Shown: in pieces, positions 1 to 39,961 of the stretch
Numbering within the stretch: position 1 is the stretch's first letter
How the letters are laid out: each line of letters begins with the position of its first letter
IMG/VR virus record: IMGVR_UViG_3300005617_000151
Location: 1 to 39,961 of that record
Length of the DNA: 39,961 bases
Reading direction: 5' to 3' (one strand)
From: a virus
Notes under the pieces: model-generated
Told to the model about the DNA's origin: nothing
The model's database searches: none
Seen by the model: the letters and a program-made list of their open reading frames with translations, nothing else
Program-made: the position numbers and the translations under genes

Positions 1-435
1 ACTTTGGGACAGCTAGGCAAGGCGCTTAATAATGGTGATATGACATCGTTTAATAAAATTGGAAACATTATCGCTAGCCAGACCGGCAAACCTGCGCCTA
101 AAAACTTTGATGCAGCTAAGCAAATTGTGGCTGGCGAAATCATCAAAGCCGTCACTGCTTCTGGCGGTGGCGTGACTGATCGTCAGGAAGCTCAAAAAGA
201 TATTGATATGGCTAGCTCCCCGGAACAGTTAAGCGGCGTTATTGATACCTATCAAGCATTGCTTGCTGGTCAGCTCGGTGGACTAAAGCGTCAGTATGAA
301 ACCAGCACAGGCAGAGCTGACTTTGAAAAGAAGCTTTCTCCAAAAGTAAGAGAAAAGCTTGGCTCTTTGGTGGAGCAGCAGAATAGTGCACCTCCTGCTA
401 CATCTGGCGGATGGTCAATCACCCCGGTGCAATAA
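1..435 (+). CDS. Internal virion protein, 3' part (gene continues from window end)
   Basis: The open frame enters at the first base and ends at TAA 433-435. About 144 residues of a helical, Ala/Gln-rich protein are seen, with a segment around LGQLGKALNNGD followed by TGKPAP and the AAKQIVAGEIIKA stretch. This pattern is common at the C-terminus of internal or ejection-type virion proteins of podophages (family knowledge, no search run). The N-terminal part is almost certainly the open frame at 39123-39961. If the shared dinucleotide AC at the two ends is merged, the reading frame is continuous. TTG at position 4 could be taken as a start, but there is no ribosome site and the frame is open to the edge. 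The stop overlaps the next start (TAATG), which suggests coupled translation. Confidence 0.75.
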   Translation, partial: TLGQLGKALNNGDMTSFNKIGNIIASQTGKPAPKNFDAAKQIVAGEIIKAVTASGGGVTDRQEAQKDIDMASSPEQLSGVIDTYQALLAGQLGGLKRQYETSTGRADFEKKLSPKVREKLGSLVEQQNSAPPATSGGWSITPVQ

Positions 436-2351
436 TGGATTATGAAGTAACTTCGCCGACTGGTAAAAAGTATCGTGTGACCGCGCCTGAAGGTGCAACA
501 CAAGATCAAGTGATGAGCTACGCGCAAAGCCAGTTCGGACATTTAGAGAATGTTCCACGTGAAACCGCAGGAGCTGCATCACGTGTGCATGATGCAGAGT
601 CAGGTATTTTATCTGGAATGGCTGGACTTGCTGGACTTCCCGTAGATACTGCTTTGAATGTTTATGACCTTGGCAAAGCAGCTACGGGGTACGTGCAATC
701 TAAAATCACCGGGAAATCTCCTAGTGGTATTTTTGATCCAACCAATAGATCAAATATTCCTTTGTCTGCTCAGTGGAATACAGACTTACTTAATAAGTCT
801 CCCATTACTGAGACCAGCGTCCAACACCCAGAAGATACGGCAAGCCGCTATTTAAATGCTGCCGGATCGGTTGTTCCTTATCTTGCTGCTGCAACCCCTG
901 GCACAGGCCTAGCGAATACGGCACGTGCTACAACTGCTGCACTTACTGGAAGTGCTGCGACTCAATTAGCGAAAGATAAAGGGGCCGGACCAATCGGTCA
1001 AATTGTTGCTGGCCTTGTTGGTGGCATGACTCCTGCTGCTGTTGAAAGCGCTGCAAATCTAGCTTCAAGAACTGTATCAAATATTGTCAAGCCGATTACC
1101 AAATCAGGTCAGCAAGAAATTGCAGCAAACATTTTACAGGATCAAGCAACCGATCCAGTTAAAGCCGCTGCAAACCTTCATGCGGCACAAGATATCGTTC
1201 CTGGCTCTCAACAAACTACCGGCGCAGCATCTCAAGACCTTGGACTGCTGTCACTTGAAAAAGGCTTAAGAAGCAGAAGCCCAGCTGATTTTGGTGAACG
1301 ACTTTCAGAACAGAACTCAGCACGACAACAGGCTTTAGCGAGTCTTGCAGGCACGCCAGAAGGCGTTAAAGCCATGCAGACAGCGCGTGACGCACAAACA
1401 GGCCCAATGCGGGAAGGCGCATTCGCCAATGCTTTACCAGCAGACTCAACGCCTATTTTAAGCAAGATTGATGAAATTCTTGCCTCTCCTGCTGGCAAGC
1501 GAGAAACCGTTTCCAAAACTATGGAATGGGCTAAAAACCTGATCGGTAATGAGACCGATCCCGCTACGCTGTATGAGATTCGCAAGGACTTGCAGCTTGC
1601 ACAAAGAGGGAAGCTGCAACCTAGTTCTCCAAACGCTCCAGCGGCCTCTGTATTGGCTTTAGCGAAAGGACAGTTAGGCGATGTGATTAATTCCCTAGAC
1701 AGCACGATTGAAAACGCTGCACCTGGATTTAAGGCTTATCTTGACCGTTATAAACAACTGTCTATACCAATAGATCAAGCAAAAATATTACAAGAGATTC
1801 AGCGTCGATCTCAATTGCAGAGCATGGACCCCACTACGCAGGCGCAGTTTTTAGGACCGGCTAATTTTGGTCGCGCGGTCGATGCTGCGATTATCAAAAA
1901 TCCCGGTAAATTATCGCCAGAACAACTTAATCAGTTAAATGCAATTCGTACTGATTTACAAATGGGTCAGGCTATCAATAGCCCATTAGTCAAAGCTCCC
2001 GGCTCAGACACATTTCAAAACCTATCAATTGCGCAAGCTATTGGCGGCGGACCTACCGCACAGCATCCGATGATGAAAATCATCTCTCAGCCATTGCAAT
2101 GGATTTATAAGGCTGGCGGCACTGATCCTGCTGTGAATGAGATTTTAACTAATGCGATGCTTGATCCTAAGCTTGCCGCAACTCTATTAACGAAGGCCAC
2201 GCCTAAAAGCGTGCAGACGTTCTCAGAGGCATTAAAAGTTAAGGCGCTGTCTGGGGCTTTGGGGACTTCTGCGCAGTTAGCTGCCACCCAGTCAAAATGG
2301 CAAGAAAACAAAGATACGCAACAGGAAGCCCAATCAGCGGTGAAACAATAA
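435..2351 (+). CDS. Putative DNA ejection / internal virion protein
   Basis: This 638-residue protein is rich in Ala, Gln, Ser and Thr. The first 35 residues (MDYEVTSPTGKKYRV followed by APEGATQDQV) are a small beta-rich module that often opens phage ejection proteins. The rest is mostly helical, with a Gly/Ala-rich hydrophobic stretch at about residues 60-80 and again near 140-200 that could insert into a membrane. Size and position, after other internal proteins and before the tailspike, fit the P22 gp16/gp20 type of injected protein, but sequence identity to those cannot be claimed. The start is taken at ATG 435 because it overlaps the previous stop as TAATG; an upstream in-frame ATG at 411 lies within the previous gene. 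Confidence 0.7.
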   Translation: MDYEVTSPTGKKYRVTAPEGATQDQVMSYAQSQFGHLENVPRETAGAASRVHDAESGILSGMAGLAGLPVDTALNVYDLGKAATGYVQSKITGKSPSGIFDPTNRSNIPLSAQWNTDLLNKSPITETSVQHPEDTASRYLNAAGSVVPYLAAATPGTGLANTARATTAALTGSAATQLAKDKGAGPIGQIVAGLVGGMTPAAVESAANLASRTVSNIVKPITKSGQQEIAANILQDQATDPVKAAANLHAAQDIVPGSQQTTGAASQDLGLLSLEKGLRSRSPADFGERLSEQNSARQQALASLAGTPEGVKAMQTARDAQTGPMREGAFANALPADSTPILSKIDEILASPAGKRETVSKTMEWAKNLIGNETDPATLYEIRKDLQLAQRGKLQPSSPNAPAASVLALAKGQLGDVINSLDSTIENAAPGFKAYLDRYKQLSIPIDQAKILQEIQRRSQLQSMDPTTQAQFLGPANFGRAVDAAIIKNPGKLSPEQLNQLNAIRTDLQMGQAINSPLVKAPGSDTFQNLSIAQAIGGGPTAQHPMMKIISQPLQWIYKAGGTDPAVNEILTNAMLDPKLAATLLTKATPKSVQTFSEALKVKALSGALGTSAQLAATQSKWQENKDTQQEAQSAVKQ

Positions 2352-2390
2352 AGCAAGCCACTGAAATTAAACTAAAGACCAAAAACCACC

Positions 2391-4277
2391 ATGCCATTAG
2401 AAAGTAGCGCCACATATATAAATTCATTTAATCCTGCTTGGCCTGATGGAGCTGATCAGCGTTCAACTGCGGACGATCATATCAGATTGTTAAAGGGAGG
2501 AATACTTAGGACCTTTCCAAGTATTACGGGTGCTGTTTCGGTAGATCATAACGCATTAAACAGAACGCAATATTTAGCCAGTCTTTCATACAGTATTTTG
2601 ACTGGCGGGCTAATTGATACGACTAAATTTACATACCCCCAAACCGCCGCCGAATCTGCTGCGAGCGTGACGCCTGTTAATTTGTACATTCCATCACACG
2701 ATGTATGTGGATATTTGCTAGCAGATCGTTACGGTACTAATACGACTCCCGGCACGACGGACATGATTACCGCTATTAACAATATGTTCTTAGTGGCTAA
2801 ACAGTTAACACAGTCGCAGGTGTTGAATTACGTTGAATGCCGATTGCTGCCAGTTAAATACTACATCTCAACGCCTTTCCGCATGTTCACAGGGATAGAT
2901 TTTAACTTTGCTGGCGGCATGATCATTAAATCTACCAGCTCAACCATATCTAGCACTTTAACCAGCGTCTTAGTGTGTCTTGGTGGTGTTCGTCCTGGTG
3001 ATGTAAGCGGAAATATTAATTGCATTGGTTTGTGCGACGATGCTATCCGCGCTGATAAGGTTAAAATACGCAATGGATTTACAACTTCTAATGCATCCAA
3101 TTCAACTACCTCTTCCGTAACACATGGAATTGTTATACACGGCGCATCTAATTCAGTCATTGAGAATATGGAAATTGATTTATTGACTGGAGCGGGGATA
3201 ATCCAGACTGTTTGTTTTACCTCCACGATGAGTGATGTCCGCGTCTATAAAGCCAACCAAGCAACAGCTATTGAGAATGGCACCAGCATGACAATTAAAA
3301 ACTGTTATGCGGTTAACTGTCATAAATGGGGATTCTATATTCGTGACGTTAAATATACTACGTTTACCGCTAACGCTTGTGACAGTCTGAATAATATATC
3401 TAATTCTGCTGACTATACAGACAGAACTATTGATTCGTCTTGCTACATATTTGACGCATGTTATGGAGTTGTAGCAGAAGCGAACGGCGCAGAGCAATGT
3501 TTCGGCAGTTGGGTGAAATTCCTATCTGTTGAAAACGTCAGGTGGGCGAATAATGTTGCTATTGGACCTCAGTCAAGTTATACCGGTGCAAATCAAGTAG
3601 CGCTCTACTATGTAGATACATTGGGCCGTCGGTTAACGATTGAGAACAATCAGATTATGAGGTCGGGAACAACCGCTCTATCTGGCGGCGCTTCTGCTGC
3701 TGCGCATCATGACTTTTATTCTAATGCTACAACCAACCTAAGCGGCTTGCGGTTCATCAATAACTATATTGGTAACAACCTTTTTGACGCACCAAGCGCT
3801 ATTTACGGTAATAATAACCCTACTTACATTGACAGCACGTTTGTCGGCGCTCAACTCGCTGGGGTGTTTACACCTTCATTGAGCATGACCACTGCTACTA
3901 CTCCTGCCATTACTTACGGCTCTAGAAATACCGGCAGATTCTCGATCATCAACGGATTCATGCATGTTGATTGTTACTTACATGCAACCTCCATTACGTT
4001 CGGTGGCGCAATTGGGTTTATCAGTATTGGCGGATTACCTATAGTAAACGCTGCCGCAGATCAAGAAGACCTTATTTGTACTAAATCCGTAGGCGTTACA
4101 TGGCCTTCTACCGAGCCTTATTGGTGGACAGTGGACGCTGGATTTACGAATGGTCTGATACAGAACCGCACGCGCGGAACTGCATTAGGTACGGGCGCTT
4201 ATGTGACTGGAACCACAGACGTGGAATTCCATTTCGTGGGCGATGTTTACGTTGGTAACCCACCTCAATTCCCATGA
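2391..4277 (+). CDS. Tailspike with right-handed beta-helix (receptor binding / possible depolymerase)
   Basis: This is a 628-residue protein. Residues 25-57 carry the virion-anchoring motif STADDHIRLLKGG...TFPSITGAV...NALN, also present in the tail-fibre protein at 34796-35356. Residues of about 190-480 show short beta-strand repeats with ladders of Asn, Ile and Val (for example IENMEIDLLTGAGII, IKNCYAVNC, TIENNQIM, LRFINNYIGNN), typical of pectate-lyase-like beta-helices. The C-terminal 130 residues look like a separate beta-rich cap or trimerisation domain. By analogy with P22 gp9 it would bind or cut a surface polysaccharide; no catalytic residues can be assigned. There is no clear Shine-Dalgarno, and a 39-base gap follows the previous gene. 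It sits just before the lysis genes, away from the other tail genes. Confidence 0.85.
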   Translation: MPLESSATYINSFNPAWPDGADQRSTADDHIRLLKGGILRTFPSITGAVSVDHNALNRTQYLASLSYSILTGGLIDTTKFTYPQTAAESAASVTPVNLYIPSHDVCGYLLADRYGTNTTPGTTDMITAINNMFLVAKQLTQSQVLNYVECRLLPVKYYISTPFRMFTGIDFNFAGGMIIKSTSSTISSTLTSVLVCLGGVRPGDVSGNINCIGLCDDAIRADKVKIRNGFTTSNASNSTTSSVTHGIVIHGASNSVIENMEIDLLTGAGIIQTVCFTSTMSDVRVYKANQATAIENGTSMTIKNCYAVNCHKWGFYIRDVKYTTFTANACDSLNNISNSADYTDRTIDSSCYIFDACYGVVAEANGAEQCFGSWVKFLSVENVRWANNVAIGPQSSYTGANQVALYYVDTLGRRLTIENNQIMRSGTTALSGGASAAAHHDFYSNATTNLSGLRFINNYIGNNLFDAPSAIYGNNNPTYIDSTFVGAQLAGVFTPSLSMTTATTPAITYGSRNTGRFSIINGFMHVDCYLHATSITFGGAIGFISIGGLPIVNAAADQEDLICTKSVGVTWPSTEPYWWTVDAGFTNGLIQNRTRGTALGTGAYVTGTTDVEFHFVGDVYVGNPPQFP

Positions 4278-4282
4278 GATAA

Positions 4283-4570
4283 ATGATGTCAGGACCAGAT
4301 ACTAGAGACCCTGATATGGTGAAAATGCCTCGTGACCAATATGAGTTCATGAGAGAAACCACTATCAGCCTTGCGAGTATTAACGCGAATCTGGCTAACC
4401 TGAAAGATCAGGTTACAGAGCTGAAGATAGACCTTAACAATCAAAAATCTGTAGTAAGCGGAATTACTGGTGATCGGGATAAAGTAGTAGGAGCCAAAAC
4501 TGTACTGGTTGGAATAGCTGGATTTTTGGCCATGCTGGGTAGTTGGTTAATAGCGTGGTTCCACAAATGA
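4283..4570 (+). CDS. Small coiled-coil protein with C-terminal membrane anchor (lysis cassette)
   Basis: The 95-residue protein has a polar N-terminus, a heptad-like helical part at about residues 25-60 (LASINANLANLKDQVTELKI), and a single hydrophobic segment near residues 73-91 (VLVGIAGFLAMLGSWLIAW) ending in HK. This layout resembles small phage membrane proteins of the haemolysin-XhlA/holin-accessory type, but that is inference from shape only. Two ATGs lie next to each other (4283 and 4286); either could start it. The next gene overlaps by ATGA. Confidence 0.65.
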   Translation: MMSGPDTRDPDMVKMPRDQYEFMRETTISLASINANLANLKDQVTELKIDLNNQKSVVSGITGDRDKVVGAKTVLVGIAGFLAMLGSWLIAWFHK

Positions 4571-4869
4571 AAAGCCAATGGTCTGAACATCCTTATTTCA
4601 ATATCGATGAGAGCATTACTGCCGACAATGGTAGCTCAATATCGGTAATGAAAAAATTCGTCAAGGAGAACTCTGAGTTCTTGCTTGGTGTTTTATTGGG
4701 CATTAGCTTGATAGTAAATGCTGCATTGCTTTATGAATATCAGCAATTCAAGACTGAAGAACGCCTAAAACAGTATGACCTTGACTGGTTCAAGACCCAT
4801 GAGTTTGCAGAAGTTAAGACAGATGTAACAGTAACGAAGGCTCTAGTCGCTGCTAAATGCAGCAAGTGA
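4567..4869 (+). CDS. Small single-pass membrane protein of lysis region
   Basis: The 100-residue protein is not recognised. It has a polar N-terminal half, a basic stretch MKKFVKEN, one strong hydrophobic helix near residues 42-60 (FLLGVLLGISLIVNAALLY), then a charged helix. The start at ATG 4567 overlaps the previous stop in ATGA form; an earlier in-frame ATG (4543) lies inside the upstream gene. Its place before the lysozyme suggests a part in lysis, for instance a holin or antiholin, but nothing in the sequence decides this. Confidence 0.6.
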   Translation: MKSQWSEHPYFNIDESITADNGSSISVMKKFVKENSEFLLGVLLGISLIVNAALLYEYQQFKTEERLKQYDLDWFKTHEFAEVKTDVTVTKALVAAKCSK

Positions 4870-4875
4870 GGTTTT

Positions 4876-5079
4876 ATGAGCGGTGGCGGTGGACATATAA
4901 TCATTCGTAGTGCAGTTAAACAGGCTGCACAGGTTGAATCAGTAAAGGACAATTTGAGCCCCGGTGCATGCGCTAAACTCAATTCTGTTCTGAACAAGAA
5001 CGAGAACGATTGGACGCATTTCGAGTTAGCTGAAGTGCTATTTTGGATTGGTGAAGCTGACTATCACTGCTCAAAATAA
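4876..5079 (+). CDS. Small soluble protein, unknown function
   Basis: This 67-residue protein begins MSGGGGHIII and has no membrane segment. GAGG at 4868-4871 gives a ribosome site four bases before ATG 4876. The protein ends at TAA 5077-5079, overlapping the next ATG (TAATG). I recognise no family. It sits between two membrane-protein genes of the lysis cassette and is probably translated with them. Confidence 0.6.
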   Translation: MSGGGGHIIIRSAVKQAAQVESVKDNLSPGACAKLNSVLNKNENDWTHFELAEVLFWIGEADYHCSK

Positions 5080-5300
5080 TGGACAGTTGGATCATTGCAC
5101 TCTGTGCTATCGCTAGCCTATTAGGTGGCGGCATAGGTGCGTGGATGTATGTTCGCATTAAACAGGCAGTAGACTCTCAAAGAATCACTACTTGCGAGAA
5201 TGAAATTGACATCTTAAGAGATGCCAAGCACGAACATGCCGATCTGATCCAGCGTCACGAAGCGATATTGCAGATGATGAAATGGAGCAAGAACGAATGA
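5079..5300 (+). CDS. Small membrane protein with N-terminal TM helix, lysis region
   Basis: The 73-residue protein has one hydrophobic segment at residues 3-23 (SWIIALCAIASLLGGGIGAWM) followed by a charged helical tail with a weak heptad pattern. The start overlaps the previous stop (TAATG) and the end overlaps the lysozyme start (ATGA). Topology and position make it a candidate holin-type or holin-regulating protein; the assignment is inference. Confidence 0.6.
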   Translation: MDSWIIALCAIASLLGGGIGAWMYVRIKQAVDSQRITTCENEIDILRDAKHEHADLIQRHEAILQMMKWSKNE

Positions 5301-5725
5301 ACATAGGCGAGAAAGGGCTAGACCTGATCAAGTCATTTGAAGGACTACGCTTGACCGCGTATAGACCCACGCCAAACGATGTATGGACCTGCGGTTTCGG
5401 GCATACAAAAGGAGTAAAAGAGTTTGACACCTGCTCAATTCAAAAGGCTAATGAATGGCTCTTGCAAGATATTAGCGATGCTTGTGACTGCGTTAATCAT
5501 CATGTTACTGCTGGTATCAATCAGAACCAGTTCGACGCGGTGACTTCCTTTACTTACAATTGCGGATGTGAGGCGCTCAAATCGTCGACATTGCTTCGAA
5601 AGCTTAATGAAGGTGATTTCAAAGGAGCTGCCCAAGAATTCCTAAAGTGGGACCACCAAAAAGGCAAGGTTTTACCTGGATTGACCAAACGACGTCAGGC
5701 TGAAAAGGAGCTGTTTGAATCATGA
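5297..5725 (+). CDS. Endolysin, GH24 lysozyme (T4/P22 type)
   Basis: The 142-residue protein is of usual length for phage lysozymes (muramidases that cut the MurNAc-GlcNAc bond of peptidoglycan). The active-site region is clear: Glu15 in SFEGLRLTAY, then WTCGFGHT at residues 30-37, where Thr31 matches the catalytic threonine. The aspartate normally found just after the Tyr-Lys/Arg pair is not at its usual place; Asp28 in TPNDVW may serve, because the loop is one residue longer than in T4 lysozyme. FNQ-like NQNQFDAVTSFTYNCG and the C-terminal GLTKRRQAE segment are also typical. There is no signal peptide or SAR helix, so release should depend on a holin. ATG 5297 overlaps the previous stop (ATGA); an earlier ATG at 5282 is within the upstream gene. 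Confidence 0.93.
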   Translation: MNIGEKGLDLIKSFEGLRLTAYRPTPNDVWTCGFGHTKGVKEFDTCSIQKANEWLLQDISDACDCVNHHVTAGINQNQFDAVTSFTYNCGCEALKSSTLLRKLNEGDFKGAAQEFLKWDHQKGKVLPGLTKRRQAEKELFES

Positions 5726-5913
5726 CAACTCGCTATTGGAAGAATCATGGCACCAAGATACTTGGTACTGCGCAGATCATCGTATCTGGTTTCGCTGGAG
5801 TATCGGGACTTATCCCGGCAGACCATGTAAAATACTGGCTAGCAGCTAATATTGTGTTAGGTGCATTGACTGTAAACCGTGGATTTGAAAACACTAAAAC
5901 CATTAAAGGGTGA
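5722..5913 (+). CDS. Putative holin-like small membrane protein
   Basis: The 63-residue protein has two hydrophobic stretches, about residues 13-30 (ILGTAQIIVSGFAGVSGL) and 38-51 (YWLAANIVLGALTV), separated by IPADHVK, with a charged C-terminus. Two short TM helices, directly after the lysozyme and overlapping it by ATGA, fit a class II holin. Family membership is inferred from this pattern. Confidence 0.55.
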   Translation: MTTRYWKNHGTKILGTAQIIVSGFAGVSGLIPADHVKYWLAANIVLGALTVNRGFENTKTIKG

Positions 5914-5915
5914 CA

Positions 5916-6020
5916 ATGATTATTCTAGGATGCATTGGGGTATTTCTAGTGGTTTGGTTCTTACTGGCAATCTTCTGCATGTGTGTGGTTGCTGGTCGAT
6001 ATGACAGGAGCCTTAAGTGA
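5916..6020 (+). CDS. 34-residue single-TM peptide
   Basis: A short gene from ATG 5916 to TGA 6018-6020 encodes 34 residues that are almost one hydrophobic helix (ILGCIGVFLVVWFLLAIF) followed by a short basic tail ending RYDRSLK. It begins three bases after the previous stop, and its stop overlaps the GTG start of the spanin gene (GTGA). The tight spacing on both sides supports it being translated. It may be a holin partner or antiholin. Confidence 0.5.
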   Translation: MIILGCIGVFLVVWFLLAIFCMCVVAGRYDRSLK

Positions 6021-6427
6021 TATTCGGTCTAAGTTATTTTCGTATCGGTGCCTATGTCGTGATAGCGATTATCATGGGATATTTGGTTTATCAGTACCAC
6101 ACAGGGCAAGAGGCTAAGAAGCAAGTAGCCTCACTTACTGCCGAGAGAGACGCAGAAATAAACTGTCTAGTCGGCAGTAAATGTGCTAATAGAATTCTTC
6201 ATGAAGCGCAGGAAGCGAATGAGGCAATAACCAAGGCCAAATCCGACGCCCAAAAGCAGAATGACGAAGACCGTATTAAACGCGAGAAGGCCGCTCAAGA
6301 ATCCGCCAATAAACAGGCAGCAGAGGTACAGCAGTATAAGACCAAGCTTGCGGCAATAGAAGCTAAGCATAATACCCCCGATTGCGAGTCACAGAAAAGG
6401 ATGAAGCTACAATGCGTCGTGGAATAA
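6017..6427 (+). CDS. Inner-membrane spanin (Rz-like)
   Basis: The 136-residue protein starts at GTG 6017. One N-terminal TM helix (about residues 9-27) is followed by a long, charged, Ala/Lys/Glu/Gln-rich coiled coil to about residue 125. This is the layout of lambda Rz: anchored in the inner membrane, crossing the periplasm and meeting an outer-membrane lipoprotein to fuse the membranes at the last step of lysis. The last 16 bases overlap, in another frame, the start of the lipoprotein gene at 6412, the usual Rz/Rz1 arrangement. Confidence 0.8.
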   Translation: MIFGLSYFRIGAYVVIAIIMGYLVYQYHTGQEAKKQVASLTAERDAEINCLVGSKCANRILHEAQEANEAITKAKSDAQKQNDEDRIKREKAAQESANKQAAEVQQYKTKLAAIEAKHNTPDCESQKRMKLQCVVE

Positions 6428-6690
6428 TCATTTTGGCCAGTGTTCTAGGATGTGCCTGCGAGTCAGAGCGAGTGATTCAGCATCAAGTCCCTGTAGAAGT
6501 AGTTCACGAGCTTTATGTTCCCTTGCCGAATTCTTTGCTGGAGCCTTGCGATAAGCCTCTACCATTGAAGAATGGCATAGAGATCGGAACGCTTCTCGAC
6601 ACAGCGCTTCGTCTACAGATTGAGACGGTTCCTTGTCTTGAGGGCCGTTTACAGGCGATTCGATCATTGCAGCCTCCTTCAAAACATTAA
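6412..6690 (+). CDS. Outer-membrane spanin lipoprotein (Rz1-like)
   Basis: From ATG 6412 the 92-residue protein has a short basic start, a hydrophobic core and a lipobox V-L-G-C with Cys14 as the likely lipidated residue. The mature part is fairly Pro- and Leu-rich (VPVEVVHELYVPLPNSLLEPC). With the partly overlapping coiled-coil gene before it, this is the o-spanin. An in-frame ATG at 6382 lies upstream but would bury the signal peptide, so 6412 is preferred. The 3' end overlaps the convergent gene 6679-6870 by 12 bases. Confidence 0.78.
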   Translation: MRRGIIILASVLGCACESERVIQHQVPVEVVHELYVPLPNSLLEPCDKPLPLKNGIEIGTLLDTALRLQIETVPCLEGRLQAIRSLQPPSKH

Positions 6691-6870
6691 TATTAATGGC
6701 AATAACGCAGTAACAGCCTGAATCTCTTCCGCTGAATCCGCTTTATCTATCGCATCAGTAAATTTCTTCAGCATATCATTTTTGTCTTTCATGATTTTCT
6801 CCGAAAGATGTATAAACTGGCTTTCTGTTAAATTTGGATTCATAGCCAGCGCCATTAATTGCATGCTCAT
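6679..6870 (-). CDS. Small hypothetical protein, end of leftward operon
   Basis: The 63-residue acidic helical protein begins MSMQLMALAMNPN and ends LLPLILMF. ATG 6870 overlaps the stop of the preceding gene (ATGA), so it is the last member of the minus-strand operon. A longer reading from GTG 6894 is possible but would overlap the upstream gene. No family recognised. Confidence 0.6.
   Translation of the reverse strand: MSMQLMALAMNPNLTESQFIHLSEKIMKDKNDMLKKFTDAIDKADSAEEIQAVTALLPLILMF
6685..6698. repeat. 14-bp perfect palindrome at convergent gene junction
   Basis: CATTAATATTAATG is a perfect 14-bp palindrome centred at 6691.5. It spans the tail-to-tail overlap of the late (+) lysis transcript and the early (-) operon. 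It is AT-rich and not followed by a T tract, so it is not a standard terminator; it could be a protein site or chance. Confidence 0.5.
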
Positions 6871-7031
6871 TTCTTTAATCCAGCTGATGACCACTGCCTA
6901 CTCGCCTTATTAGGTTTCATTTTACGTTTAGGTGCACGCTGCGGCATTGATGGAAATACCTTTGATGTTGTAGATTCAATCAATGCTTTTGATATGGCAG
7001 TAAATAATTCTGGCATTTTCGGTTCGGTCAT
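6867..7031 (-). CDS. 54-residue basic protein, unknown
   Basis: The gene starts at ATG 7031 with a strong ribosome site (AAGGAG, six-base spacer). The peptide starts MTEPKMPELF and ends with a basic, Pro-rich tail (QRAPKRKMKPNKASRQ). Its stop overlaps the next start as ATGA. The N-terminal half looks like a short helix; the tail could bind nucleic acid, but this is only composition. Confidence 0.6.
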   Translation of the reverse strand: MTEPKMPELFTAISKALIESTTSKVFPSMPQRAPKRKMKPNKASRQWSSAGLKK

Positions 7032-7179
7032 CTTCATCTCCTTTCGGCCTTAAATTCGATACGTAACTAGGATCATATATACCTAGGCAATAGAACCCAT
7101 CAGGGTCTCTAGAATCAAGCGAATCCACCTCACGTCGCCATTCATCAGAGCTAGATTCTTGGTTAGGGTAATGATCCAA
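6976..7179 (-). CDS. Possible 67-residue acidic protein overlapping another gene
   Basis: An open frame from TTG 7179 to 6976 encodes an acidic, Ser/Asp-rich protein (start MDHYPNQESS). It overlaps the previous gene at its 5' end by 17 bases and the next, better-supported gene by 56 bases in another frame. There is no ATG start and no good ribosome site, so it is kept as doubtful. Confidence 0.35.
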   Translation of the reverse strand: MDHYPNQESSSDEWRREVDSLDSRDPDGFYCLGIYDPSYVSNLRPKGDEDDRTENARIIYCHIKSID

Positions 7180-7309
7180 CCCAATTTTCTAAATATTCCT
7201 CAATACTGTCGCAGCCAGATACGATTAAGTCACAGATTCCACCGATAACTACTGTGACAAATATAGCTGGCATACACAGCAATATCTTTAGCTTCATCTT
7301 AACAGTCAT
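7163..7309 (-). CDS. 48-residue membrane peptide
   Basis: ATG 7309 overlaps the stop of the upstream gene (ATGA). The peptide begins MTVKMKLKILL, has one hydrophobic helix at residues of about 9-31 with three Cys in total, and ends in an acidic tail (SIEEYLENWVG). No family recognised. It is probably a small inner-membrane protein of the early operon. Confidence 0.55.
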   Translation of the reverse strand: MTVKMKLKILLCMPAIFVTVVIGGICDLIVSGCDSIEEYLENWVGSLP

Positions 7310-7842
7310 GATTGCACCAGTTTTTTAAGGCACTCTTCAATGAAGTAATTTGGATCACCATTCGACCTGCCATTTTTAACAGCGTCAGCAATCTCCCATA
7401 TCAATCTAACTAGTGCATCACCTTGCTCAGGCGTAAGCAGCGGTTGCTTTGGTTGATATTCGGTTGACTCTACATTTTTTGGAGTTAATTCGACCAATGC
7501 AGAAATCCTTCGCTTCGCCTCGTCTAGCTCTTTATTTATCTGTGCATTTTCATTTTGCAATCGTCTAATTTGCCTGCTTTTATCACTTAGCTCCAGCTTC
7601 GTTGCTGCTAGCTGTTTAATGTAATGGTCGGCGTATGCTTCATTAAAGTAGCCAGGCGTTGATCCGCTATCGCTTTCCAGATATCGCGGCGGAGCATCCC
7701 CCATGTCGGCTAGGGATTGGAGGAAGTCGGCAACTTGCAATGCAATTGATGCTGACTTTTCAGAAGTGCGCGCTGAATAAACAACAGCGGCTGCGCATGC
7801 GCGAATATCTTCAGCCCATTCTATAAATTTATCTTTGTTCAT
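7306..7842 (-). CDS. Coiled-coil early protein, unknown
   Basis: The 178-residue protein has a helical N-terminal part and a clear coiled coil at about residues 78-115 (LAATKLELSDKSRQI, RRLQNENAQINKELDEA), followed by a Pro-rich linker and a helical C-terminus. ATG 7842 has GGAG seven bases upstream and lies within the end of the preceding gene (14-base overlap). No enzyme motif is seen. Confidence 0.65.
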   Translation of the reverse strand: MNKDKFIEWAEDIRACAAAVVYSARTSEKSASIALQVADFLQSLADMGDAPPRYLESDSGSTPGYFNEAYADHYIKQLAATKLELSDKSRQIRRLQNENAQINKELDEAKRRISALVELTPKNVESTEYQPKQPLLTPEQGDALVRLIWEIADAVKNGRSNGDPNYFIEECLKKLVQS

Positions 7843-8173
7843 TTGGTTCTCCTAATAATTCATTTACCTTGGAAAGTAGCTCTCTTTCTGTGCCATATTT
7901 AGCAATGAAAGCTTTCTTGCTCAATGCTAGTGATGGGCCGTAAAGTTCAACCATTCTGCTTGTTGAGCAATTATTTAGTAGTTGTCCGCGATGGTGAAAA
8001 GAACATAATGGCAAACTTGCTTGGTCCCCACCGGATAATCTGCGGTAACCTTTATCAGTTATATGATGGGCTTCAGTCCTAAACGGCTGCATTCTTTTCT
8101 CAATCTGGCAGCAGATACACGGCATATTGTGAATCTGGTCTAACCTAGCTTGATCGGCTTTAGATTTACTCAT
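7829..8173 (-). CDS. HNH-type nuclease, Ref-like
   Basis: In 114 residues the pattern CxxC (MPCICCQ), then AHHIT, then LPLCSFHHRG gives the Cys pair and His residues of a small HNH/His-Me-finger domain. The order resembles phage P1 Ref and related recombination-associated nucleases, which nick DNA during strand exchange with RecA; the close relation is inference. Its place two genes downstream of SSB and a Sak4-like ATPase supports a role in recombination. ATG 8173 overlaps the upstream stop (ATGA). Confidence 0.7.
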   Translation of the reverse strand: MSKSKADQARLDQIHNMPCICCQIEKRMQPFRTEAHHITDKGYRRLSGGDQASLPLCSFHHRGQLLNNCSTSRMVELYGPSLALSKKAFIAKYGTERELLSKVNELLGEPNEQR

Positions 8174-8583
8174 AACCGCCACCCATTCCCCTGTTTAAAC
8201 GCATGTGAATCAAAGCCAAATCGGTTTAGCATGACTTGATCCGCCTGTAGCCAGTACTGCTCCCACTGCTCCGCATTCATCGCCCTAAAGTTTATGTGCT
8301 TGGGTGATCGTACCTCAAAATCGGTACCTACAATTGGCACTACCACATAATGCCCTGCGAGTACTTTTATCTCATCGCTAATGCTTTCCTCGTCCCTCAC
8401 AGGGTCTTGATTTCTTCCAATCTCAGCACAGCAAGCCCAATACCATCTGTTGAATGCTGGACTGCGGGCACGCCTCATTTCAAGTTCGACAACCTCTCCA
8501 TCGGCTAGTCTACTAATAGACTTTTTGGCCTTATCGTCCATGCCAATGAGAGAATCACCGACCCTGATAAACCATTTACGCAT
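8170..8583 (-). CDS. Early protein, DUF1367/NinB-like character
   Basis: The 137-residue protein contains MRRARSPAFNRWYWACCAEIG near residues 36-56, which recalls the R-x-P-x-F-x-R/H motif of phage early proteins such as DUF1367 members near recombination genes. No catalytic motif is visible. It begins two bases after the ssb stop and ends overlapping the HNH gene (ATGA), so the recombination block ATPase-SSB-this gene-HNH is one transcript. Confidence 0.55.
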   Translation of the reverse strand: MRKWFIRVGDSLIGMDDKAKKSISRLADGEVVELEMRRARSPAFNRWYWACCAEIGRNQDPVRDEESISDEIKVLAGHYVVVPIVGTDFEVRSPKHINFRAMNAEQWEQYWLQADQVMLNRFGFDSHAFKQGNGWRL

Positions 8584-8585
8584 GG

Positions 8586-8993
8586 CTAAAATGGGTCATC
8601 GTCGAAATTATCCACCTCTGGCTCATATGGATGATCCTCCTTAGGTTCTTTACGCTCAGGCTTAGAACCTAGCATTTGCATTTCACGCGCCACAATCTCA
8701 GTGCTATACCGATCTTTGCCATTTTTGTCCTGCCATTTTCGAGTACGCAAGCTGCCCTCGATATAAACCTGAGAGCCTTTACGCAGATACTCGGCGGAAA
8801 TCTCGGCCAACTTCTCGAATAGCACGATTGCATGCCATTCAGTGCGCTCCTGCTTATCACCTGACTGCTTATCAGTCCATCCTTCTGTGGTAGCTACACG
8901 AATGTTTGTGACTGGCTTCCCACTCGGCATGTACCGAGTATCAGGATCAGCCCCAAGGTTACCCACAATAATGACTTTGTTTATGCCTCTCAC
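8586..8993 (-). CDS. ssb: Single-stranded DNA-binding protein
   Basis: The 135-residue protein is a full bacterial-type SSB: OB fold over residues 1-104, opening with [14 protein letters not shown], containing [14 protein letters not shown] and [16 protein letters not shown], then a short acidic linker and the C-terminal tip DDDPF that docks partner proteins. It would coat phage ssDNA during replication and recombination. The start codon is GTG 8993, overlapping the ATPase stop (GTGA), with GGAG seven to eight bases upstream. Linkage to a Sak4-like ATPase is a known pairing, since SSB stimulates Sak4 annealing. Confidence 0.95.
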
Positions 8994-10081
8994 GGTATTT
9001 GCTCCATAGAATCGTTAATGGTTTCGGGTGCTTTGCCGTATTCATGGCCACGAGATTGCAGCCACAACTTGTTTCGCGCCTGCTGGACTTCTGTCAATCG
9101 CATTGATGCCAGCTTTTCCCATGAGCGTGTATCGGCAATCTTTTCCAATTGATCGGCGCGCGCTGTTTTAGCTTCAACCGATTGGCCTTGACCGCATAGC
9201 TTGAATATCTCTTCCTTGATTTCATCCAGCGCAACGTCACGGCGTCGCATTTCAGAGGCCGCGTTATCCTCTCCAGTCTCAGGGAATGCGTCTTTAGAGT
9301 CGCGCAGGTTCATTGAGCCAAAGTGTTCGCCGCCAATATTCAGCGCTTCAAAATGGCCCTTAAGCTTGTCAAAGGTTGGGAACTGAATCTCTTTACCGTT
9401 AAGCTTGTCTGCGCGGTCTTTCTGGATGCATGCAGTATTGATTATACGACCTTCCTCGCGCTGTATCTCCATCTCAATAAGCAAGGATGGCTCGTAGCCT
9501 AGCTCTTTCTCTGTAGCCATTTTAGAGCCTACAGTGATAAGTTCCTTTTTACCGCTGCCATCGTCCTTTTCTTGGTATTCGTACACGTTGCCAGCACGGC
9601 CGCAGACAATCATATGCACGCGGGAGGATAGGAACAGGTCAGTAAACTCGCCCCACATGCGCTTGATCGGTCCCCAATGTTGGAACTCCAGTGTAGCCAA
9701 TGGCTTTTTGTTGTATCGAACGCGCTGCTCGTTAGTGCGCGCAAGGTAAGACTCTTGCAGGTCGCGCCAGACATGCGTGATGGAATCCACAATGATGACC
9801 CCGGCAACGTCTTTCGCCTCCTCGGTGAACGCCATTAGGTCTTTAAACGCTCGCGATTCGTCATAGACTAGAAACTCAATCCCAGCCTTTTCAAACAGCG
9901 GCATGATATACGATGCGGCTGGTTCAGTATCAAACATGGCCACCGGCTTGCCGGTCTTGGCATATTTAGTCAGGCCAATTGCAATCTCCGCAGCTGTACG
10001 TGTTTTACCAGTACCAGCAGCGCCATAAATACCCACCTTCCCGAACGCCTGCTTGTTGGTTGCTTTCTTTAACATACTCAT
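8990..10081 (-). CDS. Sak4-like RecA-fold ATPase (AAA_24), recombination
   Basis: In this 363-residue protein, Walker A is GAAGTGKT at residues 20-27, Walker B is VIIVD at 95-99, and a polar residue follows (DSITH). This is the compact RecA-like core of phage Sak4 / AAA_24 proteins, which anneal single strands in phage recombination. The C-terminal 120 residues are charged and helical, an extension beyond the core. ATG 10081 overlaps the preceding stop (ATGA). The next gene is ssb, as in other Sak4 loci. It could instead be a generic phage ATPase, but the neighbourhood favours recombination. Confidence 0.85.
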
Positions 10082-10245
10082 AATGCCGCCTTCATTCTCA
10101 AATAAGTTGGAATTTCATAAACAGGATTTTCCTTATACTCTACCCACCTCCCGTGATGAGTCTCTCTATATTCCTTTAGTCTTTCTTTCCATTGCTCTAA
10201 TCGCTCTTTGTTGCGTAGGGATAGATAATCAAGAGGTTCGTTCAT
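10078..10245 (-). CDS. 55-residue charged protein, unknown
   Basis: ATG 10245 overlaps the upstream stop (TAATG) and TGA 10078-10080 overlaps the ATPase start (ATGA). The peptide is very polar and helical at first (SLRNKERLEQWKERLKEY) and ends in [11 protein letters not shown]. Overlaps on both sides support expression. No family recognised. Confidence 0.6.
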   Translation of the reverse strand: MNEPLDYLSLRNKERLEQWKERLKEYRETHHGRWVEYKENPVYEIPTYLRMKAAL

Positions 10246-10718
10246 TATTTATCCTCGAATCCTTCACAGGTTTCTAGCCAAGTTGGATCAAAATTAACCG
10301 GCCACATAAACCAGCCATTCTTAAATCCATGCTGAGAATAGGAAAGGTTCAATTTCTTTTCTATTGGCGAGCGCAATCCTTTCAACATAAAAAGCATTGG
10401 AACAAATTGGCCGCCGGGAATGACGTCCAGAACCGGGTGGACACATTGTGAGTGCGCATCACCCGGAACCGGACGCCGATACTTACACTTGTAACAGTTA
10501 GGCTGCTCGATACTGCCAGACTGATTGCTTCGCTTATTGCCATCTGACTCGGTTATATAGTTCTCGTCAGTGCTAGGACTTACAGGAAGGCTGATTGCTG
10601 GGCTTACGCCGTCTGAATCCGCTGTTACGTGTGGTTGCGAATCTATACTTGCGCATAAATTCTCCTTGGTTTGCAGCAAACTATCCGCATCGCTGCTTTG
10701 CGGTTGATTGGTATTCAT
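10245..10718 (-). CDS. Protein with Cys-rich C-terminal module
   Basis: The 157-residue protein has a disordered Ser/Asp-rich first 75 residues and a C-terminal module with CYKCKYRRPVPGDAHSQC, a possible metal-binding set, then hydrophobic and Trp-rich sequence (GWFMWPVNF). Short proteins with a CxxCxxRRxVPG-type motif are frequent in phage early regions, with no known function. ATG 10718 overlaps the previous stop (TAATG), which sets the start; an upstream in-frame codon at 10730 is less likely. Confidence 0.6.
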   Translation of the reverse strand: MNTNQPQSSDADSLLQTKENLCASIDSQPHVTADSDGVSPAISLPVSPSTDENYITESDGNKRSNQSGSIEQPNCYKCKYRRPVPGDAHSQCVHPVLDVIPGGQFVPMLFMLKGLRSPIEKKLNLSYSQHGFKNGWFMWPVNFDPTWLETCEGFEDK

Positions 10719-10978
10719 TAGATTGTCCACTCGTTACTGGGGTAATTTTTGTCCACGCACTTAGCAATATAAAGCAACAGGTCGCTTACAGTGCTATCTG
10801 GTTTCATTTGGGAGATAGCTTCGATAACATATGACATGTTATTCATGTTAATGCCTTTATCCGTATTGTAACCGTGAAATAGCCAGGCACAAATAATCTC
10901 CTGCTGCTTCTCAAATGACAGCGTGCCGAACTGTGGCCTATCATCATCTTCAGCGTAGAAGTCCGGGTGATGTTTCAT
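10718..10978 (-). CDS. Small acidic hypothetical protein
   Basis: The 86-residue protein starts MKHHPDFYAEDDDRP and is largely helical after residue 20. ATG 10978 overlaps the stop of the pentapeptide-repeat gene (ATGA), and its own TAA overlaps the next start. No family or motif recognised. Confidence 0.6.
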   Translation of the reverse strand: MKHHPDFYAEDDDRPQFGTLSFEKQQEIICAWLFHGYNTDKGINMNNMSYVIEAISQMKPDSTVSDLLLYIAKCVDKNYPSNEWTI

Positions 10979-11550
10979 TTTGCACCATATTGCTTTGCAT
11001 GAAATTCGATTAGCTTGATTGCTAATACGTATTCTTTTGCATGTTCGTTATCTAAATGAGTTTCTTTTACTGCTTTCTTAAAAGTTTTAAGTGAATCCCA
11101 GAAACATCCAGCGCGAACAAATACGCCATGATCGGTTATGAAAGATTGCAAATAATCTGCGCGTGATCCGATAGGTCCAATGCATAAATATGGTCTATCG
11201 CCAACCATTTTAAGAGTTTCTTCTCCGTAGCTCAGGTTAGCGGAGCTCAGGTTAGCGTAGCTCAGGTCAGCGGAGCGCAGGTCAGCGTAGCTCAGGTTAG
11301 CGGAGCGCAGGTCAGCGTAGCTCAGGTCAGCGGAGCTCAGGTTAGCGTAGCTCAGGTTAGCGGAGCGCAGGTCAGCGGAGCGCAGGTCAGCGTAGCTCAG
11401 GTTAGCGGAGCGCAGGTCAGCGTAGCTCAGGTCAGCGTAGCTCAGGTTAGCTTTCGACTTAACAGCCGCCTCAACTGCCAGCCTCCAATTATCAGTTTCA
11501 ATACTGAAAATCAGAGCGCCGCTCCATCGATTCTTTATTTCAAACTTCAT
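10975..11550 (-). CDS. Pentapeptide-repeat protein
   Basis: In this 191-residue protein, residues 34-108 are 15 consecutive pentapeptides of the A(D/N)L(S/R)(Y/S) form, for example ANLSY and ADLRS, which fold into a square right-handed beta-helix. N-terminal residues 1-33 (MKFEIKNRW...) and the last 80 residues are ordinary globular sequence. Some pentapeptide proteins (Qnr, MfpA) mimic DNA and bind gyrase, but most have no known role; no function is claimed. ATG 11550 overlaps the upstream stop (ATGA) and has GGAGG just ahead, so a longer N-terminus is rejected. The repeat is almost identical at DNA level (see repeat entry). Confidence 0.85.
   Translation of the reverse strand: MKFEIKNRWSGALIFSIETDNWRLAVEAAVKSKANLSYADLSYADLRSANLSYADLRSADLRSANLSYANLSSADLSYADLRSANLSYADLRSADLSYANLSSANLSYGEETLKMVGDRPYLCIGPIGSRADYLQSFITDHGVFVRAGCFWDSLKTFKKAVKETHLDNEHAKEYVLAIKLIEFHAKQYGAK
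11227..11451 (-). repeat. 15 x 15-bp coding tandem repeat (pentapeptides)
   Basis: Fifteen head-to-tail 15-bp units encode the pentapeptides. The two main unit types read GCTAACCTGAGCTAC and GCTGACCTGCGCTCC on the coding strand. Synonymous sites are nearly invariant, so the array is recent or kept uniform by slippage or gene conversion. Confidence 0.95.
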
Positions 11551-11801
11551 ACCGCCTCCAGTCTTTCGTTCTCTCTTGCTAATACTTGTTGATCGTACTG
11601 ACACTTTAGAAAGTCCACAGCCTCTTTGTCCCACTGGTTATTCATTACTTCACCTAGCGCATGATAGTAACGCTTTGCTGTAGTGAAGTTATCGACGATC
11701 CAATCAACCTGATTACCCAGCCGACGATTGTCGTACTCAGGTCTGCCAATAGCGCGCAGGTTGATTAATAAGCGGGCTTGAGCTTCGTGGAAGATATTCA
11801 T
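11547..11801 (-). CDS. 84-residue hypothetical protein
   Basis: This is a helical, Arg/Asn-rich protein beginning MNIFHEAQARLLINLRAIG. ATG 11801 overlaps the previous stop (ATGA), and its TGA overlaps the pentapeptide-repeat gene start. I do not recognise it. Confidence 0.6.
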   Translation of the reverse strand: MNIFHEAQARLLINLRAIGRPEYDNRRLGNQVDWIVDNFTTAKRYYHALGEVMNNQWDKEAVDFLKCQYDQQVLARENERLEAV

Positions 11802-12160
11802 TTCAGAATCTCCTTAACTTTCCTCAGTATTTCCACTGGTTGATTGCGCCAATTAATTTTTTCAACCTCATAACGCAATTGTCCTAACTCCTTAATATCA
11901 GCAACTTGTTTTTTGAGTTCATCAGTTGGCATGTCTAACCATATGCTAGAAAAGTGATTCCCGACCAGCCTTCCGGTGTTTTTCCGATATCTATTCTTAT
12001 CGGTAACTATTTGTGTCGCTGTTACTTTGCAAATTTTTACAAAGTCCGCGCTGACGCCATCCCATCCTCTTCTTACTACAGCAACTTCATCTCCAGCTTT
12101 CAATGACTTAAGCCATTCCTGCTTTAATTGTTCTTTCTCTTGCCATGTCAATTCATTCAT
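11798..12160 (-). CDS. First gene of leftward early operon, unknown
   Basis: The 120-residue protein begins MNELTWQEKEQLKQEW, with a central beta-rich part (AGDEVAVVRRGW, VSADFVKICKVTATQIV) like a small SH3/KOW-type barrel, then helices rich in Lys and Glu. AGGAGA lies six bases before ATG 12160. It is the first gene behind the minus-strand promoter at 12188-12216, so it should be made earliest. No firm family. Confidence 0.6.
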   Translation of the reverse strand: MNELTWQEKEQLKQEWLKSLKAGDEVAVVRRGWDGVSADFVKICKVTATQIVTDKNRYRKNTGRLVGNHFSSIWLDMPTDELKKQVADIKELGQLRYEVEKINWRNQPVEILRKVKEILK

Positions 12161-12178
12161 AACTATCTCCTGTTTCGC

Positions 12179-12216
12179 TTGACAACAAGTATGGACAAGT
12201 CCACAATCACTGTCAA
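12179..12216. promoter_or_regulatory. Dyad-symmetric divergent promoter/operator
   Basis: The + promoter has -35 TTGACA (12179-12184), 17 bases, then -10 CACAAT (12202-12207). The - promoter has -35 TTGACA (complement of 12211-12216), 17 bases, then -10 CATACT (complement of 12188-12193). Both share one symmetry axis at 12197.5, marked by the inverted repeat TGGAC-AA-GTCCA (12192-12203), which covers parts of both -10 boxes. A dimer of the adjacent Cro-like protein is the obvious candidate ligand. Confidence 0.75.
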
Positions 12217-12236
12217 CAACTATTTACAGAGGTTTT

Positions 12237-12425
12237 ATGACTCCAAAACAAGTGATTAAGCATTATGGAACAATTGCCAAAGCAGTTAAAATAACTGGCT
12301 TTAGTCGTCAGGTATTCTACAAGTGGTTAAAACAAGGCTATATACCGGCTGAATCTCAGTTCGCACTGATGCAGGAGTCAGGCCATCATTTAACAATTGG
12401 TGAGCCGATGGGGAAAAAGAAATGA
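12237..12425 (+). CDS. Cro-like / YdaS-type HTH repressor
   Basis: The 62-residue protein has the Cro pattern: MTPKQVIKHYG, then the helix-turn-helix GTIAKAVKITGFSRQVFYKW (residues 11-30), then IPAESQFALMQESG, where Cro/YdaS proteins have the IP..R/Q dimer region. It would bind the dyad 30-60 bases upstream and control both early operons. AGAGG at 12228-12232 is the ribosome site. It is the first gene of the rightward operon and so is likely self-regulated. No CI partner is seen. Confidence 0.85.
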   Translation: MTPKQVIKHYGTIAKAVKITGFSRQVFYKWLKQGYIPAESQFALMQESGHHLTIGEPMGKKK

Positions 12426-12661
12426 AACGCAAAGTATATGGTGGAATTTTGTATATTGGCGGAAAGCAATACCGAGCAATTGTTTGCTGCACCAGCAGAC
12501 TTAGAGCGTCACAGCTTACCAAGCTATCAGTAGCTTGTCTTAAGGAATATTGGAGTGAAACAGAAAACAAGGATGAGATTTACACAGCCCATGCGTGCCC
12601 CGATACAGTTCTTGTTAAAAAGCTAAATTCAACCGGTCCACTTAAGGCGTATTCACCATGA
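12422..12661 (+). CDS. 79-residue hypothetical early protein
   Basis: ATG 12422 overlaps the cro-like stop (ATGA). The sequence begins MKRKVYGGILYIGGKQYRAI, then ASQLTKLSVACLKEYWSET; it appears to be a small alpha/beta protein. No recognised family. Confidence 0.6.
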   Translation: MKRKVYGGILYIGGKQYRAIVCCTSRLRASQLTKLSVACLKEYWSETENKDEIYTAHACPDTVLVKKLNSTGPLKAYSP

Positions 12662-12900
12662 AAAAGCCTGACCCTGCTGACTTCAACCTAAACGGCACTG
12701 TCGCTGCAATGATTCCATTGAATCAATACAACTACGACAGGGCTTTACTGCGTTATCACGAGCACTGGTTTAATGAAATGCTAGCAGCATGTAGAGAGTC
12801 AGCAGAGCATGGCATACATGGCCAGCCATTAAACAAAGCCGCTGAGATAGTAGACGTGTTCTTTGCTGATCCAAACATAGACCCGAGTAATACGCCATGA
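12658..12900 (+). CDS. 80-residue hypothetical early protein
   Basis: ATG 12658 overlaps the previous stop. The protein is acidic and mainly helical with aromatic residues in the middle (LRYHEHWFNEMLAACRE) and a Pro/Asp-rich end. The stop overlaps the next ATG. No recognised family. Confidence 0.58.
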   Translation: MKKPDPADFNLNGTVAAMIPLNQYNYDRALLRYHEHWFNEMLAACRESAEHGIHGQPLNKAAEIVDVFFADPNIDPSNTP

Positions 12901-13274
12901 GTGATGTCAACAGACAAAATGAAAAGTTTTATTCAGAGCGTGACGTGATTAGACAGGGCCAGATATACGTCAATCATGTATTCCATATGACCAGCGAAGG
13001 ATTGCATAGTAAGTCCGACATTGCTGCCGAACTTGCGCATCGCGATTTAAAAATCATTGAGCTAGAGCAGCGAATTAAAGAGCTGGAGCAAGATGCTGTA
13101 GAGCTACGCCGACGCGCTCTTAATGGCCCAAAAATCAGTGCAGTTTTGGAGATGCTATCAAATGGCAATGGGCTACTGCGCCAAATAGTTGGCACACATT
13201 ACGACGGCAACGGAATTGTTATTCGTATCGCGTCGAATACTATCGACGCCGCCATAGGAGCAAGCCATGAGTAA
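12897..13274 (+). CDS. Coiled-coil hypothetical protein
   Basis: In this 125-residue protein, a heptad-rich helix at about residues 45-78 (LKIIELEQRIKELEQDAVEL) is followed by a short globular part. It overlaps neighbouring genes at both ends (ATGA before, 8 bases after). Function unknown. Confidence 0.58.
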   Translation: MSDVNRQNEKFYSERDVIRQGQIYVNHVFHMTSEGLHSKSDIAAELAHRDLKIIELEQRIKELEQDAVELRRRALNGPKISAVLEMLSNGNGLLRQIVGTHYDGNGIVIRIASNTIDAAIGASHE

Positions 13275-13518
13275 CATTCCACCAAAACCAATCCGTGATG
13301 CTAACACTGTCGAGGATCACGGCTTTCTTGAAGATGAGCGTGACTACTATCGCGCCATAGCAGAGCGGGCGATTGAAGCGCTGAACAATATCGAAGTTAA
13401 AGTAAGTGGTGGACTATGCTCTTTCACCGCTATTGCAAAGCATGAATTTCTAAAAGATATCAGGATAGAAGTCGAGAAAGCCCTATCCGAACTAACAGAC
13501 ACAGGAGAGCGGGGATGA
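13267..13518 (+). CDS. 83-residue hypothetical protein
   Basis: It begins MSNIPPKPIRDANTV and contains EDERDYYRAIAERAIEAL, the kind of helix common in small phage proteins that overlap ead/ea-type early genes. ATG 13267 has AGGAG ten bases upstream inside the previous gene. Function unknown. Confidence 0.58.
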   Translation: MSNIPPKPIRDANTVEDHGFLEDERDYYRAIAERAIEALNNIEVKVSGGLCSFTAIAKHEFLKDIRIEVEKALSELTDTGERG

Positions 13519-13739
13519 GTGAATTAAATGATTGCGAAGACCAGGGCTATTCAAAACCCAGTGATGGGTGCCAAAATTGCTGGCTATATCCGAAAGATGC
13601 GCCGCAAGAGCGCCCAAAACTTGTTAAAAAATTACGCTATGGCAACGAGTGGTGGTGCTGCCCGGTTTGTGGAGGCAGTTATGGAAAAGTAGACAACGAG
13701 CCTCAATCACTTAACCCCCAAGACAAGAGAGAATCATGA
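13515..13739 (+). CDS. Small Cys-rich (zinc-finger-like) protein
   Basis: The 74-residue protein carries CQNC (in DGCQNCWLYP) and WWCCPVCGG, spaced about 25 residues apart, likely one zinc site. It overlaps the previous gene (ATGA) and the next gene. The metal site is inferred; the role is unknown. Confidence 0.6.
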   Translation: MSELNDCEDQGYSKPSDGCQNCWLYPKDAPQERPKLVKKLRYGNEWWCCPVCGGSYGKVDNEPQSLNPQDKRES

Positions 13740-13975
13740 AAATCACAAATTTTAAGTTTTTGAAGCGGACCGGTAAAGATGCCCTTGACTGGGTTGATTG
13801 GGCAGAAGTGGATTGTATAACTGGCGCGTTATGGTGGAAGAAAATCAAAACCAGAATGGTCAGGAAAGAATACGCATTACATTGGCATTTTGTAGATAAC
13901 GGACAATGGTGTCCAGGTTATGAAGTAGATTCTTTATACCGCGCATGGAAATCGCAGAACTCTATAACACTATAG
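13736..13975 (+). CDS. Trp-rich small protein, unknown
   Basis: The 79-residue protein has eight Trp in a beta-rich sequence (DWVDWAEVDCITGALWWKK, LHWHFVDNGQW). Start overlaps the previous stop (ATGA). Short Trp-rich proteins of this type recur in phage early operons. Function unknown. Confidence 0.58.
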   Translation: MKITNFKFLKRTGKDALDWVDWAEVDCITGALWWKKIKTRMVRKEYALHWHFVDNGQWCPGYEVDSLYRAWKSQNSITL

Positions 13976-13982
13976 GAAGATT

Positions 13983-14225
13983 ATGAGCGACATAGCAGAG
14001 AAACTAAATTTAATGGCTGACGAGTTAGCGACGTTTTCAAAAAAGCCGACTCCAGAAGAGTTAGGTAAAATGCTGGTAAATACTTTTGATTTCTTCAAAG
14101 AGCTTTCACCGGCAATTAGATACTTAGATGAAGCCGGACTTGACGATAAGTCATTATATAAAATGAGCAGGGCAGATGTTATTGATGCATTTCTTAATGC
14201 CGCTCTTTTTGCTAATAACCCCTGA
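13983..14225 (+). CDS. 80-residue helical protein, unknown
   Basis: ATG 13983 has AGGA eight to nine bases upstream. The sequence is helical and acidic (SDIAEKLNLMADELATF, EELGKMLVNTFDFFKEL). No recognised family. Confidence 0.58.
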   Translation: MSDIAEKLNLMADELATFSKKPTPEELGKMLVNTFDFFKELSPAIRYLDEAGLDDKSLYKMSRADVIDAFLNAALFANNP

Positions 14226-14247
14226 GATTTCACCAATAGGTATTGAT

Positions 14248-14445
14248 ATGCTCGACCCACTAGAAAAACACGATTTAATCCAAACCGCAATCAATAAACT
14301 AATTGACGCTCAATCTTCAGCGCTAGAGCGGTACATTACTGAATGGTTTAGGGCATCGCCTGAGGTTAACCCTGCTGATGTGGCTCTGCGCGTTTCTTAC
14401 GTTAATGGCAGTACTCAGTATCAACTCGAAGTTGTTAGCAAATAA
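14248..14445 (+). CDS. 65-residue hypothetical protein
   Basis: ATG 14248 follows AATAGGT, a modest ribosome site; upstream in-frame codons overlap the preceding gene and are not used. The protein is helical at first (EKHDLIQTAINKLIDAQ) and ends in a beta-like segment (ALRVSYVNGSTQYQLEVV). Confidence 0.55.
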   Translation: MLDPLEKHDLIQTAINKLIDAQSSALERYITEWFRASPEVNPADVALRVSYVNGSTQYQLEVVSK

Positions 14446-14491
14446 CAACCCATAAACCTCCCTTTAGCTTGTAACCAGAAAAGGTGTTGAG

Positions 14492-14653
14492 ATGAGTGAA
14501 CCAGTAAGAATTTCAATTCCTTTGATAGGTGACGACGAGGAAATCCAGCTTATCAGTGGGTTGATTTATTTAATCAATCATTTCGAGCATGCGGACATCG
14601 ATAAGGTAAGAATTATTGAATATCTGCAATCTCGTTATCAGGAAAAGCCATGA
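14492..14653 (+). CDS. 53-residue hypothetical protein
   Basis: ATG 14492 to TGA 14651-14653; the stop overlaps the next start (ATGA). The peptide begins MSEPVRISIPLIGDDEE and has a helix ending in IIEYLQSRYQEKP. No recognised family. Confidence 0.5.
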   Translation: MSEPVRISIPLIGDDEEIQLISGLIYLINHFEHADIDKVRIIEYLQSRYQEKP

Positions 14654-14844
14654 ACGACGATCAAATTATCGCACAACAAGCTAGAACAATTATTCAGCTG
14701 CAAACTGAGCTGAATGACAAGCGCCAGTCCCTGAGAAATATAGGCAATATCCTTTACGGGATAGGTCAGCCTCTTAACGATAATAAACTAAAATATACAA
14801 AAGAACAGCTACACAACTTTTTCCTTATTTCTCAGGAATTGTAA
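14650..14844 (+). CDS. 64-residue hypothetical protein
   Basis: The protein is helical and Gln-rich (MNDDQIIAQQARTIIQLQTEL). It starts with the same MNDDQ residues as the gene at 20314. ATG overlaps the previous stop. Function unknown. Confidence 0.52.
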   Translation: MNDDQIIAQQARTIIQLQTELNDKRQSLRNIGNILYGIGQPLNDNKLKYTKEQLHNFFLISQEL

Positions 14845-14845
14845 A

Positions 14846-15295
14846 ATGACAATCAGCCAACGCACATTTAGCTTGTCAGGAATAACTGACAGGAGTAATC
14901 TTCAAAAAGGGCCCGGAGCGTTAGTAGCGCTTATGGTCTTACAGGTCGAACACCGTTTTGAAACAGTACCCAGCCGGGCAGGACACATGCCCCGCAGTTT
15001 ATCAAAACCAGCTCTACCCGCAAGACAAATTTCGTGCCCTCGCCAAGGCGCGCGTAGTCGTACCCGTTGTTTTCAGTCGGGGTCCGCCACAGGAAAGCTG
15101 AAAGTGTTCAAATACCGGCGCGTCGTGACCCATAGACACCGGCCCTTGCCGTTCCAACTAGATACACCTAGAAGGGAGGCTCTTTTTGAGATGATGCAAA
15201 GAGAATGGGAGAAGACTGAGTATCTGCATCCATCCTTGAGGTGGAACTTGCCAAAGGCTAATGGCAAGGGAGAAAAGGGGGAGATTGTCTCTTAA
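14846..15295 (+). CDS. Doubtful 149-residue reading frame in GC-rich segment
   Basis: An open frame runs from ATG 14846 to 15295, but its middle (residues 45-90) is very Arg/Ser/Pro-rich, which looks like a gene read in the wrong frame. A second frame over 14958-15101 gives more protein-like sequence (KQYPAGQDTCPAV, KFRALAKARVVVPVV). The last 50 residues in the first frame (ALFEMMQREWEKTEYLHP) look genuine. I count 135 G+C in the 240 bases of 14941-15180 (56%), above the flanks. It may be a frameshifted or composite gene, or a short acquired segment. Confidence 0.35.
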   Translation: MTISQRTFSLSGITDRSNLQKGPGALVALMVLQVEHRFETVPSRAGHMPRSLSKPALPARQISCPRQGARSRTRCFQSGSATGKLKVFKYRRVVTHRHRPLPFQLDTPRREALFEMMQREWEKTEYLHPSLRWNLPKANGKGEKGEIVS

Positions 15296-15319
15296 ATTCA
15301 GACTAGATAGGTAAAAACG

Positions 15320-16483
15320 ATGAAAACTATATATTTTGGGAATGATGGAAGTTTTGATGTGCGGGCAATGCTTACGTTCGGGGTGTCAGCAAAAGAAACC
15401 GATAAGGCAATAGGTTATTTTGGGACCGGCTTTAAATATGCCATTGCTATTATCCTGAGATTAGGCGGGAAGGTATCAATTCTGAGCGATGGCAAGGAAT
15501 ATGCCTTTACCAAAAGCACTGAGCAGATCAGGGGAAAAGACTTTGATATGGTCAAAATGAATGGTGTGGATGCTGGGTTTACGACCCATTTAGGCATCAA
15601 TTGGCAGCCTTGGATGGCCTTTAGAGAGCTTTACTGTAATTGCTTGGACGAGGGCGGCGAGATATCCGAATCAATGCCCAATCACTCCACAATCATTGCT
15701 GTGCAGTCTGCTGATATTCACACGGCCTATATGGAGCGCCGAAAGTACTTTCTCGAAGGTGAGCCTGATTTGGTTTTGCCAGGGGTTAACATTCATTTCA
15801 AGCCAAGCTCATCGGTTTATTATCGCGGTATTGCGGTGCAGAAACTAAGGAATGATGCGCTTTATACCTACAATATAACCAATTCTTTGTCATTGACCGA
15901 GGAGCGGATAGCACAAAGTGAATACATGGTTGATTATTATATCAAGAAGGGAATTCAGGCATGTGAAGAGCCACAATTTTTGTATAAGGTTCTATGCGCT
16001 CAAGGCGATATCTACGAAGCAAAGATTGCTTATGACGCTGATTACCATGTTTCTGATCAGTTTGTCTCCACTGCTAAGAAATTGAGGGAGCGAGGCAAGC
16101 ATTTATCGGACAGCGTTTTAAAGATATTGATCCGCAAAAAAGAAGCTAACTCGGAATATAGCGAGCTTGTCTTATCGCCAGTTCGTAAAAAGATGTTAAG
16201 TCGCGCAATGGATTTCCTGCGAACTATTTCAATCAATGTCGATGATTATCCAATCAAGCCAGTGCATAGCCTTGGCGAGAATGTATTAGGCCGTGCAAAG
16301 GATGGAATTATATTTATTTCAGAGCAAGCTTTTGATCTTGGCACAAAGCAGGTTGCATCTACTTTGATAGAGGAATTTGTACACTTAAAATATGACGTAA
16401 ATGATTTCGATAGACGCATGCAGAACTGGTTATTTGATAAGATTTTGTCACTCGGTGAAGAATTGAGCGGACAGCCGATATGA
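15320..16483 (+). CDS. GHKL-ATPase-like protein with C-terminal EExxH motif
   Basis: The 387-residue protein is the largest of the rightward early operon. Residues 32-44 read GYFGTGFKYAIAI, like the GxGFK glycine box of GHKL (gyrase/Hsp90/histidine-kinase/MutL) ATPases. Residues 101-111, FRELYCNCLDE, match the N-box pattern E-x3-N-x2-D/E that binds Mg-ATP. The glycine box comes before the N-box, opposite to the normal order, which suggests a permuted or diverged fold. Near the end EEFVH (351-355), followed by a D/R/Q-rich helix (DFDRRMQNWLF), resembles a zincin helix with the first His replaced by Glu. Activity is unknown. It is followed by an ATGA-overlapping gene. Confidence 0.65.
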   Translation: MKTIYFGNDGSFDVRAMLTFGVSAKETDKAIGYFGTGFKYAIAIILRLGGKVSILSDGKEYAFTKSTEQIRGKDFDMVKMNGVDAGFTTHLGINWQPWMAFRELYCNCLDEGGEISESMPNHSTIIAVQSADIHTAYMERRKYFLEGEPDLVLPGVNIHFKPSSSVYYRGIAVQKLRNDALYTYNITNSLSLTEERIAQSEYMVDYYIKKGIQACEEPQFLYKVLCAQGDIYEAKIAYDADYHVSDQFVSTAKKLRERGKHLSDSVLKILIRKKEANSEYSELVLSPVRKKMLSRAMDFLRTISINVDDYPIKPVHSLGENVLGRAKDGIIFISEQAFDLGTKQVASTLIEEFVHLKYDVNDFDRRMQNWLFDKILSLGEELSGQPI

Positions 16484-16932
16484 AACTTTTACCTCATACA
16501 ATCCCTGATAACTTCTCTCTCTCAGAATCCACTAAAGCATGGCTAGAGAGAGAATATCCACAGCTTGACGAACAAAGAACTGTTGATGCTTTTGTCGAAT
16601 GGGCTACTAACCAGCGTGATAACAATAAACGTTCTCCTACTTATGGCGAACCGCTTGTATGTCTTTCATGGCAGATGAAGTTTCGTAATGTAGTTAGGAT
16701 TCAAATGGTTAACAAGTGGTCTACGATTGCTATTCCTAAACAAGGGAAAGAGACTGATATTAGATGGGCTGAAACAATGGCGCATGCAAAAGCAATTGGC
16801 TGCCCTATCGAACGACGATCTGTTGATAGCGTTGAATCTTTCAAGACTCGCGTCAAAAACTGGGAGATTACATCAGTCAAAACAACTAGAGTGATAGACT
16901 TTGACGCATTAAAGAAGATGGCAAAATCATAG
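16480..16932 (+). CDS. Putative replication-associated protein
   Basis: The 150-residue protein begins with FSLSESTKAWLEREYPQ, followed by VDAFVEWATNQRDN and a Trp-containing helix (CLSWQMKFRNVVRI). This layout recalls the small C-terminal helical domain of phage replication-initiation and DnaT-like proteins, but the match is weak. It starts within the stop of the GHKL-like gene (ATGA), suggesting a functional pair. No helicase or primase gene is found elsewhere in the window. Confidence 0.5.
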   Translation: MKLLPHTIPDNFSLSESTKAWLEREYPQLDEQRTVDAFVEWATNQRDNNKRSPTYGEPLVCLSWQMKFRNVVRIQMVNKWSTIAIPKQGKETDIRWAETMAHAKAIGCPIERRSVDSVESFKTRVKNWEITSVKTTRVIDFDALKKMAKS

Positions 16933-16955
16933 CGATTTAACAGCAGGAGCGGGAG

Positions 16956-17279
16956 ATGATATTTTTTCAATATTTAGGGCTGATAATTTGTGCACTGATA
17001 TTGGTGATTGTAATGTATGGCCTTTATCGTGTTGGCTATGAAACAATTGATGACAAGCTGAGGCAGAAATACGCAGGAGAATGCAGTGATCGCATTGCCG
17101 GTTCGCTAGAAACGGCGGCACATTGGTTTTGTGAAGACAAACAAACAGCAGAACTAATCAATGATATTGCTTATCAAGTCAAAGAATACAGATTTATATT
17201 TCCAGACGTGCTTAGAAATAAATGGCGAGAAAGGAAGGCCAAGTCAAGCATAAATAAAGATGTGGGAAACACACAATAA
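16956..17279 (+). CDS. Small membrane protein, unknown
   Basis: The 107-residue protein has one hydrophobic helix at residues 2-27 (FFQYLGLIICALILVIVMYGLY), then a charged cytoplasmic-type domain. GGAG lies before ATG 16956. No recognised family; it is a single-pass inner-membrane protein made early. Confidence 0.58.
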   Translation: MIFFQYLGLIICALILVIVMYGLYRVGYETIDDKLRQKYAGECSDRIAGSLETAAHWFCEDKQTAELINDIAYQVKEYRFIFPDVLRNKWRERKAKSSINKDVGNTQ

Positions 17280-17314
17280 GCCTAGGGTGTTAGATTTTCA
17301 ATTGAGGGTGAGTT

Positions 17315-17491
17315 ATGAACGATAAACAAACAGAAAGAGCGCAGCATTGGTTATATGCAAATGAACCTGATAATTTTGACAAGGCGTCATCCGAGGTTCA
17401 AAGGCTGCAAAGAACCATTGCTTGCTTAATTGCAATCGGTATTGTTACCGAAGGTAAGGCAGAACAGGCTTATCAGATTGCGGGATGGTAA
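17315..17491 (+). CDS. 58-residue hypothetical protein
   Basis: ATG 17315 follows GAGGGTGAG. The protein starts MNDKQTERAQHWLYANEP and ends EGKAEQAYQIAGW; it is mainly helical. Function unknown. Confidence 0.5.
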   Translation: MNDKQTERAQHWLYANEPDNFDKASSEVQRLQRTIACLIAIGIVTEGKAEQAYQIAGW

Positions 17492-17493
17492 TC

Positions 17494-17712
17494 ATGAACG
17501 ACAAAGCACAAGCGCTGATAGAAAGGCTTTACGAAATTACAATTTCACATGGAGACATTGACGATAAAGCCATCCTACAAGCCATCAAAGCAATCGAGGT
17601 ACTTACGAGTATCGCTAATTCATCATGGCCGCATTTCTATGAGTGCGGCTGGCAGGATCATGCGGAATGGTGCGCTAAGCAAGCCCGTAACTATCTGGAG
17701 AGCATAAAATGA
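17494..17712 (+). CDS. 72-residue hypothetical protein
   Basis: It starts MNDKAQALIERLYEITI and has a Trp/Cys-rich end (YECGWQDHAEWCAKQARNYL). It shares the MNDK start with the previous gene, perhaps an old duplication of the ribosome-site region. The stop overlaps the next start (ATGA). Confidence 0.52.
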   Translation: MNDKAQALIERLYEITISHGDIDDKAILQAIKAIEVLTSIANSSWPHFYECGWQDHAEWCAKQARNYLESIK

Positions 17713-17879
17713 CCAAAACAATAGAGCTTTCAAAGCGGCTGGCGGAGTGCGCTGATTGGCTTTCAGTAATCTCCAAAGAAGGCCGTATAGGTGATGAAAA
17801 GCTTCGCCAATGGGCCGAAGACTTACGCAGCCTTATAATCCCTCCACCAGGTGAGAGAGATGAAACGGAAAAGCGTTAA
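17709..17879 (+). CDS. 56-residue hypothetical protein
   Basis: ATG 17709 overlaps the preceding stop. The helical peptide (IELSKRLAECADWLSVI) ends with PPPGERDETEKR. The next gene begins 20 bases before its stop. Function unknown. Confidence 0.5.
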   Translation: MTKTIELSKRLAECADWLSVISKEGRIGDEKLRQWAEDLRSLIIPPPGERDETEKR

Positions 17880-18039
17880 AATGATCAGGGACGAAGTTGT
17901 CCAGGTAAGCAAGCATGGCGGATATGCATGGATGCGCATGTTTGTTAACGAGATTGGCACACGGTGGGAAGAGATCGAGCTAAGCATTGATCCTCCGTTG
18001 CGTTTATCTGAAGAACCAAAGGACCGAGTATGGCCATAA
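17860..18039 (+). CDS. 59-residue hypothetical protein
   Basis: ATG 17860 has a purine-rich GAGAGAG ahead. The sequence is basic at first (MKRKSVKMIRDEVV) and contains GGYAWMRMFVNEIGTRWEEI. It overlaps both neighbours. Function unknown. Confidence 0.5.
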   Translation: MKRKSVKMIRDEVVQVSKHGGYAWMRMFVNEIGTRWEEIELSIDPPLRLSEEPKDRVWP

Positions 18040-18209
18040 AGCCGTTACAATGTGAGTTCTGCAAGTATTGCAAAGAGTTTTTCGCAGTAGAGCAGTATCA
18101 TCTCCACCGCCGTGACGTAACACGAACCAAGCGTGAATGCTTATCGGTGGATGAGCTAAAGCAGGCGGGATGGAAGATGTCATCATCGAAAGTTTGGAGT
18201 AAAAGATAA
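18030..18209 (+). CDS. 59-residue Cys-rich protein
   Basis: ATG 18030 lies inside the end of the previous gene. CEFCKYC at residues 8-14 and a His/Cys pair further on (YHLHRRDV, KRECLS) could bind zinc. The stop overlaps the next start (TAATG). Function unknown. Confidence 0.5.
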   Translation: MAIKPLQCEFCKYCKEFFAVEQYHLHRRDVTRTKRECLSVDELKQAGWKMSSSKVWSKR

Positions 18210-18313
18210 TGCCAACATACTTTATGTCATATTCAATGCATGTTACTCGCAAGATATGGAAGTACTCGATACCTATCCCGCGTCGATTGCAGCATAGATA
18301 TAAGCTGAAATGA
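18209..18313 (+). CDS. 34-residue basic peptide
   Basis: The gene runs from ATG 18209 (TAATG overlap) to TGA 18311-18313 (ATGA overlap with the nuclease gene). The peptide is short, basic and aromatic (MPTYFMSYSMHVTRK start, RRLQHRYKLK end). It may be real or may just couple translation of the next gene. Confidence 0.4.
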   Translation: MPTYFMSYSMHVTRKIWKYSIPIPRRLQHRYKLK

Positions 18314-18663
18314 GCAAGCTTGAAGAAACCCTAGCTTTGCACCTACGCGCTGAGAAGATCGAGTTTGAGCGTGAAGTATCAGGGCTGGTTCCGGGGAGAC
18401 GGTTTAGGGTGGACTTTTTCATCAAGCCAGACATCACAGTTGATTGCGAAGGCGCAGTATGGGTTAAGGGAGGCCATTCTACCGGCACAGGAATCACTAG
18501 GGACTGCCTCAAAGCGAACTTGCTCCTGCTGGCAGGGTACAGGCCATTTCGCGTTACAGCGCAGCATATTGAGTCTGGACAAGCATTAGAATGGCTTTTA
18601 AAGGCCCTAGAATTATCTATACGCCACGATCATCTAAAGCCAATGGTAGAAGAGAGCCAATGA
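18310..18663 (+). CDS. Vsr/DUF559-like endonuclease (PD-(D/E)XK type)
   Basis: The 117-residue protein has the usual layout of small phage endonucleases of this fold: helix (EETLALHLRAEKIEFEREV), strand RFRVDFFI with Asp35, strand ITVDCEGAVW with Glu47-Gly48, then GTGITRDCLKANLLLLAGYRPFRVT, where a basic residue near Lys68 follows. This gives the D...E...K set of the nuclease fold. Related proteins act on branched or mismatched DNA; the substrate here is unknown. ATG overlaps the upstream stop. Confidence 0.7.
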   Translation: MSKLEETLALHLRAEKIEFEREVSGLVPGRRFRVDFFIKPDITVDCEGAVWVKGGHSTGTGITRDCLKANLLLLAGYRPFRVTAQHIESGQALEWLLKALELSIRHDHLKPMVEESQ

Positions 18664-18887
18664 ACTATTCAGTGCCAAAAGGTTGGAAACGTGGAGAGCA
18701 ATTAGTTTATGTGATACGGCCTGCATTCAAGGGCCAGCGATGGGCTATTGCTAGAAAATCAAGTAAGGCCCCAGTAATAGATGATAGTACTGACCCAAAT
18801 GAGTGCTATGCATTAGATTTTGCGTCTGGGGATGAAGTGAAAAAGTTTGCAAAGTGGTGGTACCAAAAAGAAAGCGCCTCTCGGTGA
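18660..18887 (+). CDS. 75-residue hypothetical protein
   Basis: ATG 18660 overlaps the nuclease stop (ATGA); a longer frame from 18591 lies inside that gene. The protein is basic and aromatic (YSVPKGWKRGEQLVYVIRP) and ends KKFAKWWYQKESASR. It is the last gene before a 126-base gap with regulatory signals. Confidence 0.55.
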   Translation: MNYSVPKGWKRGEQLVYVIRPAFKGQRWAIARKSSKAPVIDDSTDPNECYALDFASGDEVKKFAKWWYQKESASR

Positions 18888-18902
18888 TCTAGCCGGGGCG
18901 CT
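18873..18902 (-). terminator. Hairpin with T tract on minus strand
   Basis: Eight pairs form between 18873-18880 (AGCGCCTC) and 18895-18902 (GGGGCGCT), one of them G-T. Read on the minus strand, the stem is followed by TTCTTTTTGG, an intrinsic-terminator pattern; on the plus strand no T tract follows. It could stop antisense transcription into the early operon or act as a weak plus-strand pause. Confidence 0.4.
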
Positions 18903-18978
18903 ATCTTGGGAATCAGCTCACAAACGTCGGCGAACTGATTAACTGCCATGGGATTATTATGGCACGAATAATGCGTGT

Positions 18979-19007
18979 TTGCATCCGGGTGCATTAAATG
19001 CCATAAT
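18979..19007 (+). promoter_or_regulatory. Promoter TTGCAT-17-CATAAT with half-palindromic operator
   Basis: TTGCAT (18979-18984) and CATAAT (19002-19007) are 17 bases apart. TGCATCCGGGTGCA at 18980-18993 is a nearly perfect inverted repeat lying over the -35 box. The expected start of transcription, about seven bases after the -10, is the A of ATG 19014, so the transcript would be leaderless. Confidence 0.55.
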
Positions 19008-19013
19008 TCAGGC

Positions 19014-19175
19014 ATGGCAAGACCAAAAAACACCACAACTCCGTCTACACTTTATGCGCTAGCTTTAATTAAGTTAGGCCATTCTGTAAGACAGGCGGCA
19101 AAAATAGCAGGGATTAACAGATCGACGTTAATGAGAGCAAGGAAAAGGAAGGTGCCATGTCAGGTTGCACAATAG
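19014..19175 (+). CDS. Small helix-turn-helix DNA-binding protein
   Basis: The 53-residue protein starts MARPKNTTTPS and contains LGHSVRQAAKIAGINRSTLMR (residues 21-41), a resolvase/transposase-type HTH, then a basic end. It probably binds DNA as a small regulator. No Shine-Dalgarno is visible before ATG 19014, and the predicted transcription start falls on this ATG, as in leaderless phage repressor messages such as lambda cI from PRM. It may regulate its own promoter or the copy at 19489. Confidence 0.65.
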   Translation: MARPKNTTTPSTLYALALIKLGHSVRQAAKIAGINRSTLMRARKRKVPCQVAQ

Positions 19176-19480
19176 GGAAAAATAGATCAATCCTCATAAT
19201 GGCCGGAGTTCCCCATAATAAAGTTGCAGAGGTATCTCAAGCATATAAAGGATGGAAAAATATGGCAGAAAAGCGAGGAAGGATAGTAGATATGACTGCT
19301 GTTGAATACTGGAACTTAATGGAGCCGCATTGGGATAATAGAAGAAAGCTGCATTTATGTGTTTGCAGGTTTGGAGATATGGGGGATTATACCGTTGATA
19401 ACGTATATGTAGATTCCAGGCGCAACAACATGCTTGATTATCACAAATTTGCCGCACACAACAAAAAGAGAAAAGTGTGA
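19157..19480 (+). CDS. Hypothetical protein with GDYTVDNVYV motif
   Basis: The 107-residue protein starts within the previous gene (19-base overlap). The C-terminal half (LCVCRFGDMGDYTVDNVYV, then RRNNMLDY) resembles a motif in phage proteins related to HNH/AP2-type DNA-binding proteins, where DN and NN residues contact DNA; no full HNH is present. The pairing with the upstream HTH gene suggests a two-gene unit. Function uncertain. Confidence 0.5.
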   Translation: MSGCTIGKNRSILIMAGVPHNKVAEVSQAYKGWKNMAEKRGRIVDMTAVEYWNLMEPHWDNRRKLHLCVCRFGDMGDYTVDNVYVDSRRNNMLDYHKFAAHNKKRKV

Positions 19481-19488
19481 GCTAGTTC

Positions 19489-19517
19489 TTGCATCCGGGC
19501 GCAGTAATGGGTAAGAT
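19489..19517 (+). promoter_or_regulatory. Second TTGCATCCGGG promoter copy
   Basis: TTGCAT (19489-19494), 17 bases, TAAGAT (19512-19517). The block TTGCATCCGGGCGCAGTAAT matches the element at 18979 in 17 of the first 20 bases by eye. It precedes the Lar-like gene, which has its own GGGAG ribosome site. Confidence 0.5.
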
Positions 19518-19546
19518 ATCTCCACACTGATAACGGGAGAGCGGAA

Positions 19547-19738
19547 ATGAGCGATAAAGAGCAAAAATTGAGCGAGATTGAACCATTGCCATGCCCGTTT
19601 TGCGGCAGCAATAATGTTGTGATCCATTGTGGTGAATGGTTTTATATTTCGTGTGACGAGTGCCGAGCTGCAATGGGCAGAACTAATCGAATGAGATTCG
19701 CGCTGGAGGCTTGGAATAAGCGCGCAGTTAAAGCCTGA
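19547..19738 (+). CDS. Lar-like restriction alleviation protein
   Basis: The 63-residue protein matches the Lar layout: LPCPFCGSNN with Cys16 and Cys19, a Trp-Phe strand (GEWFYISC), Cys36 and Cys39, and the C-terminal LEAWNKRA. Lar of the Rac prophage lowers EcoKI restriction. The zinc-ribbon is clear; actual anti-restriction activity is inference. It is driven by the second TTGCATCCGGG promoter, so it may be set apart from the early operon for separate timing. Confidence 0.75.
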   Translation: MSDKEQKLSEIEPLPCPFCGSNNVVIHCGEWFYISCDECRAAMGRTNRMRFALEAWNKRAVKA

Positions 19739-19763
19739 ACACTAAACGCACCGGGAGAGATGT

Positions 19764-20033
19764 ATGGCAAAGATAGTTTTTCAAACTGATGAATGGGGCG
19801 GCGTATCTGGTAGTCACCATATTGAGTTCCAAGTCAATGGCAGAACATTGATGGTGCAGGTTAATAATGATGTGGTCCATGTAATTGGGCCATTATTCGA
19901 AGAAACAGATAACAATAGCTGTAATGCATGGTGGGGGCTGCTGCCTGGATCGAATCTCGACAGCCTTCATGAATATCATGAAGCCGTTGATGCTGGAACT
20001 TTAAGAAAGTCGGTACAGCCTAAAGCCCAATAG
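19764..20033 (+). CDS. 89-residue hypothetical protein
   Basis: GGAGAG lies before ATG 19764. The sequence is beta-rich (GSHHIEFQVNGRTLMVQVNN) with a Trp pair later. No recognised family; probably a small globular early protein. Confidence 0.55.
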   Translation: MAKIVFQTDEWGGVSGSHHIEFQVNGRTLMVQVNNDVVHVIGPLFEETDNNSCNAWWGLLPGSNLDSLHEYHEAVDAGTLRKSVQPKAQ

Positions 20034-20047
20034 AGAGAACAAAGCAT

Positions 20048-20317
20048 ATGAGCGTTAGAGACGAATTTTCGCTTTACTTCAAAAGCGGTAATGACATCCC
20101 AGTAGAGCGGGCAGTAATTAAGACTGATATTGCGCATCAGGTTATTGCAGAACTAGACCAGCTTCGCGAGCTGTGCAGGGAGCAGCATGAGGCTTTGCAA
20201 CAAGCCAGTATGTGCTTTGCATTGGCTGGAGCGGCCTTCCCCGGCAATAAGCGAACATCAAGTATTGAGGGAGACATAAATAAAGCCATCGCCAAATACA
20301 ACGAGCTAATCAAATGA
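20048..20317 (+). CDS. 89-residue helical hypothetical protein
   Basis: It begins MSVRDEFSLYFKSGN and contains a Glu/Gln-rich helix (AELDQLRELCREQHEALQQA). The stop overlaps the next gene (ATGA). Function unknown. Confidence 0.55.
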   Translation: MSVRDEFSLYFKSGNDIPVERAVIKTDIAHQVIAELDQLRELCREQHEALQQASMCFALAGAAFPGNKRTSSIEGDINKAIAKYNELIK

Positions 20318-20505
20318 ACGACGATCAAAAAATAATGATTATTCTCGGCTTTGCTTTACTTATCGCTTGCTCTGTAGCTTGGTATTGCAGAGACGACGAA
20401 GCAAAGGTGTGGCGTGACAAGTATCACAGTTCTGAGGAAGCCGCTAAAGAAGCAAAGAAATTGGCCGATTACAGATTAAGCTTATGCGTTAGGAGTAAAG
20501 AATGA
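20314..20505 (+). CDS. Single-pass membrane protein
   Basis: In 63 residues there is a hydrophobic helix at 8-24 (MIILGFALLIACSVAWY), then a charged helix rich in Ala, Lys and Glu. Starts MNDDQK, similar to the gene at 14650. ATGA overlaps at both ends. Function unknown. Confidence 0.55.
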   Translation: MNDDQKIMIILGFALLIACSVAWYCRDDEAKVWRDKYHSSEEAAKEAKKLADYRLSLCVRSKE

Positions 20506-20711
20506 ATATTGAACAAAATGAACCAGCATTCCCGATAAATATCGAGCAAGATCGTCCTTGGTATGGCCTAACCAAGCGTGAATACTTCGCTGCTATGGCG
20601 ATGGCCAGTCTTGCAGGCGCGCACGCTGATGGCGGATATTCATTAGCAGGCGTTGTCGCAAGACAGGCTGTAGAAAATGCCGATGCACTTATCGCGGAGC
20701 TAAATAAGTGA
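20502..20711 (+). CDS. Conserved phage protein with GLTKREYFAAMAM motif
   Basis: The 69-residue protein carries GLTKREYFAAMAM and AVENADALIAELNK, a pair of short motifs that recur in small proteins of many proteobacterial phages. No function has been assigned to them that I know of. ATGA overlaps join it to both neighbours. Confidence 0.65.
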   Translation: MNIEQNEPAFPINIEQDRPWYGLTKREYFAAMAMASLAGAHADGGYSLAGVVARQAVENADALIAELNK

Positions 20712-20899
20712 ACATTAACGAATTGCCAGAGATGTTCCATCAAAATGGAGACATGCGAATTAAAGCACTCGAAGCCCGATTAGCCTATGCAAAGTATCTG
20801 TTTCTATCCCATGAAATGCTGGTTGATGATAGAAAGAGCCAATTACATTCAGAAAAGATTGATGCATTCATCGAAAAGCTTAACTCGGAGGGATTATGA
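20708..20899 (+). CDS. 63-residue helical protein, unknown
   Basis: GTGA/ATGA-type overlap with the previous gene. The sequence (MRIKALEARLAYAKYLFLS) is helical with coiled-coil character. Function unknown. Confidence 0.52.
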   Translation: MNINELPEMFHQNGDMRIKALEARLAYAKYLFLSHEMLVDDRKSQLHSEKIDAFIEKLNSEGL

Positions 20900-21018
20900 A
20901 ACACAAAATCACCTTTAAGATTATCCGTGGCGAGTTGTACTATGTACTTGCTGGAGTAGCTTACAAATCACGAAAGGAGGCGTTTTGCGCATGGAGTGCG
21001 GTGGATGCAATGAATTAG
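20896..21018 (+). CDS. 40-residue hypothetical peptide
   Basis: ATG 20896 overlaps the previous stop and the frame ends at TAG 21016-21018. It begins MKHKITFKIIRGELYYVLAG, beta-like, then KEAFCAWSAV. It is the last reading frame before a 404-base non-coding stretch. Confidence 0.45.
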   Translation: MKHKITFKIIRGELYYVLAGVAYKSRKEAFCAWSAVDAMN

Positions 21019-21023
21019 AGATG

Positions 21024-21085
21024 CTGAGTCGCTCTCAGATGATTTCAGGAGACCGGGCTACCGGTGAAAGCGGCGAACCCTGAAA
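21024..21085 (+). ncRNA. Structured RNA upstream of tRNA-like domain
   Basis: Hairpin CTGAG-TCGCT-CTCAG (21024-21038) is followed by a nested element. The outer stem TTTCAGG (21043-21049) pairs with CCTGAAA (21079-21085), and the inner hairpin ACCGG-GCTA-CCGGT (21052-21065) is perfect. All stems are fully complementary. This is the 5' part of the non-coding block 21019-21422. Confidence 0.5.
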
Positions 21086-21124
21086 GAGAATGACAAAAAC
21101 AGCTGCACATGAATTAGATTTAAT

Positions 21125-21240
21125 GCGATATGTAGCTCAGAGCAACGCTGTTATATATTGAAAGCAGCTAGTCGGTAGACGAAAGGTAGAGCGCCTTTGC
21201 AAGAGGAGGTCGCGGGTTCAATTCCCGTCATATCGCGCCA
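21125..21240 (+). tRNA. tRNA-like RNA with expanded D region and CCA end
   Basis: An 8-bp acceptor stem forms between GCGATATG (21125-21132) and CATATCGC (21229-21236), followed by GCCA. The T arm is canonical: GCGGG, loop TTCAATT, CCCGT (21212-21228). D-stem GCTC (21135-21138) can pair with GAGC (21189-21192), but about 45 extra bases sit inside the D loop and form a hairpin of their own. The anticodon arm is four bases short: it reads CCT-TTGCAAG-AGG (GCA) or a TGC-centred loop. It is probably a degenerate tRNA or a tRNA mimic rather than a working tRNA. Confidence 0.5.
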
Positions 21241-21249
21241 TTTGAGTAT

Positions 21250-21327
21250 GCTGGATGAATAGTCAGCTATGAAGTCGGAACAGTGTGAAAGTCGAAAGGC
21301 CGCCCAATCCCGACCATCCAGCTTTTT
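21250..21327 (+). terminator. Three-way-junction RNA ending in T tract
   Basis: P1 GCTGGATG (21250-21257) pairs perfectly with CATCCAGC (21315-21322), followed by TTTTT (21323-21327). Inside are a hairpin ATAG-TCAG-CTAT (21259-21270) and a stem GTCGG/CCGAC (21274-21278 with 21310-21314). The T tract after P1 makes it a candidate terminator for the rightward early transcript. The remaining bases to 21422 show no gene. Confidence 0.5.
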
Positions 21328-21401
21328 GCACAATTGAGAGAAGTGGTGTTTGCCGTGACCATTGTAGTATGGCTTTAGGTATCTGAAATCATGCAAACGG
21401 C

Positions 21402-21416
21402 TTTTTAACAGTGAGG
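21402..21416 (+). repeat. 15-bp direct repeat carrying ribosome site, copy 1
   Basis: TTTTTAACAGTGAGG occurs here and at 21653-21667, each time just before a gene start. It contains the GAGG ribosome site, so the two genes downstream may have arisen with a duplicated leader. Confidence 0.7.
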
Positions 21417-21422
21417 TGATGC

Positions 21423-21659
21423 ATGAAAATTAGGCCAGCCGCTTCAATGTTGGGACTTGATGAATCAATGCAGCAGATTAGAGAGGTTGCTAATAAATCT
21501 GAATTAATGGAATACCTCAAAGACCGTTTTGATTATTGGAATCCCACAGAAGAAAACGTAACCATTGAGTTTTACAGCCATGACAAACGAATTAACTGGA
21601 ACACGCATCTGATTTGCATTGACGGTAAAGCGGCGCTGTTTTCAGATAGTAATTTTTAA
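21423..21659 (+). CDS. 78-residue hypothetical protein
   Basis: ATG 21423 is preceded by GAGGTGATGC. The sequence starts MKIRPAASMLGLDESMQQI and continues with a helix (VANKSELMEYLKDRFDYW), then beta-like sequence. It is the first gene after the structured RNA. Function unknown. Confidence 0.55.
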   Translation: MKIRPAASMLGLDESMQQIREVANKSELMEYLKDRFDYWNPTEENVTIEFYSHDKRINWNTHLICIDGKAALFSDSNF

Positions 21660-21667
21660 CAGTGAGG
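21653..21667 (+). repeat. 15-bp direct repeat carrying ribosome site, copy 2
   Basis: Identical to 21402-21416. It overlaps the end of the preceding gene and supplies the ribosome site for the GTG start at 21676. Confidence 0.7.
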
Positions 21668-21675
21668 GGAATGAA

Positions 21676-21873
21676 GTGAAGTTTAACTGCGGGCCAACTT
21701 GGGAAGAAAAGTTAAATGCAAGAGAGAAGTGGCATCCTTGGTTTGCATGGCGACCGATTAGACTAGGGTCGCGAGATTGTAGATGGTTTGAATATGTGTT
21801 GAGAAAAGGCAGATATGGTTATGGGTATTGGAATTGGGAATATAAAGCACCACCAGATAACGGAGAGGCGTAA
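21676..21873 (+). CDS. Small basic Trp-rich protein, GTG start
   Basis: The 65-residue protein starts at GTG 21676 behind GAGGGG. It contains HPWFAWRPIRLGSRDCRW and GYGYWNWEYK, a pattern (FAWRPV...R.W.E.V.R) frequent in small phage early proteins. Function unknown. Confidence 0.6.
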   Translation: MKFNCGPTWEEKLNAREKWHPWFAWRPIRLGSRDCRWFEYVLRKGRYGYGYWNWEYKAPPDNGEA

Positions 21874-21874
21874 G

Positions 21875-22207
21875 ATGCAGCAATTATCAGAATTTCAAAT
21901 TAGGCAGCTTAAGGAATATGACAGAAAGCGATATGAAGTTGTCGCTCGACTATCTAAATTTCATCCCTCTTTGTATTTTCTAGGCGGTATGCGCATTCAG
22001 GGCGACAAGATTGATGTGTTTTATACAAGGGAACAGGAAGAGGCTATAGCAACGTGGGAGAAATTAGTTCAAGCCTCCATTAATGCAATTGAGAAACCTG
22101 AATTTCTGCGCGAGCCAGAGAAATTGCCTTCGCAAAACAATCAAGGCAATGTTAAAATGAATTGCGATAGCGGCGTTGAAGGAAACGCTTTTTTGGGTGG
22201 CAAATAA
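21875..22207 (+). CDS. 110-residue hypothetical protein, end of early operon
   Basis: ATG 21875 follows GGAGAGGCG. The N-terminal 75 residues are helical (SEFQIRQLKEYDRKRYEVV) and the C-terminal tail is probably disordered. It is the last gene before the non-coding leader of the late module. Function unknown. Confidence 0.55.
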   Translation: MQQLSEFQIRQLKEYDRKRYEVVARLSKFHPSLYFLGGMRIQGDKIDVFYTREQEEAIATWEKLVQASINAIEKPEFLREPEKLPSQNNQGNVKMNCDSGVEGNAFLGGK

Positions 22208-22311
22208 ATCAGTCCCGTCACCTACATGTCAGCTCCGTACAAGCTGGCTGAGATTGGGCTCTTGTCAGTCGTCGTAGGCTGGCCTATCGCACTTATCGAG
22301 TAGGATAATCC

Positions 22312-22340
22312 TTGCCTTTACATGAGTATTTTGGTAAAAA
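22312..22340 (+). promoter_or_regulatory. Candidate late promoter
   Basis: TTGCCT (22312-22317), 17 bases, TAAAAA (22335-22340). A transcript from about 22347 would begin just before the folded leader at 22351 and reach the terminator at 22486-22510, like an attenuated late promoter. It rests on consensus match alone. Confidence 0.35.
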
Positions 22341-22346
22341 TGAATA

Positions 22347-22485
22347 CAGCAGGCGCGTTAGCTACCATTGCAGCTACGTAAATCAAAATCGCCGCCGAAA
22401 CCGGGAGTGGCGATCCGGACAAATTTAGCTCGAAAGAGCGCCTTACTAAGGGAAATTCTATCTCCCGCCCTTAGCGAGATGACTG
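22347..22485 (+). ncRNA. Structured leader RNA before terminase genes
   Basis: Perfect stems are TAGCT/AGCTA (near 22358-22376), ATCGCC (22388-22393) with GGCGAT (22409-22414), GCTC-GAAA-GAGC (22428-22439), and CTAAGGG (22446-22452) with CCCTTAG (22468-22474). AGGCGC (22351-22356) can also close the set by pairing with GCGCCT (22438-22443), which competes with the GCTC hairpin. The rest of 22208-22346 shows further short stems and no reading frame of note. Confidence 0.45.
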
Positions 22486-22510
22486 CCCCTCGTAACAGAG
22501 GGGACTTTTT
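22486..22510 (+). terminator. Rho-independent terminator upstream of terminase
   Basis: CCCCTC-GTAACA-GAGGGG forms a 6-bp GC-rich stem, then AC and TTTTT. It stands between the early operon/leader RNA and the late genes, so late expression needs read-through or a promoter between here and 22585. Confidence 0.8.
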
Positions 22511-22522
22511 AATGAGGCACTT

Positions 22523-22558
22523 ATGAAAAAGAAAGGTAAAGGCAAGAAGCCCTGCTAA
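22523..22558 (+). CDS. Possible 11-residue lysine-rich peptide
   Basis: ATG 22523 has GAGG seven bases upstream and the frame MKKKGKGKKPC ends at TAA 22556-22558. Six of eleven residues are Lys. It lies just after the terminator and before terS, and could be a leader peptide. Evidence is only the ribosome site and composition. Confidence 0.3.
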   Translation: MKKKGKGKKPC

Positions 22559-22584
22559 TTTAGGTTGAGCTAGTAAATATATCT

Positions 22585-23046
22585 ATGGAAGTTATCGGAA
22601 GGCCGTCTGATTATACCCAAGAGCTTGCAGATAGAATCTGTGAGCAACTAGCCAATGGCTACTCATTACGCACTGTTTGCGCACCAAATGATATGCCAAG
22701 CAAGGCAACTGTCTTCTCCTGGATGCGTAAATACCCGGGTTTTCTTGACCAATACACGCGCGCGAAGCAAGAATCTGCTGATGCTATCGCTGATGAGATG
22801 CAGGATATTGCGGATGATGCAACTAACGATTGGATGGAAAAACACAATGAGGAAGGCGAGAAAATTGGCTGGCAGGTTAACGGCGAGCATATACAGCGCT
22901 CACGGCTGCGTATTGAGACCAGAAAATGGATAGCATCAAAGCTTAAGCCAAAGAAATACGGTGACAAACTAGAGCTTGCTGGCGATAAAGAATCCCCATT
23001 AGTAGTTCAAATAGTCAAATATGCCGACGATCCAGCTGCCAAATAG
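22585..23046 (+). CDS. terS: Terminase small subunit (Sf6-type)
   Basis: In this 153-residue protein the N-terminal part (RPSDYTQELADRICEQL, then SKATVFSWMRKYPGFLDQYTRAKQ) is the HTH domain of the Sf6 gp1-like small terminase family, which recognises the packaging site. The C-terminal part (ETRKWIASKLKPKKYGDK) is typical too. No good ribosome site precedes ATG 22585. Its end overlaps the large subunit by 26 bases. Confidence 0.9.
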   Translation: MEVIGRPSDYTQELADRICEQLANGYSLRTVCAPNDMPSKATVFSWMRKYPGFLDQYTRAKQESADAIADEMQDIADDATNDWMEKHNEEGEKIGWQVNGEHIQRSRLRIETRKWIASKLKPKKYGDKLELAGDKESPLVVQIVKYADDPAAK

Positions 23047-24340
23047 CTGGTCTCCGCGTAGTTATCAGTTAAAAGCGTGGAGCGCTTTAGAGTCGGGCGT
23101 TAGACGCGCCTGCTTGCCGTGGCACCGAAGAGCCGGAAAGGACGACCTTTCCCTACATTGGACGGCTTGCGCCCTCATGCAAAAGCCAGCCACTTATTGG
23201 CACATGTTGCCAAAGGCCAATCAGGCCCGCAAAGCGATATGGGACGCCGTTAACCCAAAAACTGGCAAGAGGCGAATAGATGAGGCCTTCCCGCAAGAAA
23301 TTAGGTCAAATACGCGTGAAAACGAGATGATGATTCGTTTCATTAATGGCGCTACTTGGCAAGTGGTAGGCTCTGATAACTATGACGCCTTGGTGGGGTC
23401 TCCCCCTTATGGGATTGTATTCTCTGAATACTCCCTATCCGATCCCAGCTCATGGGAGTACTTAAGGCCTATTCTTGCCGAAAATGGCGGCTGGGCAATT
23501 TTCATCTATACCCCGCGCGGCAAGAATCATGGATATACCTTGCATCGAATGGCCCAGCATAATCCTGATTGGTTCTGTCAGATACTGACCGTTGATGATA
23601 CTGGCGTAATGACCAAGGAGCAGATACAGCAAGAACGCGCTGCCGGAATGTCAGAGGACATGATTCAGCAGGAATTTTATTGCTCATTTGAGGCCGCCAA
23701 TCCAGGCGCATACTATGGAAAGTATATGCAGCAGGCATGGGCAGAGAATAGAATTTTACGCCTTCCAGCAGACCCAATATTGCCTGTAGAGACCTTTTGG
23801 GATTTAGGTATGGCAGATGCAATGGCGATTTGGTTTGTGCAGTTCCATGGTAAAGAAGTGAGATTAGTCCATTACTATGAAAACCATGGCGAAGGAATGA
23901 GTCACTATGCTAACTATCTGCAAAGCTGGGCAGAAAAGAAAAACTTGCGCTATGCTAAGCACACAGCACCGCACGATATTGAGGTTAGAGAATTGGGCAC
24001 TGGTAAAAGTAGACGTGAGACCGCAGCAACTATGGGGTTAAAGTTTGCTGTTGCGCCTCAATTGTCTATAGCTGATGGAATTGAGGCTGTGCGCCGACTA
24101 CTTCCAATGTGTTGGTTTGATGAGAAAGATGCCGAGAAAGGCATTAGCTGTTTAACCGAGTACAGTAAGGAATGGGACGAAAAGTATAAGGTATTTAAAA
24201 CCAATCCTAAACATGATTGGGCCAGCCATGGCGCGGATGCATTCAGAACTTTGGCGGTGAGTGTTAAGGATCGCGGAACGATCAAAAAAGATGATCGATA
24301 TAGCCGAAACAGTAATAACTCCAGCTGGATGAGCGCATGA
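23021..24340 (+). CDS. terL: Terminase large subunit
   Basis: The 439-residue protein drives DNA packaging. Walker A-like motif WHRRAGKD is at residues 34-41 (the non-classical form seen in several podophages). Walker B GIVFSE is at 131-136, with Glu136 as the likely catalytic residue. The nuclease domain begins at FWDLGMAD (Asp261, Asp266), with Asp319 in APHDIE and HDWASHGADAFR at 398-409. It starts within terS and ends with an ATGA overlap onto the portal. Confidence 0.93.
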   Translation: MPTIQLPNSWSPRSYQLKAWSALESGVRRACLPWHRRAGKDDLSLHWTACALMQKPATYWHMLPKANQARKAIWDAVNPKTGKRRIDEAFPQEIRSNTRENEMMIRFINGATWQVVGSDNYDALVGSPPYGIVFSEYSLSDPSSWEYLRPILAENGGWAIFIYTPRGKNHGYTLHRMAQHNPDWFCQILTVDDTGVMTKEQIQQERAAGMSEDMIQQEFYCSFEAANPGAYYGKYMQQAWAENRILRLPADPILPVETFWDLGMADAMAIWFVQFHGKEVRLVHYYENHGEGMSHYANYLQSWAEKKNLRYAKHTAPHDIEVRELGTGKSRRETAATMGLKFAVAPQLSIADGIEAVRRLLPMCWFDEKDAEKGISCLTEYSKEWDEKYKVFKTNPKHDWASHGADAFRTLAVSVKDRGTIKKDDRYSRNSNNSSWMSA

Positions 24341-26292
24341 AAGAATCAGCCGATCAAGAAGAAAAAGAAACTTTGGCCGAGTTTCGCTCTCGCTTTAATC
24401 AATCTAAGCAACACAGTAATGACTGGCGTGAAGAGGCTAAGAATCTGAATGATTTGAGGGCTGGCCACCAATGGTCGCCTGAAGACGAAGCCGCCCTAAA
24501 AACAAAGTATAAGGGCGCATATCCGATGGTGACCTTCAATCTGTCGGATAAATACAACGATGCCATCAGCGGCATGCAAATCAATAACCGCCAAGAAATA
24601 AGGTATTTCCCTAGAAAGGTTGGCGTTGTTTCAATAGATGAATATGCGACTGGTGTGGTGAAATGGAATCGCGATCAGTGCGAGGCGGAGGACGAAGAGT
24701 CCGACATGTTCACGGATGTGTTCTGGCTAGGGATGGGATGGATAGAACATTTTCTAGACGATACTAACGGCCCTGAATCATGGATTGCACAAGAACGCCG
24801 TGATCCCATGGAGATGTATTGGGACCCGATGGCTAGAAAGAAAAACCTAAGTGATCGTCAGTGGCAAATACGAATTAAGCCGATGACGCCGGGTGAATAC
24901 GAGGACTTCTTTGGCGAAGAGGAAGGATCATCCTTAGAAGATACCAGCACTGAATTCGGCGATGATGGAACGATTCAGGTTATCCAAAATCCGCACGATT
25001 ATGGCGATTCTACAGGCGGATCATCTACTGTAAGACCGATTTATGTGGCTGATTACCAGTGGTGGGAAATGGATACCCAATATACTGTGACTGCACTATT
25101 CCCAGGCCAACAGCAACCTATGACGCAGACCTTTGATGAAGAGGAATGGTCAAAGATCAAGAAGGTTCTAAACAAAACAGCCACTCCTTATCAGGTCAAG
25201 GAAAGCCAGTATAAATGCTATTACCGCTGCTGGATTGCTGGCGATGGGATCAAAGAAGTTAACGGCACCAAAATTAAGAAGCTCACCTGTAACTCGTTCA
25301 CCTATGAAGCCATTACTGGCAAGCGTGACCGTAATAGCAACACATGGTACGGCATGGGGAGAGCGGTACGCGACCCGCAAATGTGGGTAAATAAGTTCTT
25401 CAGTAATATCCTGTACACTTTGAGCGTGAATGCTAAAGGCGGATTGATGGCTGAAGAGTCAGCCTTTGAAGATCAAGCCAAAGCTGAGCGAAGCTGGGCT
25501 GATCCTGCTGCTATTACCTTTGTTGGAGATGGAGCTATCAGTGGTGGAAAGATTCAACCAAAGCCAGCGCCACCTTATCCGCAAGGAATGGACCGACTGA
25601 TGACATTTGCCCTTGAAGCCATGCCCATGACATCGGGACTGAATCCTGAAATGCTTGGGTTGACTGGGCGCGATCAAGCAAACGTATTGGAAGAGAATCG
25701 CAAAAAGTCAGCCATGGCCATTGTGGCATGGGTATTTGATGCAATGCGCCGGTATTACAAGCGGTCTGGTAAATTGATGCTAGCCATGATTCGAGAATAT
25801 TTAGATGATGGCCAGTTGATTAAGATCACAGGTCCGCAGGGCGCACAGTATGTTCAGCTTATGAAGGACAAGCTAGAAGATAGTTATGACATGGTTGTGG
25901 ATGAGTCTCCAACCTCAACCAATATGCAAGAGCGCGTGTGGGGAATTCTGCTACAAATGATCGAGCTATCAGCCAAGATGGGCAAGCCTGTTCCTGTTGA
26001 AATCATTGATTACAGCCCGATACCTGATGACCTTAAGCAGAAATGGAAACAGACGCTGCAAGGAGATCCACAGAAACAGCAACAGCACGAAGATATGGCA
26101 ATACGTGGTCAAGAAGCCAAGATTGCTGTGGATGAATCTAAAGCCGCTCAGCAGCAGGCAGACGCACAACTTAAGGCTGTTGAAGCAAAGACAGGCGAAA
26201 TGGCAGCGCCTGCTAAAATCGCATTAGATCAGATTGAAGGCGTGCATAAGGCTGCGCAAGCAGGCCATTTGCAAGCTGGTGGTGGTAATTAA
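24337..26292 (+). CDS. Portal protein, P22 gp1 family
   Basis: The 651-residue protein is somewhat shorter than P22 gp1 (725). The family signature is visible in the N-terminal part (WREEAKNLNDLRAGHQW, YPMVTFNLSDKYNDAISGMQINNRQEIRYFP) and in the central ERRDPMEMYWDPMARKKNL. The last 80 residues are Gln/Lys/Ala-rich and helical, matching the barrel region. It forms the dodecameric ring through which DNA passes. Confidence 0.9.
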   Translation: MKESADQEEKETLAEFRSRFNQSKQHSNDWREEAKNLNDLRAGHQWSPEDEAALKTKYKGAYPMVTFNLSDKYNDAISGMQINNRQEIRYFPRKVGVVSIDEYATGVVKWNRDQCEAEDEESDMFTDVFWLGMGWIEHFLDDTNGPESWIAQERRDPMEMYWDPMARKKNLSDRQWQIRIKPMTPGEYEDFFGEEEGSSLEDTSTEFGDDGTIQVIQNPHDYGDSTGGSSTVRPIYVADYQWWEMDTQYTVTALFPGQQQPMTQTFDEEEWSKIKKVLNKTATPYQVKESQYKCYYRCWIAGDGIKEVNGTKIKKLTCNSFTYEAITGKRDRNSNTWYGMGRAVRDPQMWVNKFFSNILYTLSVNAKGGLMAEESAFEDQAKAERSWADPAAITFVGDGAISGGKIQPKPAPPYPQGMDRLMTFALEAMPMTSGLNPEMLGLTGRDQANVLEENRKKSAMAIVAWVFDAMRRYYKRSGKLMLAMIREYLDDGQLIKITGPQGAQYVQLMKDKLEDSYDMVVDESPTSTNMQERVWGILLQMIELSAKMGKPVPVEIIDYSPIPDDLKQKWKQTLQGDPQKQQQHEDMAIRGQEAKIAVDESKAAQQQADAQLKAVEAKTGEMAAPAKIALDQIEGVHKAAQAGHLQAGGGN

Positions 26293-26306
26293 GGCCGGAG
26301 GTTTTT

Positions 26307-27212
26307 ATGTCGACAGAATCGAGTTTTATTGAGCAAATGATTGCGGAGGTTCCTGATGAATCACAGGCAAGCGCTGAATTGGGCGAAAACTCAAATTCAA
26401 AATCTGAAGCAGACAAATCAGCTTCAGAACAGCGTTCCGGTGATACCGTTGGAGCTAATTCCGAGATTGAATCAAAAGACAAAGTTGACCCCGCAAAGCC
26501 CAATGATAAAGCCGAAAAAGTAGTCCCGCTCCGTGCGTTACAGGAAGAGCGTGAAGCAGCCAAGGAACTAAAGCGACAAATCGCTGAACTTCAAGCACAG
26601 CCCAAGCTCAGTGAGGAAGATCGACAACTACTGGCAGAACTGAAAGCTGCCAAGGCAGTACAATCAGCACCTAAAGAAGTTGATTTCATGGATGACCCTA
26701 AAGGTTACGTAGATGCAAAGGTGCAAGCCGCATTAGATAAGCTTAAAGCTATCGATACCAAGGCTGAAACCACGAGTAGCCAAGTAGTCCAGCGTCAACA
26801 ATATGACGCACTGATTAACGCTATTTCAGCGAGCGAAACAGCATTTGTTGCTGAAAATCCAGATTACTATGATGCACTGAATCATGTGCGTACCGTTAGA
26901 GCCAATCAAATCAGATTGATGGACCCATCAGTAGATGATGCTCAGATTCAAAAGCTAATTGCACAAGAAGAACTTGTTGCGGCGCATCAATTGATTCAAA
27001 AAGGTGCTGATCCGTGTAAATTCGCTATGGAATATGCCAAGACTATTGGCTATACCAAGAAAACCGCACCGGCTCCAGCCAAAACCGAGACCGCTGATAA
27101 ATCCGCAGCTCGCACTATGGGGTCAGGTGGGGCGGATGCGCCAGACGCAATGGACGAAGACGATCCCAATGCCGAGTTTCTAGCAGTAAAGGCAGCATTT
27201 CGGAGACGCTAA
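26307..27212 (+). CDS. Scaffolding protein
   Basis: In this 301-residue protein the first 90 residues are acidic and probably disordered. Then come a coiled coil (LRALQEEREAAKELKRQI), a helical middle, and a short basic C-terminal helix ending AAFRRR, the part that usually binds coat protein. The place between portal and capsid supports the call. GGAGG lies five bases before ATG 26307. TAATG overlaps the methyltransferase gene. Confidence 0.75.
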   Translation: MSTESSFIEQMIAEVPDESQASAELGENSNSKSEADKSASEQRSGDTVGANSEIESKDKVDPAKPNDKAEKVVPLRALQEEREAAKELKRQIAELQAQPKLSEEDRQLLAELKAAKAVQSAPKEVDFMDDPKGYVDAKVQAALDKLKAIDTKAETTSSQVVQRQQYDALINAISASETAFVAENPDYYDALNHVRTVRANQIRLMDPSVDDAQIQKLIAQEELVAAHQLIQKGADPCKFAMEYAKTIGYTKKTAPAPAKTETADKSAARTMGSGGADAPDAMDEDDPNAEFLAVKAAFRRR

Positions 27213-27808
27213 TGCGTTATCCAGTCCCTGATTCTCATTGCGTGGATGTTATACGCAGTCAGGTCGATGCCGTGCCTAAATGGGTTCGGCATTGCTCAGG
27301 CCGTAAGGTATGCGTCCAGGCTGGGGGCAATATAGGTATTTATCCTAATGCCCTAGCCCCTTACTTTGACACGGTGTACACGTTTGAGCCTGACAAACCT
27401 AACTTCGATTGCCTGATTGATAATTGCGCGCATTACAGGAACATTATTCCGATCTTTGCCGGGTTGGGTGAGGCTGCTGGAAAGTCTGGAATCCATCGTG
27501 ATCCGAATAATGTTGGCGCACACTATCTAGAAAATGACGGTGACATTCCGATTGTAACTATTGACAGAATATTGCCTGATAATCAATGCGACCTGATTGC
27601 ATTAGATGTTGAAGGATATGAATGGCAGGCTCTGCGTGGGGCAGTCAAGACGATTGAGTATAGCCATCCTGTTATTGTGATCGAGATGAAAAACCATGGT
27701 CGAAGATACGGTTATACTGATGCTGAGATGTCCCAATGGCTGACAGATTTGGGATATCGGGACATAGAAAAGACCTATCGTGATCATGTTTGGAGGTTTT
27801 ATGGCTAG
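27212..27808 (+). CDS. FkbM-family methyltransferase
   Basis: This 198-residue SAM-dependent methyltransferase has motif I VQAGGNIG at residues 35-42, the FkbM-type YTFEP at 56-60 and LDVEGYEWQALRGA near 131-144. FkbM enzymes usually methylate sugar hydroxyl groups or other small targets. It starts in the scaffold stop codon (TAATG), so it is made with head proteins, which is unusual for a metabolic enzyme. Target unknown. Confidence 0.88.
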   Translation: MRYPVPDSHCVDVIRSQVDAVPKWVRHCSGRKVCVQAGGNIGIYPNALAPYFDTVYTFEPDKPNFDCLIDNCAHYRNIIPIFAGLGEAAGKSGIHRDPNNVGAHYLENDGDIPIVTIDRILPDNQCDLIALDVEGYEWQALRGAVKTIEYSHPVIVIEMKNHGRRYGYTDAEMSQWLTDLGYRDIEKTYRDHVWRFYG

Positions 27809-27995
27809 TGGTGGGAAAGTTGTATCAAGAATTACCCAGCCAGTTGATCATGGAAATATTCATTTTGATCCAATAACCGATGCCGTGCTTAATTATGGTC
27901 AGCGAGGATACGAATGCCAATACTGCAAAACAGTTAATGTGCAACCAGAATGTCCAAATTGCGGTGCACCATCCAAACAGTTGCATCGGCAGTAA
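27801..27995 (+). CDS. 64-residue zinc-ribbon protein
   Basis: The N-terminal 35 residues are polar. Then YECQYCKT and QPECPNCGAP give two CxxC pairs 12-14 residues apart, a zinc ribbon. ATG 27801 follows GGAGG and overlaps the methyltransferase end by eight bases. A longer reading from 27780 lacks a ribosome site. It is perhaps a minor virion or assembly protein. Confidence 0.65.
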   Translation: MASGGKVVSRITQPVDHGNIHFDPITDAVLNYGQRGYECQYCKTVNVQPECPNCGAPSKQLHRQ

Positions 27996-28009
27996 GTTTG
28001 ATATATAAA
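27981..28009 (+). promoter_or_regulatory. Candidate capsid promoter TTGCAT-17-TATAAA
   Basis: TTGCAT (27981-27986), 17 bases, TATAAA (28004-28009). It shares the TTGCATC start and a GCAGTAA block with the elements at 18979 and 19489. A leader of about 160 bases with a CCGCG/CGCGG hairpin precedes the capsid gene, which needs the highest expression. Confidence 0.45.
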
Positions 28010-28176
28010 AGCGCTAACTTATCCGCGTATTGCTGCGCGGCACATTCAGCAGGGTAATTACTACCATACAGTAAAAGCGTTATCAGTTCGCTTTGTAACC
28101 TGACCCTCGCAAGCCTGCGTTAAGGGCAAAACGGTTTGGCCGGTTTGTTTGTTTAACGTATTTTGGAGGCTTGCAC

Positions 28177-29238
28177 ATGGCAGCGACTGATTATCCAGTC
28201 AATAGCCCCTTAGCTGTAAAACGATGGTCCGAAACGCTGATGAAAGAAGCGTTGAAGCAGACCTTTGCTATGCAGTTCATGGGCACCGACTCTGGTTCTC
28301 TGATCCAGATTAAAACAGAACTCAACAAGGCAGCGGGCGACCGCATTACTTTTGGTCTTCGTCAACAGCTCACTGGTTCTGGTGTGCAAGGTGATGGAAC
28401 GCTGGAAGGCAATGAAGAGCAGCTTGTTACCTATTCCCAAAATTTAACTATTGATCAATTGCGTCATGCCGTCCGTTCAGGCGGTCAAATGTCGCAACAG
28501 CGCGTTCCTTTCTCGATTCGAGAGGAAGCTAAAGACGGCTTGGTTGATTGGTGGTCTGATCGTATCGACAAATGGCTGTTTAACCAGATTTGCGGGCTGT
28601 CAACTGAATCCGATGTCCGTTTGACTGGCATGCAAGCTGCTACTGCTCCTGATTCTGGTCACCAAGTATTCCCCGGTGCAGAAGTTGCCGAAACATCGTT
28701 GTCTAATACTACGTCTAATCGCTTTTCTTTGGCCTTGCTGGATAAGGCTGTGGAGCGTGCAAAGACCGCGACTAATCGCCTGCGTCCTGTAAAGGTTAAT
28801 GGAAAGGACTACTGGGTTGCATTCCTGCATCCTTATCAAGTCACCTCCATGCGTACTAACACCAACACTGGTCAGTTCTTGGATATCCAAAAAGCTGCAA
28901 TGCAAGGTGGAAACGTCGCAGACAATCCGATTTTCACAGGCGCATTGGGTGTTTACAACAATGTGATTCTGTTTGAATCCATTCGCGTCCCATTGGTTGT
29001 TGGTGCAACTGCCGGTACTACCGACGTCGCCCGTGCTGTTCTATGCGGTGCCCAAGCGGCCTGCATTGGATTTGGCAAGGGTTACGGTAAAAATACGTTC
29101 TCGTGGAACGAAGAACTCTTCGACTATGAGAATCAACTGGGTGTTGCTGGTGGCTGTATTGGTGGCCTCGTCAAAACTCGCTTTAACGGCTCGGACTTCG
29201 GTACGGTGGTTATGTCCACTTACGAAGTGCCAGCATAA
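28177..29238 (+). CDS. Major capsid protein, N4-gp56-like
   Basis: The 353-residue protein carries the features of this capsid family (HK97 fold): MKEALKQTFAMQFMG, KAAGDRITFGLRQQLTG, the EEQLVTYSQNLTIDQLRHAV strand region, then WWSDRIDKWLFNQICG. The C-terminal part has FGKGYGKNTFSWNEELFDYENQLGV. GGAGG ends seven bases before ATG 28177; a TTG at 28171 is less suitable. It is coupled with a P22-like portal. Confidence 0.88.
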   Translation: MAATDYPVNSPLAVKRWSETLMKEALKQTFAMQFMGTDSGSLIQIKTELNKAAGDRITFGLRQQLTGSGVQGDGTLEGNEEQLVTYSQNLTIDQLRHAVRSGGQMSQQRVPFSIREEAKDGLVDWWSDRIDKWLFNQICGLSTESDVRLTGMQAATAPDSGHQVFPGAEVAETSLSNTTSNRFSLALLDKAVERAKTATNRLRPVKVNGKDYWVAFLHPYQVTSMRTNTNTGQFLDIQKAAMQGGNVADNPIFTGALGVYNNVILFESIRVPLVVGATAGTTDVARAVLCGAQAACIGFGKGYGKNTFSWNEELFDYENQLGVAGGCIGGLVKTRFNGSDFGTVVMSTYEVPA

Positions 29239-29250
29239 GGAGTCAATAAC

Positions 29251-29694
29251 ATGGCAACTGTACAAACTGGTTTTTATCAAAAGTCACAGCCTGAAGGTGT
29301 GGAGAACGGTCTTAATGTTTCCATTATCCGCATTTCCCTCTCGCTGTCTGTTTCAACAGGCGATATCCATCTGATTGGAAAAATCCCTCACGGGGCCATT
29401 CCAACGGATGCGGTATTTATTCCCGGTACTGCGTTACCTGCAAACGGTGCTATTGCCAAGTTCGGCACAAGTGCAAGCCAAGAGTTGTTCTTTGCTTCCG
29501 CTTCGCTGTCCACTGGTGCTGGTTCAATTCGCAATACACGCGCACTGGGTAGTGCTCAGCAAATCTCGTTGTCCGATGACAAGATGCCACGATATGACGC
29601 CATCACAATGGTTAATACCGCGACATTACTGTCGGTTGGGTTTATGGGTGATTTGATTGTGTATTGGAAGATGCCTGGTCAAACACTGGGCTAA
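29251..29694 (+). CDS. Putative head decoration or minor capsid protein
   Basis: The 147-residue protein is beta-rich with little charge (VSIIRISLSLSVSTGDIHLIG, GAIAKFGTSASQELFFASAS). AAGGAG precedes ATG 29251 by 12 bases after the capsid stop. Small beta-rich proteins directly after the major capsid gene are often decoration or stabilising proteins; this is inferred from position. Confidence 0.5.
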   Translation: MATVQTGFYQKSQPEGVENGLNVSIIRISLSLSVSTGDIHLIGKIPHGAIPTDAVFIPGTALPANGAIAKFGTSASQELFFASASLSTGAGSIRNTRALGSAQQISLSDDKMPRYDAITMVNTATLLSVGFMGDLIVYWKMPGQTLG

Positions 29695-29726
29695 TTTTTA
29701 ACAACTGACTCCTGGCCGGAGGTTTC

Positions 29727-31154
29727 ATGCATACATTAGAACTTGGGGATATCCTTGAGGCTATCCCACTGGCGATTAAAGAAGGCAGGTATCGGGATGC
29801 CGATGCTTATTTATGGCCTGCTTTAGACCAGCGATCCCAAAACGCAGCGCTCTGGTTTTATGCCGGAGTGCTGTCGTCTCTTCAGGGGCGAAATGCCCTA
29901 TCTATTCAATGCTTCCTTAAGTCTCAAGAACTCGACCCGCAGGCTGGACAATGGTCTAACCTTGGCGGCGTGATTCGCTCAATCGATGTTGATTTAGGAA
30001 GAAAGATTTTAGAAATCGGCAACGATCATTATCCAAATGATGGCCACATCATGGCGAATCTTTGTGGATCATATGTCAATGAGGGTAATCCATGGCCCGG
30101 CATTGAGTATGGCGAAAAATGCTTAGGGATGGGCGGCGGAGAGAAAGAGGCAAAGTTTAACCTTGCCTTGCTTTATCTTGAAGCAGGGGTGTTTGATAAA
30201 GGGTTTGATTTATATGCAGAAGGCTATCATCGGCTGCGTGAAGTAAAATCATACAATCCAGACCCTCCAATGCTTACGCATGAATTGCACGAACAGCTTA
30301 AAGGAAAGGGCAAAAAAATCATCGTTTATGGAGAGCAAGGAATCGGTGATGAATTGATGTTCTCCACTATGTTCCGTGAGATGAAAAAGGACTATCACAT
30401 CGTTTTCGATTGTCATCCACGTCTTGAATCGCTTTATCGGTCGTCTTCATGGTTTCACAGCGAAGGCCATCCGATCACGCTTTATGCGACCCGCAAAACT
30501 GATGAAAAGAATTGGTCAGTAGAAGCTGATGCCAAGTCTTCTATCGGAAATATGGCTAGATTCTATCGCCGCAAGCGAGAAGACTTTCACTGGACTGGAC
30601 CTGTATATAAAGCTGACGAAGCTGAAACTGCTGATTATCGCTCCCGTCTATTACGTGTTGCTAATGGCCGTAAGATCATCGGTATTGCGATGAATGGCGG
30701 AACGATGAGCACCGCTAGAACTTATCGTTCGATGCATCCTGACCTGCTTAAAGACCTGTTAAGTGATGATCGTTATTTATTCGTCGGTCTTGACTATGAA
30801 GACATGACCGGACATGGAGTCCATATCTCTCAAACTTATGGAGAAGGTAAATATTTGTGGTATCCGTCCATTGCGTGGGCATGGGATTACAAACACCAGG
30901 CTGCACTCATTGCGGCAACTGATGCTGTTGTTACCGTATGTCAATCAGCTGCGCATTTATCTGCCGCAATGGGCCATCCAACCTATGTTATGACTCCTTC
31001 AAAACCCGCTTGGAGATATGGAGTTAAAGGAGATTGGGCTTGGTATCCCTCACCGAATGCGCGCCTGTTGAGACAAATCGGCGAGGACTGGGGACCGGCC
31101 TCTTCAGCACTCAAAGAAGCTCTTCAGGCGCGTTTTTTTGAAAAGGCGGCATAA
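29727..31154 (+). CDS. TPR-glycosyltransferase (GT-B, heptosyltransferase-like)
   Basis: In this 475-residue protein, residues 1-170 are TPR-like helical repeats (ALWFYAGVLSSLQGRNALS, AKFNLALLYLEAGVFDKGF). The catalytic half starts at IIVYGEQGIGDELMFSTMF (from residue 198), the usual opening of TPR-linked GT9-type enzymes. The acceptor-end motif VTVCQSAAHLSAAMGHPTYVM lies near 402-422. It would move a sugar from a nucleotide donor, and the TPR part may bind the protein target. GGAGG precedes ATG 29727. TAATG overlaps the next gene. Confidence 0.82.
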   Translation: MHTLELGDILEAIPLAIKEGRYRDADAYLWPALDQRSQNAALWFYAGVLSSLQGRNALSIQCFLKSQELDPQAGQWSNLGGVIRSIDVDLGRKILEIGNDHYPNDGHIMANLCGSYVNEGNPWPGIEYGEKCLGMGGGEKEAKFNLALLYLEAGVFDKGFDLYAEGYHRLREVKSYNPDPPMLTHELHEQLKGKGKKIIVYGEQGIGDELMFSTMFREMKKDYHIVFDCHPRLESLYRSSSWFHSEGHPITLYATRKTDEKNWSVEADAKSSIGNMARFYRRKREDFHWTGPVYKADEAETADYRSRLLRVANGRKIIGIAMNGGTMSTARTYRSMHPDLLKDLLSDDRYLFVGLDYEDMTGHGVHISQTYGEGKYLWYPSIAWAWDYKHQAALIAATDAVVTVCQSAAHLSAAMGHPTYVMTPSKPAWRYGVKGDWAWYPSPNARLLRQIGEDWGPASSALKEALQARFFEKAA

Positions 31155-31723
31155 TGGAAAACCCTCTATGTAAGCATGAAAGAATGATAATGGAGGGCGT
31201 CACAGGGAAAACGATGTGCGAGCTGGGTGCAAAATATAATCCGCGCGGGGTTTATAAAGACTGGTTCCATGAATGGAAACATGTGTCTATTGACCTTAAT
31301 GGAGAGGCTGGATCGCTCATTTATGATCTTGAGAAACCCATTCCGCTTGAAGAAATCGGCGGACCGTTTGACGTAGTGACTAATTTTGGCACTAGCGAGC
31401 ACGTTAACGAGCAAGTCCCGTGTTGGGAAAATATTCACCGATTAGTAAAAGTAGGCGGCGTGCTTGTCTCTGCAACTCCCTTCTATTTCCCAAGGCATGG
31501 TAGGTGGTATCCTACGCATGAGTGGTACACAGAATTTGTGATTTCCAATCACTATGAGGAAGAAATGCGATTCAAAGCCATCGATACTTTTGGGCGTAGT
31601 GTGATCTGTATTCGCATGAGAAAGATGGTTGATCTTCCGCTCGTATTCCCCACTGCTCCCATGATTGAACGTCATGATGGGCGTTGTGGCGCGTATGTTT
31701 TACCCAAAGAGGCCGCAGTATGA
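31154..31723 (+). CDS. SAM-dependent methyltransferase (class I)
   Basis: In this 189-residue protein, motif I CELGAKYNP is at 22-30, the acidic end of beta-2 is SIDLNG at 45-50, and FDVVTNFGTSEHV at 72-84 is the motif near the SAM pocket. HRLVKVGGVLVSATPFYFP is the usual strand 5-like loop. The target is unknown; location with glycosyltransferases suggests sugar or protein methylation. It overlaps the next gene by ATGA. Confidence 0.82.
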   Translation: MENPLCKHERMIMEGVTGKTMCELGAKYNPRGVYKDWFHEWKHVSIDLNGEAGSLIYDLEKPIPLEEIGGPFDVVTNFGTSEHVNEQVPCWENIHRLVKVGGVLVSATPFYFPRHGRWYPTHEWYTEFVISNHYEEEMRFKAIDTFGRSVICIRMRKMVDLPLVFPTAPMIERHDGRCGAYVLPKEAAV

Positions 31724-31995
31724 GTCATGAATTCCTTTCCCCGTTGAAAATGGATGATGTGCTTTTAGGACTTGAACAGGAGAGCAATAATCCTGTTTTT
31801 GTGATTGCTGAGCCTGACGAGCAAAAGTGTGTTGAGAAGATCAAAAAGCACTGGCCTAACATTAAAAAAGGCGCGTATTTGGCATTTGCTGACTATAACC
31901 ACAAACACATTGGCACGATGAAAGCGGTAGCTAGTCAATTTTCATTAATGCAGGTTGTTGTATTTCCTGACTCAGTAGCGGTGGTGATGAAATGA
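31720..31995 (+). CDS. Small methyltransferase-related fragment
   Basis: The 91-residue protein contains KKHWPNIKKGAYLAFADYNH and IGTMKAV, which resembles the second half of Methyltransf_24-type enzymes (KPGGYLAFHDY...V..AV). No SAM-binding glycine motif is present, so it is a partner, fragment or remnant. ATGA overlaps on both sides show it is translated in the cassette. Confidence 0.5.
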   Translation: MSHEFLSPLKMDDVLLGLEQESNNPVFVIAEPDEQKCVEKIKKHWPNIKKGAYLAFADYNHKHIGTMKAVASQFSLMQVVVFPDSVAVVMK

Positions 31996-32702
31996 TCTAT
32001 GCATATTGGGTGAGAGGAAAGTCGTTTTATGAGATGGCCCAGCTTTCGATTGCGTCTGTTAAGAAAGTTGACCCGAAAGCACAGATTCTAATCTATACGG
32101 ACGACCCAGAAATAACTGGGCCTAGCGTATGCAGTATGGAGCCTGGACGCCCTGCAATGGTGGCCAATTTGGATGCCCAGATTAATGCAATTTCAACATC
32201 ACCCTATGGAGAAAGGATTCTATTTTTAGACGCTGACACGCTGCTCAAAAAGCCATTTCCTTTTGATGGGTCGGACTTAGTGCTGACATGGAGAGATCAT
32301 GTTGCGGTAAAAGACGGAGAGAAAGTTGTCGGACTGGCAAAAGACCAGCCTTGGAATTATGGAGTAATTGGAGCCGAGGTAAGCTGTAGAACAATTGAAG
32401 CATTCATTTGGTTACGCGCTCGCATTCTGAAAATGACCAAGGAACACCAAAACTGGTACGGAAATCAAATTGCGATGTTTGACCTAGTGGGTGCACCAAA
32501 CTCATCCAAAAAGACTGCGACCATACGATGGACTTTGGATGATCGTGGCACTGACTTAATGGTTAAATGCCTTCCCTGCGAAATATGGAATTGGACTCCG
32601 GAGAGTCCAGATGAAGATATTGTAGAAAAAGGTATAATTCATGTTAAAGGCAACCGTAAAGACATGATGGAAGGTTATGCAAAAAAAGTGCTCTCAATGT
32701 AA
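31992..32702 (+). CDS. Glycosyltransferase, GT-A fold
   Basis: In this 236-residue protein the strand ILFLDADTLL gives the DxD metal site at Asp80-Asp82. Upstream is AQLSIASVKKVDPKAQILIYTDD, typical of GT8-like enzymes. Another acidic site (TLDDRGTDL) lies further on. It transfers a sugar, with donor and acceptor unknown. The 3' end is overlapped by the HNH gene for 26 bases. Confidence 0.78.
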   Translation: MIYAYWVRGKSFYEMAQLSIASVKKVDPKAQILIYTDDPEITGPSVCSMEPGRPAMVANLDAQINAISTSPYGERILFLDADTLLKKPFPFDGSDLVLTWRDHVAVKDGEKVVGLAKDQPWNYGVIGAEVSCRTIEAFIWLRARILKMTKEHQNWYGNQIAMFDLVGAPNSSKKTATIRWTLDDRGTDLMVKCLPCEIWNWTPESPDEDIVEKGIIHVKGNRKDMMEGYAKKVLSM

Positions 32703-33099
32703 AGCCATGAAATCTATTTATGATTTTTACAAGAATCGTAATAAATCTGATGGCCTATCTACCGAATGTAAGGTATGCGTTAAGCATAAAGTTTCAATTT
32801 ATTCAAAACAAAATATGGTTGAGCGATCTTCCTACCATTCAAAATGGAGAGCTGAAAACAGGGAAAAAGTAAGAAAGTTAAACTCTGAAAGCCTGAAGAG
32901 AAACAGAGAAAAGGCAAATATTAGACAGAAACTCCGATATGCGATATCAAAGGGGCACATAGAAGCAGCAAAAGCATGCTGGCATTGTGGAGGCGCAAAT
33001 CCAGAGGCGCATCATGCGTCATATGATCCGTCTATGTGGAACATTGTTACTTGGCTATGCAGGCGTTGCCACAGAGAATGCCATCGAGAGGCAGCATGA
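32677..33099 (+). CDS. HNH endonuclease with N-terminal zinc ribbon
   Basis: In this 140-residue protein a zinc ribbon sits at the start (Cys5, Cys8, Cys31, Cys34; CSQCKAMKSIYDFY), then a basic coiled helix. The nuclease end has CWHCGG, AHHASYDP and CRRCHRECHRE. This layout is common for free-standing homing endonucleases of phages. It begins inside one glycosyltransferase gene and ends in the start of another, so it is wedged into the cassette. A homing role is inferred. Confidence 0.78.
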   Translation: MQKKCSQCKAMKSIYDFYKNRNKSDGLSTECKVCVKHKVSIYSKQNMVERSSYHSKWRAENREKVRKLNSESLKRNREKANIRQKLRYAISKGHIEAAKACWHCGGANPEAHHASYDPSMWNIVTWLCRRCHRECHREAA

Positions 33100-33668
33100 A
33101 TCATCTCTTCATCGGGTACGACAGCAAAGAGACCGTTGCTTGGCATGTGCTCGTACATTCGATTATGCGGCGCACCAAAACACCGTTGTCCATTACCCCT
33201 ATCGGTAATGAAGTGCTTCCTGAGTCAATCTGGTGGCGTCCACGTGGACCGCATGACTCGACAGAGTTCAGTAACGCTAGGTTCCTAACCCCATATTTAG
33301 CCGACTATCAAGGTTTCGCGGCCTTCATGGATTGCGATATGATTTGTACCGTCAACATTGATGAGCTGTTTGCGCTGGCAGATGATCAATATGCCGTGAT
33401 GGTCAGAAAGCACCAATATATCCCTCAAAACTCAACCAAGTTCCTGGGCCAAGAGCAGAGCCGATATCATCGTAAAAACTGGTCGAGCTTGATGCTGTTT
33501 AACTGCGGTCATCCTGAGACTAAAAACCTCACGCTGGAATATGCCAATAACTCACCAGGACTGGATTTGCACGGGTTTGCGTGGTGTTCGGATCAGTTTA
33601 TAGGCTCACTGCCGACCGACTGGAATCACCTCGTTACACATAGGAATGAAAAGCATGTCGCTGCCTAA
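33096..33668 (+). CDS. Glycosyltransferase, N-terminal and central part (split gene)
   Basis: In this 190-residue protein the family opening is LFIGYDSKETVAWHVLVHSI. The DxD site is MDCDM with Asp79 and Asp81, and RKNWSSLMLFNCGHP and CSDQFIGSLPTDWNHLV follow. Relatives usually continue from this point for 30-40 more residues with a HYTEGGPY-type segment; here the frame stops at TAA 33666-33668 after a short unrelated tail. The missing end is found in the next frame (33655-33849). ATG 33096 overlaps the HNH stop. Confidence 0.8.
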   Translation: MNHLFIGYDSKETVAWHVLVHSIMRRTKTPLSITPIGNEVLPESIWWRPRGPHDSTEFSNARFLTPYLADYQGFAAFMDCDMICTVNIDELFALADDQYAVMVRKHQYIPQNSTKFLGQEQSRYHRKNWSSLMLFNCGHPETKNLTLEYANNSPGLDLHGFAWCSDQFIGSLPTDWNHLVTHRNEKHVAA

Positions 33669-33849
33669 ACTGATACACTATACTGAAGGCGGGCCATATC
33701 ATGGCTACGTATCGCAAGATTACAGCGACCAATGGCTGGAGGAACTGGATTCCCTATTAGTTGGTAATAATCCCTGTGCCGGAGGGACTAGAGATATCAC
33801 ACCAGAACGCGTGAATTTCGAGGTCACTTATGAGCAGAAGGCACAGTAG
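33655..33849 (+). CDS. C-terminal piece of split glycosyltransferase
   Basis: The 64-residue protein (ATG 33655, or 33646) starts with LPKLIHYTEGGPYHGY, then DYSDQWLEELD, the usual end of the glycosyltransferase family to which the preceding protein belongs. The two frames are +1 relative to each other and both open over 33604-33668. It could be a separate subunit, the product of a frameshift, or a disabled gene. Confidence 0.6.
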   Translation: MSLPKLIHYTEGGPYHGYVSQDYSDQWLEELDSLLVGNNPCAGGTRDITPERVNFEVTYEQKAQ

Positions 33850-34018
33850 CACACATAAATCACCCCCAGGCGAGGGTGGTAGATTTGCATCCCTATCCCA
33901 TCAACTAGCAGAACGTGGCGGAGTTAAAGACCCAGCCGCATTAGCTGCTGTTATTGGACGCGAGAAATACGGCAATAAGCGCATGGCTAATTGGGCAGAA
34001 AAAGGTAAAAAATCATGA
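33830..34018 (+). CDS. 62-residue basic virion-region protein
   Basis: The basic protein starts MSRRHSSTHKSPPGEGGRFA and contains DPAALAAVIGREKYG; it is a small protein often found between capsid and adaptor genes of podophages. GAGG lies seven bases before ATG 33830. Function unknown; basic and Gly-rich, so it may bind DNA. Confidence 0.6.
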   Translation: MSRRHSSTHKSPPGEGGRFASLSHQLAERGGVKDPAALAAVIGREKYGNKRMANWAEKGKKS

Positions 34019-34164
34019 GACGTAGAAACATGGGCCTTGGCCAAACAATGGCCATGAAGCCAGCTCAGGCGATGCCTGTGATGCAAGTTCCTAGTGGCAT
34101 GGTGAATGCCGTTAAGTCGGTTAAGAAGCAACGTGGCCGCCCCAAAGGCTCTGGTAAGAAATAA
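34015..34164 (+). CDS. 49-residue basic peptide with AT-hook-like tail
   Basis: From ATG 34015 (ATGA overlap) to TAA 34162-34164. It is Met- and Gln-rich at first, then KSVKKQRGRPKGSGKK. R-G-R-P-K-G matches the core of an AT-hook, which binds the minor groove of AT-rich DNA. Similar tails occur in small phage proteins. The overlap with the adaptor gene (TAATG) supports translation. Confidence 0.5.
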   Translation: MRRRNMGLGQTMAMKPAQAMPVMQVPSGMVNAVKSVKKQRGRPKGSGKK

Positions 34165-34793
34165 TGGCTGGCTTTGCAACACTGGTCGCAGATATTCGCG
34201 AGGACATTAATCGCGGTACTACTTACGACGCACGCATCAAGAAAGCTATTCAGAATGCGATTCAGTTCTATCGTGCACGTCGATATGGATTTAATCAAAA
34301 GACCAAGGTTTTCACGGCCAGCACTGAGTTTGCATCTTTAACTGCAAATTGGATTGAAGTCGATGCGATATATCTTGATACCACATCAGGCCGTCAAGTA
34401 CTAAAGGAAGACAATTGGCCAGCAATTGATGATGATGCAGATGGTCGTACTTCAACCTACACCGCAAGACCATGCCGGTTTGCAGTTCAAAACAGATTAC
34501 TAAGATTCGACTCCCCGCCGGATCGCACTTACTCAGTGCATATGTCGTATATGTACGACCTTAAAGAGATTTCAATTTGCGCCTCTGATAGTGCGTCGAA
34601 TGGATGGACAAACGAAGGTTTTGAGCTGATTAAAACTCACGCCATTGTTGATATTATCGAAAACTACATTGGCGGTGATGAAGATGCAGCAAAAGCTTTA
34701 TTGCTGCGTAATCGTGAGAAAGAAATTGATCGAGAAATGAAGCGTCGCGCTAATCGTGAACAAGGAGCAGGGTCAATTACGCCCTGGTTTTAA
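34164..34793 (+). CDS. Head-tail adaptor / head completion protein (P22 gp4-like)
   Basis: The 209-residue protein has N-terminal helices (LVADIREDINRGTTYDAR, KKAIQNAIQFYRARRYGFN), a beta-rich middle, and a helical end (VDIIENYIGGDEDAAKALLLRNREKEI). This is the layout of connector proteins that dock on the portal in P22-like and related podophages. Position between capsid and tail genes fits. Sequence identity to P22 gp4 is not claimed. Confidence 0.7.
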   Translation: MAGFATLVADIREDINRGTTYDARIKKAIQNAIQFYRARRYGFNQKTKVFTASTEFASLTANWIEVDAIYLDTTSGRQVLKEDNWPAIDDDADGRTSTYTARPCRFAVQNRLLRFDSPPDRTYSVHMSYMYDLKEISICASDSASNGWTNEGFELIKTHAIVDIIENYIGGDEDAAKALLLRNREKEIDREMKRRANREQGAGSITPWF

Positions 34794-34795
34794 TT

Positions 34796-35356
34796 ATGGG
34801 CCTTGAAGTTGCAACCTATATTTCTGATCTAGTTGTCACGAACCCTGCTGGTGGCGATTTAAAAAGCACTGGTGATGATCACATGCGGCTCATTAAGAGC
34901 ACGCTTAAGAATACGTTTCCGAATATTACTGGAGCTGTTACCGCCACTCATACGCAGTTAAATAATCTAGTCTTGTCTGGATCATTTACTGGCACCTTAA
35001 CTGGCGTTTCAGGAACTGTTACAGGAACAATATATTATAAAGTTTCAAATGGAGTTTGTACTTTATACACTAAAGGGGTCGCATTATCCGGTACTTCTAC
35101 AAGTACGGCCATGACCATTACTGGACTTCCTTCCGCAGTACTTCCTGTGTCTGCCGCAACAATTGTTTCTGTGCCTACCATTGTAATAAATAATAGTAGT
35201 AATTTTATGATGGGATACGCCGCTGTTACGCAGTCTTCTTCTAGTATTTCATTTTATCTTGCAACTGTATTTGGTTCTAATATTACATCTGGAGCTTTTT
35301 CAAATTCTGGAACAAAAGGCATCAATTCAGATTGGGCTATTACCTATCCATTATAA
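34796..35356 (+). CDS. Short tail-fibre protein with virion-anchoring N-terminus
   Basis: In this 186-residue protein, residues 24-56 carry STGDDHMRLIKSTLKNTF and ITGAVTATHTQLN, the same anchoring motif as the tailspike. The remainder is Ser/Thr/Gly-rich beta-strand sequence (TGTLTGVSGTVTGTIYYK, STSTAMTITGL) with an apparent C-terminal fold ending DWAITYPL. It likely forms a second receptor-binding or adaptor fibre. Confidence 0.75.
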   Translation: MGLEVATYISDLVVTNPAGGDLKSTGDDHMRLIKSTLKNTFPNITGAVTATHTQLNNLVLSGSFTGTLTGVSGTVTGTIYYKVSNGVCTLYTKGVALSGTSTSTAMTITGLPSAVLPVSAATIVSVPTIVINNSSNFMMGYAAVTQSSSSISFYLATVFGSNITSGAFSNSGTKGINSDWAITYPL

Positions 35357-36889
35357 ATGAAACAGCCAATCGACAACTTTACCGCTGGCATAGTTTATGA
35401 TGATGCGGACTTTAACCTAGTTGATGGTGTTTTCAGCGATGGTAGAAACGTTCGTGTTCGTGCTGGAACTGTTGAAAAAGTAAAGGGAAGTCAGACTGTA
35501 TTAGGCTCTCTGTCTGTCACACCGTGTTGGGCGGAATCGGTAACTGATGGTGTGAACGCATACTGGGTTTACGCTTCCACTGATAAAATTTATGGAACAG
35601 ACGGCGCTACACACGCGCAAATAAACAGCGTTAGCTTTAATGCTGGCGTCGACCTTGGATGGACTGGTGGAAAGTATCACGGCTATCTGATCATGAATGA
35701 TGGCCAAACTGACCCACAGTCATGGGTTCCCGGGCTTGCGAATAAAGTTCAGCCTTTAGCAAATTGGCCATCTGGTGTTACATGCAAAGTGATTCGGTCC
35801 TTTGGTGACTTTCTGGTCGCTTTAAGAATCACACAAGGCGGTAATTATAACCCTCGCCTACTACGCTGGAGTGATGCAGGTGCATTTGCTGCGCTACCAG
35901 GATCGTGGGATTACACCGATCCTACCAATCAAGCGGGCATTACAGAGTTAGGTCAAACAGATGATCAGTTAGTTGATTGTCTCCCCCTGCGTGATTCAAA
36001 CATCATTTATAAGCAGTTCAACACATGGCTTATGCAGCCCGTTGGGCTTCCTGATGTGTTCTCTTTTCGTCAATTGTTCAATCAATCAGGGTTGTTAACG
36101 GAAAATTGCGCGGCGGCATTTGGTACACAGCATTGTGTATTGAGCGATAACGACATTATCGTCCATGATGGCGCATCTGCCACTTCTATCGGCGGAAAAC
36201 ATCGCAGATGGCTATTTAATCGCATGTCCACTACTCGATATAACCGATCTTTCGTAGTTCCAAACTATAGAGAACGTGAGATGTGGATTTGTGTCGCTGA
36301 AACAGGCTATGAATACCCCAATATCGCACTTGTATGGAATTGGGCCGAGAACAATTTCCATGTGAGGGAATTAGGTCTCAACATGGCCTATGGATCAAAT
36401 GGAATTGTTAATGGGACTGATCTGACATTTGATGCCCAGTCGGGGACGTTTGATAGTGATTCTGGAAGCTTCGATGATTCTACTTTTTCCCCGTTCGCTC
36501 AAAGAATGGTGCTATGGACTGGAGAGAGTCAAAACGCCTATCAAAGCGACACCACGGAGCTATTAGTAGGTCAGACAATGACTGCTTATATCGAGCGGTC
36601 AAATATGGCACTTACCCATGATGTAGGCTCTATAAAACGAATCAAAGCCATTTATCCTAAGATTTACGGCACGTCAGGTGATGCGTTTTTGATTTATGTT
36701 GGCTCTAGGGAAACGCCTGATTCCGCCATCACATACAGCGGCCCGTTCAGTTTTACGGTTGGCACTGATTACAAAATAGATTGCCGTGTATCGGGGCGAT
36801 ATATATCAGTAAAAATGCAAACCGCAGTCACCAATACGTGGAGGATGAGCGGCTTTGATATAGAGTTTGACCGGGATGGCCGTCGATAA
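35357..36889 (+). CDS. Tail hub protein (P22 gp10-type role)
   Basis: The 510-residue protein has repeated beta-rich blocks with Trp/Tyr ladders (GGKYHGYLIMNDG, VALRITQGGNYNPRLLRW, NIALVWNWAENNFHVRE) that suggest a propeller-like fold. The opening FTAGIVYDDADFNLVDG and length near that of P22 gp10 (472) suggest a tail hub or DNA-stabilising protein. The start ATG directly follows the fibre stop. Confidence 0.7.
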   Translation: MKQPIDNFTAGIVYDDADFNLVDGVFSDGRNVRVRAGTVEKVKGSQTVLGSLSVTPCWAESVTDGVNAYWVYASTDKIYGTDGATHAQINSVSFNAGVDLGWTGGKYHGYLIMNDGQTDPQSWVPGLANKVQPLANWPSGVTCKVIRSFGDFLVALRITQGGNYNPRLLRWSDAGAFAALPGSWDYTDPTNQAGITELGQTDDQLVDCLPLRDSNIIYKQFNTWLMQPVGLPDVFSFRQLFNQSGLLTENCAAAFGTQHCVLSDNDIIVHDGASATSIGGKHRRWLFNRMSTTRYNRSFVVPNYREREMWICVAETGYEYPNIALVWNWAENNFHVRELGLNMAYGSNGIVNGTDLTFDAQSGTFDSDSGSFDDSTFSPFAQRMVLWTGESQNAYQSDTTELLVGQTMTAYIERSNMALTHDVGSIKRIKAIYPKIYGTSGDAFLIYVGSRETPDSAITYSGPFSFTVGTDYKIDCRVSGRYISVKMQTAVTNTWRMSGFDIEFDRDGRR

Positions 36890-37320
36890 TGGGCTATACC
36901 CCTACTACACCACCGTTGGATGTTAAGGATTTGCCATCCTATATTTCACGCGAGCTAAATAGAATCAGTAAAACGCTTGCTGATAATTCAGAAGCTATTT
37001 TCTATAGAACTATTCCTGCTACGGACAACTCCGCTACTGTCGGGATATCTGCAAACTACAAGATTGCCACTGGCAGCGTGATTAGAATTTCAACTTCTGC
37101 AACAATCACGCTAACTGGGATTGCAGTAAAAGACCCGAATAGAGAAATTGTGCTTCTCAATGTTGGCACTGGTGTAATTTCGCTTAAATCGCAGGGCACA
37201 GAATCTAGTGCAAGTTATCGTTTTGCACTCGCAAGCAATTACCAACTATCACAAAATGCCGCGATTTCCTTATGGTATGACTTGACCAGTGCACGATGGA
37301 GGGCAATCGGGAAATCATGA
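36889..37320 (+). CDS. Small beta-rich tail protein
   Basis: The 143-residue protein has a helical N-terminus (LPSYISRELNRISKTLADN), then repeated short strands (ATGSVIRISTSATITLTGI, REIVLLNVGTGVISLKS). It overlaps the tail hub gene (TAATG-type) and is probably part of the tail or a plug. No family claimed. Confidence 0.6.
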   Translation: MGYTPTTPPLDVKDLPSYISRELNRISKTLADNSEAIFYRTIPATDNSATVGISANYKIATGSVIRISTSATITLTGIAVKDPNREIVLLNVGTGVISLKSQGTESSASYRFALASNYQLSQNAAISLWYDLTSARWRAIGKS

Positions 37321-37742
37321 TTTCCAAAGTGCCTATTAATCTAGTTCCTGAAGTATGGCCGCATTTCTTACCCATGCTGGAAAAGTCTTTAGAGGTGCAT
37401 CCTTTTTTATCCATCACCGATCTATACAATATCATTCTTGCTGGTCATGCGGAGCTTGTAGTAGACACGGACGGAAACCAAGCCATGGTTCTGGAGGTGG
37501 TACAATATCCATCAGTCAAAGTAGCTAATGTAGTTGCCATGGGCGGCATAAAAGTGATGGGACAACGCCTACATAATTTGATAGACTTCGGCGAAACATG
37601 GGCGAAAGCTCATGATTGTGATTATTTTGCAATGATCGGTCGGCCGGGCTGGATCAATTTTGTTACCGAACGTAACGGCCATGCATTGAAACAAATTCAA
37701 GCATGGAAGAAATTGGAGTCCAAATGTCTGGCGGTGGTGTAA
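37317..37742 (+). CDS. Acetyltransferase-like virion-region protein
   Basis: The 141-residue protein contains helices, then VLEVVQYPSVKVANVVAMGG and WAKAHDCDYFAMIGRPGWINF. This resembles GNAT-like small proteins found among podophage tail genes. No acetyl-CoA motif is complete. ATG 37317 overlaps the previous stop (ATGA). Confidence 0.55.
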   Translation: MISKVPINLVPEVWPHFLPMLEKSLEVHPFLSITDLYNIILAGHAELVVDTDGNQAMVLEVVQYPSVKVANVVAMGGIKVMGQRLHNLIDFGETWAKAHDCDYFAMIGRPGWINFVTERNGHALKQIQAWKKLESKCLAVV

Positions 37743-38323
37743 AGAACTTATTCGATCCTGCTGGTGTTTTTCACGATAACGGCTCCGTGAGTGGTCAGGG
37801 TTTCTTTGACCAAGGCGGCGCTTTAAATAGTATGCTTGATCCGCTGGATATATTCGGCGGCCGCGCTACTGGAGAAGCAAAGCAGCAAGTAAAGAAAACA
37901 GCCGCAGAGCAAGCAGCGGAAGCCGCATCGGCTCAATCAGATTTAGATGCGATTTTAGCAGGCGGCCAAGTTCCTAGTTATGGCGGAACCGCCGTATCTA
38001 GCGGGACAGGTGGGCTAGGTAGTTATCAACCGCGTCCAGTATTAGCCCCGCAGCTACTCCAAAGCCCAAATAGAACAGTTAGCTCTAATCAAATGCCTAT
38101 GCTTAAAAATAGGGCATTCAATCAGGTTTTAGCTCCACTTCAACAGCCAAACTGGGGAATCCAACAGGTCAACCCAGCATATTTAACCAGCATTAATCGA
38201 TTTCCAAATGGACAAGTGCCTGATGGCGCTGTGCAGCAACCGCAAGGAATGGGGCAGCTCCCTGTAAGACAGGGAATACAGCCAATTAATCGAGCTAATT
38301 TAAACCAGAGAGTGTGGATGTAA
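37724..38323 (+). CDS. Internal virion protein, unknown
   Basis: The 199-residue protein has a Gly-rich start (MSGGGVKNLFDPAGVF), then an Ala/Gln helix (KTAAEQAAEAASAQSDLDAI), then a Pro/Gln-rich, largely disordered C-terminus. GGAG lies before ATG 37724 inside the preceding gene. The composition and place suggest an internal protein carried in the head. Confidence 0.6.
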   Translation: MSGGGVKNLFDPAGVFHDNGSVSGQGFFDQGGALNSMLDPLDIFGGRATGEAKQQVKKTAAEQAAEAASAQSDLDAILAGGQVPSYGGTAVSSGTGGLGSYQPRPVLAPQLLQSPNRTVSSNQMPMLKNRAFNQVLAPLQQPNWGIQQVNPAYLTSINRFPNGQVPDGAVQQPQGMGQLPVRQGIQPINRANLNQRVWM

Positions 38324-39126
38324 TGGCAAGCGGCGGCGGTGGAACCACAACCACAAACTCAACCTCTCAGCCATGGGCGGGCGCGCAACCTTACCTTAAG
38401 AACCTGTTAAATCAGGCCACCACTAATGCGCAGAATCCAGCCGCTTACTACCCTGGGCAAACCTATCTTGACCCAACTCAAGGGCAATTAGGCGCATGGG
38501 ACACTCAGCTAAGCTATAACGATCAAGTTTTCGGCGGTACCAATACTCCAAACTTTAACGATGCTACTGGAGCACTGTCTAGGCAGCTTTCTGGGACCCC
38601 TGATTTTACTGGGCTGAAAGGTGCGCAGGATGCTGCAAATCAGCCCATCCTTGACCAGTTCAATAACCAAATTCTTCCTGGGCTGAATAACCGTGCGACG
38701 TTCTTAAACAATCCCACCGGAGGTATTAAATCGCTTAATAGCGTACTTCCGCAGATCGCTGACAAGATGGATAAGAACAATCAAGCCCTAACGTGGCAGG
38801 CTGTTCAGCAGGCGCATCAAGACCAGCAGCAGGGGTTACAGAACTTCGGAAACATTTATGCGTTAGGTCAACAGCCTGGCTCATTGCAGTCTCAGTTTGC
38901 AAATTGGGGCGCTGGATTCCAAAACCAAGCACTGCAAGACCAAATGAACCGCTATAACTTCTATCAAGGATTGCCAGCTCAGACAACCTCTCAGTATGGC
39001 TCTATTGTCACTCCCGCAGCCGGGTTGGGTCAGTCTAATTCTGGCAGCTCTACCGCGCCAGGTAATCCGCAGCAGGGATTACAAACTGCGGCATCTATCG
39101 CCTCCATCATAGCGATGTTCTTATGA
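38323..39126 (+). CDS. Internal virion protein with PWAGAQPYL motif
   Basis: The 267-residue protein starts MASGGGGTTTTNSTSQPW and continues AQPYLKNLLNQA, a motif typical of internal proteins encoded next to the ejection proteins of podophages. The rest is Asn/Gln/Gly-rich with several helices. The start overlaps the previous stop (TAATG); the stop overlaps the next gene (ATGA). Confidence 0.65.
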   Translation: MASGGGGTTTTNSTSQPWAGAQPYLKNLLNQATTNAQNPAAYYPGQTYLDPTQGQLGAWDTQLSYNDQVFGGTNTPNFNDATGALSRQLSGTPDFTGLKGAQDAANQPILDQFNNQILPGLNNRATFLNNPTGGIKSLNSVLPQIADKMDKNNQALTWQAVQQAHQDQQQGLQNFGNIYALGQQPGSLQSQFANWGAGFQNQALQDQMNRYNFYQGLPAQTTSQYGSIVTPAAGLGQSNSGSSTAPGNPQQGLQTAASIASIIAMFL

Positions 39127-39961
39127 TGTTAGATCAATCTACCGGAACAGTTGACCCGATGGCGCTAATACAGGCGCTTTCTCAGGACCCACAGCAGCCT
39201 GCATCTATTGTTAATCCATCATCGCCTCAGCAGGGCGGGCTTGGATCGTTAATAGCCAAAATAGCCCCCGCACTGGGTAACAAATTAAGCGGCCTCGGCA
39301 GCGGAATTCGTAATACGATTAATCCGATTGACCCTAACTCGGGAATTGATCCTGAGTTTGCGAAAGCTCAACAACGTGCCGCGATGCTTCGTATGGCTGC
39401 TGGCATTGCTGGAGGCAGAGGACTGGGGCAGGGTTTGTCACAAGGACTAGATGCGGCCACTAATCAGTATCAATCAGCAATGGAAAATGCTTACAACAAC
39501 CAACTGAAGAAAAAACAGATGGATCAGCAGGGATTGGCTTATCAAACCCAGCTTGCCCAGCAAAAGCAGCAACATGATGAATGGGTTGCAAACCATGATA
39601 TTGCGTTACAGCATTTACAGTTGCAGAAAGAAGATGCAGCCAAAGGCGATATTAAGCTAATCGAGCAACCATTGCCTGATGGAAGCGGGAAAGTTCAGCG
39701 GTATATGTTTGACCAGAAGAACCCAGACAAAGGACTAAAGCCTATTGGGAATCCATATACGCCAGCCAATCAAGCTGTGAATGCTGGGACGGTAGAATCT
39801 ACCGCGCAGATGATTGCTAACGGGCAAATCCCAATGCTGAATGGGATGTCTTTAAAAACCCCATGGGGACAGGCAGTCGTTGAGCGCTTAAATCAAATTA
39901 AGCCTGATTATCAAGCTGGTGATCAGCCCGCTATTCAGCGAACCATTACCGCATTTGATAC
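39123..39961 (+). CDS. Internal virion protein, 5' part (continues at window start)
   Basis: The frame is open from ATG 39123 (ATGA overlap; a second ATG follows at 39126) to the edge. The first 279 residues have a Gln/Pro/Gly-rich lead, a helical middle (QKQQHDEWVANHDIAL) and then TPANQAVNAGTVESTAQM and GQAVVERLNQIKPDYQAGD. The last residues are RTITAFDT. The C-terminal part of the same protein is encoded at 1-435. Confidence 0.75.
   Translation, partial: MMLDQSTGTVDPMALIQALSQDPQQPASIVNPSSPQQGGLGSLIAKIAPALGNKLSGLGSGIRNTINPIDPNSGIDPEFAKAQQRAAMLRMAAGIAGGRGLGQGLSQGLDAATNQYQSAMENAYNNQLKKKQMDQQGLAYQTQLAQQKQQHDEWVANHDIALQHLQLQKEDAAKGDIKLIEQPLPDGSGKVQRYMFDQKNPDKGLKPIGNPYTPANQAVNAGTVESTAQMIANGQIPMLNGMSLKTPWGQAVVERLNQIKPDYQAGDQPAIQRTITAFD

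Follow-up and report, generated by a model that had tools for sequence, protein, structure and literature searches.

Phage tRNA genes are usually taken either to supplement codons or to replace tRNAs that defence systems have cut. The tRNA fold can also be used without decoding, as in the tRNA-like structures of plant viruses, which lie 3'-terminally in RNA genomes and carry inserted extra domains. Phage T4 encodes two stable RNAs that are not tRNAs, C and D, beside its tRNA genes. GOLLD and ROOL are phage RNAs sometimes found beside or around tRNAs, and tmRNA (RF00023) has a tRNA-like end with a T arm. The window analyzed here, a 39,961-base phage contig (IMG/VR record) in which a P22-like portal, a terminase and a major head protein were identified, contains a complete cloverleaf of 116 nt at 21125-21240 (+). 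The original prediction of a tRNA-like domain with an 8-bp acceptor, a T arm and an encoded CCA is borne out here by sequence and complementarity, and a D stem is present too.

The window element shares the acceptor, D and T arms, the elbow nucleotides and the CCA with canonical tRNA (RF00005), and its descent from tRNA is evident; unlike a tRNA, it has a 13-nt anticodon arm and a 50-nt D loop with two hairpins. It resembles tmRNA in its T-arm end but lacks the tag ORF and pseudoknots and possesses a D stem and a small anticodon arm. With GOLLD and ROOL it shares phage origin and possible loop-loop contacts, but it is much smaller and the tRNA fold itself is its core. The likeness to plant-virus structures, which implies no relation, lies in the reuse of the fold and in the inserted domains, and the T4 RNAs C and D are comparable by description.

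Known RNA families do not account for the window element

ARAGORN called no tRNA in the window, and no Rfam family matched it at gathering thresholds. GOLLD and ROOL were not found even at E values up to 10. Against the tRNA model RF00005 the gathering threshold (29 bits) was not reached in the window: the acceptor, D and T arms are present, but a decoding anticodon arm of 5 bp with a 7-nt loop is absent. A permissive Rfam scan matched only the T arm, at 13.5 bits to tmRNA (gathering threshold 47 bits). Weak matches to sR30 and HTH-XRE in the Rfam scans were attributed to chance. Among the papers searched, none described a phage RNA of such design. Since ARAGORN and the Rfam gathering thresholds skip the window element, RNAs of this kind may be common and uncounted; the element, a tRNA-derived RNA, has a fair chance of exemplifying such a broader class.

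Anatomy of the tRNA-like domain

All features of the domain lie on the plus strand. The acceptor strands GCGATATG (21125-21132) and CATATCGC (21229-21236) are perfectly complementary over 8 bp, and can alternatively be drawn as 7 bp plus a -1:73 pair, as in tRNA-His. UA separates the 5' strand from the D-stem strand GCTC (21135-21138), which pairs with GAGC at 21189-21192. The D loop (21139-21188) is about 42 nt longer than usual, close to the roughly 45 extra bases originally estimated. It starts with AG and ends with GGTA, like the D loop of an ordinary tRNA, and so keeps the G residues that contact the T loop at the elbow. The insert of about 44 nt between these ends contains hairpin A (21147-21168), in which GCTGT and GCAGC enclose the 12-nt loop TATATATTGAAA, and the short hairpin B (GTC GGTA GAC, 21171-21180), which was found by folding.

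A single G leads from the 3' strand of the D stem to the anticodon arm CCTTTGCAAGAGG (21194-21206), which has 13 nt instead of 17, the four-base deficit that had been claimed, and hence no usable anticodon. Three foldings can be drawn for the arm: 3 bp closing a 7-nt loop, 5 bp (one U.G) closing a GCA triloop, or a bulged stem capped by GCAA. No drawing gives a decoding arm of normal size. The variable region is AGGTC, followed by the T arm GCGGG TTCAATT CCCGT (21212-21228) and, after the acceptor, the discriminator G with the encoded CCA (21237-21240). The cloverleaf makes up only part of the predicted ensemble, with a probability of 0.37 for the D stem and 0.43 for the anticodon arm. The hexamer TGAAAG (UGAAAG in RNA) was noticed post hoc at 21065, 21081, 21159 and 21286, that is, four copies in about 220 bases, compared with 16 in the whole window.

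An unrelated phage carries the same design with compensated helices

IMG/VR was scanned with the pattern GTAGCTCAG N{30,60} GGTAGAGCGC, which recovered L086, a piece of a 42.7-kb contig. The element there, at 7764-7651 (-), is built of parts in the same order and of the same sizes as those in the window: an 8-bp acceptor (GTCGCACG/CGTGCGGC), a 48-nt D loop with the hairpin GCCGC-CATATCCTGAAA-GCGGC and a second hairpin, and a 13-nt anticodon arm, CCCTCGCGAGGGG. The variable region and T loop are identical, and the loop of hairpin A has the consensus YAUAUNYUGAAA. The second hairpin of L086 (CGGC CGCAA GCCG) differs in register from hairpin B and is not alignable with it pair by pair. The D stem is also kept, its letters having been fixed by the search pattern. 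L086 ends in ACTA and has no encoded CCA.

In the alignment of the two elements all 25 pairs stand, with six double and three single-sided changes and none broken. Four of the double changes fall in the acceptor, whose 8 pairs are all retained, one in hairpin A, which also has one single-sided change, and one in the anticodon arm; none of the six involves letters fixed by the search pattern. When pairing partners were slid out of register as a control, 0-3 double changes were obtained. A model built from the window element alone scored L086 at 94.5 bits (E 2e-22), and the best ordinary tRNA among the loci searched at 46.8 bits. Since L086 is the single true homologue found, this covariation is that of two sequences. 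The comparison shows that the predicted acceptor, D and T arms and the elbow nucleotides are kept, with the anticodon arm cut to a 13-nt hairpin, in a design common to two unrelated phages, and that in this fold the opened D loop presents two hairpins, the first with a loop of 12 nt. A long hairpin-bearing D loop, a non-decoding arm and compensated helices thus occur together in both elements. The shared design, with its pair-keeping changes, suggests that phages reused the tRNA fold for a non-decoding job.

A decaying tRNA pseudogene, its D loop enlarged by an insertion and its anticodon arm shortened by a deletion, was considered, since the sequence is clearly tRNA-derived, odd tRNAs are frequent in phage tRNA arrays, and relatives of the window terminase have working tRNAs at the same place. 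However, decay would break the stems first, whereas the L086 phage has both departures from tRNA, a similar insert loop and the six double compensations. We consider decay unlikely, and of the two options originally offered, a degenerate tRNA or a tRNA mimic, the conserved architecture without a decoding arm favours the mimic. Absence of homologues, or homologues with a plain tRNA and no insert, had been named as grounds for dropping the prediction; L086 retains both insert and covariation. An assembly artefact was ruled out by the same design in L086, and an excised intron in the D loop was rejected, as the arm would stay non-decoding.

The compensated arm also bears on whether the RNA associates with itself. 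Its loop is palindromic (UUGCAA in the window, UCGCGA in L086), and the palindrome survives a U-A to C-G switch, as would be expected if two copies kissed loop to loop; kissing loops in OLE and GOLLD were argued from such palindrome-preserving changes (PMC12286853). Yet only two sequences carry this signal, these letters would also form a GNRA-type cap (GCAA/GCGA) or a triloop, so that a simple capped hairpin suffices, and the palindrome is absent from the two further elements described below. We consider kissing highly improbable.

The two phages differ outside the element. No window protein was matched in the 14.8-kb stretch of L086 compared, which encodes RecE/RecT and a helicase, and the single significant blastn match between them covers only 21132-21227 (77% identity). 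With the match confined to the element, it appears to be a module shared without its surroundings that moves between phages. In L086 an open frame at 7937-7572 (-) encloses the homologue, and each end of this frame resembles a small zinc finger (CILC..CRMC and CDCG..CAAC); the element may lie across the junction of two small genes or within a single one as an insertion. Reading it as RNA is accordingly not exclusive there.

Further searches gave no second true homologue. A pattern of the exact anticodon-arm region had no match in IMG/VR, and blastn of the region against phages, E. coli genomes and plasmids gave only short tRNA-like matches. Two wider patterns, the 13-nt arm with the T arm and the D-loop insert with GAAAG, each had L086 as the sole true homologue, for the first among the matches listed. 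The covariance model R1, applied to 398 Pseudomonadota genomes, listed matches as long as ordinary tRNAs (71-89 nt) and scoring no more than 57 bits. L102, the single GTDB match, is not claimed as a homologue: about one chance match to that pattern is expected by our estimate, and folding disfavours its cloverleaf.

Flanking regions

The element region lies between small ORFs, ending at 21018, and a gene at 21423. The prediction that this region holds no good reading frame was not quite right, since a 40-codon ORF with a Shine-Dalgarno sequence ends at 21018 and a 30-codon ORF at 20991-21083 (MECGGCNELEML..., MECGGC...) follows a strong Shine-Dalgarno sequence, AAAGGAGG. The latter covers the two proposed 5' hairpins (21024-21085, +), whose region has only a modest folding advantage over shuffles (z -1.76, 12/200); they are doubtful and not supported as RNA elements. 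Stems 21043-21049/21079-21085 and 21250-21257/21315-21322 do exist, but the region contains about 20 inverted repeats of at least 6 bp, and as a whole it is not more stable than shuffles (z 0.27).

The 3' three-way junction, predicted by folding at 21250-21327 (+) with P1 21250-21257/21315-21322 and P3 21274-21278/21310-21314 and followed by T5, is significant on its own (z -2.84, 0/200), but it has no counterpart in L086 and was not found elsewhere. It is a possible 3' end of the RNA, its membership with the tRNA-like domain being unproven. Because no flanks of the window element are recognizable in L086, a single noncoding RNA comprising 5' hairpins, domain and 3' junction is likewise unproven. 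Given this weaker standing of the flanks, we restrict the claim to the tRNA-like domain, the part of the original prediction that the compensated homologue upholds, and regard the rest as possible context.

The position between the small ORFs and terS, together with the junction and T5, would also suit a cis-acting leader, in which the fold and U-tract junction regulate read-through or RNase P cleavage separates the small-ORF transcript from the downstream operon. In Pseudomonas phage AH02 the 390-nt gap that follows ninG and precedes the late genes holds a structured RNA of another kind. Against a leader, the junction with T5 is not a canonical terminator, no sigma-70 promoter match was present within 20400-21700, and the window's counterparts L086, L089 and L092 have their elements in gene contexts other than that of the window. 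We regard a leader as rather unlikely.

Other phages contain tRNA-like elements of similar architecture

A cloverleaf scan over the window and the compared loci gave 163 elements with a normal 17-nt anticodon arm and a handful of odd ones. Two of the latter, recovered by the same pattern scan as L086, are L089 at 3707-3821 (+), with a 48-nt D loop and the GNRA-capped arm CCCGGC GUGA GCCGGG, and L092 at 8534-8637 (-), with a 38-nt D loop and the arm CUACC AGG GGUAG. The former sits between terminase and portal genes that are on the opposite strand; the latter adjoins a tRNA. Both have, by their predicted folds, the architecture of the window element, a long D loop and an arm that cannot decode, but not demonstrable common descent.

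Three phage tRNA genes, L131 3624-3699 (-), L151 3048-3122 and L171 409-482 (-), combine ordinary D loops with 13-nt arms of either 5 bp and 3 nt or 4 bp and 5 nt. Many relatives of the window terminase have real tRNAs upstream of terL, and four of the relatives inspected have a different tRNA-like element there, with a long hairpin instead of the anticodon arm. In this element (L024 7372-7486, L026 5819-5938, L027 4976-5092, L029 7596-7712) the arm is replaced by GATGAG-[hairpin]-TTTTCATGC, and the acceptor stems covary (GAAGAAG/CTTCTTC versus GGACAGG/CCTGTCC).

A proposed route from tRNA fold to stable RNA

In the route that we propose, a transcript would pass through the 21125-21240 region, host RNase P would cut before G21125, and the CCA end would be matured or repaired as in a tRNA. 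RNase P recognizes the stacked T arm and acceptor, a U at -1, a G at +1 and an RCCA 3' end. All of these are present in the window, including the GCCA end, whereas L086 has ACUA in place of RCCA, judged from sequence only. The resulting stable RNA, protected like a tRNA, would act through the exposed D-loop hairpin, perhaps as a scaffold or decoy for a tRNA-binding factor; alternatively, cleavage at the element could separate the small-ORF operon upstream from the region that follows. The originally suggested roles, an RNA handle or a processing site, are likewise conjectural. The junction downstream, with its U tract, may determine where the RNA ends.

A more specific proposal is a counter-defence decoy, a tRNA shape without an anticodon loop that titrates host factors binding or cleaving tRNAs and that cannot itself be cut in the anticodon. 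Phage tRNAs, some with a changed anticodon loop, are known to counter defences that cut tRNAs (PMC10264068, PMC11555353); the tail of the tRNA is a further target (PMC12851939). Since the known cases are working tRNAs that replace cut ones (PMC10264068, PMC11555353), the decoy ranks only as a rival; moreover, no defence system or partner is linked to the window element, and the D-loop hairpins are left unexplained. We judge it quite improbable.

The best explanation is a tRNA-derived phage noncoding RNA domain selected for a role outside translation, and we give this reading, including the proposed processing and D-loop-hairpin action, about an even chance; the missing promoter match within 20400-21700 counts against it as well. 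If it is true, the conserved non-decoding fold means that phages keep the tRNA shape for another job. More tentatively, and with somewhat less confidence than an even chance, the element may represent a new class of phage RNA, non-decoding and tRNA-scaffolded, whose elbow bears functional D-loop hairpins and whose anticodon arm is only a cap, mobile between unrelated phages and using host tRNA maturation to become a stable effector.

A possible modular structured RNA in Pseudomonas phages

A separate structured frame, ..CCGATCCTCTCTATGAGAGCGCATCGGGGTGTGATCTG-[core]-CAGATCACACCCCGATGCGG, is common to Pseudomonas phages (L102 6290-6000 (-), L103-L106, L108-L110 and L283 33422-33812) and had no match in Rfam. 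Its outer helix varies while pairing is kept, for example GGTCTGCAATCTC/GAGATTGCAGATC and GATGTGTGATC/GATCACACATC, and the core is swapped, being tRNA-like in some phages and made of unrelated hairpins in others. The frame is located near cI, near RecE/RecT or after ninG, and looks like a mobile modular RNA. In cyanophage Cy-LDV1 (L107 1380-1660) the core of L102 and L109 (GTGACGGGGTTCCTAGGCC... with the tRNA-like domain) is enclosed by a different outer helix, GAGAGCTGGCGGCT/AGCCGCCAGCTCT.
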